Shown here: positions 1 through 64,000 of the stretch, one piece after another
Position numbering within the stretch: position 1 is the first letter of the stretch
Layout of the letters: each line of letters begins with the position of its first letter
NCBI RefSeq assembly: GCF_001940225.2
Contig: NZ_CP135164.1
Coordinates: forward strand, 496,001 to 560,000
Direction of reading: 5' to 3'
Source of the DNA: Roseburia sp. 499
GTDB lineage: Bacteria > Bacillota > Clostridia > Lachnospirales > Lachnospiraceae
Length of the DNA: 64,000 nucleotides
The notes under the pieces: model-generated
Seen by the model: only the letters and a program-made list of their open reading frames with translations
What the model was told of the DNA's origin: nothing
The model's database searches: none
Position numbers and translations under genes: made by a program

Positions 1-600
1 CATAATCTCTAATTCCCCTCGAACTTTACCCCAGTTTCGGATTGGCATTGTCCACTTCTTTGCAATTTCAAAAGTTCCCAAGTATAGTGCCTTCATCAAT
101 GCTTGAGAGCTTGGAAATACGCTGCGCTGTTTGTTCAATCTACGATAACAAGAATTCAGAGATTCAATGGCATTAGTAGTGTAAAATGCGGTACGAACAT
201 CCTTGGAAAACTTGAAAATTGGGGAGATTGCATCCCAATTTTCATGCCAGCGATTCATTGCACTTGGATACTGGTCAGACCATTTCTTCGTTACAGATTC
301 TAACTGCTTTCTAGCGGATTCTTCGTTTGCAGCGGTGTAGATTGTTTTTAGATCTTTAGCAAAAGCCTTCATATCCTTGTTTGCGACATATTTAAGGGTA
401 TTTCTTACCATATGCACTATGCAACGCTGTTGCTCTGTCTTAGGAAATGCTGTAGAGATTGCATCTTTAATTCCAGTTAATCCATCAGAGCAGAGAATGA
501 GAATGTCTTGGACTCCTCGATTCTTTAGGCTATTCAGTACAGACAACCAATACTTACTACTTTCATTTTCGCCTACAACAATGCTTAGAACGTCTTTCAT
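1..600 (-). pseudogene. IS256 (mutator)-family transposase, C-terminal fragment
   Basis: The reverse strand is open from about 600 to the window edge and reads as the C-terminal part of an IS256/mutator-type DDE transposase. Recognisable family blocks, in order, are VVGENESSKYWL, ILILCSDGLTGIKDAI, QRCIVHMVRNTLKYV, TTNAIESLNSCYRRL and FPSSQALMKALYL. The catalytic domain's middle Asp (SDG) and last Glu (NAIESLN) lie in this part. Family similarity starts abruptly near 600. The frame runs on to 669 but reads as unrelated sequence, and no start with the N-terminal DNA-binding region is present. The protein therefore lacks its N-terminal part, and its far end lies outside the window. The fragment abuts the tail of an unrelated HTH protein on the opposite strand, which suggests decay by rearrangement. 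It should be inactive. Confidence 0.85.
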
Positions 601-659
601 AAATGAGTCCGGTATTATGGTGTTGTGTAAAGCTTGTGATAGGTATTTGGAGTTGCTGA

Positions 660-857
660 GGGATGATGGTCAAGAACATGATGATTTTAGATTTTTGTAA
701 AGAAGCAAAATCTGTACCGGAAATTATGGAAAAATTTGGATTTGAAAGCAGAACAAGCTTTAGAAGAAAATATTTAAATGATTTGGTCGAGAATGGAAAG
801 TTAAAAATGACTATGCCTGATAAACCTAAGAGTAAAAATCAAAAGTATTATTCGTAA
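660..857 (+). pseudogene. C-terminal remnant of an ATP-binding/winged-helix (COG2865-like) protein
   Basis: About 65 codons read ILDFCKEAKS, then an HTH-like stretch (EIMEKFGFESRTSF), then a wing-like end with MTMPDKPKSKNQKYYS. This resembles the C-terminal winged-helix tail of AlbA_2/COG2865-type ATP-binding regulators, which commonly end in a DKPxSxNQKY-like motif. An in-frame stop lies immediately upstream at 657-659, so the ATP-binding part is gone. The ATG at 663 has no good ribosome binding site. I treat it as a leftover from an older gene disrupted by the neighbouring IS256-type insertion. The family link is recalled from motif resemblance, not searched. Confidence 0.55.
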
Positions 858-1018
858 GAGGATTTCAGAACCACAAGTGTCCTTGTGGTTCTGATAAAAA
901 ATACAAAGTGTGTTGTATGGGAACAAAGAAAGAATTGATGAATCATTACATCGTACATATAAAAAAGAAAGAAGCAAGTGAAAATAGGTTCGTAGGTACC
1001 TTCGGTACATGGAAGTAA
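836..1018 (+). pseudogene. SEC-C metal-binding motif fragment
   Basis: Between two in-frame stops this frame reads NHKCPCGSDKKYKVCC followed by a basic tail. C-x-C-G-S-x6-C-C is the SEC-C zinc-binding motif known from the SecA C-terminus and many stand-alone proteins. No ATG or usable alternative start with a ribosome binding site is in frame upstream, so it is a fragment and not an intact gene. The last codons (TFGTW) may instead belong to the IstB remnant that continues at 1009 one frame away. The motif codons coincide with a perfect 13-bp inverted repeat (865-894). Confidence 0.5.
865..894. repeat. Perfect 13-bp hairpin inside the SEC-C fragment
   Basis: Arms TCAGAACCACAAG (865-877) and CTTGTGGTTCTGA (882-894) are exactly complementary around a TGTC loop. 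Neither strand has a T-tract directly after the stem, so it is not a standard intrinsic terminator. Confidence 0.7.
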
Positions 1019-1137
1019 GCGCAATCGTTGATAGGCTCACATACAAGGCTTATCTGATTGATATGGAAGGCGATTCCTACAGATTCCGTGAAACTTTGCG
1101 GAGCAATGGAACCGATTTCGAAACAGTCGTTAAATAG
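1009..1137 (+). pseudogene. IS21-family IstB ATPase, C-terminal remnant
   Basis: The frame reads SAIVDRLTYKAYLIDM followed by GDSYRFRETL. This matches the characteristic end of IstB helper ATPases of IS21-type elements, where IDRLxHxxYLxxxxGxSYR is conserved. Only about 40 codons remain. The Walker motifs and the partner istA are absent. The preceding TFGTW in the next frame (about 1000-1012) could be the same gene after a one-base frameshift. This is a dead relic with no expected function. Confidence 0.6.
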
Positions 1138-1230
1138 TAACTGCATCTGTGGCAGTAATGCTGCAGGTGCCAAACTTGGTCAAAAGTGACCTAGTTTTCA
1201 ATGAGCGGTTGACCGAATTTTCGGTTGACA

Positions 1231-1245
1231 TATACAAGTTGTATA
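1231..1245. promoter_or_regulatory. Operator-like palindrome TATACAA-G-TTGTATA
   Basis: Two 7-base arms are perfectly complementary around a single G, the size and shape of a dimeric repressor site. Just upstream, CGGTTGAC occurs twice (1206-1213 and 1222-1229). No gene that would use it is intact nearby; it may have belonged to the lost element, or act on the ATPase gene 110 bp downstream. Confidence 0.3.
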
Positions 1246-1277
1246 GAAAATAGTAATCCTGGTCAGAATAAGACCGC

Positions 1278-1324
1278 ATCTTATTTTAGCTTGACAAATA
1301 ATTCGGTCATGGCTAAAATAAGAT
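1278..1324 (+). promoter_or_regulatory. Promoter of the ATPase gene flanked by a 13-bp inverted repeat
   Basis: TTGACA (1291-1296) and TAAAAT (1314-1319) are 17 bases apart, a near-consensus housekeeping promoter. The inverted repeat ATCTTATTTTAGC (1278-1290) / GCTAAAATAAGAT (1312-1324) is perfect. Its left arm abuts the -35 box and its right arm covers the -10 box. A further half-site TTTTAGC lies at 1334-1340. A protein bound to both arms would block the promoter, so I infer an operator, possibly autoregulatory. The palindrome and boxes are seen; the regulator is unknown. Confidence 0.6.
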
Positions 1325-1356
1325 TATATCAAATTTTAGCCGTGAGGTAATATGCA

Positions 1357-2580
1357 ATGAAATATATAAAAAGAGATTTGGAAGAGAAGATAGAAGCTTT
1401 ATCAAAGGAATATGCCTGTATTCTTATTACCGGACCAAGACAAGTAGGTAAGACAACAATGCTAAAAAACTTAATGGATGAAGAACGAGAGTATGTAACA
1501 TTAGATGATTTAGAAGAACGAAGACTTGCCAAAACAGAACCGGCACTATTTATGCAGATGCATAAAATGCCAATTTTTATTGATGAAGTTCAATATGCAC
1601 CAGAACTCTTTTCGTATATCAAGATTGAAATTGATAAAGGAGCAACTCCAGGCTCTTTTTGGCTAACAGGTTCACAGGCATTTAAAATGATGGATTTAGC
1701 ACAAGAATCATTAGCGGGAAGAGTGGCAGTGCTTCATATGCCATCATTATCGCAGCATGAGATTTATGGAAGCGGAAGTGCGGATGTATTTTCGGTTGAT
1801 TTGGAATCTTTAAAGAATAGAAAAGCAAAAGGAATGCAGACAGATGTTTCAGGGATGTATGAAAGAATCTGGCGAGGTTCTATGCCAGGACTTGTAAGTG
1901 GTAAATATTCTGAAAGAGATATTTTTTATAGTAGTTACCTTCAGACATACATTGATAGAGATGTATCAGAATTAGTGAAGCTTACAGATAAATTTCAGTT
2001 TCAGGATTTTATAAGAGCTGCAGCATGTCGGGTAGGACAATTACTGAATGTACATGATATTGCTTCTGATGTTGGTGTTTCGGATGACACTGCAAAGAGA
2101 TGGCTGGGAGTTTTGGAAAAATCGGATATTATTTTCTATCTGAGACCATATTCTAATAATTTATTAAAGCGAACAATAAAAACACCGAAACTGTATTTTT
2201 TTGATACAGGGCTTGTAGCGTATTTAACTAAATATACGAGCCCTTCTATTTTAGAAAATGGAGCACTTAATGGGGCGATACTAGAAAACTATACAGTATC
2301 AGAATTGCTGAAAACATATCAGAATTGTGCAAAAGAGTGTTTACTCTGGTATTATCGTGACAAAGAGAGTAATGAAATTGATATGGTTATTGAAAGCGAT
2401 GGTCAATTGCATCCGTTAGAGATAAAAAAATCAGCAAATCCGGGAAGTGAATTAATAGGAGCATTTGAAATATTGGATAAAGGAGCAATACCAAGAGGAA
2501 AGGGAGCAGTCCTTTGTATGCGTCCGGAATTGTCGGCTATTAATAGTGAGAATTACATTGTTCCGATATGGATGATTTAG
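1357..2580 (+). CDS. AAA ATPase with C-terminal DUF4143 (COG1373 family)
   Basis: A 407-residue protein with a P-loop ATPase domain at the N-terminus: Walker A GPRQVGKT at about 26-33, Walker B IFIDEVQ at 73-79, and a sensor-like LTGSQ at 103-107. A helical/winged-helix middle follows, then a DUF4143 end containing EID at 340-342 and LEIKK at 354-358, which resembles a PD-(D/E)xK nuclease fold. This family is widespread, often mobile and poorly understood; some members sit in defence or toxin-like loci. Start ATG 1357 has GAGG nine bases upstream. The gene lies 48 bp before jetA on the same strand with no terminator between, so it is probably co-transcribed with the Wadjet genes from the palindrome-flanked promoter. 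Whether it takes part in defence is inference. Confidence 0.85.
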   Translation: MKYIKRDLEEKIEALSKEYACILITGPRQVGKTTMLKNLMDEEREYVTLDDLEERRLAKTEPALFMQMHKMPIFIDEVQYAPELFSYIKIEIDKGATPGSFWLTGSQAFKMMDLAQESLAGRVAVLHMPSLSQHEIYGSGSADVFSVDLESLKNRKAKGMQTDVSGMYERIWRGSMPGLVSGKYSERDIFYSSYLQTYIDRDVSELVKLTDKFQFQDFIRAAACRVGQLLNVHDIASDVGVSDDTAKRWLGVLEKSDIIFYLRPYSNNLLKRTIKTPKLYFFDTGLVAYLTKYTSPSILENGALNGAILENYTVSELLKTYQNCAKECLLWYYRDKESNEIDMVIESDGQLHPLEIKKSANPGSELIGAFEILDKGAIPRGKGAVLCMRPELSAINSENYIVPIWMI

Positions 2581-2628
2581 ATTATAGATGATAATACTGC
2601 TAAAAAATAAGATTTTGAGAGGTTCAAA

Positions 2629-4005
2629 ATGTTCAATGTAATTGCTGAAAATTTTTTTGTACCATTAGCATCTCCAAATAAACTTGTATATTGGGAATGT
2701 ATATGTAAGCTGTTTAGTGTTATGGATAATCAGCTTTCTTTTGGTATAGAAAGAGAAGCTCTGGTAGAGGAACTGCAATATTATTTTGAACAGAACAATG
2801 CGGCGTCTATTGTAGAAGAGGATATAGAATCAGATGACAGTAGAAGTAAGGCAAACTGGATGCTGCGACGACTGGAGTTTTACGGATGGATTGAAATAGA
2901 AACAGATAAAAGTTATATCCAAAAGGTAAATTTTAAGGAATATGCTGTTAAGGTAATAAAAACATTGACAGAGATTGAGACAGGGAAGCAGATTGAGTAT
3001 CAGGGGTATATTTATACCATATATAGTCTGTTACGCAGCAGTACAGACAATCCCGGCATTGTACTTTTGCAGATACTGGAAAATACAGATTTACTTGTTA
3101 CAGGTTTGAAGAATCTGAATTCCAGCATAAAACATTATATTGATGAGCTTACAAAGCATAAAACAGTGGCAGAAATCATGAATGCTCTTTTTAACGATTA
3201 TATTACAAATATTGTTGATAAAGCCTATCATAGACTGTTGACTTCAGATAATGTGTCAAAATTCCGTCCGGAAATTATTGAACGTCTGGAAAGTAAAAGC
3301 AGAAGCAAAGCATATGTGGAAAGAGCATGTGCGGATATTGCAGGGATACAGGAAATATCTGTAGAAGAGGCAGAAGAGAGAGTGTATCATTATATTCGCC
3401 AAATTATAGATGCATTTCAGAATATGGATGATATTTTAATGGAAATTAATCAGAAGAATACACAATACCAGAGAGCTGCAATTAATCGTGCAAAGTTTCT
3501 TCTTACAGGAAGTGAAGATGTAAGGGGGCAGTTGAAAGAACTTCTGATTGGTATAAATGAAAGAATGAATGAAGAAAGTATGGAAATGAATGGAATTTAT
3601 AGAATAGATTTTTTGGACGAACTGGTGAGAATTTACAGTACATCAGTACTGGATGAAAAATCATTCTATTCCCCAATAGAGGGAAGAAAGGAATTTCAAC
3701 CATCACAGATTGATGATGGAGTAGTGGATTTAGAACTTCGTCAAGAAAAGCTTCAAAGGATGATGGAGAAGATGCAGCGTGTATTGAATCCTGAAAAAAT
3801 CAATAATTATATAAAAAAACATATGGGAGAAAACAGGCAGATATATGCGTCAAAACTTCCCATGGAGACTACGGAGGATTTTGTAAAGGTTATTTATGTA
3901 CGTTTATATGGGCAAAGAAAAAATATGCAATATACAATAGATATACAGGATGAAATAGAGATAAATGGGTATCGTTTTAAGGATTTTAAGATAACACTGA
4001 AATAA
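2629..4005 (+). CDS. jetA: Wadjet anti-plasmid system subunit JetA (kleisin-like)
   Basis: A 458-residue, largely helical protein beginning MFNVIAENFF. It is first in a run of four genes whose order and features match Wadjet JetA-JetB-JetC-JetD. JetA is the MukF/kleisin-like subunit that bridges the SMC-like JetC dimer. Wadjet complexes extrude DNA loops and cleave small circular DNA such as plasmids. The sequence resembles the JetA family recorded as DUF5716, which I recall belonging to a type II-like branch rather than the DUF3375 type I branch. No catalytic motif is expected. A ribosome binding site (GAGAGG) precedes ATG 2629. jetB starts 13 bp after the stop. The subtype assignment is from memory; the system call rests mainly on jetC and jetD. 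Confidence 0.82.
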   Translation: MFNVIAENFFVPLASPNKLVYWECICKLFSVMDNQLSFGIEREALVEELQYYFEQNNAASIVEEDIESDDSRSKANWMLRRLEFYGWIEIETDKSYIQKVNFKEYAVKVIKTLTEIETGKQIEYQGYIYTIYSLLRSSTDNPGIVLLQILENTDLLVTGLKNLNSSIKHYIDELTKHKTVAEIMNALFNDYITNIVDKAYHRLLTSDNVSKFRPEIIERLESKSRSKAYVERACADIAGIQEISVEEAEERVYHYIRQIIDAFQNMDDILMEINQKNTQYQRAAINRAKFLLTGSEDVRGQLKELLIGINERMNEESMEMNGIYRIDFLDELVRIYSTSVLDEKSFYSPIEGRKEFQPSQIDDGVVDLELRQEKLQRMMEKMQRVLNPEKINNYIKKHMGENRQIYASKLPMETTEDFVKVIYVRLYGQRKNMQYTIDIQDEIEINGYRFKDFKITLK

Positions 4006-4018
4006 GAGAGGAAAAAAG

Positions 4019-4633
4019 ATGGAATTTTTGGAAGGAATGCTTCAACGTGATAAAGATGAATTTACAAGAATATGTAACAGGCTTCTGAGTAACTGCTTTT
4101 TATGTAAAGGCAATTCAGTGACACGTGCAGATTACTATTTTGTATTGAAATATAAAGAAAAATTTTCTGCTTATCTGTCTGTGTTGGGGTATCGTCTAGA
4201 AATCAATGAAGAGTATGGTATTGTACAGCTTACAAATCCGCAAAATTATAACCGTTATAATCTGAAATTATTTGAATCCATTTTACTGCTGATATTAAGA
4301 ATACTGTTTGATGAGAAAAAGCGGGAATTATCTGTTAGTGATGAAGTGATTATAAATATAGGAGATATTCACGACAAATTTTTAAGCCTTAAAATTCGGG
4401 AAAAAATGATTGATAAAACAACATTGCGGAACGCGCTTAGTGCTTTTCGTAGATTTCAGATTATTGAGACATTGGATAAGGATTTGAGTAAAGAGGATTC
4501 AAGAATTATCATTTTTGATTCTATATTAATGGCAGTCAGGGTAGAAGACATTCGGCAGGCATACGATAAACTTGAAAACTATAGGAAGGGAACAAAAACA
4601 GATGAAGAAGTTGACGAGAGTGAAGCTGATTAA
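4019..4633 (+). CDS. jetB: Wadjet subunit JetB (MukE-like, DUF4194/DUF6063 type)
   Basis: A 204-residue protein with predicted winged-helix-like organisation and an acidic C-terminus (TDEEVDESEAD). Position and size fit JetB, the MukE-like regulatory subunit that binds the JetA kleisin. It has no enzyme motif. The AGAGAGGAAA ribosome binding site is well placed for ATG 4019. Its 3' end overlaps the jetC start by 32 bp, typical of translationally coupled subunits of one complex. The exact Pfam family (DUF4194 or DUF6063) cannot be told by eye. Confidence 0.8.
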   Translation: MEFLEGMLQRDKDEFTRICNRLLSNCFLCKGNSVTRADYYFVLKYKEKFSAYLSVLGYRLEINEEYGIVQLTNPQNYNRYNLKLFESILLLILRILFDEKKRELSVSDEVIINIGDIHDKFLSLKIREKMIDKTTLRNALSAFRRFQIIETLDKDLSKEDSRIIIFDSILMAVRVEDIRQAYDKLENYRKGTKTDEEVDESEAD

Positions 4634-7600
4634 TTGGCATAGATTTACCAATAATACGATTGACATAGGCGATTCCACATTGATTTCGGGAGAAAATGGT
4701 GCCGGTAAATCTACACTGTTAGATGCTATCCAGTTTGTTGTTACCTGTTCTGCAAATTACTTTAATAAAGCAGCTCATGAAAATGGAAAGAGAAAGCTGA
4801 CTGGATATATACGTTGCAAGACCGGAAGGGAGAATAGGCCGTATGAGCGTATTGGTGAAATTAGTGCTCATGTTGCATTGGAATTTTATGAAGAAAAGAA
4901 GCAACGTTATTTTATTGTAGGTGCAGTCATTGATTCAGCCTCTGAAGGACAGGAAAAATGGGCACGATACTTAATGGATGGAGTACAGATTGAAGAAGAC
5001 ATGTTTTTTTCGGATAAGACACCGAAATCTATAGCCCAGTTCCGTACTGCTAATGCAAAGCACATTAAAACCTGGTGCACAACAGATAAGGATGCTAAGG
5101 TGATGATAAAAAATCGATTCGGCAGGATTGAGGATAAATTTTTCCGTCTGATACCAAAAGCAATGGCTTTCCGACCAATTGATGATATCAAAGACTTTGT
5201 ATATTCTTATGTGCTGGACGAGAAAGAGGTAAATATTGATATACTGAGAGAAAATGTGAGATCATATCAAGACTTACAACGCACATTGGAAAACGTAAAA
5301 ATAAGAATTGGAAGATTGGACAAGATTGAGCGCTACCATGAACAGGTACAGGATGGTATGGAAAAAGACAGCATGTATGAATATTTTCTTGCAAGAGCAG
5401 AAGCTGACATCATAGAGGAAGATATTTCTAAGTTGCAGCATGAGGTAAGTGCAGATACCTATCGGTTAAAGGAAAGTGATACAAAGATTATAGCTTTGGC
5501 AAAGGAGAAAAAAGAGAAGCAGGAAATACGAGACAATTTAAGAGCAGAGTTAGCACAGGATAAGGACTTTATTGCCAGAGACGAATTGAAGAAAAAAATG
5601 GAACGTCTGGAAGAAAGAAAAGCTGAACTGGAAGATGAGAAAAGACATTTACAGAAAAGTATGCGGGATGCTGCAAAGCAGGCAAGTGAACTGCTTAAGG
5701 TGACAGATGTTGATGCATGTGTGCAAAAGTATAAAGAGTATCTGGATTGTGGAGAAAACATAGAAGAAATGGCAGAATTTAAGCAGACATTGCAAGATGT
5801 AATTGCTTATAAAACAAAAATGTACGAAAAAGTTCAGATGAAAAAGGCAGAAGTAAGCATCAGCATTAATCAGGCAGATGCAGAAAGAAATGAGCTGGAG
5901 AAAACCATTGAAAGGTTGGAGAAAAAGAAGTTTTCCTATCCCGTGGATGTGGAACGTGTTATGGATGCAATTAAGGAGGAATTTGTCCGAATAGGAAGAA
6001 CACCGGAACCGAAGGTTCTGTGTGAGTGGCTTGATATCACAGATGACACATGGAGAAATGCGGTGGAAGGTTATCTGAATACACAGAGGTTTTATATTTT
6101 GGTGGAACCGGAAAATTTTGATATTGCACTAGGTACATACGACCGTCTTAGAAAAGAAAAAAAGGCATATGGTGTCGGGGTGATTAATGCGCAGAAGCTG
6201 GAAGAATATGATACCGCTCCGGAAGGTTCATTGGCCACAGTTGTGATTTCGCCCAATAAGCATGCGAAAAGGTTTATTAATATGGTGTTAGGAAAAGTCC
6301 ATATGTGTGAGCATTACAATGAACTGAAGAAATATACAACCTCAGTAACAAAGGAATGCATGAAATATCAGAATCATGTAGCAAGTGCCATAAAGCCGGC
6401 TATTTACGAAACACCTTTTATTGGAAAAAATGCAATCAAGGTTCAGTTGGAACAGGCATTGAGGAAGAAAGATACTTTGATGGAACGACTGAACAAGCTG
6501 CAGGAACAAAAAAGACAGTTGGATTATGTTATGGAACCGTTGTCTGTCAATGCAGATACGGATATTAAGTATAGAGTGGATGTATTGGCTGAAATACGGT
6601 CTGTTAAGAATGAGATAGAGAAGTGCAAAATAAATATTGCAACTTTGGAGAAGAACTCTAATATGATACAAAAGCAGATTCAACTGACTACATTGGAAGA
6701 GTTACTTAGAGAGTTAGAAGAAGAATTTGTAAAAATCAATCAAAAAATTGGCTCCATAAAGGAACGGATTCGAAAAACGAAAGAAGAGATTTCTAAAAAA
6801 CAGGAAAAGGGAGCAGAGCAAAAAGCTTTTTATATTGAATTAGGAGCAAAAGCGGGCAATGAGATTATTTCATGGAATCGTGATTATGATAAGCAGACCA
6901 CAGATAAAGCATTAGAACAGTTCCGAGATAATTTTGCACGGAGAAAAAAGGCGAATCTTACAATTGTAGAAAAGAGCCAGAGGGATATGGAAAAAGTCAT
7001 GGTGGAATATAAGACAGCCCATGATTTTGGTGCAGCACCTACCATGGAGGGGTATCCCGACTTTGCAGCAGAATATGATAAATTAAAAAATTCGGAGTTG
7101 TTGACCTATGAAGAAAAGGTTGAGTCGGCGAGAAAAGCAGCAGAAGAAGAGTTTAGAGAACAGTTTTTGTCAAAACTCCAAGAAAATATGAAAGTTGCCC
7201 AGGGCGAGTTTAAAGAACTAAATAAGGCATTGAATGACATTGTTTTCAGTAATGAAAAGTATGAGTTTATCTTTATGCCAAGTAAGCGGTATCGTCAGTA
7301 TTATGAAATGATTATGGATGATTTTAATGCAATGCAGGGAGAATCTATTTTCAGCGGTATTTTTCATGAAAACCATAAAGAAGTCATTGAGGAACTGTTT
7401 GAAAAACTTGCATTGGATAATGAGAATAATGTAAAGGTATTGGATGAGTTCACAGATTATAGAACATATATGGATTATGATATTAAAATTATTCACAGTG
7501 ATGGAAATTATTCTTTTTATTCTAAGGTTTGCGAAGAAAAGAGTGGAGGAGAAACACAGACACCATTCTATGTAACAGTGGCTGCGTCCTTTGTGCAGTT

Positions 7601-7844
7601 ATATAAGAACAATATAGGCGGAGATGCAGTGGGATTGGTGATGTTTGACGAAGCATTTAATAATATGGATGATGAGAGAATTGGTGGAGTACTTGAATTT
7701 TTACGACGTCTTCCGCTTCAGATTATTATTGCTGCACCGCCGGATAAAATACAGTATATTAGCCCTTTTGTAGAAGAAACATTGCTTGTTATGACAGATG
7801 AAAAGACAAGCTTTGCAGAGAGGTATTATAATGGTGCAATATGA
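4602..7844 (+). CDS. jetC: Wadjet SMC-like ATPase JetC
   Basis: A 1080-residue MukB/SMC-like ATPase, the loop-extruding motor of Wadjet. The N-terminal ATPase half has Walker A GENGAGKS at about 30-37. Long coiled coils rich in E, K and Q follow (roughly 220-430 and 600-870), separated by a hinge-like region around 450-590. The C-terminal half carries the ABC signature KSGGE at about 980-984 and Walker B GLVMFDEA at about 1011-1018. I chose ATG 4602 (MKKLTRVKLINW) over an upstream in-frame ATG at 4572 because AGGAAGGG lies at 4583-4590. All ATPase motifs look intact. It overlaps jetB by 32 bp and jetD by 14 bp. Confidence 0.93.
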   Translation: MKKLTRVKLINWHRFTNNTIDIGDSTLISGENGAGKSTLLDAIQFVVTCSANYFNKAAHENGKRKLTGYIRCKTGRENRPYERIGEISAHVALEFYEEKKQRYFIVGAVIDSASEGQEKWARYLMDGVQIEEDMFFSDKTPKSIAQFRTANAKHIKTWCTTDKDAKVMIKNRFGRIEDKFFRLIPKAMAFRPIDDIKDFVYSYVLDEKEVNIDILRENVRSYQDLQRTLENVKIRIGRLDKIERYHEQVQDGMEKDSMYEYFLARAEADIIEEDISKLQHEVSADTYRLKESDTKIIALAKEKKEKQEIRDNLRAELAQDKDFIARDELKKKMERLEERKAELEDEKRHLQKSMRDAAKQASELLKVTDVDACVQKYKEYLDCGENIEEMAEFKQTLQDVIAYKTKMYEKVQMKKAEVSISINQADAERNELEKTIERLEKKKFSYPVDVERVMDAIKEEFVRIGRTPEPKVLCEWLDITDDTWRNAVEGYLNTQRFYILVEPENFDIALGTYDRLRKEKKAYGVGVINAQKLEEYDTAPEGSLATVVISPNKHAKRFINMVLGKVHMCEHYNELKKYTTSVTKECMKYQNHVASAIKPAIYETPFIGKNAIKVQLEQALRKKDTLMERLNKLQEQKRQLDYVMEPLSVNADTDIKYRVDVLAEIRSVKNEIEKCKINIATLEKNSNMIQKQIQLTTLEELLRELEEEFVKINQKIGSIKERIRKTKEEISKKQEKGAEQKAFYIELGAKAGNEIISWNRDYDKQTTDKALEQFRDNFARRKKANLTIVEKSQRDMEKVMVEYKTAHDFGAAPTMEGYPDFAAEYDKLKNSELLTYEEKVESARKAAEEEFREQFLSKLQENMKVAQGEFKELNKALNDIVFSNEKYEFIFMPSKRYRQYYEMIMDDFNAMQGESIFSGIFHENHKEVIEELFEKLALDNENNVKVLDEFTDYRTYMDYDIKIIHSDGNYSFYSKVCEEKSGGETQTPFYVTVAASFVQLYKNNIGGDAVGLVMFDEAFNNMDDERIGGVLEFLRRLPLQIIIAAPPDKIQYISPFVEETLLVMTDEKTSFAERYYNGAI

Positions 7845-9060
7845 AAAGAGAGTACTCAATGCTCTTTTGGATTCTTATGAGAACAGCCTTTTATTTACAG
7901 GAGAAAATAAGGTGAAAATCAGCATAGATTTTCCATTTACAAAAAAGAAGATGCCAGAGTATTTTGATGAAAGTTCCTATGAATATGAAAAGATACATAT
8001 TTCCATGAAAGAACTTGAAAAAAAGGGGTTTCTGGAAATTATTTGGAAAAAGGGCAAAGAAAATCATATCATATCAAAGGTTATCTTGAAAATAGAAAAT
8101 TTAGAGCAGATTTATGCATATACAAAGAGAGCTTCTAAATCAGACTTGATTGTGAAAAATCTTAAGCTACTTAGAGAATATCAGAAAAAGTATGATACTC
8201 CGGTATGCTTGGAACTGAGTGAATATTTGATAGAACGAATTGAAAAAAATCAGTCTGTAAAAGAATATATCGACCTTGCAAAGGGTAAGGAAACAGAAAT
8301 GTTGTTTAAAGGAATTTTTGCAGTAGAGGCGAATAAAAGACAGTATTATATTCGGGAATTTTCTATAGAAGTATTTCATGATACGAAGGTTTTTGAACAA
8401 ATTATTGGAAAAGTTGTCAAGGCTCTTCGGAATTTTAGTGACGGATTTGAAGAAAAAGAAACATCGGAAGTATTGGCGGAATATGGGATATATCATACTC
8501 CAAACTATGTTTATTTCAAAGGAGATATCAGATTGATGGTTTGCCAGGAAGAGTACAACATTGGCTCACTGAAACAGGGAATTGGAATTTCCGGTGAGGA
8601 TTTGTCGGCAGTCAGGTTTCTGGATATGGCAGCAGTTCATCAGGTGATTACAATAGAAAATCTTACCACGTTCTTTCGCTGGAAGGAACCGGAAAGTCTG
8701 ATTATTTATTTGGGAGGTTATCACAATGCGGTTCGACGCGAACTTTTGAAATCAGTGTATGAGGCACTGCCTGAGGCAAAATATTATCATTTTGGTGATA
8801 TAGACGCGGGAGGATTTGAAATATATCGTGATTTATGCGAAAAAACGAGAATACCTTTTAACATGTATAGAATGAATCTGGCGATTTTACAGAAATATCA
8901 AAAATATGGTAAACCACTGAAAGAAAATGACAGGGTGCGTTTGAATAAAATGTTAAATGGTCCACTAGGAAAAATGGAAGGATTTTGCGAAATGGTACAA
9001 TATATGCTAGAGAACAATGTGAAGCTGGAGCAGGAATGTATCTTGCAGAAGGATACCTAA
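7831..9060 (+). CDS. jetD: Wadjet nuclease subunit JetD (Toprim-like)
   Basis: A 409-residue protein and last gene of the Wadjet operon. The C-terminal half is a topoisomerase VI/Toprim-like domain (DUF2220 type): a metal-binding Glu in VITIEN (about 276) and the GDIDAGG motif at about 322-328 carry the acidic residues needed for DNA cleavage. JetD cuts the DNA once JetABC has fully extruded a small circle. ATG 7831 (MVQYEKRVL) is preferred to ATG 7798 because AGAGAGG lies 7 bases before it. The start overlaps the jetC end by 14 bp. The catalytic motifs look intact, so the whole system should be functional. Confidence 0.9.
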   Translation: MVQYEKRVLNALLDSYENSLLFTGENKVKISIDFPFTKKKMPEYFDESSYEYEKIHISMKELEKKGFLEIIWKKGKENHIISKVILKIENLEQIYAYTKRASKSDLIVKNLKLLREYQKKYDTPVCLELSEYLIERIEKNQSVKEYIDLAKGKETEMLFKGIFAVEANKRQYYIREFSIEVFHDTKVFEQIIGKVVKALRNFSDGFEEKETSEVLAEYGIYHTPNYVYFKGDIRLMVCQEEYNIGSLKQGIGISGEDLSAVRFLDMAAVHQVITIENLTTFFRWKEPESLIIYLGGYHNAVRRELLKSVYEALPEAKYYHFGDIDAGGFEIYRDLCEKTRIPFNMYRMNLAILQKYQKYGKPLKENDRVRLNKMLNGPLGKMEGFCEMVQYMLENNVKLEQECILQKDT

Positions 9061-9076
9061 GCGGAGGGAGCAATAG

Positions 9077-9202
9077 CATGAAAACCAAAAGCGCATAAGG
9101 ACTCTGGTAACCTTGACAGCCATCACAGAAAAAGCTAATATTGAATCAGCAAAGATAGAAACACAGTTCCGGTTGGTAGTCCGGACGTATTCAATGTTTT
9201 GA
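9077..9202 (+). pseudogene. Short unexplained coding remnant after jetD
   Basis: Between stops, one frame reads TLVTLTAITEKANIESAKIE and then TQFRLVVRTYSMF before a stop. It looks protein-like and has no start codon or ribosome binding site. It resembles the tail of a mobile-element gene, but I cannot name the family. It lies at the right edge of the defence island, opposite the relics at its left edge. Confidence 0.3.
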
Positions 9203-9215
9203 ATATCAGTAGCCC

Positions 9216-9271
9216 TCCCTCCTTGGGTCGTCCATTCTTTGTGTATGATACAAACAGAAATTAAGGAGGGA
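9216..9271 (+). promoter_or_regulatory. yjdF leader that can sequester the ribosome binding site
   Basis: TCCCTCCTT (9216-9224) is exactly complementary to AAGGAGGGA (9263-9271), the ribosome binding site of the yjdF-like gene, and two G-U pairs extend the helix. The 34-base loop contains a smaller hairpin, TTTGT...ACAAA. B. subtilis yjdF is preceded by a riboswitch for azaaromatic compounds; I cannot confirm that consensus here, but the leader is clearly able to hide the start. Confidence 0.5.
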
Positions 9272-9276
9272 TTGTC

Positions 9277-9693
9277 ATGGACAAAGAATCGGGAACATTA
9301 ACAGTATTTTTTCAGGAGCCATTTTGGATAGGCGTTTTTGAACGGATAACGGAAGAAGGCTTATCCGTATGTAAGGTTACCTTTGGGGCAGAACCCAAAG
9401 ACTATGAGGTGGCTGAGTTTATCTTAAAAAATTACTACCGGTTACGATTTAGTCCGGCTGTGGCAACTGAGGTAAAAGAAACAAAGCGGAATCCGAAAAG
9501 AGTACACCGACAGGTGCGCAAGCAAATGCAGGAAAACGGTATAGGTACAAAATCGCAGCAAGCTTTGAAATTACAGCAGGAGCAGATGAAAACGGAACGC
9601 AGGTCCGTAAGCCGGGAACAACGGGAAGCGGAGAAACTGCGGAAGTTTGAACTGAAACAGCAAAAAAAGAAAGAGAAGCATCGGGGCAGGTAA
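9277..9693 (+). CDS. yjdF: YjdF family protein (DUF2992)
   Basis: A 138-residue protein. The N-terminal 65 residues form a compact domain (TLTVFFQEPFWIGVFER), and the C-terminal half is a highly charged K/R/Q/E helix. This is the YjdF/DUF2992 pattern; the molecular function is unknown. In other Firmicutes yjdF genes sit under a riboswitch responding to nitrogen-containing aromatics. Here the leader can pair with the ribosome binding site AAGGAGGG six bases before ATG 9277. The last codons and the stop are inside an 11-bp GC-rich hairpin (9681-9705) that separates it from the convergent isochorismatase gene. Confidence 0.85.
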   Translation: MDKESGTLTVFFQEPFWIGVFERITEEGLSVCKVTFGAEPKDYEVAEFILKNYYRLRFSPAVATEVKETKRNPKRVHRQVRKQMQENGIGTKSQQALKLQQEQMKTERRSVSREQREAEKLRKFELKQQKKKEKHRGR

Positions 9694-9705
9694 TACCTGC
9701 CCCGA
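9681..9705. terminator. GC-rich hairpin between yjdF and the isochorismatase gene
   Basis: TCGGGGCAGGT (9681-9691) pairs perfectly with ACCTGCCCCGA (9695-9705) around AAT. It overlaps the yjdF stop codon and lies between convergent genes. The T-tract is poor, so termination may be partial. Confidence 0.5.
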
Positions 9706-9716
9706 CTTCGTATAGA

Positions 9717-10253
9717 TTATAAGAAATTTTCACATGTCATTACATTTGCAAATCTTGGATGCAAAGAAGCCATATATACATGTTGAACGACTTTAGCGGA
9801 AAGTTTTTCACCGTTTTGCTCTAAGTCCTTGGTTGCACAGGCGTCTGAAATAAGTGTAATATTATAGCCCAGTTCTTTTGCAGCACGGACAGTTGTGTCA
9901 ATACACATATGTGTCATCATCCCACATATCACCAATTCTGTGATAGAATCCTTTTCCAATTCTGCCTGTAAAGATGTCTCGAAAAAGCTATTTGGAGAAT
10001 GTTTTATAATAACCTTTTCAGAAGCGAGGGGCGTAATAGAATTATGAATATTTACACCGTCAGTATCAGGAACAAAGAAGGAAGCAGTTTTATCTGCAAT
10101 ATGCTGAACATAGTAAACAGGAAGGTCGTTTTTTCTAAAATAAGATAGTAATGCTTCTATGTTTTCTAATGCCGGTTCCGGTTGGTAGAGTTCGCATTTC
10201 CCATTTGGAAAATAATCATTTTGAACATCAATAATTAATAATGCTTTTTTCAT
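9717..10253 (-). CDS. Isochorismatase-family cysteine hydrolase
   Basis: A 178-residue soluble hydrolase of the isochorismatase/nicotinamidase fold. The catalytic triad is readable: Asp9 in LLIIDVQNDY, Lys84 in VIIKHSPNSF, and Cys117 in GMMTHMCIDTT, with the usual cis-peptide region just before the Cys. The substrate cannot be told from sequence; nicotinamide, isochorismate or other amides are possible. It lies 77 bp downstream of an HxlR regulator gene on the same strand. HxlR proteins often respond to reactive electrophiles and control nearby redox or detoxification enzymes, so a detoxification role is a reasonable guess. Confidence 0.9.
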   Translation of the reverse strand: MKKALLIIDVQNDYFPNGKCELYQPEPALENIEALLSYFRKNDLPVYYVQHIADKTASFFVPDTDGVNIHNSITPLASEKVIIKHSPNSFFETSLQAELEKDSITELVICGMMTHMCIDTTVRAAKELGYNITLISDACATKDLEQNGEKLSAKVVQHVYMASLHPRFANVMTCENFL

Positions 10254-10330
10254 TTTTTCAGTCCTTTCTGTAATCTGTGACGATAGGTTCTGAAAAAATG
10301 ATACAAGAAAAGAAATGGGATGTAAATTAC

Positions 10331-10714
10331 TTACTTTTTTGTGTATAGGAGCGGTTCATAACAAATTCCTTTTTTATCTAGGATATCAGTCATTCCGTGT
10401 TCTACCATATATTCCACGCCTATTTCCTGCATGATTTTGATGGCAGATAACATTTTTTCACCCCGTGCAGTGAGGAAATATTCGACCTTTAGGGGAAAAC
10501 CGTCATAAGAATTCTTATCAGCCATTCCGAATTGTTTTAGTTCATTCAACTGTTCCAATAACATTTTTTCACTGATTCCGTTGATCGTGTGATGGAGGTC
10601 AGAGAAAGAGCATGCTCCGTTTCTGAGTTGAAAAATAATGATGGTTTTCCATTTTCCCCTTATGATATCATGGACTAATTCTAAAGGGCAGGTATAGTTT
10701 TGGCGTAGTTTCAT
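10331..10714 (-). CDS. HxlR-family winged-helix transcriptional regulator
   Basis: A 127-residue regulator with the HxlR signature: Cys9 near the N-terminus (NYTCPLELVHDIIRGKW), then the recognition region FSDLHHTINGISEKMLLEQL, then a wing around FPLKVEYFLTARGE. In characterised members such as HypR and YodB the N-terminal Cys senses disulfide or electrophile stress. It is transcribed away from the YoaP-type gene and probably controls the isochorismatase gene downstream and itself. A promoter TTGCAA-17-TAGAAT on the reverse strand (10783 to 10755) and an AGGAGG ribosome binding site precede it. Confidence 0.9.
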   Translation of the reverse strand: MKLRQNYTCPLELVHDIIRGKWKTIIIFQLRNGACSFSDLHHTINGISEKMLLEQLNELKQFGMADKNSYDGFPLKVEYFLTARGEKMLSAIKIMQEIGVEYMVEHGMTDILDKKGICYEPLLYTKK

Positions 10715-10754
10715 TTCTTAAATAGCCTCCTGTGTGATTCGTTAATATAGCAGT

Positions 10755-10783
10755 ATTCTAGCATAGTGAAATTTGTTTTGCAA
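10755..10783 (-). promoter_or_regulatory. Promoter of the HxlR-isochorismatase unit
   Basis: Read on the reverse strand, TTGCAA (10783-10778) and TAGAAT (10760-10755) are 17 bases apart and lie upstream of the HxlR start. The box is only 10 bp from the operator of the divergent YoaP-type gene. Confidence 0.5.
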
Positions 10784-10792
10784 AAATATCAA

Positions 10793-10834
10793 ACATGACA
10801 TACATTTGTCGTGTTTTTTGAGTTATGATATAAT
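10793..10834 (+). promoter_or_regulatory. Operator and promoter of the YoaP-type gene (copy 1 of a shared motif)
   Basis: ACATGACATACATTTGTCGTGT (10793-10814) contains the imperfect inverted repeat CATGACA / TGTCGTG. It overlaps a -35 box TTGTCG (10806-10811), 17 bases before a perfect TATAAT (10829-10834). The same motif occurs at 12542-12562 upstream of the VOC gene. The WYL regulator encoded between them is the obvious candidate to bind both. Confidence 0.6.
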
Positions 10835-10855
10835 AAAAACAATAGGAGAGAATAT

Positions 10856-11614
10856 ATGGAATTTATAAAACTTACCCCGGAAAATCTTGAAAAAGAGCAT
10901 ATCTGTTGTGCTATTTCTAACAACAAAGATTGTCAAGTATCCTCAAAGAAAGCATGGCTTTCTGAGCGTATGCAGGAAGGGCTAGTATTTCTAAAAGCAA
11001 ATGTGCGTGGCAAATGCTTTATTGAATATCTGCCGGCAGAATATGCATGGGCACCAATCGAAGCACCTAATTATATGTACATAGACTGTCTCTGGATTGC
11101 CGGACAATTTAAGGGACAGGGAATTTCTAATGAACTGTTGGAAGCCTGTATTCAGGATAGCAAGCAGAAAGGAAAGAGCGGGCTTGTAATCTTATCTTCC
11201 GACAAGAAACGGTCCTATCTATCCGATAAAAAATTCCTTTTACATAAAGGATTTCAAATGGCGGATAAGGCAGAACCGTATTTTGAACTAATGTATCTGC
11301 CATTTGAGGAGAATGCACCGGTGCCACGGATGAAAGATACAGCAAAAAAGGCACAAGTCAGTCAAAAGGGTTTTGTACTTTACTATACCAATCAATGTCC
11401 TTTTACTGCAAAATATGTGCCAATGATTGAACAATGTGCAGAGGAAAAAAATCTACCGTTTACGAGTATTAAGATAGAAAGTTGCAGTGAAGCACAGAGT
11501 GTTCCGGTTCCATTTACCACATATGCTCTTTTTTATGACGGAAAATTTGTAACCCATGAGAATTTATCCGTAAAGAAGTTTGAAGCGTTGGTAGAAAAAT
11601 TATTTTCTGAATAG
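10856..11614 (+). CDS. GNAT acetyltransferase with C-terminal YoaP domain
   Basis: A 252-residue two-domain protein. Residues 1 to about 150 form a GNAT acetyltransferase fold; the acetyl-CoA loop is FKGQGISNELLEACI at roughly 88-102. Residues about 165-252 match the YoaP-type domain, starting FVLYYTNQCPFTAKYV, a thioredoxin-like strand with a Cys-Pro motif but only one active-site Cys. The acceptor substrate is unknown. The AGGAGA ribosome binding site is good. Ten bases after the stop comes the WYL regulator, so the two are probably one transcript under the operator at 10793. Confidence 0.85.
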   Translation: MEFIKLTPENLEKEHICCAISNNKDCQVSSKKAWLSERMQEGLVFLKANVRGKCFIEYLPAEYAWAPIEAPNYMYIDCLWIAGQFKGQGISNELLEACIQDSKQKGKSGLVILSSDKKRSYLSDKKFLLHKGFQMADKAEPYFELMYLPFEENAPVPRMKDTAKKAQVSQKGFVLYYTNQCPFTAKYVPMIEQCAEEKNLPFTSIKIESCSEAQSVPVPFTTYALFYDGKFVTHENLSVKKFEALVEKLFSE

Positions 11615-11629
11615 CAGGTAGGAGTGCCT

Positions 11630-12535
11630 ATGAAAATTGATCGCCTAATTGGAATTTTATCCATCTTGTTGCAGCAGAAACAAGTAACAGCACCATATTT
11701 AGCAGAGCGTTTTGAAGTATCCAGACGTACGATTAACAGAGATATCGAAGATTTGTGCAAAGCCGGTATTCCGGTAGTGACCCAGCAGGGCGTAAATGGT
11801 GGTATCTCCATTATGGAAGGATATAAAATTGACCGTACCCTTTTGACGTCCACAGACCTGCAGGCAATTTTTGCGGGATTGCGTAGCTTGGATAGTGTAA
11901 GCGGAACAAATCGTTATGGTCAGCTTATGGAAAAATTATCTGTTGGTGCGTCTAATGTGATACCGGGAGATCAACATATTTTGATAGACTTGGCCTCTTG
12001 GAATAAAGAGTCATTGGCCCCCAAAATTGAAATAATTCATGGAGCAATAGAGCGTCAGGAGTTACTTTCATTTACCTATTTTTCACCTAAGGAAGAGAGT
12101 GAAAGAGAGATAGAGCCGTATCATCTGGTGTTTCAGTGGTCAAGCTGGTATGTCTGGGGATGGTGTAGAAAACGATGCGACTTTCGTTTGTTTAAACTGA
12201 ATCGAATCACCCATTTGCACTATAGTGGGAAAACATTTGAGAAACGAAAAGTTCCCATGCCGGATTTGTCAGCAGAAAAGGTTTTTCCGCATAAATTGCA
12301 GGTCAAGGCTATATTTGCACCGGAATGCAAGTGGCGGTTGATAGAGGAATTTGGAAGTGGCAGCTTTACAGAGCAGCCGGATGGAAATTTGTTGTTTACC
12401 GTTGGATTTACGGACCGCGAAAATTTGCTTAGCTGGATGCTTACCTTTGGTGATAAAGCGGAATTATTGGAGCCGGTTGAAGTAAGGGAAGAACTTTTGC
12501 GAATTGGAGAGGCAATTCAGAAAAAATATAAATAA
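11630..12535 (+). CDS. YafY-type HTH/WYL-domain transcriptional regulator
   Basis: About 301 residues. The N-terminal DeoR/YafY winged helix has its recognition helix in YLAERFEVSRRTINRDIEDL (about 22-41). A WYL domain occupies about 135-220, with the namesake residues in SSWYVWGWC and the conserved Arg-rich strand FRLFKLNRI. WYL domains bind nucleotides or other ligands and regulate the attached HTH. I prefer ATG 11630 to GTG 11624 because AGGTAGGAG lies at the right distance. The gene sits between two copies of one operator (10793 and 12542), so autoregulation plus control of the VOC gene is likely. Confidence 0.9.
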   Translation: MKIDRLIGILSILLQQKQVTAPYLAERFEVSRRTINRDIEDLCKAGIPVVTQQGVNGGISIMEGYKIDRTLLTSTDLQAIFAGLRSLDSVSGTNRYGQLMEKLSVGASNVIPGDQHILIDLASWNKESLAPKIEIIHGAIERQELLSFTYFSPKEESEREIEPYHLVFQWSSWYVWGWCRKRCDFRLFKLNRITHLHYSGKTFEKRKVPMPDLSAEKVFPHKLQVKAIFAPECKWRLIEEFGSGSFTEQPDGNLLFTVGFTDRENLLSWMLTFGDKAELLEPVEVREELLRIGEAIQKKYK

Positions 12536-12541
12536 GAAAAA

Positions 12542-12592
12542 ACATGACATATAGTTGTCGTGATTTTGGTGTTAGGATATCTGTGTTAGAAT
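12542..12592 (+). promoter_or_regulatory. Operator and promoter of the VOC gene (copy 2 of a shared motif)
   Basis: ACATGACATATAGTTGTCGTG (12542-12562) matches the operator at 10793 except for the central bases. A -10-like TAGAAT lies at 12587-12592, 25 bases further on. Conservation of both outer arms in two separate intergenic spots of one cluster argues for a functional binding site. Confidence 0.6.
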
Positions 12593-12614
12593 AAAGAAAA
12601 CGGAGGAAGTAAAG

Positions 12615-13004
12615 ATGCGATTAGATGGATTTGGAATTTTTGTAAAGGATATGCAGAATATGATACGGTTTTACCGTGATGTATTGGGATTCGAGATAAA
12701 GGAAAGCGAAGATGCCGATAATGTTTATTTGGAAAAGGATGGGACATTGTTTCTTTTTTTCGGAAGAAATGATTTTGAAAAAATGACAAGTAGAAAATAT
12801 CAATATGTGGAGGGAATCAATGGTCATTTTGAAATTGCGCTAGGTGTAGAAAACTATGATGCAGTAGATAAAACATATGAGGAAGTGGTAGCAAAGGGGG
12901 CCAAGCCGATTCTACCACCGGAAACTGAGCCATGGGGACAGCGTACCTGTTATGTAGCTGACCCGGAAGGAAATTTGGTAGAGATTGGTTCATTTGCAAA
13001 TTGA
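12615..13004 (+). CDS. VOC (glyoxalase/bleomycin-resistance) family protein
   Basis: A 129-residue protein with the paired beta-alpha-beta-beta-beta repeats of the vicinal oxygen chelate fold. The first repeat begins FGIFVKDMQNMIRFYRDVLGF and the second ends YVADPEGNLVEIGSFAN, where the terminal E of NLVEIG is the usual metal ligand. Members detoxify small molecules or bind drugs; the substrate is not deducible. The gene carries its own copy of the operator shared with the YoaP-type gene, so it probably belongs to the WYL regulon. GGAGG lies ahead of ATG 12615. Confidence 0.88.
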   Translation: MRLDGFGIFVKDMQNMIRFYRDVLGFEIKESEDADNVYLEKDGTLFLFFGRNDFEKMTSRKYQYVEGINGHFEIALGVENYDAVDKTYEEVVAKGAKPILPPETEPWGQRTCYVADPEGNLVEIGSFAN

Positions 13005-13023
13005 GTGAAAAAGAAGAAACAGA

Positions 13024-13080
13024 ATGAGAATAGGCGAAGTAGGTTTATTTAGAGAGTTTTCACATATAGGAGGTTTGTAA
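13024..13080 (+). pseudogene. Truncated start of a second VOC-like gene, or a short leader ORF
   Basis: An 18-codon frame reads MRIGEVGLF and then REFSHIGGL before a stop. MRIGEVGL resembles the start of many clostridial VOC proteins, so this may be the stub of a deleted gene. Its last codons overlap the AGGAGG ribosome binding site of the YjbR gene, so translating it could also influence that gene. Confidence 0.25.
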
Positions 13081-13083
13081 AGT

Positions 13084-13449
13084 ATGAAATATGAATGGAT
13101 TGATGAGTTTCTTTTAGCCAAAAAAGGAGTCTCGAAGGATTTGAAAAAAGAATGGAACTGGATACGTTATCAGATAGAAGACAAGATGTTTGCGGCGATT
13201 TGTTTGGATGACCAAGATAAGCCTTATTATATCACATTAAAATTAGAACCGTCAGAGGGAGATTTCCTTCGTCAGCAATACGAAGATATTATACCGGGAT
13301 ATTATATGAATAAAGTCCATTGGAATTCTGTCAAAGCCGACGGAAATGTGCCGGATGAGTTACTAAAGGATATGCTGGATAAGTCTTATCAATTAGTTTT
13401 AAAGGGATTTAGCAAAAAGAAGCAATTACAGATATTGGGGGAATCATAA
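13084..13449 (+). CDS. MmcQ/YjbR family protein
   Basis: A 121-residue protein of the MmcQ/YjbR (DUF419) family. Typical features are the beta strands around MFAAICLDDQDKPYYITLKL, and the PGYYMNKVHWNSV stretch, where the family's conserved nucleic-acid-binding-like groove lies. The fold resembles the CyaY/YjbR group; biological roles are undefined. It ends one base before the next start and forms a tight pair with the GyrI-like gene. Confidence 0.85.
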   Translation: MKYEWIDEFLLAKKGVSKDLKKEWNWIRYQIEDKMFAAICLDDQDKPYYITLKLEPSEGDFLRQQYEDIIPGYYMNKVHWNSVKADGNVPDELLKDMLDKSYQLVLKGFSKKKQLQILGES

Positions 13450-13450
13450 T

Positions 13451-14077
13451 ATGTCATTTGATTACAAAAAGGAATATAAAGAATACTATATGCCACCGAA
13501 AAAACCAACCATCGTAACCGTACCTAAAATGAACTATATCGCAGTTCGGGGGCAGGGGAATCCGAACGAGGAGGATGGAGAATACAAGCAGGCAATCGGT
13601 CTTTTGTATGGAATAGCCTTTACCATTAAGATGAGCTATAAGGGAAGTCATAAGATTGATGGTTATTTTTCCTATGTGGTACCGCCATTAGAAGGACTCT
13701 GGTGGCAAGAGGGTGTAGCCGGAATTGACTATACCCACAAGGAAAATTTTCAATGGATTTCCATGATAAGACTTCCGGACTTTGTAAAAAAAGAAGACTT
13801 TGAATGGGCAGTTGCAGAAGCTACAAAAAAGAAAAAAATGGATTATTCAAAAGTAGAATTTTTTACATATGAGGAAGGTTTGTGTGTACAATGTATGCAT
13901 ATCGGTTCTTATGATAACGAGCCGGCAACCATAGAGGCAATGGAACAGATGGCAAAGGAAAATGGTTATGAAATAGATATCTCGAAAGAACGTTTTCACC
14001 ATGAAATCTATTTAAGCGACCCAAGAAGGGCAGCAGAAGAAAAGTTAAAGACAGTAGTCCGTCATCCGATAAAATAG
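13451..14077 (+). CDS. GyrI-like small-molecule-binding domain protein
   Basis: A 208-residue single-domain protein of the GyrI/SOUL-like ligand-binding superfamily. It reads KMNYIAVRGQGNPNE near the start, WWQEGV in the middle, and a C-terminal block EGLCVQCMHIGSYDNEPAT followed by HHEIYLSDPRR. That order is common in clostridial stand-alone GyrI-like proteins. Such domains bind amphipathic compounds and sometimes hydrolyse or sequester toxins. There is no HTH, so it is not itself a regulator. It is coupled to the YjbR gene upstream. Confidence 0.88.
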   Translation: MSFDYKKEYKEYYMPPKKPTIVTVPKMNYIAVRGQGNPNEEDGEYKQAIGLLYGIAFTIKMSYKGSHKIDGYFSYVVPPLEGLWWQEGVAGIDYTHKENFQWISMIRLPDFVKKEDFEWAVAEATKKKKMDYSKVEFFTYEEGLCVQCMHIGSYDNEPATIEAMEQMAKENGYEIDISKERFHHEIYLSDPRRAAEEKLKTVVRHPIK

Positions 14078-14102
14078 CAAAGCTTATATATGCAATAGAA
14101 TG

Positions 14103-14144
14103 TTTTCAGGAGATAGTAAACTTTTTCTTGCTATTTCCTGAAAA
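14103..14144. repeat. 14-bp inverted repeat after the GyrI-like gene
   Basis: TTTTCAGGAGATAG (14103-14116) pairs with CTATTTCCTGAAAA (14131-14144) with one G-U pair. It could act as a weak terminator but lacks a T-tract. A smaller hairpin, TACTCT/AGAGTA, lies at about 14205-14221. I see no gene or clear promoter in 14078-14314. Confidence 0.45.
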
Positions 14145-14314
14145 ATGTGTATGATAAGAATATACCAAAATTCACAAATGAAAAGCATATCAGGAATTCC
14201 CAATACTCTTTATCAGAGTAGCATATCAGTGAGAGTTCCTATCGTTCCATTTCAGGAACAAAATCCAATATATTTTAATCAAAGGCAATAACAGAAAAAC
14301 AAGGGAGGAAATGA

Positions 14315-15244
14315 ATGGGAGAAAAAGATAATAAGACGTTGGAATATTTTAAGGACAGCCGACGTTTTGCGGATTTAATTAATGCCAGATTTTTCAAAGG
14401 AAAAGAGGTAGTAAAGCCGGAAAATCTGCAGGATGCAGACAAGGAACTGATTTATCCATGGACACAGAACGGGGAAAAGGTCTTGCGTGATAATGTAATG
14501 AAATGGATGGGAAACACTTTACTTGCCATATTTGTAACGGAGCATCAGAGTAAGGTAGATTACCATATGGTGTTTCGGATTATGTTGGGGGAAAGTTTGG
14601 CATATCAGCGTCAATGGAACAAAAAGAAAAAAGAACATCGTAAACAAGGAGATTTAAAGACAGGATCTGAGTTGCTATCAGGGATGAAGAAAGAAGAAAA
14701 GTTTTGTCCTGTGCTTTCGCTAGTAGTTTATTATGGAAAAGAGCCTTATGACGGGGCTACCAATTTACGCGAAATGCTAGAGTGGACAGAAGAAACAAAT
14801 GAGCTTGCAAAATATATACCGGATTATCAGATTAATGTATTTGATTATCACAATCAGAAAAATTTTGGGGAATTTCACACAGAACTCCAACTATTATTTG
14901 AATTTCTGAGGTATGCGTCAGACAAAGATGCCTTGAAGAAATTGCTTGCAGACCGGAAAAAAGATTATTATAATGTAGACAACGAGACATATCAGATGAT
15001 AGCAATGCTGACAAATTCAAAGGAACTTTTAGAATATAGTGAAGAGCATGAAAACGAGGAGGGAAAGGATATGTGTCAGGCAATTAAAGAAATGATTGAG
15101 GATGGAAGAGCAGAAGGAATAGCAGAGGGAATAGCACAAGATAAAATAAATGTTGCAAAAAATCTGCTTGATATTCTTTCAGATGAGGTAATCGCAGAAA
15201 AGGTTGGGCTGGATATTGAGGTAGTGCGTGAACTGAGAAAGTAA
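14315..15244 (+). CDS. Rpn/YhgA-type PD-(D/E)xK nuclease family protein
   Basis: A 309-residue protein of the recombination-promoting nuclease (Rpn, formerly transposase_31) group. The nuclease core reads LLAIFVTEHQSKVDYHMVFRIM at roughly 70-91, giving the E-x-Q-S-x-V-D motif, and continues with CPVLSLVVYYGKEPY. The C-terminus carries a short repeat (AEGIAEGIAQ), which in this family is prone to copy-number change. Rpn proteins nick DNA and some act in phage defence. GGGAGG precedes ATG 14315, and a strong terminator follows at 15315. Confidence 0.85.
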   Translation: MGEKDNKTLEYFKDSRRFADLINARFFKGKEVVKPENLQDADKELIYPWTQNGEKVLRDNVMKWMGNTLLAIFVTEHQSKVDYHMVFRIMLGESLAYQRQWNKKKKEHRKQGDLKTGSELLSGMKKEEKFCPVLSLVVYYGKEPYDGATNLREMLEWTEETNELAKYIPDYQINVFDYHNQKNFGEFHTELQLLFEFLRYASDKDALKKLLADRKKDYYNVDNETYQMIAMLTNSKELLEYSEEHENEEGKDMCQAIKEMIEDGRAEGIAEGIAQDKINVAKNLLDILSDEVIAEKVGLDIEVVRELRK

Positions 15245-15314
15245 TGGAAGAGAATGATGATGTTGAGCCATAGATAGAAAATTCCTAAATGTTATTAGGA
15301 TAAGAAATAAAACG

Positions 15315-15354
15315 AAAGAGCGGTATGTAGAAATACATATTTTGCTCTTTTTTT
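15315..15354 (+). terminator. Intrinsic terminator of the Rpn gene
   Basis: Outer stem AAAGAGC/GCTCTTT (15315-15321/15344-15350) encloses TATGTA-GAAA-TACATA, followed by a run of T. The T-tract leads directly into the next promoter. Confidence 0.8.
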
Positions 15355-15355
15355 C

Positions 15356-15384
15356 TTGACAAAAATTGAATATTGATTTATAGT
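15356..15384 (+). promoter_or_regulatory. Promoter of the methyltransferase pair
   Basis: TTGACA (15356-15361) and TATAGT (15379-15384) with 17-base spacing. The leader contains repeated ATGAAC/ATTCA elements (about 15397-15420) that could form an operator. Confidence 0.7.
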
Positions 15385-15445
15385 AATGACATATAAATGA
15401 ACAAATGAACATACATTCAAATAAAAACAAAGGAGAAACGAGATT

Positions 15446-16030
15446 ATGAATAAATATCAAATCGCAGGACTTATTCTATTAGCAATTTATTATGCCGCAT
15501 ATTTTATTAAAATGATAGGACAGCGGAAAAAGGGGATTCAGACCCGCCAACTTGGAGTAGGAAAAAAAGCAAAGAGAACGGTGATGATAGAAAAAACGTT
15601 ACAGGTTGTTTCTGTTCTTACTGTAATTGTAGAACTGGCAAGCGTAATAATTAATACAGGAGATAGTACATCAACAGCACTTCGACTGACGGGGCTTGGA
15701 ATAGCAGCACTGGGAACCGTGACATTTATCACTGCTATGCTGACTATGCAGGATAGTTGGCGTGCAGGAATTCCCGAAAAGGATAGTACCAGCCTTGTTA
15801 CCCGCGGAATCTATCGCATAAGCAGAAATCCGGTATTTCTAGGGTTTGACTTGATATATATTGGAATAGGCATCTCATTTTTCAATATTATATTACTTGT
15901 GGTAAGTATAGTGGGAATTGTGATGATGCACCTGCAAATTTTAGAGGAAGAGAAGTTTTTGGTTGAAGCGTTTGGAACAGGGTATGAAGAGTACAGGAAA
16001 CAAGTCGGAAGATATTTTATCTGGATATAG
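15446..16030 (+). CDS. Integral-membrane isoprenylcysteine/phospholipid methyltransferase-like protein (ICMT/PEMT fold)
   Basis: A 194-residue membrane protein with an N-terminal hydrophobic helix (about 6-23), two helices at about 52-100 and a pair at about 142-165. The C-terminal cofactor region has the family hallmarks GIYRISRNPVFLGF and LQILEEEKFL, followed by YEEYRKQVGRYF, which build the S-adenosylmethionine site in ICMT/PEMT enzymes. The acceptor is unknown; bacterial members methylate lipids or small molecules. It is followed after 15 bp by a soluble methyltransferase gene, so the two are likely co-expressed. Confidence 0.85.
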   Translation: MNKYQIAGLILLAIYYAAYFIKMIGQRKKGIQTRQLGVGKKAKRTVMIEKTLQVVSVLTVIVELASVIINTGDSTSTALRLTGLGIAALGTVTFITAMLTMQDSWRAGIPEKDSTSLVTRGIYRISRNPVFLGFDLIYIGIGISFFNIILLVVSIVGIVMMHLQILEEEKFLVEAFGTGYEEYRKQVGRYFIWI

Positions 16031-16045
16031 AAGGGGGCATGGAAA

Positions 16046-16669
16046 ATGACTGGAAATGCATTATATGCACGAATTGCAAAAGTATATGACCTTTTAGATA
16101 TGACCTATTTTCGTAAAGAGGAAAGTAGTCCAAGAATTGCTGTATCACGTCAGATAGAGGATGGGGACCGAGTTCTTGATATCTGTACCGGAACAGCTAC
16201 AACAGCCATTAAGGTTGCAAAGGAGAGAAAAAAGGCGGCTATAGCCGGCATAGACCGTTCCAAAGAAATGCTTCAAATTGCCAGGAAAAAAATAGAGTCA
16301 GAGCAGATAAAAAATATAAAATTGTATCAAATGGATGCCACCAAGTTGAAAATCCCGGACAAAAGCTTTGACAAAGTTCTGATTTCACTGGTGTTGCATG
16401 AGGTAGAAGAAAAACTTGCAGAGAATATCATACTAGAGGTAAGAAGGGTTTTGAAGGATAACGGAAGGCTGATAGTGACAGAATGGAACAAACCTGAAAA
16501 ACTCATCCAGAGACTATTATTTTTTCCGATTTCCATTGTAGAACCGAAACCATATCGAAGCTTTATAAAGAAAGATATGAAAGCATATTTTAGAAAATAC
16601 GGTCTGGAAATGGAACATATGATTATGTGTGATTATACAAAGGTTATGGTGTTAAGAAAAATAAAGTAG
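16046..16669 (+). CDS. Class I SAM-dependent methyltransferase (UbiE-like)
   Basis: A 207-residue Rossmann-fold methyltransferase. Motif I is VLDICTGTATTAIKVA at about 43-58, the motif II acidic residue lies in GIDRSKEML, motif post-II in MDATKLKIPDKSFDKV, and a C-terminal LKDNGRLIVTEW strand follows. The substrate is unknown. It is the second gene of a two-methyltransferase unit and ends just before a bidirectional terminator. Confidence 0.88.
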   Translation: MTGNALYARIAKVYDLLDMTYFRKEESSPRIAVSRQIEDGDRVLDICTGTATTAIKVAKERKKAAIAGIDRSKEMLQIARKKIESEQIKNIKLYQMDATKLKIPDKSFDKVLISLVLHEVEEKLAENIILEVRRVLKDNGRLIVTEWNKPEKLIQRLLFFPISIVEPKPYRSFIKKDMKAYFRKYGLEMEHMIMCDYTKVMVLRKIK

Positions 16670-16682
16670 TTAAGATAGTAAA

Positions 16683-16716
16683 AAGCACAGAAGATTGATA
16701 ACGATCTTCTGTGCTT
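16683..16716. terminator. Bidirectional terminator between the methyltransferase gene and ndk
   Basis: A perfect 13-bp stem AAGCACAGAAGAT / ATCTTCTGTGCTT with an 8-base loop. T-rich sequence follows on the + strand and A-rich sequence precedes it, as expected between convergent genes. Confidence 0.85.
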
Positions 16717-16750
16717 CTTTATAGGAAATTGCGTCCTGTTAAGGATACGA

Positions 16751-17179
16751 TTAATCATCCAAATAAGAATCCAAGAATTCAGGAAACCACATAGAGATTT
16801 CACGTTTTGCATGCTCTACAGAGTCAGAGCCATGTACCGTGTTGTCGGTTTTTCCATGTCCGTATTTATAACGGACGGTTCCTTCAGCTGCTTCGGAAGG
16901 ATCTGTGGCACCATTTACCCCTCTGACGGTATTTACGGCATCTTCTCCCTCTAAAATCATGGCAACCAGAGGACTTCTGGAAATAAAGTCAACCAATTCC
17001 TGATAAAAAGGCTTGTCTTTTAAATCGATATAGTGCTGACGTGCGAATTCTTTATTCACCTTAATCATTTTAAGTGCAACAATTTTAAGTCCAGCCTTTT
17101 CATACATATCAAGGATTTCTCCTACATGATTTGCTTCTACCCCGTCTGGTTTTACCAGTGCTAATGTCTTTTCTACCAT
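16751..17179 (-). CDS. ndk: Nucleoside diphosphate kinase
   Basis: A 142-residue cytosolic enzyme that transfers the terminal phosphate of ATP to nucleoside diphosphates through a phospho-His. The active-site His116 lies in NTVHGSDS. The N-terminal TLALVKPDGV, the RGVNGATDP loop and the C-terminal FPEF are typical, and the length is normal. A ribosome binding site AGGAGG precedes the start. It is a single-gene unit convergent with the methyltransferase gene. Confidence 0.95.
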   Translation of the reverse strand: MVEKTLALVKPDGVEANHVGEILDMYEKAGLKIVALKMIKVNKEFARQHYIDLKDKPFYQELVDFISRSPLVAMILEGEDAVNTVRGVNGATDPSEAAEGTVRYKYGHGKTDNTVHGSDSVEHAKREISMWFPEFLDSYLDD

Positions 17180-17264
17180 AAAAACGCCTCCTAATTTTGT
17201 CTTGTATTAATAATATACCATAAAAATTGATTTTTGTAACTAAAATTGTGAAAAATATATAAAA

Positions 17265-18422
17265 TTATTCGGAAAATTCTCCTTCTTGCAATAGCCAGTT
17301 TGCACGAAACAGTCGCATAATTTGCCAATAACTCATCCCTCTTAATTTATATTCCTGTACCAATCCAAATTTGCCATGAATACTGCGCACATCTTCAAAC
17401 CATACTTCGTGAGTTAGCCCGTCTTGAATATAGGTAAAAAAGGGGGATTGGGCAACCGTGTCAAATTGAATTTCCACACCTTGTGCAATGGCAATCTGTA
17501 CAGCTTCTATATTACCGATGCTTTGAGCCTTGGAAGTGCCACGGACAAAGGGAAGTGTCCAGTCATAACCGTAGTTTGGAATTCCCAGATTGATTTTTTC
17601 AGCAGGAATTTTTGTTAAGGCGTATTCCACTACCTCCCGTACCTTGTTCAGTGGGGCAACAGCCATGGGCGGTCCATAAGTATATCCCCATTCATAAGTC
17701 ATGAGTAGCACATAGTCCGCAGCTTCTCCTAATAGTGCATAGTCTTTTCCTTCGTAGAGTACGCCGGCTTGTGTATCTGAAGTTTTGGGAGCAAGTGCTA
17801 CAGATACAGGATAGCCCAGTGTATTGATGGCAGCTCGTACTTCGGATACAAAGGTTGCAAAGGGAATTCGGTCTTCTGCAAGAATGTATTCAAAGTCAAC
17901 ATCCACGCCTTCAAATTCCCGTTCTGTTACTTGGTCTACCAATTCAGCAATTAGTCTTGCCTTTGCGGTTTCATTATTGATTACCTGTGTAATGAGAGCG
18001 TTGCTGAACATGCCATCCGGACCTAATGGTGTTAGTGTCAGAATAGGCGCTACACCGTAGTTTTTTGCAAGAGTAATCATAAAGGTGTCATCTAGCGTTG
18101 GAGGAATTAACTCACCTTCCGTTGTAAATCCATAAGAAAAAATAAAAAGGTCCGTTAGATAAGGTAGTGTTTGTTCCAATACCCAACGACTGATAAAGGG
18201 ATAGGCATATCCGCCGGAATAAGCAGAGCGACCAGAGTCTGATACCAGAATATCCTCAGAAGTCAGTGTATAAGAGGCATCCGCCAGTAACAAAGAAGCA
18301 CCGATTGCAAGGGCATAGGGATATGGAATCTGATTGTCATAGGCGATATCATTTGCAGAAATGTTATAACGGTCAGCAATGCTATCAAGTGTATCTCCGG
18401 GACGAACCGTATAAATGACCAT
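17265..18422 (-). CDS. LysM plus glycoside hydrolase family 18 protein (spore-type, YaaH/SleL-like)
   Basis: A 385-residue protein. One LysM domain occupies about 2-47 (IYTVRPGDTLDSIADRYN), and a family 18 catalytic domain about 75-375. The catalytic stretch FEGVDVDFEYI gives Asp174, Asp176 and Glu178 of the DxDxE motif; the first family Asp is a Glu here. There is no signal peptide, as is usual for spore-coat or cortex-lytic proteins deposited from the mother cell. Relatives such as SleL/YaaH act as N-acetylglucosaminidases on germinating spore cortex. In this spore-former a germination role is the best inference. Confidence 0.88.
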   Translation of the reverse strand: MVIYTVRPGDTLDSIADRYNISANDIAYDNQIPYPYALAIGASLLLADASYTLTSEDILVSDSGRSAYSGGYAYPFISRWVLEQTLPYLTDLFIFSYGFTTEGELIPPTLDDTFMITLAKNYGVAPILTLTPLGPDGMFSNALITQVINNETAKARLIAELVDQVTEREFEGVDVDFEYILAEDRIPFATFVSEVRAAINTLGYPVSVALAPKTSDTQAGVLYEGKDYALLGEAADYVLLMTYEWGYTYGPPMAVAPLNKVREVVEYALTKIPAEKINLGIPNYGYDWTLPFVRGTSKAQSIGNIEAVQIAIAQGVEIQFDTVAQSPFFTYIQDGLTHEVWFEDVRSIHGKFGLVQEYKLRGMSYWQIMRLFRANWLLQEGEFSE

Positions 18423-18576
18423 AAGAAGCCACCTTTTAAAAGTGTTTCTATATTTTATGAAAAAGAAAAATATCTGTGTGTAAAATCCGTTTCATTCAGT
18501 CATAATTTTCTGCCTGTCCTCATATTCTGTCATAGAAAACAAGGACAACTGTAGAGACGATGGAGTGGAGGAAACT

Positions 18577-21159
18577 ATGACAGAACCAAGAAAAAACAAC
18601 GAGGAAAATATACGGGGAAGGAATGTGTTAGAGGATGAACAGCATAAGTCTATCGTTACCTGCTTTTTAGAACAGCTGAATGATCCTCTTATTTTCATAT
18701 TGTTTGTGGCAGCAGCCATTTCTATGCTGCTAAAAGAATTTAGTGATATGATGATTATTTTAGCAGTGATTCTGGTAAACGCTGTCATCGGAGTAATTCA
18801 GGAAGGAAAAGCCCAGAAGGCGTTAGAAGCGTTAAAAGAAATGACCAGTCCAAGAGCAGTTGTGAAAAGGGCGGGGCATATCCAAGAGATAGCAGCAGCA
18901 GATTTAATACCGGGAGATATTGTATGTCTGGAAGCAGGGCGACAAGTACCGGCGGATTTACAGTTGACTTCAGCAGTGAACTTAAAAATCGAAGAAGCGG
19001 CACTTACCGGAGAATCTCTTCCGGTGCTTAAGGATATTCAAAAAGATAACAAGGCGTATATGTCCACCAATGTTACATATGGCAGAGGTGAGGGCGTAGT
19101 AACGGCAATCGGTATGGATACGGAGATAGGAAAGATTGCACGAATGATTCAGAATGCGCCTGTGGAAACCACACCTTTGCAGAAACGTCTGGCAGACCTT
19201 GGAAAAGTATTAAGTGGTGTTTCTGTATTCCTATGTGTTTTACTATTTTTGATTGCGGTATTACAGAAACGTGACATTATGGAAATGCTGATTACGGCTA
19301 TTTCTCTTGCAGTGGCAGCAGTACCGGAGGGGCTTCCGGCGATTGTCACCATGGTATTGGCGTTAAGTGTATCAAGAATGGTAAGGGTAAATACCATTGT
19401 AAAACGTTTGCCAAGCGTAGAGACACTTGGTTGCGTCAGTGTTGTGTGTTCCGATAAGACCGGAACGCTAACCCAGAACCGTATGACGGTAACACGGTGT
19501 TATACCGATGGAAGAGTCTGTGAGACTAATGCATTACATAGTGCGCAGGATAAGGATTTTTTGTATGGATTTACTTTGTGTAATGATGCCTCTTTGTTGG
19601 AAGGAAGTCGTATTGGAGACCCGACAGAACTGGCATTGCTGGATATGGGAGCCGCCTTTGGGATTGTGCGTGAAGAACTGGAACAGCGGATGCCAAGAAA
19701 AAATGAAATATCCTTTGATTCTGCACGAAAAATGATGTCGACCCTTCATCAAGAGGGTGGAAAGTACCTTTCTTATACGAAAGGGTCCCCAGATGAAGTT
19801 TTAGAGCGGTGCAGTTACATTCGAATCAATGGAAAAGACCTGCCTATGAGCCGAGTGCATCGGGAAAAAATACAAAAGACTTTAAAAGAATTTACAGGGG
19901 ATGCTTTGCGTGTGCTGGCATTAGGTATGCGTACCGGAGTAAGCGGATTAAAGGAAGAAGAACTGATTTTTATTGGCATGGCAGGTATGGCAGATCCGGT
20001 TCGCCCGGAAGCAGGAAAGGCAGTAGAAGAATTTCGCCATGCAGGGGTCAGAACAATTATGATTACGGGAGACCGTAGTGATACTGCCTTTGCCATCGCA
20101 AAAGAGCTTGGCATTGCAGAAAAACCGGAGCAATGCATGACCGGAGAGGAACTTCAGAAATTGGGTAAGTCTACATTGCAAAAAAGGCTGCCCAATGTGC
20201 GGGTTTTTGCTCATGTGTCACCAGAGCATAAAGTACGAATTGTTTCTGCCTTGAAAGAACAGGGGGAAATTGTTGCCATGACAGGAGATGGGGTTAATGA
20301 TGCCCCATCCCTTAAGGCGGCAGATGTGGGAATAGCCATGGGAATGGCTGGAACGGATGTAGCAAAAAATGCAGCAGATATTGTGCTGACGGATGACAAT
20401 TTTGCTACCATTACCAAAGCCATTGCCCAGGGAAGAAGTATCTATGAAAACATTAAAAAGTCTGTATTGTTTTTGTTGTCTTCTAATTTTGGAGAAATCA
20501 TAACCATGCTTGCGGCAGTAGCAATGGGATTGGCGGCCCCTCTAAAACCAAGCCATATTCTGTGGATTAATCTGATTACAGATTCTCTTCCTGCATTGGC
20601 ATTAGGGGTAGATGAAGAGGATAGTAGAAATTATATGAATCGACCACCTCGTGGAAAATCGGAAAGCCTGTTTGCAGGTGGGGGATTAAGTTGTACTGTT
20701 TTCTATGGGGCATTGATTGCGATGATCAGTACGGTAGCATTTCTACACTTGCCAATACAAATTATGCTTTCGCAGAATATGGAGTTTAGTCTGGCAAATT
20801 TAAGACTTTTGTTTTTGAATCAGGAAATGTTAAGCAGATGCCAGACTTATGCCTTTACGGTACTTGGAATGTCACAGTTGTTTCATGCCATTGGAATGCG
20901 GGATGTGGAGCGTTCCCTGTTTACGATTAATCACTTGAAAAACAAGCTGATGATAGCAGCTTTTGCTATTGGAATCGGATTGCAACTGCTGGTAACAGAA
21001 ATTCCTTATTTTGTAACGGCTTTTGGTACCTGTGCTCTATCAGGAAATGAATGGATAAAGCTTCTTGTATTAGCAGCAATGCCGCTTTTGGCCCATGAGT
21101 TGCTGATTGTTTTTTCAGGGAATGGCTCAAAAAAGCTTCAAGAAAGCCAGGAATATTAA
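18577..21159 (+). CDS. Calcium-type P-type cation-transporting ATPase, short N-terminus
   Basis: A P2-type ATPase of about 860 residues. The actuator motif TGES lies at about 144-147 and the ion-binding PEGLP of helix M4 at 250-254. The phosphorylated Asp is in CSDKTGTLTQ at about 293, and the hinge GDGVNDAPS is near 570. Four hydrophobic helices precede and six follow the catalytic core, ending with a membrane bundle (LLVLAAMPLLAHELLIV). I chose ATG 18577 over GTG 18565 because GGAGG lies just before it. The protein lacks most of the usual 40-odd residue cation-ATPase N-terminal domain, beginning directly at NVLEDEQHKS. The substrate is probably Ca2+. Its end overlaps ytaF by 33 bp tail to tail. 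Confidence 0.9.
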   Translation: MTEPRKNNEENIRGRNVLEDEQHKSIVTCFLEQLNDPLIFILFVAAAISMLLKEFSDMMIILAVILVNAVIGVIQEGKAQKALEALKEMTSPRAVVKRAGHIQEIAAADLIPGDIVCLEAGRQVPADLQLTSAVNLKIEEAALTGESLPVLKDIQKDNKAYMSTNVTYGRGEGVVTAIGMDTEIGKIARMIQNAPVETTPLQKRLADLGKVLSGVSVFLCVLLFLIAVLQKRDIMEMLITAISLAVAAVPEGLPAIVTMVLALSVSRMVRVNTIVKRLPSVETLGCVSVVCSDKTGTLTQNRMTVTRCYTDGRVCETNALHSAQDKDFLYGFTLCNDASLLEGSRIGDPTELALLDMGAAFGIVREELEQRMPRKNEISFDSARKMMSTLHQEGGKYLSYTKGSPDEVLERCSYIRINGKDLPMSRVHREKIQKTLKEFTGDALRVLALGMRTGVSGLKEEELIFIGMAGMADPVRPEAGKAVEEFRHAGVRTIMITGDRSDTAFAIAKELGIAEKPEQCMTGEELQKLGKSTLQKRLPNVRVFAHVSPEHKVRIVSALKEQGEIVAMTGDGVNDAPSLKAADVGIAMGMAGTDVAKNAADIVLTDDNFATITKAIAQGRSIYENIKKSVLFLLSSNFGEIITMLAAVAMGLAAPLKPSHILWINLITDSLPALALGVDEEDSRNYMNRPPRGKSESLFAGGGLSCTVFYGALIAMISTVAFLHLPIQIMLSQNMEFSLANLRLLFLNQEMLSRCQTYAFTVLGMSQLFHAIGMRDVERSLFTINHLKNKLMIAAFAIGIGLQLLVTEIPYFVTAFGTCALSGNEWIKLLVLAAMPLLAHELLIVFSGNGSKKLQESQEY

Positions 21160-21684
21160 AAGTGCACCACTGACCCAGCAGAGATTTTTCTGCACATGGC
21201 AGGAGAGCTTTTTACCAAGAAAACTACCACAAAGAATGGCAAGAATTCCCATAAAAAAAGAAGCGGCAATGGCGGCTGGAATGCAGGAAGGGGGTAAGGC
21301 AGCACCAATTCCGGCAGCTGCACTGTCGATAGAAAGGGCGAAACCGAGAGAAACAGCCTCTACCGGGGAGAGCAGTTTATCTCGGTCTTTGTCTGCTTTG
21401 TCCGCCTGGTCGCAACAGGAACGGTCAAAAAGTTTTGCTATTCCCAGTAGGAGTAGCACAAGAAAACTGATATGGCAGGTTTGACTTGGCGTAAGAAGTC
21501 CGGTTAAGAGATTTCCTGTTAACAAGGAAAAGGCAAGGATAAGGCTGGAGATAGAAGCGAGAATACTAAGGGAGGAAAACGGAATTCGGGTACGGCTGAC
21601 GCCATAGGCGAAACCGGCGGCAAAAGCATCTATAGATAAAGCTGTTACCAGCAGGAAAATTTCTAAAATAAATTCTAACATCAT
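21127..21684 (-). CDS. ytaF: YtaF-type sporulation membrane protein / MntP-like transporter
   Basis: A 185-residue six-helix membrane protein made of two repeats. The repeats are marked by ALSIDAFAAGFAYGVSR (about 15-31) and GFALSIDSAAAGIGAAL (about 110-126); this D-x-F/A duplicated motif defines the MntP/YtaF family of divalent-metal exporters. The central loop (CCDQADKADKDRDK) is highly charged. YtaF is sigma-E-linked in Bacillus, which suits this spore-former, while MntP exports manganese; sequence alone does not separate them. The last 11 codons lie inside the P-type ATPase gene on the other strand. Confidence 0.82.
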   Translation of the reverse strand: MMLEFILEIFLLVTALSIDAFAAGFAYGVSRTRIPFSSLSILASISSLILAFSLLTGNLLTGLLTPSQTCHISFLVLLLLGIAKLFDRSCCDQADKADKDRDKLLSPVEAVSLGFALSIDSAAAGIGAALPPSCIPAAIAASFFMGILAILCGSFLGKKLSCHVQKNLCWVSGALLIFLAFLKLF

Positions 21685-21773
21685 ATGTCACCGAATATAT
21701 TGTTTCTTTAAGGTATTCCGTTTGGAATGTCCATGTTCCCTGAAAAAGGCGAAATAGCAACAAAAAAGCGGAA

Positions 21774-21808
21774 AAAATATTGAAATTTATCTTCAATATT
21801 TTTATAAT
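21774..21808 (+). promoter_or_regulatory. Palindromic promoter of the FIST-MCP-FliB operon
   Basis: TTGAAA (21780-21785) and TATAAT (21803-21808) are 17 bases apart. A perfect 11-bp inverted repeat AAAATATTGAA (21774-21784) / TTCAATATTTT (21792-21802) covers the -35 box and the spacer. This is the arrangement of an operator that occludes RNA polymerase. Confidence 0.65.
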
Positions 21809-21864
21809 AAAACTATATAGTAGACAGAAGTATATTTGAATTATCATGCATAGGAGGAAGCAAT

Positions 21865-22956
21865 ATGAAGTCATTTATTGGAGTGGGGACAGGAAATGCA
21901 AAAAATGCTGTGCAGGAAGCAACTCGAGGATTAGATTCACCGGAGGCAATTATTTTTATTGCACCTTTTGATATAATGGGAGAGGTTGCTGCGTTGTTGA
22001 AAGAGCAGTATCCGCAGACGCCATCGATAGGAACAATAGGAACAAAACTTGTGAATGGACAGGTAAGTGATAAGAATGTGTCGGTTTTAGGTTTATTTTC
22101 CGATGCGAAAATAAGATGTGGAGTAATCGAACATATCAGTGAGTGTCCGGTTACATCTATAAGGGAAGTTGAGAAAAAGATTGCAGAGGTATCGGCGGGA
22201 AGAGAAGATACGGTATGTATTGAATACTGTACCGGAGAAGAGGAAAAACTGGTAACTACTTTTACATCCTGTTTGGAAAAAAAGGGTATTCAGTTGGCAG
22301 GAGGAACTGTTTTCGGAGTACCGGAAGGAGAGGAGCCTGTAGTAGCATATAACGGAAAGCTTTATAAGAATGCCTGTGTATATGCAATTATTAAGAATAC
22401 AACCGGAAGAGTAAAGGTTTATAAAGAAAATATCTATAAGAAACAGCCGTCCAATATTCATCATTTTGCAACCAAGGTTGATACTTCAAGAAAGGCATTG
22501 ATAGAACTGGATGGAAAACCAGCAGCAGAGGTTTATAGCAGAGAACTTGAAATACCAAAGGAAAAAATTGTAGATAACGTACTGAAGAATCCAATGGGAC
22601 GTGCGGTAGGGGAAGAAGTATTTATTTCTTCTATGATGAGCATGGAGCCAAATGGAGCATTAGTGAACTATAAGCGTATTAACAAGAATGACTGTATTTA
22701 TTTTCTGGCGTTGGGGGATTATCAGGAGATAGAGCGTGAGACCAGAGAACAGATTAAAGGGGATATGAGACAAGTTTCACTGGTATTGTCTATTGACTGT
22801 ATTTACCGATATTTGCTTTATGATGGAGAAGGATATTTCACTACCTATGCAAAGGATATGGCATCTCTTGGAAATCACATGGGAGTTGTTGGCGGTGGAG
22901 AACAGTATAATAACCAGCATGTAAATCAGACTATGGTATGTGCTGTGTTTGAATAG
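21865..22956 (+). CDS. FIST domain sensor protein
   Basis: A 363-residue soluble protein with FIST_N (about 10-190) and FIST_C (about 210-345) domains and no signal peptide or membrane helix. FIST modules are predicted small-ligand (amino-acid-like) sensors usually fused to, or paired with, signalling output domains. Here it is a stand-alone protein, and the next gene 10 bp downstream encodes a soluble methyl-accepting protein. I infer that ligand binding by FIST is read out by that protein. AGGAGG precedes ATG 21865. Confidence 0.85.
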
Positions 22957-22966
22957 GAGGAACAAT

Positions 22967-23941
22967 ATGTTTGGAAAGAAAAAGACAGAAGAAAGACAGG
23001 AAGTAAGAAGTGAATTCCAGGCGAGAAAAAGAGGAAAGATACGGGAATATTTAGACTCCATGTCATATCTGAGTAAATTTGTAATAGAGAAAAAAGAAGC
23101 TTTGGTAGAGGAAGAGGCTAAGGCAGTAAGTGAGATTGACAAGGTGAAAGATTCCTATAATGAAGTAATTGAGAATAATGCAAAGGTCAGTGAATCTATT
23201 GATGCGTTTGAAACAGAGTTTGCAAGAATTGGAGAAATGTCCGGAGAGTTTAAAGGTGTGATTCAGAATGTTACAGAGGTATCTCGTGGGGCATTACAGG
23301 ATATTCAAGATTTAAAGGATAGCTCTACCAAGGTGGAAGGACAGTTTGAAGAAATTGCAAAAATATATGATGAATTTCAGCAGAGATTTGATGAAATCAA
23401 GGCAACTATGATGAATATTGTAGGGGTTGCAAATCAGACGAATCTTCTGGCATTGAATGCATCTATTGAAGCGGCGCGAGCAGGGGAGCATGGAAAGGGA
23501 TTTGCGGTAGTTGCAGATGAGGTCACTAGTCTTTCCATTGGAATCAAAGAACTGGTCGGTGATGTAAATAAAAGTATGGAAGGACTTCAGGTAAGTTCCG
23601 AGAAGCTTACCAAATCCTTAGAGGATGCCAAAGAAGCTTTAAATATGTCAAAAGAGCAGATGAACAATACAGAGAATATATTTAACGAGATTAATGAATC
23701 TGTTTCCGGTGTGGAAGATGTTCAGCAAGGAATTAACGAAGTGGTAGAGCGTTGTTCCGGTCAGGTGACAGATATCCAGCGCGATATGGAGTCTTATGAA
23801 AATCAGTATGGACAGGTTATGGTAAATATCGATGGATTAAAGAGCCTTATGACACAGAAGGGATTCATTTATGAAGATATTACTAATATGATGGAGCAGG
23901 CGGAACCATTAATCCAGAAAATATCCGCTGAAGTGGAGTAG
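22967..23941 (+). CDS. Soluble methyl-accepting chemotaxis-like signal transducer
   Basis: A 324-residue coiled-coil protein with no membrane segment, ligand domain or HAMP domain. The signalling hairpin tip is present and well conserved ([20 protein letters not shown] then [11 protein letters not shown], about 157-187), so it should still couple to CheW/CheA. ATG 22967 is preferred to ATG 22940 because AGGAGG lies at 22955-22960. Co-expression with the FIST protein suggests a split receptor: sensor and transducer on separate chains. The following gene is FliB-like and starts one base after the stop. Confidence 0.9.
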
Positions 23942-23942
23942 T

Positions 23943-25091
23943 ATGCAGATTACATATCCGGATTATTATAAAAAATTTTCCTGTACGGCAGATAAGTGTA
24001 AAGACACTTGCTGTGCGGGATGGGGGATTGTAATAGATGACAATACCTTAAAGAAATATCGTCGGGTAAAAGGCGCATTTGGCAAGCGTCTGCGGCAGGA
24101 AATTGACTGGAGGGAAAAGTCTTTCTGTCAAAATGCAGGCAGATGCGCTTTTTTGAACCATCAGAATCTTTGTGATATTTATACAGAATTAGGAGAACAG
24201 GCATTTTGTGACACCTGTCGACGTTATCCAAGACATATAGAAGAGTTTGAGAATCTGCGAGAGATTTCCTTATCGCTTTCCTGTCCGGAAGTGGCTGAGA
24301 TTATACTAAGCTGTCAGGAAAAGGTACGTTTTCTGACGAAGGAAAAGAAAGGCGCAGAGGAGACGTATGAAGAATTTGACTTCTTCTTGTTTGATAAGTT
24401 AATGGATGCCAGAAGTTTTATTTTGGAGGTATTACAGAATCGTGACTATTCGATAGAACATAGAATAGGAATTGTGCTTGGCTTTACTCATGACCTACAA
24501 AGGAGAATTCGTAATCAGGAAATTTTTCAAATAGATGAGTTGATTGAGAAATATCAGACTAAGGGTGCTTTAGAGCGGATGCAAAGAGAATTAGAAAGTT
24601 ATCGGGAAAGTACCAGAGAAAAGATTCTTCTAATGGATGAGATGATGGAAGCATTGAACCGACTGGAAGTGTTAAATCAGCAATTCCCCGCGTGGGTACA
24701 AGAGTCCAGACGAATTTTGTATGAGCGGGGAAATATCTGGTATCAGTCTCAAATGCAATTTTTTCGAGAAAAAGTACCAGAGTATCGAATCATTTTAGAA
24801 CAATTAATGGTGTACTTTGTATTTACCTATTTTTGCGGAGCGGTATATGATGAAAATGCCTATACCAAGATGAAAATGGCAGTAATAAGTACGCTGTTTC
24901 TTCGAGAATGGATGATGGCGGTCTGGATAAAAAAAGGAAAACAGCTGGAGTTTTCCGAAATTGTGGAGCTTAGTTATCGTTACTCCAGGGAATTGGAGCA
25001 TTCTGATTTGAATCTAAACACCATGGAAGAAATGTTAGGGAAAGATTCGCTGTTTTCTATGAAAAATTTGTTTACTGTTCTTATGAATTAA
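23943..25091 (+). CDS. FliB-like flagellin lysine N-methylase family protein
   Basis: A 382-residue protein whose N-terminus carries the FliB-family cysteine cluster: FSCTADKCKDTCCAGW at about 12-27, then a CAFLNHQNLCDIY segment, and FCDTCRRYPR. These Cys residues are thought to hold an iron-sulfur cluster. In Salmonella FliB methylates flagellin lysines, but many FliB-like genes occur without flagellin and their substrate is unknown. The position in one transcript with FIST and MCP-like proteins suggests that it modifies a component of that signalling unit, or of a motility apparatus elsewhere. Confidence 0.85.
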   Translation: MQITYPDYYKKFSCTADKCKDTCCAGWGIVIDDNTLKKYRRVKGAFGKRLRQEIDWREKSFCQNAGRCAFLNHQNLCDIYTELGEQAFCDTCRRYPRHIEEFENLREISLSLSCPEVAEIILSCQEKVRFLTKEKKGAEETYEEFDFFLFDKLMDARSFILEVLQNRDYSIEHRIGIVLGFTHDLQRRIRNQEIFQIDELIEKYQTKGALERMQRELESYRESTREKILLMDEMMEALNRLEVLNQQFPAWVQESRRILYERGNIWYQSQMQFFREKVPEYRIILEQLMVYFVFTYFCGAVYDENAYTKMKMAVISTLFLREWMMAVWIKKGKQLEFSEIVELSYRYSRELEHSDLNLNTMEEMLGKDSLFSMKNLFTVLMN

Positions 25092-25176
25092 GCTTGCTCT
25101 AATTCCTTCTTTTTTATCCCCATTATAAAACTTTTGTGTTAAAATAGCGATAGATATTTTGAAAAGGGGGAAGAAC

Positions 25177-25911
25177 ATGAAAGAAAAGCTATATACCATT
25201 CCCATTCAGGATGCATTTTCGAAAGACTGTGAGTGTCCGGTCTGTGAAATGTATCGTAAACTTGAGGAAAATGCCATCAACTATAACATTGGTCCCGGAG
25301 CCAGTTATATGGAGGAGGACATACGGGAGCAAAGCGACAAAGAGGGATTTTGCCAAAAACATTTAAAACTGTTATATGAATATAATAATAAGCTGGGACT
25401 TGCTATGATGTTGAAGACTCATATGGATCGCACCATAAAGGAACTGGAAAAGTTCTCGAAGACTTCTCTGCCTCAGCCGAATTCTATGTTTAAGAAAAAG
25501 GAAGTGCAGTCTCATCCGATTACAGATTATATTGCAAAGTCAGAAGAGGAATGTTTTGTGTGCGGTTATATCAATCAGACCTTTGAAAGCTATATTATGA
25601 CCATATTTTATTTGTACGAGAGAGAGGAAGAATTTAGAGAACAGTTTGCTTCCTCTAAGGGATTTTGTATCAATCACTATAAGATTCTGTTTGAACAGGC
25701 GCCAAGATATTTAAATAAGAAGTATCTGGAAACATTTTTAAACACATTAAATCAGATATTTATGGAGAACTTTAAGCGTGTAAGAGATGATTTGGAATGG
25801 TTTATCCGAAAGAATGATTACCGTTATAAGGAGGAGCCATGGAAGAACGGAAGAGACGCATTGCCACGAGCATTGACGAAAGTGGGGAGTATCTGGAACG
25901 GAGAAGAATAG
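25177..25911 (+). CDS. DUF6062 family protein
   Basis: A 244-residue soluble protein with two paired-Cys motifs: CECPVC near the N-terminus (about 18-23) and CFVCGYI near the middle (about 125-131). Each is followed by a GFCxxHxK-like block (GFCQKHLKLL and GFCINHYKIL). The duplicated Cys/His pattern suggests two similar metal-binding halves. This resembles the clostridial DUF6062 family, of unknown function. AAGGGGG fits ATG 25177 better than the in-frame TTG at 25159. Confidence 0.75.
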   Translation: MKEKLYTIPIQDAFSKDCECPVCEMYRKLEENAINYNIGPGASYMEEDIREQSDKEGFCQKHLKLLYEYNNKLGLAMMLKTHMDRTIKELEKFSKTSLPQPNSMFKKKEVQSHPITDYIAKSEEECFVCGYINQTFESYIMTIFYLYEREEEFREQFASSKGFCINHYKILFEQAPRYLNKKYLETFLNTLNQIFMENFKRVRDDLEWFIRKNDYRYKEEPWKNGRDALPRALTKVGSIWNGEE

Positions 25912-25958
25912 TGTGATATCATATATTATTAAGATAGGGAAGTTACAGGAGGCTTACA

Positions 25959-27152
25959 ATGATTAATCAGATGTACAAAGATATGTTAAACGGAAAATCT
26001 ATTATCAGACAGCAGTCTGAGTTCGCAACAGAATTAGGAAAAAAAATCGGATATGAAAATGTATTTGATTATAGTCTTGGAAATCCAAGTGTTCCGGTGC
26101 ATGAAGCATATACGAAAACCATGCATCATTTACTGGACACCTTAAGTCCTGCAGAATTGCATGGTTACAGCCCATCTCTGGGAAATACAGAAGTACGTAC
26201 CAAGGTGGCGGCAAGTCTGAAGCAGAGATTTGGTCTGGATTATGAAACAAAGCATATTTTCATGACCAGCGGAGCAGCAGGTGCACTTGCTCATGCATTG
26301 CGTTGTGTGACTCAGCCGGGAGATGAAGTCATTACCTTTGCACCATTCTTTCCGGAATATTGTGAATATGTGGGAAAGACGGGAGCAGTTCTTAAAGTGG
26401 TACCGGCGAATACAAAAGATTTCCAGATTAATTTTGAAGCGTTTGAAGAGATGATGAATGAGAAGGTCCAGGCAGTTTTGATTAATACACCGAATAATCC
26501 GTCTGGTATTGCTTACTCAGAAGAAACGATTCTTAAGCTGACAGAAATTATGGATAAAAAACAGAAGGAATATGGACATGACATCTTCCTTATCAGCGAC
26601 GAACCTTATCGTGAAATTGTATTTGATGGAAAAGCAAGCGTTTATCCAAGTAAATACTATGATAATTCACTTTCCTGTTATTCCTTCTCCAAGAGTCTTA
26701 GTCTTCCGGGAGAAAGAATTGGTTACATTGCGGTTAATCCGAAAGCAACAGATGCGGATATCATTGCGGTAATCTGTGGTCAGATTAGCCGTGGAATCGG
26801 TCACAATTGTCCTTCTTCCAGTGTACAGCTTGCGGTGGCAGAAGTATTGGATAAGACCAGTGATTTATCTGTTTATGAGGAAAATATGAATCTTATTTAT
26901 GATGAACTGGTAAAACTGGGATTTACAGTAGTAAGGCCGGGGGGAACCTTCTATATCTTTCCGAAAGCGTTGGAAGAGGATGCAAATGCATTTTGCATGA
27001 AAGCAAGAAAATATAATTTGATTTTAGTGCCAAGTGACAGCTTTGGAGTGCCGGGGTATTTCAGAATGTCATATTGCATTGATACCGAGAAGGTAGTACG
27101 TAGCTTAAAGGCGTTGGAGCAGTTTGTAAAAGAAGAGTACGGAGTGAAATAG
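25959..27152 (+). CDS. Class I/II pyridoxal-phosphate aminotransferase
   Basis: A 397-residue fold-type I aminotransferase. The cofactor-binding residues are Asn180 in NTPNNPSG, Asp214 and Tyr217 in ISDEPYREI, and the Schiff-base Lys245 in SFSKSLSLPGERIGY. The substrate-carboxylate Arg is in GYFRMSYC near the C-terminus. It resembles clostridial AspB-like aspartate aminotransferases; the amino donor cannot be proved by reading. It is a monocistronic unit ending at a strong bidirectional terminator shared with pta. Confidence 0.9.
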   Translation: MINQMYKDMLNGKSIIRQQSEFATELGKKIGYENVFDYSLGNPSVPVHEAYTKTMHHLLDTLSPAELHGYSPSLGNTEVRTKVAASLKQRFGLDYETKHIFMTSGAAGALAHALRCVTQPGDEVITFAPFFPEYCEYVGKTGAVLKVVPANTKDFQINFEAFEEMMNEKVQAVLINTPNNPSGIAYSEETILKLTEIMDKKQKEYGHDIFLISDEPYREIVFDGKASVYPSKYYDNSLSCYSFSKSLSLPGERIGYIAVNPKATDADIIAVICGQISRGIGHNCPSSSVQLAVAEVLDKTSDLSVYEENMNLIYDELVKLGFTVVRPGGTFYIFPKALEEDANAFCMKARKYNLILVPSDSFGVPGYFRMSYCIDTEKVVRSLKALEQFVKEEYGVK

Positions 27153-27168
27153 AAAATTGTGATTATAA

Positions 27169-27212
27169 AAAACAGCGTGAATTAGATTTTGAGTGCTAAT
27201 TCACGCTGTTTT
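27169..27212. terminator. Bidirectional terminator between the aminotransferase gene and pta
   Basis: A 17-bp perfect stem AAAACAGCGTGAATTAG / CTAATTCACGCTGTTTT (27169-27185/27196-27212) between two convergent genes, with A-rich and T-rich flanks serving both directions. Confidence 0.88.
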
Positions 27213-27226
27213 ATGTTTATGTACGA

Positions 27227-28222
27227 TTAGTCTTCTACTAATGCAGCAGTAATAATTGCCATAGAATAAACTTCTTCCGCATTGCATCCACGGGATAAGT
27301 CATTGATAGGAGCATTCAGTCCTAACAAGATTGGTCCGTATGCATCGAAGTTACCAAGACGCTGTGCAATCTTGTATCCAATGTTACCAGCGTTGATATC
27401 TGGGAATACAAATACATTTGCATGACCTGCAACTTCATTGCCAGGGCATTTTGTCTTTGCAACACGAGGAGATACGGCAGCATCGAACTGTAATTCTCCG
27501 GAAATTGGAAGATCAGGTCTTAATGCTTTTGCTTTTTCAGCCGCATTACGCATCTTATCTACATCTTCGCCTTTTCCGGAACCAAGAGTAGAATAGCTTA
27601 AGAAAGCAACTTTCGGATCGATACCGAAAATTTTACCACAGTCAGCAGCTTCGGAAGCGATTTCTGCTAATTCATCTTCGTTTGGCTTAATATTGATTGC
27701 GCAATCAGCCATTGCCAGTACTTCATTTTCACCGGTTGCAGATGGACGTACCAGAATAAAACAGGAAGATACAATGTTGTGTCCGGGTTTCGTTTTTATT
27801 AACTGTAAAGCAGGACGAACAGTATCAGCGGTAGAGTAGGTTGCACCACCTAATAAAGAGTCAGCAACACCCATCTTTACCAACATGGTTCCAAAGTAAT
27901 TTCCCTGCTTTAAGATTTTGCGAGCTTCCTCAGGCTGTACATTCTTGCTCTTACGAAGTTCGCAGAACAAGTCTACCATTTCATCCATTTTTTCATAATT
28001 TTCCGGGTCAATGATTTGAGCGCCACGGATATTGTAACCTAAGTCTTCGCCAGCCTTTTCCACTACTTCAGGTTTACCAATTAAGATTGGTGTTAAGAAG
28101 TTAGATGCCAACAGACGAGAAGCTGCTTCTAAGATTCGTGGGTCAGATCCTTCTGTGAAAACAATTTTTTTGGGGCTCTTTTTTAGTTTATCAATCATCA
28201 TGCCAAAGCCTTGCATATTCAT
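27227..28222 (-). CDS. pta: Phosphate acetyltransferase
   Basis: A 331-residue enzyme converting acetyl-CoA and phosphate to acetyl-phosphate in the acetate/ATP pathway. The family stretch IVFTEGSDPRILEAA is near the N-terminus, and PISGELQFDAAVSPRVA and GHANVFVFPDINAGNIGYK are in the C-terminal half. The length is that of the short Pta form without the regulatory N-terminal domains. AGGAGG precedes the start. Acetate kinase is not adjacent: the window has no ackA beside it, unlike the common pta-ackA pair. Confidence 0.95.
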   Translation of the reverse strand: MNMQGFGMMIDKLKKSPKKIVFTEGSDPRILEAASRLLASNFLTPILIGKPEVVEKAGEDLGYNIRGAQIIDPENYEKMDEMVDLFCELRKSKNVQPEEARKILKQGNYFGTMLVKMGVADSLLGGATYSTADTVRPALQLIKTKPGHNIVSSCFILVRPSATGENEVLAMADCAINIKPNEDELAEIASEAADCGKIFGIDPKVAFLSYSTLGSGKGEDVDKMRNAAEKAKALRPDLPISGELQFDAAVSPRVAKTKCPGNEVAGHANVFVFPDINAGNIGYKIAQRLGNFDAYGPILLGLNAPINDLSRGCNAEEVYSMAIITAALVED

Positions 28223-28545
28223 AGTAACTTTCCTCCTAATTCTAAAGAATTATTTTTACTCTAAATATAATTTACCACGTTTCAAATTTTTTTCAACGGA
28301 TAGAGTGTACAAAAAGAAGAACAGAAGCCCATTTTTTTGTTTTTTTTTGAAAACAGTTCTTCTTATTGAGAAAAATAAGCGAATATAATTTTTTGTTTTC
28401 ATAAAGGGTGGAATATGGTATTATAGTAATAGTTTTTCTACATGCTGTAAAAATAAATCACATGACGTAGAGATGAAAACTACATGGTGCGGTTGACAAT
28501 ACCGCTATGCGATGATAGAATAGAGTGATTGAAAAAGAGGATGCT
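28223..28545. other. Divergent intergenic region of pta and the acyltransferase operon
   Basis: There is no gene in these 323 bp. Contents are the pta leader with an AATTC/GAATT hairpin near its ribosome binding site, an AT-rich stretch with a 9-bp inverted repeat AAGAAGAAC/GTTCTTCTT (28314-28322/28356-28364), and the acyltransferase promoter at 28493. Confidence 0.6.
28493..28521 (+). promoter_or_regulatory. Promoter of the acyltransferase/GT8 operon
   Basis: TTGACA (28493-28498) and TAGAAT (28516-28521) with 17-base spacing, about 25 bp before ATG 28546. The leader would be very short. Confidence 0.75.
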
Positions 28546-29346
28546 ATGGAAAAGGAACAAAAAGTAATTTATTATAGTGATGAATTGAATGATGAGTTTT
28601 CCGGTGATAACATTGTAACGAAGCGAATTGACGGGGAATATCGGTATACCAGAAATAGAGTTCTGGATAAGATTTGTCATATATTTTTTTACCGTATTAT
28701 AGCAATACCACTGGCATTTTTGTATATGAAGATTCATTTTCGTCATAAAATAGTTAATAGGAAAGTATTAAAGCAGATGCGTGGAAAGAGATGTTACATA
28801 TATGGAAACCACACACATTTTTTAGCAGATGCGTTAATTCCTACAATGGTTAGTTTTCCTAAGAAAATTTCAGTTATTGTGCATCCGAATAATGTATCCA
28901 TGCCCGTGTTGGGAAGAATTACACCTTATTTGGGAGCGTTGCCTCTTCCGGATGAGAAGCAGGCATGTAAGCACTTTGTAGAAGCAATAGGTCAGATTAT
29001 GAAAAAAAATGGATGGATTATGATATATCCGGAGGCACATATTTGGCCTTTTTATACAGATATAAGGCCGTTCAAGGACACCTCTTTCCGATATCCGGTA
29101 CAGTATCAGACACCTGTTTTTAGTTTGACAAACACTTATCAGAAGAGACGTTTTTCAAAGAATCCTCGGATTGTTACATATATTGATGGACCTTTTTATC
29201 CGGACCGGACAAAAGTATCAAAGGAACAAAAATTACAACTGAGGAATCAAGTGTATGAAAGTATGAAGGAAAGAGCGAAGCAAAATAATGTGGAGCTTGT
29301 CAGATATATAAAGGTAGAAAAGAAAAAGGAAGAAAAAGATGATTAA
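28546..29346 (+). CDS. PlsC-like acyltransferase
   Basis: A 266-residue membrane-associated protein with one hydrophobic segment at about 45-65. Its acyltransferase block 1 is YIYGNHTHFLAD, in which His and Asp are separated by five residues instead of the textbook four. The later blocks IMIYPEAHIWPF and the VFSLTNTYQ strand fit the 1-acyl-glycerol-phosphate acyltransferase fold. It probably moves an acyl chain to a lipid or glycolipid acceptor at the inner membrane face. ATG 28546 has AAAGAGG five bases before it. The gene overlaps the GT8 gene by 8 bp. Confidence 0.82.
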   Translation: MEKEQKVIYYSDELNDEFSGDNIVTKRIDGEYRYTRNRVLDKICHIFFYRIIAIPLAFLYMKIHFRHKIVNRKVLKQMRGKRCYIYGNHTHFLADALIPTMVSFPKKISVIVHPNNVSMPVLGRITPYLGALPLPDEKQACKHFVEAIGQIMKKNGWIMIYPEAHIWPFYTDIRPFKDTSFRYPVQYQTPVFSLTNTYQKRRFSKNPRIVTYIDGPFYPDRTKVSKEQKLQLRNQVYESMKERAKQNNVELVRYIKVEKKKEEKDD

Positions 29347-30184
29347 TATACTTTTTTCAGGAAATGCAGGAGTATTTGATGGAATATTGACGTGCATGTT
29401 GTCTATATTTAAAAGGACGGACACCAAAGAGCCGTTTCGTTTCTTTGTATATACCATGGATGTGACTAGAATCAAGCCGGAGTATCAGGCAATTAGCGAC
29501 AGGCAGATAGCATTTTTAAATGAAATAGCACAAGAATATAATTTGGAAAATAAGGTAATTAAGGTAGATGTGAAAGAGTTGTATGAGAGGGAATTTGGTG
29601 GGTGTCCTAACGAGCAAGCCTATTGTTCTCCTTATACGTTGCTCCGTCTGTTTGCGGATATAGTGGAAGGAATGCCGGATAAGCTGTTATATCTGGATGT
29701 AGATATTTTGTTTAACAGAGATATCACGCTTTTATATGAAATAGATGTTTCGGGATATGAGTATGCAGCAGCAAGAGACCATTATGGGAAATATTTACTC
29801 AATCCTAATTATATCAATGCGGGAGTGTTACTCTTTAATATGGAAAAAATAAGAGAAACCGGATTGCTGGAAAAGTCAAGGAAGCTGATTAAAGAGAAAA
29901 AACTGACTTTTGCAGATCAGAGTGCAGTTTACCGGAGTACCACAAAAAAGAAAATGCTGCCTCAGAGGTTTAACGATCAGAAATTTTTACATAAACACAC
30001 CGTGGTAAGGCATTTTTCAAAAAGACTATTTTATCTGCCTTATCCTCATACTGCAAATGTCAAACAGTGGAAGGTAAGTGATATTCATAGGATATTCCGG
30101 TACTATGTGTTTGATGATATTTTATTTGAGTATATTTATTTGAAGAAAAAATACGAAAAGGAATGGATGGGAGATTACAAATGA
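29339..30184 (+). CDS. Glycosyltransferase family 8 protein
   Basis: A 281-residue GT8 (galactosyl/glucosyltransferase-type) enzyme. The metal- and sugar-nucleotide-binding DxD motif is in LLYLDVDILF at about 115-124, the family's NAGVLLFNM is at about 160-168, and the C-terminal HFSKR is where the last metal-binding His is expected. It uses a UDP-sugar; the acceptor is likely a lipid, because the gene lies between an acyltransferase gene and a GT8-acyltransferase fusion. It overlaps both neighbours (8 bp and 4 bp), so the three are one translational unit. Confidence 0.88.
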   Translation: MINILFSGNAGVFDGILTCMLSIFKRTDTKEPFRFFVYTMDVTRIKPEYQAISDRQIAFLNEIAQEYNLENKVIKVDVKELYEREFGGCPNEQAYCSPYTLLRLFADIVEGMPDKLLYLDVDILFNRDITLLYEIDVSGYEYAAARDHYGKYLLNPNYINAGVLLFNMEKIRETGLLEKSRKLIKEKKLTFADQSAVYRSTTKKKMLPQRFNDQKFLHKHTVVRHFSKRLFYLPYPHTANVKQWKVSDIHRIFRYYVFDDILFEYIYLKKKYEKEWMGDYK

Positions 30185-31950
30185 ACAGTAATAAAATAAT
30201 ACCAATATTTTTTGCATGTGATGATAATTTTGTAAAATATACGATGGTATCCATGCGTTCTATCATGGATAATGCATCTAGAGATTACAAGTATGTGGTA
30301 CACATTTTGAATACAAATATTAGTGATGAAATGAAAAAAGCTGTTATGGATATGACAGAGGAAAATTTTGAAATTCGTTTTGAGGATGTGACAGGTTATT
30401 TGACGTCTATTAGTGACAAACTGCCTCTTCGAGATTATTATTCCAAGACAACGTATTTCAGAATGTTTATTGCAGAGATGTTTCCGGAATATGAGAAGGC
30501 AATCTATATTGATAGCGATACCATAGTGAATGGGGATATTTCAGAACTGTATCTTCATGACTTGAAGGATAACTATGTAGGAGCAGCAAATGAACAGGTA
30601 ATGATTCAGGAAAACGTATATGGAGAGTATGTGGAAAAAGTGCTGGGAATTGACAGATACCATTATTTCAATGCGGGACTTCTGTTGATTAACTGTGAAC
30701 AGTTCCGAAAAAATCATGTGTTAGACCAGTTTGTTGACTTGCTTCATACCTATAATTTTGTAGTTACGCAGGATGAGGATTATCTGAATCTTATCTGTAA
30801 AGATAGGGTGCTGTGGTTAGAACAACCATGGAACACAGAGGTGTTTGGTGAAATTGCTTATCCGGAAAGTGAATTTAAGATGATTCATTATATTATGGTT
30901 TCTAAGCCATGGCACTATGAAGGAGCAAAGTATTCCGAACATTTTTGGCGCTATGCGAAAGAAACAGCTGTTTATGATGAAATTAAAGAAGTGCTTGCTA
31001 ATTATACAGATGAACAGCGAGAAGAGGATGCAGCTTCCTGTGACCGGTTGCTTCAGATGGCAAAAGATGAAATTGCAAAGGAAAACAATTATCTGAATTT
31101 GTTAAAGAGAGGACAGTTAAAGTCAAAGGAACGTTTGGAGGTATTGGATAAAATCGCAAAGTTGGAGCGAGAAGGAAGATTTGACGAGGATGTGGAGGAA
31201 GATCCACCAACCCGTGAACTTCAGCCGGAGGAAATTGATTATCTGCGAAAAAAGGTGAAAAGTAAGATAAAGACAAGACTTACTTATAAAGTTGCAAGAA
31301 AGTTTATGAATCATTTGCTTGATAGTAAACAGTTAATTATCAAGGAAATAAAAGGGATTGAGAATTTCTGTAACTTAGAAAGTGGAGCAATTATTACCTG
31401 TAATCATTTTAATGCATATGACAGTTTTGCAATGCAGATTGCGTATGAGAGTTCCGGGCATAAAAAGAGAAAGTTTTATCGTGTAATTCGAGAAGGAAAT
31501 TATACGAACTTTCCGGGCTTCTATGGAATGCTTATGAGAAATTGTAATACATTTCCGTTGAGTTCTAATTTCAAAACCATGGAGAAATTTATGAAATCCA
31601 TGGATATTGTATTACAGAAAGGAAATTTTGTATTGATTTATCCGGAGCAGAGTATGTGGTGGAATTACAGAAAGCCGAAGCCATTGAAAAAGGGTGCGTA
31701 TACCTTTGCAGCAAGAAACAATGTACCGGTACTACCATGTTTTATTACCATGGAGGACAGTGATATTCTTGGAGAAGATGGTTTTTATGTACAAGAATAT
31801 ACAATCCATATCGGAGAGCCAATTTATCCTGATAAAAATAAATCAAGGGCTGAAAATGTAGAAGAAATGCGCCAGAAAAACGCAGACCTCTGGAAAAAGA
31901 TATATGAGGAAAATTATAAAGAAGAATTGAGATACAGTTGTAATGCATAA
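30181..31950 (+). CDS. Two-domain fusion: GT8 glycosyltransferase plus PlsC-like acyltransferase
   Basis: A 589-residue bifunctional protein. Residues 1 to about 265 are a second GT8 domain: AIYIDSDT holds Asp111 and Asp113, then FNAGLLLIN, and a C-terminal HYIMVSKPWH. A charged helical linker runs from about 275 to 370. Residues about 385-560 are an acyltransferase domain with the canonical HX4D (NHFNAYD, His409-Asp414), FPLSSN as block 2, and IYPEQSMWW (about 486-494) as block 3. ATG 30181 overlaps the preceding stop as ATGA. Fusing sugar transfer and acylation on one chain suggests stepwise building of an acylated glycolipid. I do not know a characterised example of this fusion. Confidence 0.85.
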   Translation: MNSNKIIPIFFACDDNFVKYTMVSMRSIMDNASRDYKYVVHILNTNISDEMKKAVMDMTEENFEIRFEDVTGYLTSISDKLPLRDYYSKTTYFRMFIAEMFPEYEKAIYIDSDTIVNGDISELYLHDLKDNYVGAANEQVMIQENVYGEYVEKVLGIDRYHYFNAGLLLINCEQFRKNHVLDQFVDLLHTYNFVVTQDEDYLNLICKDRVLWLEQPWNTEVFGEIAYPESEFKMIHYIMVSKPWHYEGAKYSEHFWRYAKETAVYDEIKEVLANYTDEQREEDAASCDRLLQMAKDEIAKENNYLNLLKRGQLKSKERLEVLDKIAKLEREGRFDEDVEEDPPTRELQPEEIDYLRKKVKSKIKTRLTYKVARKFMNHLLDSKQLIIKEIKGIENFCNLESGAIITCNHFNAYDSFAMQIAYESSGHKKRKFYRVIREGNYTNFPGFYGMLMRNCNTFPLSSNFKTMEKFMKSMDIVLQKGNFVLIYPEQSMWWNYRKPKPLKKGAYTFAARNNVPVLPCFITMEDSDILGEDGFYVQEYTIHIGEPIYPDKNKSRAENVEEMRQKNADLWKKIYEENYKEELRYSCNA

Positions 31951-31964
31951 CTAAATTCCGCACT

Positions 31965-32016
31965 GTGATGCCCCCAGAAGTTAGATTTTAGAATTTGACT
32001 TTTGGGGGCATTTCAC
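31965..32016 (+). terminator. Terminator hairpin after the fusion gene
   Basis: TGCCCCCAGAAGT (31969-31981) pairs with ACTTTTGGGGGCA (31998-32010) with one G-U, and GTGA/TCAC extends the base of the stem. The tract afterwards is only moderately T-rich. Confidence 0.65.
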
Positions 32017-32059
32017 TTGCCCGCAAACTCTTTTTTATAATAATTTTATACTTTTTTTA

Positions 32060-32113
32060 TTGTATTATGGATGAGAATCTGTTTATAATGAAACCAGAAC
32101 TGACCAGTCGGTC
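32060..32113 (+). promoter_or_regulatory. RND exporter promoter with TetR-type operator
   Basis: TTGTAT (32060-32065) and TATAAT (32084-32089) are 18 bases apart. Immediately downstream, GACC-AGTC-GGTC (32102-32113) is the type of inverted repeat bound by many TetR/AcrR repressors. The TetR gene at the end of this transcript is the likely ligand-controlled repressor. Confidence 0.6.
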
Positions 32114-32162
32114 GGGAAAATACGAAACAGAAAAAAGTATGAAAAACGGAGGATGAAAGGTA

Positions 32163-35100
32163 ATGTCAAGATTCAGTGTGAAGAAGCCCTATACCGTAAT
32201 TGTAGGGATTGTGCTGGTAATTATACTTGGTATTGTATCATTGAGTAAAATGAGTACAGATTTATTGCCAAGTATGAATATGCCCTATGCAATTGTAATC
32301 ACAAGTTATGCCGGAGCCAGTCCGGAACAGGTGGAACGTGTGGTAACGGAGCCGGTAGAAAGTGCTATGGCAAGTACTTCGAATATTAAAAATATTAGTT
32401 CACGTTCTGCGAATAACATGTCCATGGTTATTCTGGAGTTTGAGCAGACCGCAAATATGGATTCCGTTACCGTAGAGATGCGGGAAAGTCTGGATCAGAT
32501 TAAGGGATATTGGCCGGACGAAGTGGGAAATCCTATTATTATGAAGATTAATCCGGACATGATGCCGATTATGATTGCGGCAGTAGATGTGGAAGGAATG
32601 GATACCCTTGCGTTAAGCGACTATACAAATGATGAGTTGATTGCAGAACTGGAAAGCGTTGAGGGAGTTGCTTCGGTGTCTGCTACCGGTACCATTGAAG
32701 AGTCGATTCAAGTTACCTTAAAGCAAGATAAAATAGATGCGATAAATGAAAAGATTGTGGCATCTTTGGATGAAAAATTTTCTGATGCAGAAAGCCAGAT
32801 GGATTCTGCAAAAAATGAGATAGAAAGTGGAAAAGATAAGCTCTCCAGTGGTCAGGATGAAATGGCAGGGCAGATCAGTGATGCTCAAAATCAGTTAAAT
32901 GACAAGAAACTGGAGTTGATCCAAACAGAGGCAGATTTAAATGTTAAGTTAGCAGAATTACAGCAGACCAAAAGTAGCACAGAAGCTGGAATTGCTGCGT
33001 TGCAAGAAGCACAGCAACAGGTGCAGACTCTGATTGGTACGAAGAGTCAGTTGACTGCCGCAATTACAGGTATGCAGCAGGCAGGGCAGGATACTACAGA
33101 ACTAGAAGCAAACCTGGCTCAACTAGAAGCAGGTCTGGTAGCAGTTAAGGGGCAGATGGCGGCACAGGAAGGAAGCACGTTATCTGTAAATGCTTCCGAT
33201 GAAGAACTGACAGCATATATTGCATCTGCTCTTACACAGGCACAACAGGGACTGATACAGATTAACGGTGGAATTGTTACCATACAGACAGCCCTTGAAA
33301 ATATTGCAGCCGGAAAAACAACCATTAATGAAACACTTGCCACATTGAATGAAAGCCAGATTGCAGGTGTGATTGAAATGGGAAGTGCTTCTGCACAGTT
33401 AGCAGGTGGAGAACAGAAGTTAGAAGAATCCCAGAAGGAATTTGAGAATCAAAAAGAAGAGGCATATGATTCTGCAGATTTAAATAATATTCTTACCATG
33501 GATACGTTAAGCGGAATACTGACTGCACAGAACTTCTCTATGCCGGCAGGTTATATTAACGAAAATGGTGTTCAGTACATGGTTCGCGTAGGAGATGCTG
33601 TTGACAGTATAGATGCATTAAAGGACATGGTATTGATGGACCTTGGCATGGATGGTGTGGATACCATACATTTATCTGATGTAGCTGAGATTGAGGTAGT
33701 AGATGATTCTACAGAGTCTTATGCAAAGGTAGATGGGAATGCGGGAGTTATGCTTTCTATCGAAAAACAGACCGGATATTCTACCGGAGATGTAACAGAC
33801 CGTGTGTATGATAAGATTGAATCTATGCAGAAAAGTAACAAGGACCTGCATGTATCTGTTTTGATGGATCAGGGAATTTACATTGATATGATTGTAGATT
33901 CTGTATTAAATAATATGATTTATGGAGCAATATTGGCAGTTATTATTCTGATGTTGTTCTTAAAGGATATTAAGCCAACATTGGTAATTGCTGTATCCAT
34001 TCCGATTTCTGTTATTTTTGCAATCGTGTTGATGTATTTCAGCGGAGTTACTCTGAATATGATTTCCTTATCCGGTCTGGCATTGGGAATTGGTATGCTG
34101 GTGGACAACTCTATAGTAGTAATTGAAAATATTTATCGTATGAGAAGTGAAGGAGTACCGGCAAGAAAAGCGGCAGTCGAGGGAGCAAAGCAGGTAAGCG
34201 GTGCGATAGCAGCTTCTACATTGACTACCATATGTGTATTCGCACCAATTGTATTTACAGAAGGAATCACAAGACAGTTATTTGTTGATATGGGACTGAC
34301 CATTGCCTATGCATTGTTGGCAAGTTTGATTGTAGCCTTGACCTTTGTACCAATGATGGGCTCTAAAATATTGAAAAAGACAAAGGATATCAAGCATCCG
34401 TGGTTTGACAAATTCCAGGATGTATATGGAAAAGTACTAGGAAAATTGTTATATGTAAAACCATTGGTACTGCTGGTAATGGTAGCTTTATTGGTAGTAA
34501 GTGCGTATGCTTCTGTTTCTAAGGGAACAGCTTTCTTCCCGGATATGGAAAGTACACAGATGACAGTAACCATAACGCCACCGGATGATTATGAGTTTGA
34601 AGAAATCTGTGAATTGGCAGATAAAGTAACTGAGAAGATTCAAGAAATTGAAGATGTGGAATCCATAGGAGCCATGGCAGGCGGCGGAAACATGATATCA
34701 ATGGGTGACAGCAGTGATGATCAGGTGACTTTATACCTGATTTTGAAGGAAGATAAAAAACACAGCAATGAGGAAATTGCAGCAATGGTTACGGAAAAGA
34801 CCAAGGATATGGATGGAGAAATTGCTGCCAATGCATCCTCCATGGATATGACATCTATGATGGGAGAAGGACTTTCTATTCAGATAAAGGGAAGGGATTT
34901 GGATACTTTACAGAGTATTGCAAAGGATGTAGCTGAAATTGTAGAAAAGGTAGAAGGAACGGCAGAGGTATCAGATGGTCTGGAAGAAACTACACCGGAG
35001 TTTCGAGTTACCGTTGATAAGGAAAAAGCCGCAAAATATGGAATGACAGTAGCACAGATTTACCAGCTGGTGTATGCACAAATGGAAAATACAACAGCAG

Positions 35101-35966
35101 ATGCTACCATTTCTACAGATATTAAGGATTATGATGTATATCTGGAATCAGTAGAACAGAGTACCGCAAGTATTGACAGTATTAAAAATCTGACCTTTAC
35201 TTATACAGATAAGGAAACCGGTGATGAAACGGAAATTCCGCTCGGTGATGTGGCAGAATTTGAGGAAACCGAAGGCTTAAGTACCATTAGCCGTGATGGA
35301 CAGCAGCGTTATATTAATGTTACAGCAGCTATTGCAGATGGTTATAATGTAGGTTTAGTGGGAAGTGATGTAAAAGAAGCTATAGAAAAATATGAGTGCC
35401 CAGAGGGATATTCCATGAAAATGGAAGGAGAAGACGAGATGATTAATGAGTCAATGGAACAGTTGATGCTAATGCTGATACTTGCCGTTGCGTTTATCTA
35501 TCTCATAATGGTAGCACAGTTCCAGTCATTAAAGGCGCCATTTATTATCCTGTTTACGATTCCACTGGCATTGACCGGAGGATTCTTGGCATTGTTCGTT
35601 ACCAATAATGAAATTAGTATCATTGCCATGATTGGATTTATTATGCTGGCAGGTATTATTGTAAATAATGGTATTGTGATGGTAGACTATATTAATCAGC
35701 TTCGGCGAGCAGGAATGGAGAAAAAGGAAGCAATCATTGCAGCAGGAAAAGCTCGTATCCGTCCTATTTTGATGACAGCAATGACTACTATTTTAGCAAT
35801 GTCCACTACTGCATTCGGAAGTGATATGGGTTCAGATATGTCCAGACCTATGGCAATCGTAACTATCGGTGGTATGATATATGGAACACTGATGACATTG
35901 GTAGTAGTGCCATGTATTTATGACTTATTCTATAGTAATAAGAGTATGGTAGAGGAAGAGATATAA
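32163..35966 (+). CDS. RND-family (HAE1/AcrB-like, SwrC-type) efflux permease
   Basis: A 1267-residue proton-driven exporter. It has the classic duplicated layout: one N-terminal helix (about 10-30), a periplasmic-type loop, a six-helix bundle (about 585-740), a second helix (about 765-785), a second loop, and a second bundle (about 1100-1260). The RND motif GLALGIGMLVDNSIVVIENI lies in helix 4 of the first bundle, holding the proton-relay Asp. It is longer than AcrB (about 1050) because a coiled-coil insertion (about 200-430, rich in Q, A, E) sits in the first outer loop. Such insertions occur in Gram-positive RND proteins and may replace a separate adaptor. The stop overlaps the TetR start by one base (TAATG). 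Confidence 0.92.
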   Translation: MSRFSVKKPYTVIVGIVLVIILGIVSLSKMSTDLLPSMNMPYAIVITSYAGASPEQVERVVTEPVESAMASTSNIKNISSRSANNMSMVILEFEQTANMDSVTVEMRESLDQIKGYWPDEVGNPIIMKINPDMMPIMIAAVDVEGMDTLALSDYTNDELIAELESVEGVASVSATGTIEESIQVTLKQDKIDAINEKIVASLDEKFSDAESQMDSAKNEIESGKDKLSSGQDEMAGQISDAQNQLNDKKLELIQTEADLNVKLAELQQTKSSTEAGIAALQEAQQQVQTLIGTKSQLTAAITGMQQAGQDTTELEANLAQLEAGLVAVKGQMAAQEGSTLSVNASDEELTAYIASALTQAQQGLIQINGGIVTIQTALENIAAGKTTINETLATLNESQIAGVIEMGSASAQLAGGEQKLEESQKEFENQKEEAYDSADLNNILTMDTLSGILTAQNFSMPAGYINENGVQYMVRVGDAVDSIDALKDMVLMDLGMDGVDTIHLSDVAEIEVVDDSTESYAKVDGNAGVMLSIEKQTGYSTGDVTDRVYDKIESMQKSNKDLHVSVLMDQGIYIDMIVDSVLNNMIYGAILAVIILMLFLKDIKPTLVIAVSIPISVIFAIVLMYFSGVTLNMISLSGLALGIGMLVDNSIVVIENIYRMRSEGVPARKAAVEGAKQVSGAIAASTLTTICVFAPIVFTEGITRQLFVDMGLTIAYALLASLIVALTFVPMMGSKILKKTKDIKHPWFDKFQDVYGKVLGKLLYVKPLVLLVMVALLVVSAYASVSKGTAFFPDMESTQMTVTITPPDDYEFEEICELADKVTEKIQEIEDVESIGAMAGGGNMISMGDSSDDQVTLYLILKEDKKHSNEEIAAMVTEKTKDMDGEIAANASSMDMTSMMGEGLSIQIKGRDLDTLQSIAKDVAEIVEKVEGTAEVSDGLEETTPEFRVTVDKEKAAKYGMTVAQIYQLVYAQMENTTADATISTDIKDYDVYLESVEQSTASIDSIKNLTFTYTDKETGDETEIPLGDVAEFEETEGLSTISRDGQQRYINVTAAIADGYNVGLVGSDVKEAIEKYECPEGYSMKMEGEDEMINESMEQLMLMLILAVAFIYLIMVAQFQSLKAPFIILFTIPLALTGGFLALFVTNNEISIIAMIGFIMLAGIIVNNGIVMVDYINQLRRAGMEKKEAIIAAGKARIRPILMTAMTTILAMSTTAFGSDMGSDMSRPMAIVTIGGMIYGTLMTLVVVPCIYDLFYSNKSMVEEEI

Positions 35967-36604
35967 TGGGAAGTGTAATGGAAAGTTATGAAAAAGAACC
36001 TTGGGCGGAGGAATATCCGCCTAAGGTAAAGGCAATGTTTGAGGCCGTATTGGAACTGTTTGAATCTGGAAGGGGACTAAGTAGCCTGACTGTATCTGAA
36101 ATTACCGCAAAGGCAGGTATCGGAAAAGGAACAGCATATGAGTATTTTTCCAGCAAAGAAGAGATTATTGCCGGTGCCTTAAATTATGAAGCCAAAAAGC
36201 ATATAAAAATAGTAAACAATCTGATAGAAGAGGAACGTAACTTTAGAGAAATCCTAATGACAGGATTCGATATTATGGATTCTGTTTTTGAAAAACAAAG
36301 AGGTTTTGCTTTAATTCTTAGAATTGTTCGCGATGATACCATAAATGGCGGAAATGTGCTGACAGAAATAGAAAAGCATAAGTGTAACTTTGATATGGTA
36401 AAAGATATGATAAATCGAGTTGCGGAAATTGCAAGAAAAGAAAACCTAATTCGAGAAACAGATGAGTATAGAGTACAAAGCGCCATTATCTCTCAAGTGG
36501 CAGAATATGCTATTTTTGTTATGCATCAGAGAGTGTATCAGGACATAGATAAACAGGTGGCAAAGGAAACAGCGTATGAAAATATATTGAAGATGTTGAA
36601 TTAA
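35966..36604 (+). CDS. TetR/AcrR-family transcriptional regulator
   Basis: A 212-residue repressor. The N-terminal HTH spans about 35-70, with the family pattern VSEITAKAGIGKGTAYEYFSSKEEI. The C-terminal ligand domain is helical and unclassified. It is translationally coupled to the RND gene (start within the RND stop codon, GAGGAAGAG upstream). I infer that it represses the RND promoter through GACC-N4-GGTC at 32102 and is released by an exported compound. Confidence 0.9.
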   Translation: MGSVMESYEKEPWAEEYPPKVKAMFEAVLELFESGRGLSSLTVSEITAKAGIGKGTAYEYFSSKEEIIAGALNYEAKKHIKIVNNLIEEERNFREILMTGFDIMDSVFEKQRGFALILRIVRDDTINGGNVLTEIEKHKCNFDMVKDMINRVAEIARKENLIRETDEYRVQSAIISQVAEYAIFVMHQRVYQDIDKQVAKETAYENILKMLN

Positions 36605-36617
36605 AAAAGAAAAAAAC

Positions 36618-36646
36618 TTGACAATTCAAAACTTACCTCTTAATAT
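36618..36646 (+). promoter_or_regulatory. Promoter of the valS T-box leader
   Basis: TTGACA (36618-36623) and TAATAT (36641-36646) with 17-base spacing, placing the transcript start a few bases before T-box stem I. Confidence 0.75.
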
Positions 36647-36654
36647 ATAAAATA

Positions 36655-36905
36655 TATTTTAAAAGGTAGTGAGAAAGAGGAGTACACAACCACCCTTGAA
36701 AGAGAGAATGGTTCACCGGCTGAAAGACCGTTTAAAGTAGGAGTTGTGGAAGGTAGCTTTTGAACCGGAAGGCTGAATTTGCAGTAGGCTTTCACGATTA
36801 ATCCCCGTTACAGGATAAGAGATATGTATTACTTGTAGTGCATAAATAAAGGTGGTACCGCGAATTTTCGCCCTTTACTGGATTTCCAGTAAAGGGCGTT
36901 TTTAG
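36655..36905 (+). promoter_or_regulatory. T-box riboswitch of valS
   Basis: A complete T-box leader. Stem I begins near GTAGTGAGAAAGAGGAGTA. The likely specifier codon is GTA (Val) at 36784-36786 followed by a purine. The T-box sequence AAGGTGGTACCGCG is at 36849-36862. The terminator has a perfect 13-bp stem CGCCCTTTACTGG/CCAGTAAAGGGCG (36869-36881/36886-36898) and a T run. Uncharged tRNA-Val should stabilise the antiterminator and switch valS on. Confidence 0.92.
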
Positions 36906-36930
36906 TTTAAGAAGAAAAGGAGAGAACAAC

Positions 36931-39579
36931 ATGAGCAAAGAACTTGCAAAGACCTATGATCCAAAAGACATAGAAGACCGTCTCTATCAGAAATGGGAAG
37001 AGAATAAATATTTCCACGCAGAAGTGGACAGAAGTAAGAAACCATTTACGATTATGATGCCTCCACCAAACATTACCGGACAGCTTCACATGGGCCACGC
37101 ATTGGATAACACCATGCAGGATATTTTAATCCGTTATAAGAGAATGCAAGGCTACAATGCGTTGTGGCAACCGGGAACTGACCATGCTGCCATTGCAACA
37201 GAAGTAAAGGTGATTCAGTCACTGAAGGAACAGGGAATTGATAAGGTAGAACTTGGAAGAGAAGGATTTTTAGAGAAAGCCTGGGAGTGGAGAGAAGAAT
37301 ACGGTGGACGTATTGTAAAACAGTTGCGCAAAATGGGTTCTTCTGCTGATTGGGACAGAGAGCGTTTTACTATGGACGAAGGATGTTCCAAAGCAGTACA
37401 GGAAGTATTTATTAAATTATATGAAAAAGGATATATTTACAAAGGTTCTCGTATTGTAAACTGGTGTCCGGTATGTAAGACGTCTATTTCAGATGCAGAG
37501 GTGGAACATGAAGAAAAGGACGGATTTTTCTGGCATATTAACTATCCGGTAAAGGGAGAAGAAGGAAGATTCGTAGAAATCGCAACCACTAGACCGGAAA
37601 CATTATTAGGTGATACTGCAGTAGCAGTAAATCCGGATGATGAAAGATACAAGGATATTGTAGGAAAAACATTGATTCTGCCATTAGTAGGAAGAGAGAT
37701 TCCGGTTGTTGCGGATAGTTATGTAGATAAAGAATTCGGAACCGGATGTGTTAAGATTACACCGGCTCATGACCCTAACGACTTTGAAGTTGGAAAACGT
37801 CATAATCTGCCGGAAATTAATGTATTAAATGATGATGCTACTATCAACAAAAATGGCGGAAAATACGAAGGTATGGATCGTTACGAAGCCAGAAAGCTTA
37901 TAGTAAAAGAATTAGAGGAGCAGGGCTTATTAGTAAAGGTAGTACCACATTCTCATCATGTAGGAACTCATGACAGATGTAAAACAACGGTAGAGCCAAT
38001 GATAAAGCAGCAGTGGTTCGTAAAAATGGATGAGTTGATTAAGCCGGCAGTAGAGGCAGTAAAAAATGGTGACATCAAATTACTTCCGGAGCGTATGGAT
38101 AAGACATATTTCAACTGGACAGACAATATTCGCGACTGGTGTATTTCCAGACAGCTGTGGTGGGGACATCGAATTCCGGCATATTACTGTGATGAGTGTG
38201 GTGAATTTGTGGTAGCAAGAGAGAATCCGGGTAAGTGTCCAAAATGTGGATGTACGCATATGACACAGGATCCGGATACATTGGATACATGGTTTTCTTC
38301 TGCACTGTGGCCTTTCGCTACATTAGGATGGCCGGACAAAACAGAGGACCTTGACTACTTCTATCCAAATGATGTACTGGTAACCGGATACGACATTATT
38401 TTCTTCTGGGTTATTCGTATGATTTTCTCAGGTTATGAGCAGATGGGAGAAGCACCATTTAAGACAGTATTGTTCCATGGTCTGGTAAGGGACTCCGAGG
38501 GACGTAAGATGAGTAAATCTCTTGGAAACGGTATTGACCCATTAGAGGTAATTGATAAATACGGTGCAGATGCCTTAAGACTTACGCTGATTACCGGAAA
38601 TGCGCCGGGAAATGATATGCGTTTCTACTGGGAGCGTGTAGAGGCATCTCGTAACTTTGCAAATAAGGTATGGAATGCATCCCGTTTCATTATGATGAAT
38701 ATCGGAGATGAAAAATTAACAGCACCATCTCTGGATGCACTTGCACCGGAGGATAAGTGGATTTTATCCCGTGTCAATACTTTGGCAAAAGATGTTACAG
38801 AAAACATGGATAAATTCGAACTGGGAATTGCAGTTCAGAAGGTATATGATTTTATATGGGATGAATTCTGTGATTGGTATATTGAAATTGCAAAGACCAG
38901 AACCTTCAAAAAGGAAGAAGACCCGGAATCTGCAAAGGTTGCAATGTGGACATTAAAGACTGTATTGATTCAGGGATTGAAACTGCTTCATCCGTATATG
39001 CCATTTATTACAGAGGAAATCTTCTGTACTCTGCAGGATGAGGAAGAGACCATTATGTTATCCAAGTGGCCGGAATATACTGAAGAGTGGAATTTTCCAG
39101 CAGAGGAAGAGGCAGTAGAGCATGTGAAGGATTTGGTAAAGGGAATCCGTAATACCAGAACTGCCATGGAAGTTCCGCCAAGCAGAAAGGCAAAAGTATT
39201 CATTGTTACAGAAGATAAAATACTTCAGGATACTTTTGAGAGCATGAAGAGTGCCTATGCTGTGCTTGCAAGTGCCAGTGAAATTATGGTACAGGCAGAT
39301 AAGGATGGAATTGGTGAAGATGCAGTATCTGTTGTAATTCCGGGAGCAGTAGTATATCTGCCATTAGAAGATTTGGTAGATTTTGAAAAAGAAAAGGAAC
39401 GTCTGCTGAAAGAAAAAGACAAGCTGGCGAAAGAATTGGCACGTTCTAAGGGAATGCTTTCCAACGAGAAGTTTTTAAGCAAGGCACCGGAAGCAAAAGT
39501 AAAGGAAGAAAAAGACAAGCTGGCAAAATATGAGCAGATGATGGCTCAGGTAGAAGAGCGTCTGGCACAGATGAAATAG
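36931..39579 (+). CDS. valS: Valyl-tRNA synthetase
   Basis: An 882-residue class I synthetase that charges tRNA-Val. The HIGH-type motif is in [14 protein letters not shown] (about 46-59) and the KMSKS motif in [11 protein letters not shown] (near 527). The editing domain ([13 protein letters not shown], with the hydrolytic Asp region [16 protein letters not shown]) and the C-terminal tRNA-binding coiled coil ([18 protein letters not shown]) are all present. The length is normal. It is regulated by the T-box upstream and is probably monocistronic, with a terminator at 39597. Confidence 0.97.
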
Positions 39580-39596
39580 TTGATATAGAGACAAAA

Positions 39597-39639
39597 GGAA
39601 CCGTTATATGAGAAAAAATCATATGCGGTTTCTTTTTTT
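39597..39639 (+). terminator. Intrinsic terminator of valS
   Basis: GGAACCG...ATATGA pairs with TCATATGCGGTTTC around an A-rich loop with one bulge, followed by seven T residues. Confidence 0.8.
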
Positions 39640-39684
39640 GCTGACAATATTCGTCAAAATATTACAAAATGATTGAAAAACCTC

Positions 39685-39713
39685 TTGAAAATTGGTAATA
39701 TAAGATATATAAC
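39685..39713 (+). promoter_or_regulatory. Promoter of the FapA-type gene
   Basis: TTGAAA (39685-39690) and TATAAC (39708-39713) with a 17-base spacer, 37 bp upstream of ATG 39750. Confidence 0.65.
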
Positions 39714-39749
39714 CTTATTTTACTAGTAAACGTGATAGGAGGGAAACAG

Positions 39750-41108
39750 ATGGCAGCATCAAAAGAGCCACAGGTAAAAATCAGTGAAGACGAAATGCAG
39801 GCATTTCTTTATATAGCGGATGAAATAAAAGATGATTATGACAATGAGGAAGCTGTCCGTCGGTTTTTAAGTGAAAAGGGAGTTAACTCTGGCATCATAG
39901 AGGAAAATTTGAGAGAGTTGCTGGAGAAACAATTGTATGGCCGAGAGATACTTATTGCGGAGGGAACACAGCCGCAAAACGGCGTAGACGGATATTATGA
40001 ATATAAATTTAATTTAGATTATAGTAAGAAGCCAAAGATACGTCCGGATGGAACGGTAGATTATTGGAGTATCAAAATGTTGGAAACAGTAGAGGAAGGC
40101 CAGGTCATTGCAGTATACCATAAGGCATATCAGGGAACAGATGGTATGAATGTAAAGGGCAAAATTGTATTGGCAAAACGTGGAAGAGACCAGGTACCTT
40201 TACGAGGAAAAGGATTTGAACGTTCTGAAGATGGAAACATTTATACGGCGTTAGTCAATGGAAAAATTGAAATGATGAATGGCAGAATCACGATACTTCC
40301 GGTTTATGAAGTAAGTGGTGATGTAGACTTGTCTGTTGGAAATATTGACTTCAGAGGAGACGTAATTATTCATGGAGGTGTTTGTTCCGGAGTCAGTATC
40401 AAGGCAACAGGAACCATCACCATTGACGGTATTGTAGAGGGCGCACAAATTGAGGCAGGCAAGGACGTGGTATTAAGAAGCGGTGTCATGGGCGCATCCA
40501 GAGCAAGTATTACTAGCCGAGGAAATATTACCGCAAAGTTTTTTGAGTATACCAGAGTGCATGCCAATGGTTCTATTCAGGCGGATGTATTTTTAAACTG
40601 CAAGGTTTCCTGCGGCGGAAGTATTCTTCTGGATGGGAAAAAAGCAAGTATCGTCGGCGGAGACGTATGGGCAATAGAGAGTATTTCTGTAGATACTTTA
40701 GGAAGTGACGGAGAGGTAAAGACAAAGGTTCGAATCGGAAATGATGCAGCTGTTATGCGTCGTATCTCTGTTTTAAAGAATAAGATAGAAGTAGAACAGG
40801 AGAACTTGAGTAAAATCGAAGAGGGATTGAAGGTTTTACAGGATGTGAAGAATGATCCACGTCGGACTGAGTTATTACGTGTAAAGATTCGTGACAGTGC
40901 ATTGTTGGCAGACGATACAGCAGAGTTGAATAAGTTGGAAAATCAGATAGAACGTGCACGGGGCGGAAATATTTCCGTGAAAGGTAAGGTATATCCAGGA
41001 GTATGTGTAGAGATGGATGAGTTACGCGTTGTTGTACGAGAAGAACAGGAACGGTTAGAATTTGTCAAAAATCCAGATAAGATTGTGATGTGTCAGTTAG
41101 AGTCATAA
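39750..41108 (+). CDS. FapA/DUF342 polymer-forming family protein
   Basis: A 452-residue protein. An N-terminal acidic domain is followed by a linker domain and then a right-handed beta-helix of short repeats (about 195-320: repeated V/I-x-I-x-G patterns such as GNIDFRGDVIIHGGV, GTITIDGIVEGAQIEA, GSILLDGKKASIVGG). A coiled coil (about 340-440) closes it. This is the FapA/DUF342 layout; members are found in spore-formers and vibrios, with unclear roles in polar assembly. No signal peptide. ATG 39750 with AGGAGGG is preferred to GTG 39732. Confidence 0.85.
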   Translation: MAASKEPQVKISEDEMQAFLYIADEIKDDYDNEEAVRRFLSEKGVNSGIIEENLRELLEKQLYGREILIAEGTQPQNGVDGYYEYKFNLDYSKKPKIRPDGTVDYWSIKMLETVEEGQVIAVYHKAYQGTDGMNVKGKIVLAKRGRDQVPLRGKGFERSEDGNIYTALVNGKIEMMNGRITILPVYEVSGDVDLSVGNIDFRGDVIIHGGVCSGVSIKATGTITIDGIVEGAQIEAGKDVVLRSGVMGASRASITSRGNITAKFFEYTRVHANGSIQADVFLNCKVSCGGSILLDGKKASIVGGDVWAIESISVDTLGSDGEVKTKVRIGNDAAVMRRISVLKNKIEVEQENLSKIEEGLKVLQDVKNDPRRTELLRVKIRDSALLADDTAELNKLENQIERARGGNISVKGKVYPGVCVEMDELRVVVREEQERLEFVKNPDKIVMCQLES

Positions 41109-41139
41109 GAAACTGTCGAAAAAACAATACAAAATATGC

Positions 41140-41167
41140 TTGCATAAAATCACCACTTCTTTATAAT
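41140..41167 (+). promoter_or_regulatory. Candidate folC promoter embedded in a terminator hairpin
   Basis: A perfect TATAAT (41162-41167) occupies the loop of the hairpin 41146-41183, with a poor -35 TTGCAT (41140-41145) 16 bases upstream. A start about 7 bases after the box would give a leader of roughly a dozen bases before ATG 41186, with no intact hairpin in that RNA. Confidence 0.4.
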
Positions 41168-41183
41168 TAGAAGTGGTGATTTT
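41146..41183 (+). terminator. 15-bp terminator abutting the folC start codon
   Basis: AAAATCACCACTTCT (41146-41160) and AGAAGTGGTGATTTT (41169-41183) are perfectly complementary. The T run ends directly at ATG 41186. It terminates the FapA gene and, on any read-through RNA, would bury the folC start region. Confidence 0.8.
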
Positions 41184-41185
41184 TT

Positions 41186-42499
41186 ATGAGAACATACGAA
41201 GAGATAATAGAAGCAATAGCGGAGATACCGAAGTTTACAACGAAGCATCCGTTAGCACATACAAAGGCTTTTTTAGAGCGTCTGGGGAATCCTCAGAATC
41301 AGTTTAAAGTGATACATGTAGCTGGTAGTAATGGCAAGGGAAGTGTTTGTGCGTGCATTGCCAGTGTTTTGGGAAAAAGTGGAAAACGCACCGGATTGTT
41401 TATTTCCCCGCATTTGGTGGATATAGAAGAGCGGTTCGTGATAGACGGGAAGCAATGTGCCAGAGAGGATTTTGTTCAGGCAGTAGAAATTGTTCAATCA
41501 GTAGTAAAACAGATGGAACAGGAAGGGATTCCGCATCCATCTTATTTTGAATACCTTTTTGCTGTGGGAATGGTGATTTTTCAGAAAAAAAACGTAGAGT
41601 ATGCAGTATTAGAGACGGGGCTTGGAGGAAGATTGGATGCTACTAACGTGATAGAACATCCATTGCTCACTGTAATTACATCCATCAGCTTGGAACATAC
41701 AGAGATTTTAGGAGATACCATCGAAAAAATAGCAGCAGAAAAGGCAGGTATTTTGAAGCCGGGAGTTCCTATCGTATATGATGCTTCCAATGAAAAGGCA
41801 GCGGAGGTAATTAAGCAGCGGGCAGAACAGTTGAATTGTAAAAGGTTTCCGGTATATCCGGAGAAAATTAAAATTTTATTAAACACTGGGAAAAAGATTG
41901 ATTTTTCCTATGAATCTAGGTATGATGTTACTGAAGTGCAAATTCCCTTTGGAGCACCTTATCAGGCAAGGAATGCTGCAGTAGCATTAATGGCCGCAAA
42001 TTGTCTTCAGGAAACAGAAAATATTTCAAATGAAGCAATTCGTGAAGGAATGTGCAAAGTACAGTGGAAGGGAAGAATGCAGGAAGCGCAAGAGGATATT
42101 TATTTTGATGGTGCACATAATGCAGACGGTATTCAGTGCTTTTTGCAGGCGGTGAAGGAGATTTCCAAAGAACCGGCTATTTTGCTCTTTTCCATGGTGC
42201 AGGAAAAGGATTATAATAAGGCAATCAGAGAATTATTGACTGATGGAAAATGGGAGAAGATTTTTGTGACGACTATTTCCGATGCCAGAGGAATTCCTGC
42301 AAAAAAATTAAAACAGGTGTTTGAACAGGAAGCACTTGCAACGAATCAGAATATACAGATAACAGAGATAGATTATGTAGAGAAAGCCTTTGCAGAGGCA
42401 GTGAAAGCGAAAAAGAAAGGGCAGAAGCTGTTTTGTGCAGGGTCATTGTATCTCATTGGAGAATTAGAACAGCTAACAGGAGGTATGAAAGATGCTTAA
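41186..42499 (+). CDS. folC: Folylpolyglutamate synthase / dihydrofolate synthase
   Basis: A 437-residue Mur-ligase-type enzyme that adds glutamate to dihydropteroate or folates. The ATP loop is GSNGKGS at 47-53. SPHLVDIEERF forms the omega region, AVLETGLGGRLDATN the second signature, and FDGAHNADGI the C-terminal nucleotide contact. The start is unusual: ATG 41186 lies two bases after a terminator-type hairpin, and the only Shine-Dalgarno-like sequence (GTGGTGA) is within its 3' arm. A 47-codon gene overlaps its last 8 bp. Confidence 0.95.
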   Translation: MRTYEEIIEAIAEIPKFTTKHPLAHTKAFLERLGNPQNQFKVIHVAGSNGKGSVCACIASVLGKSGKRTGLFISPHLVDIEERFVIDGKQCAREDFVQAVEIVQSVVKQMEQEGIPHPSYFEYLFAVGMVIFQKKNVEYAVLETGLGGRLDATNVIEHPLLTVITSISLEHTEILGDTIEKIAAEKAGILKPGVPIVYDASNEKAAEVIKQRAEQLNCKRFPVYPEKIKILLNTGKKIDFSYESRYDVTEVQIPFGAPYQARNAAVALMAANCLQETENISNEAIREGMCKVQWKGRMQEAQEDIYFDGAHNADGIQCFLQAVKEISKEPAILLFSMVQEKDYNKAIRELLTDGKWEKIFVTTISDARGIPAKKLKQVFEQEALATNQNIQITEIDYVEKAFAEAVKAKKKGQKLFCAGSLYLIGELEQLTGGMKDA

Positions 42500-42635
42500 T
42501 TTTGAAGAAGAATTGAAGAAGTTTAAACCAAGTCTTGAAGTGGAAGAGGCTGAGGATGCGATATATGACAGAGACCTTACCGATATGACGGATATTATGC
42601 AGGAAATTATCAAAGAAGCAAGAGAACAAAGATAG
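42492..42635 (+). CDS. Small acidic protein of unknown function (47 aa)
   Basis: A short gene whose start overlaps the end of folC by 8 bp and which ends 23 bp before the TPR protein. The product begins MLNFEEELKKF and has many Glu and Asp residues, including LTDMTDIMQEIIKEA, consistent with an amphipathic helix. AGGTATGAAAG is its likely ribosome binding region. The protein-like composition, tight packing and same strand support a real gene. I recognise no family. Confidence 0.6.
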   Translation: MLNFEEELKKFKPSLEVEEAEDAIYDRDLTDMTDIMQEIIKEAREQR

Positions 42636-42658
42636 ACGAGACGGTGAGGAAGGTAAAT

Positions 42659-43990
42659 ATGGATTCTTATAACAAAATTATTCGTATATCCAATTTGTTA
42701 TACAATATTGGATTGGAAAAGGCAAAGGTACGTGACTTGTCCGGAGCAGCAGAGAGTTTGCGGAAGAGTTTACGTTTTTATAAAGCAAATATACAAGCAA
42801 GAAACTTATTGGGATTGGTGTATTTTGAAATGGGAGAAACGGTTGACGCCTTAAGTGAATGGGTAATTAGCCGTAGTCTTCAGCCGGAAGATAATATTGC
42901 AGAGCAATATTTGGAATCGATTCAGTCCAATCGGGCGAAATTGAATACAATCAATCAGACCATAAAGAAATATAATCAGGCATTGCTCTATTGTCAGCAG
43001 GGAAGTCAGGATTTAGCGATTATACAGTTGAAAAAAGTGCTTTCGTTAAATCCGAATCTGATAAAGGGACATCAATTATTAGCACTTCTTTATATGCAGG
43101 TGGGAAGATTTGACCAAGCAAAAAAGGAGCTGCGTGCAGCAGGCAGAATAGATGCTAATAATACCCTTACTTTGCGTTACTTAAAGGAGGTAAATCTACA
43201 GCTTCATGGAGAACAGCCTTCACAGAAGAATAGTCGTAAAGAGAAGGAAGAACAGATTGCATATCAAAGCGGGAATGAGACGATTATTCAGCCGGCTAAT
43301 TTTAAAGATAATTCGGGAATTATGACAATTCTTAATATTGTCATAGGAATTGTGATAGGTGTAGCCATTACCTTTTTCCTGATTATGCCAAGTATTCGGC
43401 AGAATGCAACTTCAGATGCCAAGAAGTCTGAGGTAGAAGCGAATAATAACTTGAGTACTAAGAACCAGGAGATTAAGAAGTTAGAGAGTCAGATAGAGGA
43501 TTTGAATAACCAGATTGCAAGTTTGCAACAGAAGGAAGAGGCAGCGCAGCAGGTAACAAATACCTATGATAAGTTGATAGAAGGATATCATGCATTTGCG
43601 CAGGAGGATATGGAAGGCGCAGGAAATGTGTTGGCAGAGGTAAATCCGGACTTATTATCAGAGAGTGCACGGAATGTTTACAATGAAGTAAATGGGAAGG
43701 TAAACGAGCAGTATATTGCAAGTGTGTACGAAAAGGGTGAAAGTGCGTATAATAACCAGAATTACGAGGAAGCAGTGGCAGAGTTGGAAAAGGTAGTACA
43801 GATAGAAGAAGATTATGATGATGGAAATGCAATCTATTATCTGGCTCAGTCTTATCGTAAACTGGAAGATACAGAAAATGCTAAGAAGTATTATCAGAGA
43901 ATGGTAGAACTTCATCCGGGAACGGAAAGAGCCAGAACTTCTCAGAACTATTTGGATGAAATGTCTGAGGAGCCTGCAACAGAAGAATAA
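42659..43990 (+). CDS. Membrane-anchored tetratricopeptide-repeat protein
   Basis: A 443-residue protein with TPR units on both sides of one membrane helix. The cytoplasmic N-terminal part (about 1-190) holds TPR-like pairs (for example NLLGLVYFEMGETVDALSEW and HQLLALLYMQVGRFDQAKKEL). A hydrophobic helix follows at about 221-245. Outside it come a coiled coil (about 255-305, N/Q/E-rich) and further TPRs (about 350-430) before an acidic end. ATG 42659 with GAGGAAGG fits better than GTG 42644. It probably scaffolds an envelope complex; the partner is unknown. Confidence 0.82.
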   Translation: MDSYNKIIRISNLLYNIGLEKAKVRDLSGAAESLRKSLRFYKANIQARNLLGLVYFEMGETVDALSEWVISRSLQPEDNIAEQYLESIQSNRAKLNTINQTIKKYNQALLYCQQGSQDLAIIQLKKVLSLNPNLIKGHQLLALLYMQVGRFDQAKKELRAAGRIDANNTLTLRYLKEVNLQLHGEQPSQKNSRKEKEEQIAYQSGNETIIQPANFKDNSGIMTILNIVIGIVIGVAITFFLIMPSIRQNATSDAKKSEVEANNNLSTKNQEIKKLESQIEDLNNQIASLQQKEEAAQQVTNTYDKLIEGYHAFAQEDMEGAGNVLAEVNPDLLSESARNVYNEVNGKVNEQYIASVYEKGESAYNNQNYEEAVAELEKVVQIEEDYDDGNAIYYLAQSYRKLEDTENAKKYYQRMVELHPGTERARTSQNYLDEMSEEPATEE

Positions 43991-44008
43991 AAATTTCAGA
44001 AACATACA

Positions 44009-44046
44009 AAAGACGTCATGAAGAGTGATTCATGGCGTCTTTTTTT
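44009..44046 (+). terminator. Terminator of the folC-TPR unit
   Basis: AAAGACGTCATGA (44009-44021) pairs with TCATGGCGTCTTT (44030-44042) with one G-U, followed by T residues. It lies just before spoIIAA. Confidence 0.8.
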
Positions 44047-44071
44047 ATCAATGCAAGAAAGGAAGAAAAAT

Positions 44072-44380
44072 ATGGAACATAAGTATGAAAGAGATTATGG
44101 GTGTCTGATTTTGAAAATGCCCAGAGAACTGGATCATCACCAAGCGGAATTTTTGAAAGAGGAGGCAGATGGCTTGATTATGAAGTATCCCGTACGAAGT
44201 CTGGTATTTGATTTTTCAGATACGCAGTTTATGGACAGTTCCGGAATTGGAGTAATTATAGGAAGATGCAAAAATGTACGGTTTTCCGGTGGGTATGTAA
44301 AGGCAGTTCATTTAAATGAACAGATTCAGAGAATTTTTAAATTATCCGGATTAATGAAAATTATAGAAATTGACAAATAG
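44072..44380 (+). CDS. spoIIAA: Anti-sigma F factor antagonist SpoIIAA
   Basis: A 102-residue STAS-domain protein. It binds and frees SpoIIAB from sigma F in the forespore, and is switched by phosphorylation at the Ser in FMDSSGIGV (Ser56/57; the second Ser corresponds best to the known site). Start ATG 44072 (MEHKYERD) has AAAGGAAG ahead; the frame is open further upstream but without a ribosome binding site. First of three sporulation genes, 21 bp before spoIIAB. Confidence 0.94.
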   Translation: MEHKYERDYGCLILKMPRELDHHQAEFLKEEADGLIMKYPVRSLVFDFSDTQFMDSSGIGVIIGRCKNVRFSGGYVKAVHLNEQIQRIFKLSGLMKIIEIDK

Positions 44381-44401
44381 AGGGATCGTAAGGAGGATTA
44401 T

Positions 44402-44833
44402 ATGGAATATTTAAAGAATGAAATGAAGATGGAATTTCAAGCAGTATCTTCCAACGAAGGATTTGCAAGAGTGGCAGTGGGGGCTTTTATTGCAGAATTG
44501 AATCCTACGGTGGACGAGCTTGCAGATATAAAAACTGCGGTCAGTGAAGCGGTAACGAATTGTATTATTCATGGATATGAACAAAGGGGGGGGAGTATCT
44601 GGATTCAATGTCGAATCGAAGGAAATCAAATAGAAATATCCGTTACTGATACCGGAAGAGGTATTCGGGATGTAGAACAGGCGAAAGAACCATTGTTTAC
44701 AACGAAACCGGAGTTGGAACGTTCCGGGATGGGATTTGCATTTATGGAGGCATTTATGGACGAGCTAGAGGTATTGTCCAAATTAGGAGAAGGAACTTGT
44801 GTGATAATGCGTAAAACCATAGGACAGGGGTGA
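44402..44833 (+). CDS. spoIIAB: Anti-sigma F factor / SpoIIAA kinase SpoIIAB
   Basis: A 143-residue GHKL-fold Ser kinase that holds sigma F inactive and phosphorylates SpoIIAA. The ATP-binding N-box is [18 protein letters not shown], the G1 box VTDTGRGI, and the G2 region RSGMGFAFM. The length matches the family. AAGGAGG precedes ATG 44402. Its stop is four bases before the annotated sigF start, typical of the spoIIA operon. Confidence 0.95.
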
Positions 44834-44837
44834 AGGA

Positions 44838-45593
44838 GTGGAGCTGCTGAAAGAGAAGCCAGAACAGAAAAAGTCCAAGGATGAACAGGTGAAGGAACTG
44901 CTAGAACTGGCTCACAGCGGAGATAAAGTTGCAAGAGATACTATGGTAAAAGAAAATATAGGATTAATCTGGAGCATTGTGCGAAGATTTTCCAATCGTG
45001 GATATGAAGTGGAGGATTTGTTTCAAATTGGAAGTATAGGATTAATGAAAGCCATTGATAAGTTTGATACTTCATTTGAGGTAAAGTTTTCCACTTATGC
45101 CGTACCTATGATAACAGGAGAAATCAAACGTTTCCTAAGGGATGATGGGTTGATTAAGGTAAGCCGAAGCCTGAAAGAAAATGGAGCAAAGGTAAAACAG
45201 GCAAGAGAACGGCTTCAGGCAGAACGAGGACGGGATGTTACCCTGCAGGAACTGGCAGAAGAGACTGGGATAGAACGAGAAGAAATTGTTATGGCATTAG
45301 AGGCAAATGGAGAAGTAGAATCTATTTATAAGACCTATGCCCCGGAAGATGGAAAGGAAACTTGTCTGGCAGACCGACTTCCGCAGGAAAAGGACAGCCA
45401 TGAAGTACTTATTAATCACATGCTATTAGAGCAACTGTTAGAAGAACTGGAGGTAGAAGAGCGACAATTAATAAAAATGCGTTATTTTGAAGAGTGTACT
45501 CAGATGCAGGTGGCAGAGGCAATGGGAATTAGTCAGGTGCAGGTGAGCCGGATGGAGAAAAAAATTCTGCTGTCCATGCGCAAAAAGTTATAA
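44838..45593 (+). CDS. sigF: Sporulation sigma factor SigF (SpoIIAC)
   Basis: A forespore sigma factor of about 251 residues. Region 2 is NIGLIWSIVRRFSNRGYEVEDLFQIG with the core FSTYAVPMI, region 3 SRSLKENG onward, and the region 4 HTH is MQVAEAMGISQVQVSRMEKKI. The start is uncertain. GTG 44838 directly overlaps the only good ribosome binding site AAGGAG (44833-44838), so translation may instead begin at CTG 44844 or CTG 44847. GTG 44889 is also possible and would remove 17 residues. Sigma F should drive early forespore genes once SpoIIAB releases it. Confidence 0.95.
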   Translation: MELLKEKPEQKKSKDEQVKELLELAHSGDKVARDTMVKENIGLIWSIVRRFSNRGYEVEDLFQIGSIGLMKAIDKFDTSFEVKFSTYAVPMITGEIKRFLRDDGLIKVSRSLKENGAKVKQARERLQAERGRDVTLQELAEETGIEREEIVMALEANGEVESIYKTYAPEDGKETCLADRLPQEKDSHEVLINHMLLEQLLEELEVEERQLIKMRYFEECTQMQVAEAMGISQVQVSRMEKKILLSMRKKL

Positions 45594-45611
45594 AAAGAAA
45601 TAAAAAGAAAC

Positions 45612-45640
45612 GTATAAATACGAAAAGTCATGGCATACTA
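45612..45640 (+). promoter_or_regulatory. Forespore (sigma G/sigma F-type) promoter of the spoVA genes
   Basis: GTATA (45612-45616) and CATACTA (45634-45640) are 17 bases apart, a good match to the sigma G pattern (GMATR...CATNHTA); GG before CATACTA also resembles sigma F. It lies upstream of the small membrane gene and spoVAA-AB-AC, where a sigma G promoter is expected. Confidence 0.65.
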
Positions 45641-45671
45641 CTTTCGAAAGAATGAAAAAGGAAGTGAGTAA

Positions 45672-45830
45672 ATGAGCCATACAAAAATTTATCGATTATG
45701 CCTTCTATCAGTGGTGATACTTACCATTATAGGAGGTATTTTTTATTATGTTAATTATGTAGAAAACGAGACAGCGATAAGAGAAGGAACGTTGGTGCAG
45801 AATCAGGAGTGGGTAGAATATGGCATCTAA
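45672..45830 (+). CDS. Small single-pass membrane protein (52 aa), first gene of the spoVA unit
   Basis: A 52-residue protein with one hydrophobic helix (about 9-28, LCLLSVVILTIIGGIFYYV) and a charged outer tail. ATG 45672 follows GGAAGTGAG and lies about 30 bp after the forespore-type promoter. It overlaps the spoVAA start by 11 bp, so it is translated with that operon. I recognise no family. Its position suggests a role in the forespore inner membrane, where SpoVA proteins work. Confidence 0.65.
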   Translation: MSHTKIYRLCLLSVVILTIIGGIFYYVNYVENETAIREGTLVQNQEWVEYGI

Positions 45831-46470
45831 TTCAGATACATTGTATATAAAAATTGAGCAGAACGTTCTGGTAAAAGAACCAAATGTTGTTTTAAAAGAT
45901 ATTGCAAAAATCACATCCACCAATCGAGAAATGGTAAATAAGCTAAAGACCATGAAGGTATATCAGTTTCATACACCGGCAAATCAGGATAAGAAGAAAA
46001 AGCAGAGTGAAGTTTTTTCCATTTTGAAGATTATTGAACTCATTGGAAAAGAATATCCCAATGTAGATATTCAGAATATGGGAGAAAAAGATTTTATTAT
46101 AGAGTATGAGCCGGTTCCGGAAATAAAGTGGAAACAATGTTTTAAGGTTGCTATCTTATGTGTATTTACTTTTTTTGGTTCTGCATTTACCATTATGACT
46201 TTTAATAATGACGTAGGGGTGGGGGAGGTTTTTTTGGATTTCTATCAACAGGTAATGGGAAGACCTTCCGATGGTTTTACTATTTTGGAAATAAGCTATG
46301 CAATAGGTCTTTCTCTTGGAATTTTGATATTTTTTAATCATATGGGACGAAAGAAGATTACTCATGATCCGACTCCGATTCAGGTGGAAATGCGTACTTA
46401 TGAAAAGGATATAGACACTACTTTTATACAAAACTGTGGCAGAAAAGGAACGAACAATGATGTGGATTAA
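45820..46470 (+). CDS. spoVAA: Stage V sporulation protein AA
   Basis: A 216-residue protein with an N-terminal soluble domain (LYIKIEQNVLVKEPNVVLKD, about 7-26, through about 95) and two membrane helices (about 108-127 and 150-170). Order and size match SpoVAA of the spore dipicolinic-acid channel complex in the inner spore membrane. It overlaps the small gene upstream by 11 bp and spoVAB by 14 bp. Confidence 0.88.
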   Translation: MASNSDTLYIKIEQNVLVKEPNVVLKDIAKITSTNREMVNKLKTMKVYQFHTPANQDKKKKQSEVFSILKIIELIGKEYPNVDIQNMGEKDFIIEYEPVPEIKWKQCFKVAILCVFTFFGSAFTIMTFNNDVGVGEVFLDFYQQVMGRPSDGFTILEISYAIGLSLGILIFFNHMGRKKITHDPTPIQVEMRTYEKDIDTTFIQNCGRKGTNNDVD

Positions 46471-46885
46471 AGAAGTGTTTTTGGCACTTGTCGGACTGGC
46501 ATCCGGTTTCGCAGTGTCAGCAGGTGTATTCGCATTTATCATATCGGTAGGTGTAATTCCGAGAATGATTGGAAAGACCCAGACGGTGAAAGATGTCCTG
46601 ATTTATGAGACAATCATTTTACTAGGTGGAACCTTTGGAAATCTGTTTTCTCTGTTTCAATGGAATGTACCGTTGGGAATACCCTTATTGGTGCTGTTCG
46701 GAGTATCTGCCGGAGTATTTACCGGGTGTCTGGCAGTGGCATTGGCAGAGATTTTAAATTCCTTTCCCATTATGTTTCGAAGGTTGCGGATTAAGGAAGG
46801 ACTTGGATGGATGCTATTTTTTATGGCGATGGGAAAGACCTTTGGTTCGTTATATTTTTATGCAAATCATATGCAGAAATTCTAG
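46457..46885 (+). CDS. spoVAB: Stage V sporulation protein AB
   Basis: A 142-residue integral membrane protein with four hydrophobic helices. The family-like start is MMWIKEVFLALVGLASGFAV, and PRMIGKTQTVKDVLIYE and the C-terminal GMGK-like stretch MAMGKTFGS fit SpoVAB. It is part of the SpoVA set needed for dipicolinic-acid uptake into spores. ATG 46457, with AGGAA upstream, is preferred to an upstream GTG at 46436. It overlaps the end of spoVAA. Confidence 0.85.
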   Translation: MMWIKEVFLALVGLASGFAVSAGVFAFIISVGVIPRMIGKTQTVKDVLIYETIILLGGTFGNLFSLFQWNVPLGIPLLVLFGVSAGVFTGCLAVALAEILNSFPIMFRRLRIKEGLGWMLFFMAMGKTFGSLYFYANHMQKF

Positions 46886-46906
46886 AAAAGAAAGTGAGAA
46901 AATAAA

Positions 46907-47386
46907 ATGGCACAGGAAACTATGGCACAAAAAGAAAAGAAAAATCAAGCGTATAATGAGTATGTAAAACAGGTGACACCGACTCATTCACTGCCCGCAA
47001 ATATGGCAAAGGCATTTGTGTTAGGAGGAATCATTTGCGTAATCGGGCAGTTCATTTTAAATATAGCAATGAATCAATTTGGGTTAGACAAGGAAACCGC
47101 GGGAAGTTGGTGCAGTATGATTCTGGTATTGAGTAGCGTTATTCTGACGGGATGTAACATCTATCCATCATTGGCAAACTGGGGGGGCGCAGGGGCATTG
47201 GTTCCGATTACCGGATTTGCCAATTCCGTGGCGGCACCGGCGATTGAGTTCCAGAAAGAAGGGCAGGTATTCGGAATCGGATGTAAGATTTTTACCATTG
47301 CAGGACCGGTCATTTTATATGGAATCTTTACCAGTTGGGCCTTGGGACTGATTTATTGGATTGGAAAGTGTATTGGATGGGTCTAA
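46907..47386 (+). CDS. spoVAC: Stage V sporulation protein AC
   Basis: A 159-residue membrane protein with the highly conserved SpoVAC features: YNEYVKQVTPTHSLPANMAKAF near the N-terminus, ILTGCNIYPSLANWGGAG, and VPITGFANSVAAPAIEFQKEG. SpoVAC behaves as a mechanosensitive-type channel component of the dipicolinic-acid release system. In Bacillus and most clostridia spoVAD follows directly. Here the next bases form a terminator (47412-47436), and spoVAD is 12.4 kb away. Confidence 0.95.
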   Translation: MAQETMAQKEKKNQAYNEYVKQVTPTHSLPANMAKAFVLGGIICVIGQFILNIAMNQFGLDKETAGSWCSMILVLSSVILTGCNIYPSLANWGGAGALVPITGFANSVAAPAIEFQKEGQVFGIGCKIFTIAGPVILYGIFTSWALGLIYWIGKCIGWV

Positions 47387-47393
47387 TTTCATA

Positions 47394-47423
47394 TTGACAG
47401 TTAAAAAAATAAGTACCTATAAT
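47394..47423 (+). promoter_or_regulatory. Promoter of the EAL-type gene, overlapping the spoVAC terminator
   Basis: TTGACA (47394-47399) and a perfect TATAAT (47418-47423) are 18 bases apart. The -10 box straddles the 5' arm and loop of the terminator hairpin. Confidence 0.65.
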
Positions 47424-47443
47424 TATGATAGGTACTCATTTTT
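47412..47443 (+). terminator. Terminator after spoVAC
   Basis: AGTACCTAT (47412-47420) and ATAGGTACT (47428-47436) are perfectly complementary around AATTATG, followed by CATTTTTT. Confidence 0.8.
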
Positions 47444-47465
47444 TATAACGAAAGGAGGAGAAGGT

Positions 47466-49151
47466 ATGGAAGGGAACAGCCATGGGGAAAATTGGGAAAA
47501 GTTTTGTCAGTTCATAGAGGTTTTGAATCCATGTATGGATGATTATTTGTATATATTTGATATAAGAGAAGATTTTTATGCGATATCATCTGGGGCATTG
47601 AAACGATTTAAGATATCGGCTGCTCAATTTCATAATGTGTCGGAAGGACTTCGAGAGTTTGTTTATGCAGAAGATATTGATATGCTTTTAGAAGATTTGG
47701 CACTGATGATTTCGGGGGAAAAGGATTTTCATAATCTTCAATATCGTTGGCTGGGGCCGGATGGGAAACCTATCTGGATTAATTGTCGTGGACGTATTAT
47801 AAAGGATACCGATGGAAAGCCTGAGTTCATGATTGGTTGTATAAATGAAATTGGGGCAAAACAGAAAGCGGATAACACCAGTGGACTTTTGGGGGAATCC
47901 AGTCTTATGTCCTATGTGAGGGAAGTAGGTCCCCGTGTGCCAGAGGGGTATATTCTTCGTATTGGTATTGATAATTTCAAAGAAATTAATGAAAATAAAG
48001 GAATTGAATATGGAGATATGATCCTGCGAAAGACAGCAGAGTGTATCGAAGGGGTAATCCAGCCTGGGCAGAAGTTATATCGGATGGTGGCAGACGAATT
48101 TATGGTTATAGACTTTCAGGGTGGAAGTACTAAAAAGGCTCATAAATTGTATAAGAAGATTTGTCAGAAAGTGGAAGAGTTTATTGAACAAAATCACTAT
48201 GAAGCAGTTTATACTGTTTCAGGAGGCATATTAAGTTGTAGCCAGATACAGGATGAGTCTTTTTCTTCTATTATGAAATTGTCGGAGTTTGCACTGAATG
48301 AGGCAAAACGGAAGGGAAAAAATAGGTCTTATATTTTTGATGAAAGAGATTATAAGGAATTTCTGCGGAAAAAGGAACTATTGAGCGAGATGCGCTATGC
48401 TATATATGATGATTACAAAGGATTTGAAGTGCATTTTCAGCCGATTGTGGATGCGAAAATAGGAAAATTGGCAAGTGCAGAGACTTTGCTTCGTTTTCAT
48501 TCAGAAGTGACCGGAGCGGTTTCGCCGGTAGAATTTATACCACTTCTGGAAGAAACCGGATTGATTATACCGGTAGGAAGGTGGGTATTAGAGCAGGCTT
48601 GTTCCAGATGTAGAGAGATTCAAAAATACATACCGGATTTTAGGGTTAGTGTAAATCTTTCGTATGTTCAGGTAAAAAAGAGCAACGTTTTAAAAGAAAT
48701 TACCAGTATGATAGAGAAGTATGAACTGAATCCCCGTAATCTTATTGTTGAATTGACAGAAAGCGGATTTCTGGAGTCGGATTCTAATTTTCGAAAACTT
48801 TGTGATGGATTGAAAGAAAGTGGTGTTGCGCTTGCTTTGGATGATTTTGGAACAGGATATTCCAATTTCCATTATCTTTATGATTTAGGTCCGAATATTA
48901 TTAAGATAGACCGCTCCTTTACCGTAAAGGCTTTACAAAACGACTATGAGCATGGTTTGTTGGAGCATATTATTCAGATGATTCACAGCATTGAACTTCG
49001 TATCTGTATAGAAGGAATAGAGACAGAGGAAGAATTAGCGAAAATCAATAAATTGGAACCGGACTATATTCAGGGCTATTTCTTTGGACGGCCTTGTCCT
49101 TATGAGACATTTTATGAAAATCATGTCAAGGTAGCAGAAGTAGAAGAATAG
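47466..49151 (+). CDS. PAS-GGDEF-EAL protein (probable c-di-GMP phosphodiesterase)
   Basis: A 561-residue cytosolic protein with no membrane helix. A PAS-like domain (about 30-140: YRWLGPDGKPIWINCRGRI) is followed by a GGDEF-like domain (about 150-300) whose active-site loop is VADEF in place of GGDEF, so cyclase activity is doubtful. The EAL domain (about 320-555) has ETLLRF for EALLRW at about 338, ELTESGF, DDFGTGYS at about 458, KIDRSF, and a late EGIET, QGYFFGRP. The metal-binding acidic residues look present, so it may hydrolyse c-di-GMP. ATG 47466 follows AGGAGGAG. It lies between spoVAC and spoVAD. Confidence 0.88.
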   Translation: MEGNSHGENWEKFCQFIEVLNPCMDDYLYIFDIREDFYAISSGALKRFKISAAQFHNVSEGLREFVYAEDIDMLLEDLALMISGEKDFHNLQYRWLGPDGKPIWINCRGRIIKDTDGKPEFMIGCINEIGAKQKADNTSGLLGESSLMSYVREVGPRVPEGYILRIGIDNFKEINENKGIEYGDMILRKTAECIEGVIQPGQKLYRMVADEFMVIDFQGGSTKKAHKLYKKICQKVEEFIEQNHYEAVYTVSGGILSCSQIQDESFSSIMKLSEFALNEAKRKGKNRSYIFDERDYKEFLRKKELLSEMRYAIYDDYKGFEVHFQPIVDAKIGKLASAETLLRFHSEVTGAVSPVEFIPLLEETGLIIPVGRWVLEQACSRCREIQKYIPDFRVSVNLSYVQVKKSNVLKEITSMIEKYELNPRNLIVELTESGFLESDSNFRKLCDGLKESGVALALDDFGTGYSNFHYLYDLGPNIIKIDRSFTVKALQNDYEHGLLEHIIQMIHSIELRICIEGIETEEELAKINKLEPDYIQGYFFGRPCPYETFYENHVKVAEVEE

Positions 49152-49180
49152 TTGACAACCCGAAATATCAGTGCTACAAT
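49152..49180 (+). promoter_or_regulatory. Promoter of the aspS2 leader RNA
   Basis: TTGACA (49152-49157) and TACAAT (49175-49180) with 17-base spacing, immediately after the EAL-type gene. Confidence 0.75.
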
Positions 49181-49187
49181 AGGACAA

Positions 49188-49365
49188 AATTAAAGGTAGG
49201 TATATGAAATGCAGAATATTCAGTTGAGAAAACTGAACAGGGACGACGATTAACAGCGTTTGCAGTTGTGACATAATCACAGGTGCAAGCGCTCTTAGTG
49301 TTGTACCTGTGTGGGATAGAAAGGGAGAACCACATTGGTAAGTTTATCAGTGAGGTTCTTTTTTT
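49188..49365 (+). promoter_or_regulatory. Structured leader RNA (riboswitch/attenuator candidate) of aspS2
   Basis: The roughly 180-base leader can form hairpin TTCAGTT/AACTGAA (49219-49237). It also forms a compound hairpin with outer stem GCGTTTGCA/TGCAAGCGC (49256-49264/49284-49292) and inner stem GTGA/TCAC. A competing 11-bp helix CACAGGTGCAA/TTGTACCTGTG (49278-49288/49301-49311) shares bases with the second hairpin, so only one can form. A strong terminator follows: AGAACC...GGTTCT with an inner 7-bp stem (49326-49359) and a T7 tract. This two-state design plus a terminator is typical of riboswitches. It has no T-box motif, and I do not recognise the class. Confidence 0.6.
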
Positions 49366-49412
49366 ATACAATAAATCCCTTGTCACATTATACCAAGAAG
49401 GGTGGTGATACT

Positions 49413-49460
49413 ATGTGGCATAAAGACGATGCCGGCATGGATTATAGCGTAAGACCTTAG
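49413..49460 (+). CDS. Possible 15-residue leader peptide rich in Asp
   Basis: ATG 49413 follows AAGAAGGGTGGTGAT. The product MWHKDDAGMDYSVRP has three Asp codons in 15 residues, directly upstream of an aspartyl-tRNA synthetase gene. That would suit an aspartate-sensing leader peptide, but no terminator follows it, so a classical attenuator is not evident. It may also be chance. Confidence 0.3.
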   Translation: MWHKDDAGMDYSVRP

Positions 49461-49492
49461 AAATTGAGAATAGATTAGGAGGAATTACGCAA

Positions 49493-50776
49493 ATGAAAGA
49501 GTTAAAAAATCACATTGGAGAAACTATTAAGATACATGGAAGTATTTATAAAATACGAAGAATGAGTGGGTTTGCATTCGTTCTATTACGCACCAAACGC
49601 GAAGTGGTACAGTGTGTGTATAGTGAGGCGTTTTCTGATTTTCAAATGGAAGAATTGCAGGAAGAAAGTTGTGTGATTGTAACTGCACAGGTGGTGGAAG
49701 AGGAACGTTCCAGAACCGGATGGGAGCTTCGAATGAAGGAACTTCGGATACTATCCAGACCGGAAGAGGAAAGTCCCATTGTAATCAATCAGAAGAAGGT
49801 AGATACTTCTATAGAGAATTTATTGGACTATCGCCCGATTACGTTACGAAATGAAAAGCAAAGAGCAATTTTTAAAATTCAGGCAGGAATTTGTCAAGGA
49901 TTCCGAAGATTTTTGGAAGAACAGGAATTTACAGAAATCCATACACCTAAAATTGTATCGGAGGGAGCAGAAGGCGGGGCAAATATTTTTCAAATGAATT
50001 ATTTTGGAAAGGAAGCTTATTTGGCGCAAAGCCCACAGTTTTATAAACAGATGATGGTTGGCGTATTTGAACGTGTATTTGAAATAGCTCCTGTATTTCG
50101 GGCAGAAAAACACGATACGGCAAGACATTTAAATGAATATACCGGTGTAGATTTTGAAATGGGATATATCGAAAGTTTTGAAGAGATTATGGAAATGGAG
50201 ACGGCGATGATTCAGTATGCTTTTTCTTATCTAAAAGAAAATTATGCGCACGAATTAGAATTGTGGAAGGTACAGGTGCCGGAAATCAAAAAGATTCCTT
50301 CCATTAAGTTTCAGGAAGCAAAGGAACTGGTAGCAAAAACTTATGCAAGAAAAATCAGAGATTATGAGGACTTTGAACCGGAAGAAGAACGATTGCTGGG
50401 TGAAATTATGAAGGAACGGACAGGGAGTGATTTTGTATTTGTAACACATTATCCTACCAAGAAGCGTCCGTTTTATGCTATGGAGAATCCGGAAAATCCA
50501 CAGGAGACCTTAAGCTTTGACCTGTTGTTCCGTGGTTTGGAAGTAACTACTGGTGGGCAGAGAATTCACAACTATAAGGAGCAGGTGGCAAAAATGCAGA
50601 GTAGAGGAATGGATGTCAGTGCATTTGAAAGTTACTTGATGATACATCGCTATGGAATGCCACCTCATGGTGGACTGGGAATGGGGCTGGAACGTTTTAC
50701 AGCACAGCTACTAGGCTTTTCTAATGTAAGATATGCCGCTATGTTTCCGAGAGATATTCATCGGGTAACCCCCTAG
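49493..50776 (+). CDS. aspS2: Archaeal-type aspartyl-tRNA synthetase (probably nondiscriminating)
   Basis: A 427-residue class II synthetase with an N-terminal OB-fold anticodon domain (about 1-105). Motif 2 is APVFRAEKHDTARHLNEYTGVDFEMG, and motif 3 GLGMGLERF is followed by the archaeal-style ending FPRDIHRVTP. It lacks the bacterial GAD insertion, which is why it is shorter than bacterial AspS (about 590). Enzymes of this type often also charge tRNA-Asn for later amidation. The leader RNA upstream suggests regulated expression. AGGAGG precedes ATG 49493. Confidence 0.9.
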   Translation: MKELKNHIGETIKIHGSIYKIRRMSGFAFVLLRTKREVVQCVYSEAFSDFQMEELQEESCVIVTAQVVEEERSRTGWELRMKELRILSRPEEESPIVINQKKVDTSIENLLDYRPITLRNEKQRAIFKIQAGICQGFRRFLEEQEFTEIHTPKIVSEGAEGGANIFQMNYFGKEAYLAQSPQFYKQMMVGVFERVFEIAPVFRAEKHDTARHLNEYTGVDFEMGYIESFEEIMEMETAMIQYAFSYLKENYAHELELWKVQVPEIKKIPSIKFQEAKELVAKTYARKIRDYEDFEPEEERLLGEIMKERTGSDFVFVTHYPTKKRPFYAMENPENPQETLSFDLLFRGLEVTTGGQRIHNYKEQVAKMQSRGMDVSAFESYLMIHRYGMPPHGGLGMGLERFTAQLLGFSNVRYAAMFPRDIHRVTP

Positions 50777-50852
50777 AAAGCCGAGGAAGGTATGGAAGTA
50801 TCACTTGTTTTATGATATGATGTGAAGAATAAGAACAAATCCGAGGAAAAGT

Positions 50853-51596
50853 ATGAGAATTGCAATTTGTGATGATGAAGTGGCACAATTAAAGTTATTA
50901 GAGTCCTATGTGAAAAAATGGGAGAAGGAACAGAAGGAAGTAGTAGAAGTCTGCAAGTATGAGCGGGCAGAACACTTTTTATTTCAATGGGAAGAGCAGC
51001 AGAATATGGACATTCTGCTGCTCGATATTGAAATGCCGGGTATGGATGGTATGACCATGGCAAAAAAGCTGCGTGAAAAGAAAGATAGTATCCAAATTAT
51101 TTTTATTTCCGGGAATTCCGAGTATGCTTTAGAAGGATATGAGGTAGAACCGGTAACATATTTATTGAAACCTGTAAGCAGTGAGAAACTTTATGCAGCT
51201 TTAAACAGAGCGGTGGAACGTATAGGAAGGACAGAACCCGTGCTATTGGTGGAGGAAGCTGGTGGAAAGGTTCGCATTCCGGTAAAAGAAATTTTGTATC
51301 TGGAAAGTGAAGGACATGATACCATGATAAAAACTGAAAATGGTATCTTTCGCTGTAAAAAGGGAATTCAGGAAATGGAACAGATGCTTGCAGATGTGGG
51401 GGCGGGAACAAGGGGTGGATTTTGCAGAATTCATCGTTCTTATTTGATTTCTATGGGGGCTGTGCTTCGAATTACACGTAAGGAAGTAGAACTGCAGGAT
51501 TATACCAGACTTCCAATTGCAAGAGGAAAATGGGAAATGGTGAATCAGGCATATTTGGCTTATTATCGCAGGGAAATGGAGAAAATGAATGAATAA
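50853..51596 (+). CDS. LytTR-family response regulator (AgrA-like)
   Basis: A 247-residue regulator. The receiver domain (1 to about 120) has acidic residues Asp7/Asp8, phospho-acceptor Asp58 in LLLDIEMPGMDG, and Lys106 in LLKPV. The LytTR DNA-binding domain (about 140-240) has YLESEGHDTMI and the GFCRIHRSYLI strand. It overlaps the kinase gene by 8 bp. By family analogy it activates genes controlled by a secreted peptide, plausibly the ABC exporter downstream. Confidence 0.92.
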   Translation: MRIAICDDEVAQLKLLESYVKKWEKEQKEVVEVCKYERAEHFLFQWEEQQNMDILLLDIEMPGMDGMTMAKKLREKKDSIQIIFISGNSEYALEGYEVEPVTYLLKPVSSEKLYAALNRAVERIGRTEPVLLVEEAGGKVRIPVKEILYLESEGHDTMIKTENGIFRCKKGIQEMEQMLADVGAGTRGGFCRIHRSYLISMGAVLRITRKEVELQDYTRLPIARGKWEMVNQAYLAYYRREMEKMNE

Positions 51597-52767
51597 CCTG
51601 TTTTTTCAATGTGGATGTCTGGTATTGTATTTATATTATTGTTACCAAATAGATCAAATAGAAAAAGGAAAGGGAAAACTGGCAGTAGTTTTAGGAATAG
51701 TATCTGGAATAGTGGTTGCTTTTTCTTACTGGAATATTCCGGAACTTGGTTGGTTTTTCATCACGGGAACGATTCTTTTATACCTTTTGTTTTATGGAGA
51801 AGAAGCATTCCGAAGTGTTTTTGGAAAGGCAGCAATGTTGGGGATATTGGTGGTGGTGTCTGAGTTTGTTATTTTACGAACAAAATGGGTGAGTGAATTC
51901 ACAGTGGGAAGTGTACTTTTGTGGATAAGCTTTTTATTATTAGCAGGACATCGTGGATATTTGAATGCGATATCAGGTATACTTACTGCAATAATTTATG
52001 GAATTATTGTGTGGTTAACGTGCTTTCAGTCTGAAAATGCATGGATATATTTAACTTTGGCAACGTTGATTTTTGGCGTTTTGGAAATGACGCTATATCA
52101 CTATCAGAAGGGATACGAGACACAGACCAGAGATTTTCAACAGAATGTTTTGCTACAGCAGTATGATGAAATAAAAAATATTTATATGAATATGCGCGGC
52201 TGGCGTCATGATTATCACAATCATATTCAGGTAATAAAGGCACAGATGGCATTGCAGGAGTGGGAAGAGGCAAAACAATATTTGGATGAATTGGAGCAGG
52301 ATTTGGAGCGGGTAGATACTTATGTGAAGTCAGGAAATCTTATGATAGATGCGATTTTAAACAGCAAACTGACATTGGCAGAACACAAGAGAATTGCGGT
52401 AAACTGCAAGGCACAGGTGTCGGAAGAGCTGGAAATTGCAGATGTGGATTTGTGTGTAATTCTGGGGAATTTATTAGATAATGCCTTGGAGGCATGTGAT
52501 CTGATACCGATAGAAAAGAGGTTCTTGCGCATATATTGTGTGGTAAATGGGAAACAGTTTTATTTATCCATTCAAAATTCTGCAAAAGAAGATCCGGACT
52601 TTAATGAACGCAATTATATTACCAATAAACGTGGAGAACATGGATTTGGGATGCGCCGGGTGAAGCTGCTGGTAGATAAATATCAGGGATATCTGAATCT
52701 TCAAAATGAACCGGGGATTTTTGCAACAGAGGTAACATTACCTTTAGGAAAATTGCAATCCGTGTAA
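51589..52767 (+). CDS. Membrane sensor histidine kinase (AgrC-like, GHKL)
   Basis: A 392-residue kinase with about six N-terminal membrane helices (5 to about 165) and a cytoplasmic GHKL domain. The phospho-His lies in WRHDYHNHIQ at about 206, the N-box is ILGNLLDNALEA, and the G-box is RGEHGFGMRRV. This is the AgrC/peptide-quorum layout. No AgrB or AgrD-like gene is next to it, so the ligand is not visible in this window. Confidence 0.9.
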   Translation: MNNLFFQCGCLVLYLYYCYQIDQIEKGKGKLAVVLGIVSGIVVAFSYWNIPELGWFFITGTILLYLLFYGEEAFRSVFGKAAMLGILVVVSEFVILRTKWVSEFTVGSVLLWISFLLLAGHRGYLNAISGILTAIIYGIIVWLTCFQSENAWIYLTLATLIFGVLEMTLYHYQKGYETQTRDFQQNVLLQQYDEIKNIYMNMRGWRHDYHNHIQVIKAQMALQEWEEAKQYLDELEQDLERVDTYVKSGNLMIDAILNSKLTLAEHKRIAVNCKAQVSEELEIADVDLCVILGNLLDNALEACDLIPIEKRFLRIYCVVNGKQFYLSIQNSAKEDPDFNERNYITNKRGEHGFGMRRVKLLVDKYQGYLNLQNEPGIFATEVTLPLGKLQSV

Positions 52768-52785
52768 AAAATATGACATTTCGTG

Positions 52786-52813
52786 CAGGAATTTCCATAT
52801 GTGGAGATTCCTG
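52786..52813 (+). terminator. Hairpin between the kinase gene and the ABC exporter genes
   Basis: CAGGAATTTCCA (52786-52797) pairs with TGGAGATTCCTG (52802-52813) with one G-U around TATG, followed by TATTATTAT. A weak terminator or attenuator that could lower exporter expression. Confidence 0.5.
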
Positions 52814-52851
52814 TATTATTATATGGGGAGTAAAAGAAGGAGGAAAGAAAA

Positions 52852-54660
52852 ATGGCGGAAAAGACATATTCATTGTGGAATCATATCAGATATTTCATGC
52901 GTTATTTTCATAAATATGAGGGTTATGGAATATATCCCGTTGCCGTATTGTACATTTTTTGCAGTGTAATGAATCCATTCTTAGGAATGGCATTTGCCAG
53001 TGCAGCAGTAAAACGGCTTACGATGGAGAATGTGACAAAAGCGCTGATTTTTATTGTAGGATATGTGTTGTTGCTTCAGGCAGTAGAAATGGGAGAGGTA
53101 CTTGGGAGTGAAAAGGTATACGGAAAGTTCTTTTTATTCCGCATTGACTTTGCAGTGGAATATGAGAAACATTGTCTAGAAATGGATTATCAGGCCATGG
53201 AAAGTGATGAGGGACAGAAAAAGCAACAGGCAGGACTAAGGAATATCTGGGCTGGAAACAATGTGGGAATGGAGGCAGTACTGAGGAATGTTCCTATACT
53301 AATTAAAAACGTCCTGGGGCTGATTTTATATGGAATTCTGGTAGGGGGACAGAATATTTATATTTTGTTATATCTGTTTTTAACGGCATTTTTAGTGTGT
53401 GGACTGACCTGGAAAAATGGAAAACGTCACATGAGACTTTTGAAAGAAGAGCATAAATATGAGAAAAAGCAGACATATCTTTTTCGGGAAATTGTAAATC
53501 CCAAAAATGGAAAAGATATTCATATGTATCATGCGGAAGGGTGGTTTTTGGATTCGCTGAAAAAGATACATGGACAGATTATGGCAGTGATTCACAGAAT
53601 ACGAATGGGTTATTTTGGAGTGGACGTGTGTCAGGTACTATTAGCAGTTTTAAGAGATGGTCTGGCTTATGGATATTTTATTTATCAGATGCAACAGGGA
53701 AACATAACAGTAGCACAGTTACTATTATATCTTGGTGTGGTAGCGGGATTTTCTAATTGGATGGAACAGATATTTAATTGCATTCACGAAATGATTGAAA
53801 ATAAACCGGTACTGGATAATTATCGTGATTTTATGGAATATGGAACAGAAAAGGAAGATGGGAAAGAGAGTAAAGTACAGGAAGGAATTCCGCATGAAGT
53901 TCGGTTGGAACATGTAAGCTTTACCTATCCGGGGAATGAAACACCGGCAATAGATGATATCAGCCTTACAATCTCCTCAGAGGAAAAACTGGCGCTGGTG
54001 GGAATGAACGGTGCAGGAAAGAGTACACTGATAAAATTAATCTGCGGACTCTACAAACCACAAAAAGGAAAAATATATCTGGATGGGGTTGATATTGAAA
54101 CGATTCCAAAAGAAACCTATTTTAAAGAGTTTGCAGTGGTATTTCAGGAGGTCTTTTCCTTTGCGTTTTCACTGGAGGAAAATGTAAGCTGTCAGACAAA
54201 AGAGGAACAAGATGAACACAGAATAAGAGAGTGTTTAGAACAGGCAGAATTACTGGAAAGAGTAGAACGTATGCCGGCAAAGGCAAAAACAATTCTGGGA
54301 AAAGAACTGAGTCAAGAAGGAGTTGTGTTATCCGGTGGAGAAATGCAGAAATTAATGCTTGCAAGAGCTCTTTACAAGGATGCGCCCATTGTAATCTTAG
54401 ATGAACCTACAGCCGCTTTAGATCCTATTACGGAGAGTAAAATGTATGAGAAATATTATTCATTTACAGAAGAGAAAATGAGCATTTTTATTTCTCACCG
54501 TTTAAGTTCTACACGGTTTTGCAACAGAATACTGTTTTTGCAGGATGGAAAAATTAAAGAGGAAGGAACTCATGAAAGTCTGATGGAACAAAAGGGCGCG
54601 TATGCACAAATGTTTCAGGTACAGGCACATTATTATCAGGAACAGGAGGCGCAGGCATGA
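52852..54660 (+). CDS. ABC exporter half-transporter, subunit 1
   Basis: A 602-residue protein with a membrane domain (helices at about 20-45, 58-80, 145-185 and 255-300) and a C-terminal nucleotide-binding domain. Walker A is GMNGAGKST at about 384-392, the Q-loop VVFQEVFSF, the signature LSGGEMQK at about 493, and Walker B IVILDEPTAALDP at about 512-524. It overlaps the next gene by 4 bp (ATGA), so the pair should form a heterodimer. Likely cargo is a peptide or drug; control by the two-component system upstream is inferred from position. Confidence 0.9.
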   Translation: MAEKTYSLWNHIRYFMRYFHKYEGYGIYPVAVLYIFCSVMNPFLGMAFASAAVKRLTMENVTKALIFIVGYVLLLQAVEMGEVLGSEKVYGKFFLFRIDFAVEYEKHCLEMDYQAMESDEGQKKQQAGLRNIWAGNNVGMEAVLRNVPILIKNVLGLILYGILVGGQNIYILLYLFLTAFLVCGLTWKNGKRHMRLLKEEHKYEKKQTYLFREIVNPKNGKDIHMYHAEGWFLDSLKKIHGQIMAVIHRIRMGYFGVDVCQVLLAVLRDGLAYGYFIYQMQQGNITVAQLLLYLGVVAGFSNWMEQIFNCIHEMIENKPVLDNYRDFMEYGTEKEDGKESKVQEGIPHEVRLEHVSFTYPGNETPAIDDISLTISSEEKLALVGMNGAGKSTLIKLICGLYKPQKGKIYLDGVDIETIPKETYFKEFAVVFQEVFSFAFSLEENVSCQTKEEQDEHRIRECLEQAELLERVERMPAKAKTILGKELSQEGVVLSGGEMQKLMLARALYKDAPIVILDEPTAALDPITESKMYEKYYSFTEEKMSIFISHRLSSTRFCNRILFLQDGKIKEEGTHESLMEQKGAYAQMFQVQAHYYQEQEAQA

Positions 54661-56495
54661 AAAAACATTTTGCATATCAGAAGCAGGGAATGGAATTTTT
54701 GAAAATTGCATGGCGGCTAGATCATTCCGTTATTCCGGTTGGAATACTGTTGAGCTTGGTTGAAATTCTGCAAATCTATCTTGGATTATTTCTTTCAGCA
54801 GAGATTATTGATGAGTTATTGCAGAAAGATTATCAGGGCGGAATGATTTATGCAGGAATTTTAGTGGGAGCGAATCTCTTGTTAGGAGTTGGAAAAGCTT
54901 GGCTTACCATGCAGCGAAAAGAGCGGAATGAGTCCATAGATATGGCGTTTACGGAAATGATACGTGAAAAAGTATTGCATCTGGATTATGAATCTATGGA
55001 AGATGCAGATAAAATAGGAAATGTAAAGGCTGCTGAATTGAAAATGCGTTTTCAGGGAGGAATGGCGTCTTTGTTACTCTATTATCAGCAGGGCCTTTCT
55101 ATTTTACTTAATATGGTTGCCTCTGTGATATTGATTGTAATATTATGTTTTTCGGTTCCGAAAAAAGGAAATGCATTCGTGCATTTTATTGGTCAGATTC
55201 CGGTATCCGTAGTTTTATTGTGTATGGTTCTTGGCGGAATCGGGATTTTCTTAAACAGAGTTATGGTAAATATGAACCGGAAATTTCAGGAGATTTCAGA
55301 GAAACATCCGGAAGCAGAAAAAGAACTGGCATATATTATAGAGGATATTATCACAAAATATGAGGCAGGAAAAGTAATTCGTCTGTTTGCCATGAAATCG
55401 ATGATTATGGAGAATATTAAAAACAAGGGAAAAGAACAAAATAAATTGTTTACGGATATGATGGAATGGTATTTTAATATGAAGGCATTGCAGGGAGGAA
55501 TGGGATGCGTATTTCGTGCTTTTTCCTATTTTCTGGTTAGTGTGAAAGTTCTGGCGGGGGCAGTCAGTATCGGTTCTTTTACAAAATATGCCGGAGCATT
55601 GGTACAGTTTGGACAGTCGGTATCACAGCTTTTAGAGTTAGAACCTCAGATTAAGCAGATTTGTATGGGAATGGAGTACTTTTTAGAATTTCTTAAGCTT
55701 CCGAATATGCGTGAAACAGGAAGTATTCCAATTGAGAAACGCTTGGACAATGAATATGAATTAGAATTTCATGATGTAAGTTTTCGATATCCGGGAACAG
55801 ATGAGATGATTTTAAATCATGTAAATTGTAAGATTGCATTAAAAGAGAAAATGGCGGTAGTAGGAAGAAACGGAGCAGGAAAGACCACGTTTATTAAGCT
55901 TTTGTGTCGTCTGTATGATCCCACAGAAGGCTATATTACATTAAATGGTGTAGATATTCGAAAGTATGACTATAAAGAGTATATGAGTATATTTGGTGTA
56001 GTATTCCAGGATTATAGTTTGTTTGCGTTTTCAGTAGGGGAAAATGTAGCTACAGAAAATGCCATAAATCCTGAGAAAGTGTGGAAGTGTCTGGAAAAGG
56101 CTGGGGTAAAAGATGTAGTAGAACAGATGCCAAAAGGATTGGATACACCTTTATATCATTATGAAGAGGAAGGGGTAGAAGTCAGTGGTGGTGAGGCACA
56201 GAAAATTGCCATTGCAAGAGCACTTTATAAGGATGCACCATTTGTGATTTTGGATGAACCAACGGCGGCTTTAGATCCCATCAGTGAGTATGAAATTTAT
56301 AAACGATTTGATGAGATGGTAGAGGATAAAACCAGTATTTATATTTCTCATCGAATGAGTAGTTGCCGGTTCTGCAATGATATTCTGGTTTTTGAACAGG
56401 GGAAAATTGTAGAGAGGGGAAGTCATGAACAGTTATTAAAACAGGATGGTTGTTATACAAAATTATGGAATGCGCAGGCAAAATATTACGCCTGA
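54657..56495 (+). CDS. ABC exporter half-transporter, subunit 2
   Basis: A 612-residue partner of the preceding subunit. Membrane helices occupy the first 320 residues. Walker A is GRNGAGKTT at about 402-410, with GVVFQDYSLF as Q-loop region. The signature is VSGGEAQK at about 509, where Val replaces the usual Leu, and Walker B FVILDEPTAALDP is at about 528-540, followed by YISHRMSS as H-loop. Both ATP sites keep the catalytic residues. Confidence 0.9.
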   Translation: MKKHFAYQKQGMEFLKIAWRLDHSVIPVGILLSLVEILQIYLGLFLSAEIIDELLQKDYQGGMIYAGILVGANLLLGVGKAWLTMQRKERNESIDMAFTEMIREKVLHLDYESMEDADKIGNVKAAELKMRFQGGMASLLLYYQQGLSILLNMVASVILIVILCFSVPKKGNAFVHFIGQIPVSVVLLCMVLGGIGIFLNRVMVNMNRKFQEISEKHPEAEKELAYIIEDIITKYEAGKVIRLFAMKSMIMENIKNKGKEQNKLFTDMMEWYFNMKALQGGMGCVFRAFSYFLVSVKVLAGAVSIGSFTKYAGALVQFGQSVSQLLELEPQIKQICMGMEYFLEFLKLPNMRETGSIPIEKRLDNEYELEFHDVSFRYPGTDEMILNHVNCKIALKEKMAVVGRNGAGKTTFIKLLCRLYDPTEGYITLNGVDIRKYDYKEYMSIFGVVFQDYSLFAFSVGENVATENAINPEKVWKCLEKAGVKDVVEQMPKGLDTPLYHYEEEGVEVSGGEAQKIAIARALYKDAPFVILDEPTAALDPISEYEIYKRFDEMVEDKTSIYISHRMSSCRFCNDILVFEQGKIVERGSHEQLLKQDGCYTKLWNAQAKYYA

Positions 56496-56552
56496 AAACT
56501 GTCGCGGGAAGCATGGAAAACATTTCCTAAGTTTTTAAAAAATATTAATTAA
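56496..56552. other. Short AT-rich spacer before the IS1380 element
   Basis: No gene; the only notable part is the left copy of the 5-bp duplication ATTAA (56548-56552) made by the insertion. Confidence 0.6.
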
Positions 56553-58206
56553 CCTGAATTATTCACGGATCAGTATCTGAACCAATAAATTTACCGTGAA
56601 TCAAAAAATCTAATCCTTGCCGTAACAACTTCTCTCAAATCACCTGCAAAAGGGTATAAAATACCTATGGAAAATTTCAGAGCAGTTATCGAGCTGTCAA
56701 GGTTCGTTAATAGTTGCTATTCCAGCTGTATACTAAGCTTGCTGATATTTGACAGAGTTTCATAAAACTCATTCTTGTAAGGACAGCTACTACACAGCTT
56801 GAATGTTATATATCTTGCTGAATGAACTGCTTTCGCAGCAATCTTCAGCAGTTTTAAACGGACGGTATCAATGCGTTGCTTTCGCATATTTGCTGATAAC
56901 GCCAATCGTCTAAACCAATTAAATATGTTATACGCAAGAGCGTGTACCTGAAGCCTGTTGGCATTTACCATTCTGGTATGACTGCTTACGGAAGCGAAAT
57001 CAAAACCGGATTTGCTTTCTTTGATGAAGTTTTCCATCAGTCCTCTTTTGCAGTAAAATTTGATGAGATACTCTGGTGAGGAATCCATGTTTGTGACAAT
57101 AAATGTGTACATGTAAATCATCTGGTTCTCTGGCTTTTCAACCTTGCAGACCACGCGCCTTTCATAAGGCCATGAACCTGCTTTGTACATGAATTCACCA
57201 TAAACTACCGCATAATCAACTTTGTTATTCCTTGTTATCTCATCAAGTTCATCCACAAGATGGGATGCTTTTTCACGGAGAATTCCATTCTCTTTCAGCC
57301 GGATAACATAGCTTGTGCCATTTTCCTCACACTGCGTATAAAGATCAGGCGTAGCGAAACCGCTGTCACCACGAAGCAGAATACGGATTGCCGGATAATC
57401 GTTCAGGTATTCATCAAGTATCGGCTGCAGGAAGTCAACCACTCCGGTACAGGAATACTGTGTTCCATCACGAAGCTGGATTTTAATCAGATCCCCGGTC
57501 ATTCCATCATAACAGACAAGCGGATGGTATCCATTACTCTGATAGTGGAAGTTAAAGGCTTTTCCTTCCTGTTTACCATATGCATCAAGAAGAGTGGAAT
57601 CAAGATCCAGAATAACAGCCTGTGGCATCTGGATACTGTAGATTTTCTTTCTCAGCATTCTGCCAATAGTAAGGAACTGGTTTAAGGTATCTTCATCCGT
57701 ACGGTTAAAAAATCTTGATACCGTAGGTTGTGATGCAAGGGCATCTTTTTCAAGTACAGACTTGAATACAGGATCATTTGTAAGTTCATCGGAAGCATCA
57801 TCTTCGAAATAACCGGCAATGATCATATATATCATCTGGAGCAGATTTTTCTGATCCGTATGATATCTGAATAATGCAGAATCATTGGTCTTGAAAGCTT
57901 TGTCAAAAAGCTTATCAATACCAAGTTTGCTTACGAATTCTTTGATAAGAAGTAAGCCTGCATCGGAGGACAAATCACCTCCGTCAAAATTTATTTTAAT
58001 TTGTCTATTGCTTTCAAGAGATAAGGTGTTTACAATACTCATAAAGGGCTCCTTTTGGGTTATGATTTAAGATTCGACACCTTAATTTTACCACATTTGG
58101 ATGCTCTTTTTTTATTCACTTAATAAGTGAAAAGCAATATTCAGTTAAAATACAGTAACAATGTGGCTTTCAGCCACTTTCACGGCACAACCGTGAATAA
58201 ATCAGG
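56553..58206 (-). mobile_element. IS1380-family insertion sequence, intact, with target duplication
   Basis: A 1654-bp element bounded by inverted repeats CCTGAATTATTCACGG (56553-56568) and CCGTGAATAAATCAGG (58191-58206), 16 bp with one mismatch. It is flanked by identical 5-bp repeats ATTAA (56548-56552 and 58207-58211). It encodes one full-length transposase on the reverse strand. Intact ends, gene and duplication suggest a recent insertion. It lies between the ABC genes and the deacetylase-like gene and breaks no reading frame. Confidence 0.92.
56717..58042 (-). CDS. IS1380-family transposase
   Basis: A 441-residue DDE transposase. Readable family blocks are INFDGGDLSSDAGLLLIKEF at the N-terminus, AVILDLDSTLLDAYG (catalytic Asp region), IRILLRGDSGFATPDLY (second Asp) and RGLMENFIKESKSGFDF (catalytic Glu region), followed by an ANRLQVHALAYN helix. 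The length matches family members and there is no frameshift. It probably moves the element by cut-and-paste with the ends noted above. Confidence 0.94.
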   Translation of the reverse strand: MSIVNTLSLESNRQIKINFDGGDLSSDAGLLLIKEFVSKLGIDKLFDKAFKTNDSALFRYHTDQKNLLQMIYMIIAGYFEDDASDELTNDPVFKSVLEKDALASQPTVSRFFNRTDEDTLNQFLTIGRMLRKKIYSIQMPQAVILDLDSTLLDAYGKQEGKAFNFHYQSNGYHPLVCYDGMTGDLIKIQLRDGTQYSCTGVVDFLQPILDEYLNDYPAIRILLRGDSGFATPDLYTQCEENGTSYVIRLKENGILREKASHLVDELDEITRNNKVDYAVVYGEFMYKAGSWPYERRVVCKVEKPENQMIYMYTFIVTNMDSSPEYLIKFYCKRGLMENFIKESKSGFDFASVSSHTRMVNANRLQVHALAYNIFNWFRRLALSANMRKQRIDTVRLKLLKIAAKAVHSARYITFKLCSSCPYKNEFYETLSNISKLSIQLE

Positions 58207-58293
58207 ATTAAGTATTTGTAAAACTTTGATTGCTTTTCTTTCACGTTCATAATATGATATAGAAAGAACCGAATGAAACAGGGGGAAGGGATT

Positions 58294-59733
58294 GTGAATG
58301 AAAAAGAACAGATACATAAGAGTAGGGAACGGAAGAAGCGGAAACAAAGAGAACAACAGATAAAAATAGGAATTGAAGTTCTTGCAGTAGTGTTAGTTAT
58401 TGGATTTGCATTAGCTATAAAATGCTGTATGGGTGATAAGAAAGATCCTGAAAAAGATGTAATAGAAACCGCTGTAGTGCAGGAGAAATCTGAGAAAGTG
58501 GAAGAAAAGAAAAGGCAGCAGATTTTGGCTGAGGCAGACAGAATAGCAGCCGGATATGATTATGACAAGGCAATTGCACTGATACAGTCTTATAGTGAAT
58601 ATGAGACATATCAGGAACTGACAGAAGCTATTTCCAGATATTCTGCGGCGAAGGCAGAATGTGTTCCGGTTAATATAGACGAAGTAACACATATTTTCTA
58701 TCACTCGTTGGTGGTAGACCCGCAGCGAGCATTTGCGAATCAGGACAGTGACCGACAGGCAAAGGGAAATAATCAGTGGATGACCACGATAGATGAGTTT
58801 AATAAGATTACCCAAAACATGTATGATGAGGGCTATGTATTGGTAAACCTTCATGATATTGCACAGCAGACGGTAGATGAGAATGGAAACGTGCATTTTT
58901 CACAGGGAACGATTTTACTTCCACCGGGGAAAAAGGCATATGTATTATCTGTAGATGACTTATCCTACTACCATTGTTATGATAACTATGGATTTGCTTC
59001 TAGGATGGTTTTGGATGAGAATGGAAAACCGAAATGTGAGTACATACAGGCAGATGGAACAACAGTGGTAGGAGATTATGATATTGTACCATTGCTGGAT
59101 AAGTTCATGGAAGAACATCCAGATGGAGCTTATCGTGGTGCAAGAGGAACCATTGCTTTAACCGGATATAATGGAGTATTAGGATATCGTACGGATATTA
59201 GTTATGAGACGCGTCCGGCAGATATTTATAAAGATAAATTAAAATGGTTAGAAAATCATCCTGAATTTAACCTTGAAGAAGAACGGGCAAGAGCGAAGGA
59301 AGTTGCTGATGCAATGAAGGCAGAGGGATGGTCTTTTGCAAGTCATACCTGGGGGCATTTGAAAGTGGCCTCTATCTCATTGGAACAGTTACAAGCCGAC
59401 ACAACACGTTGGAAGGAAAATATTGAGCCGATTGTGGGAAGTACAGATACGATTATCTTTGCTCATGGAGAAGATTTAGGTGACTGGAAGGATTATGATC
59501 AAAATAATGCGAAATTTCAATATTTGAAGTCTCAAGGTTATAACTTCTTCTGTAATGTAGATTCGCGTCAGTATGGAGTGCAGATCAGAGATAATTATGT
59601 AAGGCAGACCAGAAGAAATATAGATGGTTATCGTTTGTATCAGAATGTCATTGGAAATGAAAATAATTTATCGGATTTATTTAATGCGGCGGAGATATTA
59701 GATCCGAGTCGGCCGCCGGTAAAACCTTTATAA
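58294..59733 (+). CDS. Membrane-anchored polysaccharide-deacetylase-like protein
   Basis: About 479 residues. A basic N-terminus and one membrane helix (about 25-45, IGIEVLAVVLVIGFALAIK) are followed by a helical linker and a NodB-type domain (about 135-450). Motif 1 is YVLSVDDLSYY in place of TFDDG, and motif 2 FASHTWGHLKV keeps HTxxH. The metal Asp-His-His triad is therefore plausible, but the surrounding motif 1 is atypical. GTG 58294 has GGGGGAAGGG before it; ATG 58273, in frame, has only a weak site. It may trim a cell-wall glycan outside the membrane. The IS1380 copy lies 67 bp upstream and may affect its promoter. Confidence 0.82.
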   Translation: MNEKEQIHKSRERKKRKQREQQIKIGIEVLAVVLVIGFALAIKCCMGDKKDPEKDVIETAVVQEKSEKVEEKKRQQILAEADRIAAGYDYDKAIALIQSYSEYETYQELTEAISRYSAAKAECVPVNIDEVTHIFYHSLVVDPQRAFANQDSDRQAKGNNQWMTTIDEFNKITQNMYDEGYVLVNLHDIAQQTVDENGNVHFSQGTILLPPGKKAYVLSVDDLSYYHCYDNYGFASRMVLDENGKPKCEYIQADGTTVVGDYDIVPLLDKFMEEHPDGAYRGARGTIALTGYNGVLGYRTDISYETRPADIYKDKLKWLENHPEFNLEEERARAKEVADAMKAEGWSFASHTWGHLKVASISLEQLQADTTRWKENIEPIVGSTDTIIFAHGEDLGDWKDYDQNNAKFQYLKSQGYNFFCNVDSRQYGVQIRDNYVRQTRRNIDGYRLYQNVIGNENNLSDLFNAAEILDPSRPPVKPL

Positions 59734-59742
59734 TTGCGAAGG

Positions 59743-59787
59743 AATAGTGCATATCACTTTTAGGTGAAATGCGCTATTTCTTTTTTT
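59743..59787 (+). terminator. Terminator after the deacetylase-like gene
   Basis: AATAGTGCAT (59743-59752) pairs with ATGCGCTATT (59769-59778), with an inner TCAC/GTGA stem and a T7 tract. It isolates spoVAD from upstream transcription. Confidence 0.8.
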
Positions 59788-59850
59788 AAACATAAAATTC
59801 TGATTTTTGCAAAGACTATAAAAAGACTATGGAAATCAGGAGGAAATATT

Positions 59851-60864
59851 ATGTCGCAAATGATTGGGACGCAAAGCATCCAGTTTGACCAAGCTCCTTA
59901 TGTGCAAAGTAGTGCAAGTATTGTAGGAACGAAGGAGGGCGAAGGACCACTGGGAAAGCTTTTTGATGTAATTGGCGAGGATGATAAGTTCGGGGAAGAA
60001 ACATGGGAAGAAGCGGAGAGTACATTGCAAAAGGAAGCTGCAACTCTGGCTTTGGGAAAAGCCAATTTGAAAAAGGAGGATGTTCGTTATATTTTTGGCG
60101 GTGACCTATTGGGGCAGAATATCGCTACCACTTTTGGAATCATGGAATTGAATATTCCATTATTTGGGTTATATGGAGCCTGTTCTACTGCGGGAGAGTC
60201 TTTGTCTCTGGCAGCCATGGCGGTAGCGGCAGGATATGGAGAAAATGTGCTGGCAGTTACTTCCAGCCACTTCGCCAGTGCGGAAAAACAGTTTCGTTTT
60301 CCCTTGGAGTATGCCAATCAAAGACCCTTATCAGCTACCTGGACGGTTACAGGAAGTGGTGCCTTTATACTTGGAACAAAGCGAAGTCACATACGGATTA
60401 CCGGAATTACTACAGGAAAAGTTGTAGATTACGGAGTAAAAGATTCTATGAATATGGGAGCGGCTATGGCACCGGCGGCCTGCGATACCATTTATCAGAA
60501 TCTGATAGACTTTAAGCGGCAGCCAGAGGATTATGACAAGATTATTACCGGAGATTTGGGTACAGTAGGACAGGAAATTTTATTTGATTTATTAAAGAAA
60601 AAAGGTTTTGATATTGCCAAAGTCCATATGGATTGTGGAATTGAGATTTTTGACAGCGAAACGCAGAATACCAATGCAGGAGGAAGCGGCTGTGGCTGCT
60701 CTGCTGTGACTTTGAGTGCTCTGATTTTGCCAAAACTGCAAAAAGGAACATATAAGCGAGTACTATTTGTGCCTACCGGAGCCTTGCTGTCTACGGTAAG
60801 CTTTAATGAAGGACAGAGTGTACCGGGAATTGCTCACGGAGTAGTTCTGGAGTATGCCGGATAG
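59851..60864 (+). CDS. spoVAD: Stage V sporulation protein AD
   Basis: A 337-residue thiolase-like protein that binds dipicolinic acid on the spore inner membrane. IGTQSIQFDQAPYV opens it, ending in TGALLSTVSFNEGQSVPGIAHGVVLE, with the thiolase-fold YGACSTAGESLSLAAM in between. CAGGAGGAAA precedes ATG 59851. It is separated from spoVAC by 12.4 kb and by a terminator, so it needs its own forespore promoter; I could not find a clear sigma G match in 59788-59850. Confidence 0.95.
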   Translation: MSQMIGTQSIQFDQAPYVQSSASIVGTKEGEGPLGKLFDVIGEDDKFGEETWEEAESTLQKEAATLALGKANLKKEDVRYIFGGDLLGQNIATTFGIMELNIPLFGLYGACSTAGESLSLAAMAVAAGYGENVLAVTSSHFASAEKQFRFPLEYANQRPLSATWTVTGSGAFILGTKRSHIRITGITTGKVVDYGVKDSMNMGAAMAPAACDTIYQNLIDFKRQPEDYDKIITGDLGTVGQEILFDLLKKKGFDIAKVHMDCGIEIFDSETQNTNAGGSGCGCSAVTLSALILPKLQKGTYKRVLFVPTGALLSTVSFNEGQSVPGIAHGVVLEYAG

Positions 60865-60874
60865 GAGGAAAATG

Positions 60875-61231
60875 ATGGATTATATAAACGCATTCTGGGT
60901 TGGAGGACTTATTTGTGCTCTGGTTCAGATTTTAATGGAAAAGACCAAGTTGCTACCGGGAAGAATTATGGTGTTGCTGGTATGCGCAGGGGCGGTGCTG
61001 GGTGCAATTCAGATTTATGAACCTTTTCAAAAGTTTGCCGGAGCCGGAGCAAGTGTCCCACTTTTGGGGTTTGGAAATGTACTTTGGAAAGGGATTCAGA
61101 AGGCAGTAGATTCCGATGGATTTATAGGAATTTTTATGGGGGGATTTACTGCCAGTGCAGTAGGAATTTCAGCAGCATTGGTTTTTGCTTATCTTGCAAG
61201 TCTTGTGTTCCAACCTAAAATGAAAAAATAA
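60875..61231 (+). CDS. spoVAE: Stage V sporulation protein AE (SpoVAEb)
   Basis: A 118-residue membrane protein with helices at about 5-20, 33-50 and 88-110, and the conserved GAGASVPLLGFGNVLWKG loop. It belongs to the SpoVA channel set. It follows spoVAD by about 10 bp with AGGAGGA (60863-60869) before ATG 60875; ATG 60872 is also possible. spoVAF-like genes are not present after it. Confidence 0.93.
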   Translation: MDYINAFWVGGLICALVQILMEKTKLLPGRIMVLLVCAGAVLGAIQIYEPFQKFAGAGASVPLLGFGNVLWKGIQKAVDSDGFIGIFMGGFTASAVGISAALVFAYLASLVFQPKMKK

Positions 61232-61317
61232 AAGAAAAAAGGGAAGAATGTATAAATAAAGGGGAAAGAGTTCATATTAATAGGGACAAAATTATAAATA
61301 AAGAAGGAGATTTTATT

Positions 61318-61695
61318 ATGAAACAGTTAAAAAAGATTCTGGTATTATCTACAATGGTACTGGCAATGTCCGGCATAACAGCTTGTGGAACGAATACAAC
61401 AAATGACAACGGAACAACAAATGGAAATGGAACCGTAAATGATAATGAAACCACAAACGGCAATGGTACAACAAATGACAACGGAACAACAAATGGAAAC
61501 GGAACAACAAATGGCAATGATGGTGTGATAAATGATGTGGGAAATGACATTATTGATGGTGTGGAAGATATTGGAAACGATGTAGAAAATGGAGTGAATG
61601 ATATTACAAATGGTAATGGAAACAACAATAATGATGTAACCAATGGAACAGATACCAATGGTATAACAAATAATAACAATAGAGCAAACCCATAA
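61318..61695 (+). CDS. Low-complexity Asn/Gly/Thr-rich lipoprotein
   Basis: A 125-residue protein with a lipoprotein signal peptide (basic start, hydrophobic core, SGITAC with the modified Cys at 23). The rest is almost only N, G, T and D: imperfect copies of a T-T-N-x-N-G unit (about 26-68), then a D/V/G/N stretch, then more N-rich repeat. The DNA repeats are similarly near-identical, so the copy number may vary between strains. AAGGAG precedes ATG 61318. The function is unknown; a flexible surface tether is a guess. Confidence 0.75.
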   Translation: MKQLKKILVLSTMVLAMSGITACGTNTTNDNGTTNGNGTVNDNETTNGNGTTNDNGTTNGNGTTNGNDGVINDVGNDIIDGVEDIGNDVENGVNDITNGNGNNNNDVTNGTDTNGITNNNNRANP

Positions 61696-61708
61696 AGAAT
61701 ACAGATAA

Positions 61709-61757
61709 AATGGGCTATGACTTTGCGATATTAAAATCGTTAAAGCCATAGCCCATT
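61709..61757. terminator. Bidirectional terminator between the lipoprotein gene and guaB
   Basis: AATGGGCTATG (61709-61719) and CATAGCCCATT (61747-61757) are complementary, with a second inner stem CTTT/AAAG. It separates convergent genes. Confidence 0.85.
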
Positions 61758-61774
61758 CTTGCTATATGTGTATA

Positions 61775-63238
<1,464 letters not shown>

Positions 63239-63479
63239 TCACTTTCTTTATCATTGCTTTTGCTGTTATTCCCTCGATTTTAACAAAAAGGAGCGAAACT
63301 GTCAATGACTGACGGACACTTATAATAAAAAATATTTATCATTTTTACTACTAAATAAGTAAAGAAATACTTATGATTGCAAAAATATGCAGCGGGAAAG
63401 AGATTTTATATTTTCATTTTTTATAGATTGTGTTATTTTAATAAGGAAACAATAGGATGACAGCATAAGGAGTTTGAAG

Positions 63480-64000
63480 ATGGAATTTCGACCATGCATA
63501 GATATTCATAATGGAAAAGTGAAACAGATTGTAGGAGGGAGTCTGCGAGATGAAGGGAATCAAGCAGAAGAAAATTTTGTATCTGAGCAGGATGCTTCCT
63601 TTTTTGCAAGATTATATCAGAAATATGGGATAAAGGGAGGACATATTATACTTCTGAATCCTGCAGGAAGTGAATATTATAATGATACCAAGAAGCAGGC
63701 TATAAGTGCTTTGAAGGCTTATCCGGGAGGAATGCAGATTGGTGGCGGAATTACGGCAGATAATGCAGCGGAGTTCCTGGAGGTAGGAGCCAGTCATGTT
63801 ATTGTTACTTCCTATGTATTTAAAAATGGGATAATTAATTACGAGAATTTAGAAAAATTAGTGAAGATTACAGGAAAAGAACATCTGGTGCTGGATTTAA
63901 GTTGCCGGAAGCGGGAAGATGGATATTATATCGTAACGGACCGTTGGCAGAAATTTACCGAAGAGAAGGTGACAGAGGAACTTCTGGAAAGATTATCTGT
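63480..64000 (+). CDS. hisA: Eukaryotic-type HisA (phosphoribosylformimino-AICAR-P isomerase), 5' part
   Basis: The first 173 codons of a TIM-barrel isomerase of histidine synthesis, cut by the window edge. CIDIHNGKVKQIVGGSL matches the N-terminus of the plant/fungal HIS6-type enzyme rather than the usual bacterial HisA (AIDLxxGxxVRL). GGHIILLNP, MQIGGGIT and SHVIVTSYVF follow the barrel strands. AAGGAG lies about 7 bases before ATG 63480. Such forms are known from some clostridia. The catalytic second half lies beyond the window. Confidence 0.88.
   Translation, partial: MEFRPCIDIHNGKVKQIVGGSLRDEGNQAEENFVSEQDASFFARLYQKYGIKGGHIILLNPAGSEYYNDTKKQAISALKAYPGGMQIGGGITADNAAEFLEVGASHVIVTSYVFKNGIINYENLEKLVKITGKEHLVLDLSCRKREDGYYIVTDRWQKFTEEKVTEELLERLS

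Follow-up and report, generated by a model that had tools for sequence, protein, structure and literature searches.

A conserved GT8-acyltransferase cassette of Clostridia that may assemble an acylated membrane glycolipid

What is made by a locus in which two glycosyltransferase domains and two acyltransferase domains are encoded by overlapping genes, one domain of each kind being joined in a single protein? The question is raised by three same-strand genes, here A, B and C, which overlap at their ends and occupy positions 28546-31950 of the window, the stretch of 64,000 nucleotides of Roseburia sp. 499 that was analysed. We consider it fairly probable (about 0.6) that they form a self-contained membrane glycolipid pathway of two related GT8-acyltransferase modules, the product being a multiply acylated di-glycosyl lipid. 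The cassette looks like an undescribed assembly line in which a sugar and a fatty chain are added twice to a membrane lipid, and no description of it was found in our literature search. If an acylated glycolipid is indeed the product, the cassette identifies the genes behind an as yet unknown surface lipid in common commensals.

Layout and domains of the cassette

Gene A (28546..29346, + strand) encodes a stand-alone LPLAT/PlsC-like acyltransferase (AT1) of 266 aa, B (29339..30184, +) a GT8 glycosyltransferase (GT8a) of 281 aa, and C (30181..31950, +) a 589-aa fusion of a second GT8 domain to a second acyltransferase domain (GT8b::AT2). The A/B overlap is 8 nt (ATGATTAA) and the B/C overlap 4 nt (ATGA); the coordinates, reading frames and overlapping operon given by the first-pass annotation are correct. 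Within C, GT8b covers residues 8-247 (30202..30921, +), a linker with a conserved stretch around DEDVExDPP covers residues 248-389 (30922..31347, +), and AT2, with its HX4D motif and YPEQSMWWNYRKPKP, covers residues 390-522 (31348..31746, +). The top-scoring promoter-like site of the stretch, TTGACA-17-TAGAAT with a TG before the -10 (28493..28521, +; 11/12 matches), is only suggestive as a promoter, because the whole scan returned 23 sites against 17.1 expected. Just 3' of C, a hairpin (31965..32016, +; -32.8 kcal/mol, z = -7.42) was matched in stability by none of 200 shuffles; its T tract is weak, and it is a probable transcript end. A cluster of ORFs of about 290 aa upstream of B was rejected as an antisense frame of A.

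The four domains had been described as apparently intact, and this was upheld: all exceed their curated Pfam cut-offs (23 for PF01553 and 24.3 for PF01501), and the motifs are those that had been listed. PF01553 is weak in A but above the cut-off (28.1 bits), PF01501 reaches 59.5 bits in B, and C has 149.7 bits for PF01501 and 49.9 bits for PF01553. The only two GT8 matches in the window genome are both in the cassette, as are two of its four PF01553 matches. For the DXD motif, B has DVD and C has DSD; among relatives it is kept as LYLD.D in 75/75 B proteins and is present in all 79 C proteins (74 by the strict Y[IL]D.DT, five as YMDSDT or YVDSDT). DEDVE.DPP of the C linker was found in 60/79.

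The difference between the acyltransferase motifs, HX5D in A (NHTHFLAD; H89 to D95, 28810..28830, +) and HX4D in C (NHFNAYD), was also borne out, and each form is kept in relatives. NHT.{4}D occurs in 74 of the 75 A proteins, the remaining one (L085) having HX5E and none having HX4D, and H89 and D95 are invariant across 47 alignment rows. Because of this constancy the HX5D of A is not a lesion, and we excluded the idea that AT1 is degenerate. In C, NHF.{3}D is found in 77/79 relatives and NHF.{3}E in the other two.

Both acyltransferases lack the PEGxR motif, whose Arg we take to be Arg159 of PlsC. At this site A has [YF]PEAH[IV]W in 75/75 relatives and C has YPEQ[SA][ML]WW in 77/79; the PEGxR pattern occurs in 0/79 C proteins and in 1/75 A proteins, there at residue 133, outside the motif site. 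According to the part of the source available, Arg159 of PlsC holds phosphate (PMC8319176). The canonical PlsC of the window genome carries NHQSYFD and FPEGTR. Another of its PF01553 proteins has FPEGDY, also without PEGxR, and the loss is therefore not peculiar to A and C. The curated cut-off of TIGR00530 (PlsC, 102.95) was not reached by A (18.1 bits) or C (34.5 bits), nor that of PRK15171 (LPS alpha-1,3-galactosyltransferase, 461) by B (26.2 bits) or C (84.2 bits). A profile of A scored C at 44.8 bits and the two other PF01553 proteins of the window genome at 16.5 and 2.3, and A and AT2 seem to belong to a single subfamily. In the genomes of family group f15, a further acyltransferase scored 69-77 bits with the profile of A, compared to 56-60 for C.

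These domains would also allow the acyltransferases to act first, on a glycerol backbone, in a private diacyl or lysolipid route whose product the GT8 enzymes then cap with two sugars, neither of them acylated. A and AT2 both belong to PF01553, a family noted chiefly for acylating glycerol. However, the window genome owns a canonical PlsC, A and AT2 are without PEGxR, and CrtO, a neighbour in some relatives (see below), acylates a sugar in the only pathway in which we know it. We consider such an order decidedly unlikely.

Conservation and the fused protein

We kept 80 loci from 555 confirmed relatives, counting the presence of A by tblastn. The first-pass annotation had proposed looking for the same architecture and neighbourhood among relatives, and A, B and C were found together in 75 of these loci. 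The ends of A and B are no more than 20 nt apart in 72/75 loci, as are those of B and C in 69/74, counting locus L044, where B and C form one 875-aa frame. The GT8b-AT2 fusion is present in 79/79 complete relatives extracted. It is genuine, because it recurs among relatives and the sequence to either side of the linker is strongly conserved; a sequencing error or chance joining of frames, by which the earlier annotation thought the fusion might be refuted, is excluded by its recurrence in dozens of independent assemblies. Loss of a catalytic domain among relatives had been named as another possible refutation. For the fusion itself this did not hold, but some relatives are without A and B.

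Elsewhere in Clostridia, the counterpart of C is two adjacent genes, one for a GT8 and one for an acyltransferase. In one such relative (L031) the linker stretch begins the AT2 gene (ORF 9297-9746). At least three changes between fused and split forms occurred on a tree of 60 rows, and in another locus (L041) a family-2 glycosyltransferase lies between B and AT2, at the expected place of GT8b. Together, the fusion and its split relatives offer a clear example of one protein coupling two presumed lipid steps.

Carriers of the cassette belong to several Clostridia family groups beyond the family of the window (f15, f48, f53 and others). They include Roseburia faecis, a human gut commensal, and many, according to their sequence records, come from the rumen and animal guts. 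The other searched species of the window's genus (G176) gave no match to C, B or A.

Loci without A and B, and the neighbours of the cassette

Seven genomes have C alone at the locus, and six of them have neither A nor B anywhere when searched with both profiles. In the seventh, a genome of 1.1 Mb with dispersed parts (G356), A and B are located elsewhere. Because six of the seven lack A and B, C looks like the core module, extended by A and B, rather than the last step, and it is perhaps the first module. The earlier proposal of a pathway adding two sugars and two acyl chains to a putative lipid carrier is supported in part: the four domains stand together in 75/80 loci, and some loci have neighbours that point to a membrane lipid. 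Its assignment of the fused protein to the last two steps was left unsupported.

A gene for CrtO (PF18927) directly adjoins C in three loci (L136, L142 and L175), which were spotted by reading the neighbourhoods and not through BLAST clustering. The last two belong to one genus; in L096, CrtO is 1.9 kb downstream, separated from C by three ORFs. CrtO was found in 6/7 genomes with C only (one as a fragment below the cut-off) versus 7/56 others, giving a Fisher p of 1.6e-4 if the genomes are assumed to be independent. However, a tree-aware test, which had only 3-4 pairs, showed no association of CrtO with the loss of A and B. The idea that CrtO substitutes for them, suggested by the raw counts, was therefore not upheld and is only a lead. 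CrtO is also present in 5/28 near relatives holding A, B and C. One genome with C (G189) gave neither A nor CrtO when searched for both, and the window genome had no CrtO match in a search whose positives matched. In Staphylococcus, the available part of the source describes CrtO as acylating a glycosylated lipid (PMC12924280).

In 13/80 loci the cassette match has a gene for an LtaS-like sulfatase no more than about 150 nt away, with one more in L104, which ends at a contig edge. Because its side (11 downstream, 2 upstream) and strand (7 same, 6 opposite) vary, this adjacency appears to have outlasted rearrangement. Possibly the cassette product is the glycolipid by which a lipoteichoic-acid-like polymer is anchored, its additional acyl chains giving a firmer hold; this would be a special case of the membrane glycolipid pathway that we favour. 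Besides the surviving adjacency, it is in keeping with the match of the L087 sulfatase, the sole member compared with solved structures, to LTA synthase 4uoo (1.1e-7), which ranked after an uncharacterised protein (3lxq, 6.4e-10), and with the window genome having one PF00884 match and no PF06925 match (the Bacillus subtilis control was positive). However, that PF00884 protein is 1.4 Mb from the cassette, among the 64 loci whose sequence extends 2 kb to either side, only 11 have the sulfatase, and all 13 loci are confined to one part of the tree, for which reason the adjacency may be a single event. We regard the anchor role as unlikely.

Among other neighbours, a PF03706 gene precedes B in two loci (L132 and L135), and only two of the four f53 genomes read have it beside the cassette. 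Together with CrtO and the LtaS-like sulfatase, the PF03706 genes hint in some loci at a lipid product. We take the recurrence of ABC ATPases, DegV, MatE, P-type ATPases and uracil-DNA glycosylase to reflect family size or kinship. Many of the neighbourhoods listed held nothing recognised as envelope synthesis. No transporter or regulator was generally kept beside the cassette among the BLAST neighbour clusters, of which 18 representative proteins were named by Pfam; some neighbour families may be missed because only representatives were named.

The neighbours also bear on another reading, in which a surface protein or polysaccharide is the target of the GT8 enzymes and the acyltransferases remodel phospholipids, the two being linked by the operon only. 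The GT8 relatives with solved structures would suit this: the best such matches of GT8b, covering only the GT8 part of C, are LgtC, which acts on lipooligosaccharide, and WbbM, which acts on O-antigen, and 5gvv presumably acts on adhesin glycans. We find it quite improbable. GT8b and AT2 share one polypeptide, which in L044 includes B as well, A and B are missing together in six genomes, and both acyltransferases are without PEGxR at its site; no adhesin, capsule or O-antigen gene was among the 18 recurrent neighbours that Pfam identified in a part of the clusters, though in four close relatives of the window the protein encoded after C has a Big_2 domain.

A proposed pathway and its known counterparts

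The keeping together of four domains in 75/80 loci agrees with a single product that is glycosylated twice and acylated twice. In the pathway that we favour, the GT8 domain of the core protein C would take a hexose from a nucleotide sugar and attach it in alpha linkage to a membrane acceptor, for which diacylglycerol or a simple glycolipid is the most likely candidate. AT2 would acylate the glycosylated product before its release from the enzyme, probably on a sugar hydroxyl. Sugar-acylating LPLAT enzymes exist, PatA and VexE being described in the part of the review available (PMC9597891). B would contribute another hexose and A another acyl chain, yielding a multiply acylated di-glycosyl membrane lipid with a plan like that of di-acylated phosphatidylinositol dimannoside. 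The product may be flipped; it could serve as a glycolipid of the surface or could anchor glycerol-phosphate groups. Tentatively, and with clearly more doubt than belief, we suggest that it may be a lipid-A-like glycolipid of many gut Clostridia, a sugar-acylated disaccharide made at the inner leaflet from one conserved operon. One polypeptide would add first a sugar and then an acyl chain, and the lipid would act as an anchor at the surface. If true, Gram-positive envelope lipids would gain a class not described before, one that host pattern receptors would probably recognise.

The finished phosphatidylinositol mannoside lipid of Mycobacterium carries two sugars plus two additional acyl chains, and its sugars are added by GT4 mannosyltransferases. 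In its assembly, PatA, of the LPLAT fold, acylates a hexose of the growing membrane glycolipid, as far as the source available describes it (PMC9597891). Separate proteins and an inositol acceptor are used there, whereas GT8 enzymes are found here, and the likeness lies in the plan of the pathway. LgtC and WbbM, the GT8 enzymes of solved structure that GT8b matches best, serve Gram-negative surface glycans. VexE of the Vi antigen is, like C, a fusion protein with an LPLAT domain that acylates a sugar, but in the available account its LPLAT domain is joined to TPR repeats, its substrate is UDP-GlcNAc, and the protein contains no glycosyltransferase (PMC9597891). SalA of marine roseobacters, also an LPLAT member, resembles A in having HX5D instead of HX4D and in lacking the phosphate-holding Arg159 of PlsC; from the portion of its description available, it makes an aminolipid and has an FP[E/S]G[T/V] motif, which A does not have (PMC8319176). 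In Clostridioides difficile, UgtA, UgtB and HexSDF make mono- and then di-hexosyl diradylglycerol stepwise, and in contrast to the cassette the published outline, in its available part, includes no acyltransferase (PMC11898633). CrtO belongs to a Pfam family (PF18927) other than that of A and AT2, but in the available account of staphyloxanthin CrtQ and CrtO act as glycosyltransferase and then acyltransferase on a lipid (PMC12924280).

Anatomy and conservation of the cassette

The three-gene layout proposed in the first-pass annotation was borne out in both coordinates and reading frames. On the forward strand, an acyltransferase gene (A, 28546-29346) is followed by a GT8 glycosyltransferase gene (B, 29339-30184) and by a gene for a 589-aa fusion of a second GT8 domain, GT8b, with a second acyltransferase domain, AT2 (C, 30181-31950). 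A and B overlap by ATGATTAA and B and C by ATGA, and in the relatives' loci the gene ends mostly overlap or almost touch. Because A is preceded by a promoter-like site (ending at 28521, from a scan that gave only slightly more sites than expected by chance) and C is followed by a highly stable hairpin (31965-32016, z -7.42), the three genes probably form a single short transcript. Allowing up to 3 mismatches, the first arm of the hairpin had a single occurrence in the window.

All four domains exceeded the Pfam cut-offs and, judged from sequence, the proteins belong to the GT8 and LPLAT superfamilies. They fell far under the cut-offs of the PlsC model TIGR00530, which ruled out A or C as PlsC proper, and of the LPS galactosyltransferase model PRK15171. 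LgtC and WbbM were the nearest solved structures to GT8b by sequence; B matched the same set more weakly, and a PDB search with the profile of A gave nothing even at E 1. A whole-genome search found no further GT8 matches beyond the cassette.

Relatives of C were the best 80 of at least 555 confirmed in a named-genome scan, a set biased to close relatives. By tblastn, A, B and C were all present in 75 of these 80 loci; four (L067, L069, L078 and L097) had C only, and L107 was cut by a contig edge, with the A and B of that genome on another contig. C was matched in 25/250 genomes of the family sample at 1e-20, several in GT8 alone, and in 17/393 of the class sample at 1e-45, the window genome being counted in both. 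C, A and B all went unmatched in G176, the other searched species of the genus.

Fused C was seen in four or more family groups (f1, f15, f48 and f53), and split C in f8, f43, f59 and part of the f1 genomes, as well as once in f53 through a stop codon; a 60-protein tree of C required three or more changes between these states. In most split genomes that were read the GT8b and AT2 genes adjoin, and the pair often stands beside A and B, sometimes in altered order. Natural fusion extends further in L044 (7161-9785), where B and C are joined in a single 875-aa frame containing two GT8 domains plus one acyltransferase. In L041, a family-2 glycosyltransferase (3141-4361) lies between B and AT2 at the position of GT8b, and it is possible that it replaced GT8b. 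In L031, an in-frame stop interrupts the AT2 gene (9297-10214), while A, B and GT8b alongside it keep open frames.

Two apparently related modules and the probable central role of C

The acyltransferase motifs were highly conserved. A carried NHT.{4}D in 74 of 75 relatives, with E instead of D in the remaining one, and [YF]PEAH[IV]W in all 75; C carried NHF.{3}[DE] in 79/79 and YPEQ[SA][ML]WWNY.KPKP in 77/79. The motifs of this genome's PlsC are NHQSYFD and FPEGTR; those of the fourth PF01553 protein are NHQGKYD and FPEGDY, so that this protein also lacks the arginine of PEGxR, which we take to be Arg159 of PlsC. PMC8319176 describes Arg159 as holding the phosphate group of lysophosphatidate; in SalA, whose aminolipid product contains no phosphate, the residue is Val. 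SalA shares HX5D with A, and its model geometry resembles that of PlsC. The absence of this arginine from A and C suggests that their acceptor lacks that phosphate.

The profile of A scored 44.8 bits against C, compared to 16.5 and 2.3 bits against the genome's two other PF01553 proteins, and in profile-profile comparison A aligned to AT2 across nearly its whole length with 97% probability. However, in f15 genomes another acyltransferase scored as well as C with this profile, and a second A-like copy is present in G360, both of which count against kinship of A with AT2. Even so, we favour a view of the operon as two related glycosyltransferase-acyltransferase modules, one fused and one unfused.

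Whole genomes, including seven whose locus has C only, were searched with the profiles of A and B. In six of the seven (those of L067, L069, L078 and L097, plus G495 and G553) A and B were not found, although these are mostly MAGs or drafts and the absence is thus uncertain; apart from C itself, the profiles matched nothing but a weak GT8 stretch in G634. In the remaining genome, G356 (1.1 Mb), every part is present but dispersed, and in G189, an eighth genome with C, a search for A alone did not find it. Since A and B were not found in six genomes with C, this protein can probably function by itself, with A and B as a probably optional part of the system. This speaks against the earlier proposal that the fused protein performs the last two steps.

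Genomic neighbourhood

Upstream, the cassette is flanked by a divergent gene that we take, from its translation, to be phosphotransacetylase-like, and downstream by an AcrB-type RND pump gene (32163-35963; PF00873, 698 bits). The best Pfam stretch of the pump does not begin until residue 436, and about residues 200-430 appear by eye to be a long helical, coiled-coil-like insert; the next gene is presumably TetR-like. A DUF6062 protein (PF19538, E 6.5e-96), of a family of unknown function, is encoded at 25159-25908.

Among the best 80 of at least 555 loci, a PF00884 membrane protein adjoins the cassette in 13, in varying orientation and confined to a single region of the tree; one member was identified, by Pfam and by its LTA synthase match. 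A PF03706 protein, of a flippase-like family, immediately precedes B in L132 and L135, and not in L133 or L134. Three distant loci have a histidine kinase and response regulator pair close to the cassette (L028, 11837-13548; L135, 11340-13611; L054, 11104-13200), and the kinase-like gene of L028 overlaps the start of A. Directly downstream of C, four close relatives encode a Big_2-domain protein (L042, 10468-11628; L044, 9899-10915, the copy assigned by Pfam; L047, 10447-11469; L050, 6340-7350). The remaining neighbours listed had no common theme.

CrtO (PF18927) adjoins C in L136, L142 and L175, the latter two from one genus; in L096 it is separated from the cassette by 1.9 kb and three ORFs on the downstream side. 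Genomes were sorted by locus and profile searches, and CrtO was found in 6/7 with C only (G637 counted on a fragment below the cut-off, G189 being the exception), 7/56 with C and A, and 1/34 without C at 1e-45. The first two groups differed (Fisher p = 1.6e-4, genomes taken as independent; 0.0019 without the G637 fragment). However, a tree-aware pair test of CrtO against A/B loss showed no association, there being too few events, and CrtO also occurred in 5/28 near relatives holding A, B and C. We take CrtO only as a hint that sugar acylation is the theme of the cassette.

Proposed pathway and known systems

We suggest that C would glycosylate a membrane acceptor, perhaps of diacylglycerol type, and then acylate what it has made; B and A would repeat this round. 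From knowledge of the GT8 and LPLAT families, the sugar donors would be nucleotide sugars used with retaining chemistry and the acyl donors acyl-ACP or acyl-CoA; sugar hydroxyls would accept the acyl chains. The product may later be flipped, and glycerol-phosphate might be added; a place for the cassette in the LTA anchor pathway is conceivable.

Acylated glycolipids and LPLAT fusions are each already known separately. Among the mostly open-access papers listed, judged by title and abstract, we recognised no description of this architecture or operon, and as far as we found, the GT8-acyltransferase combination and its breadth are undescribed. The cassette, whose parts, conservation and module logic we have established, is strongly conserved and allows clear tests. 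In the proposed reading it would work like PatA in mannoside assembly (PMC9597891) and the CrtQ-CrtO pair (PMC12924280).
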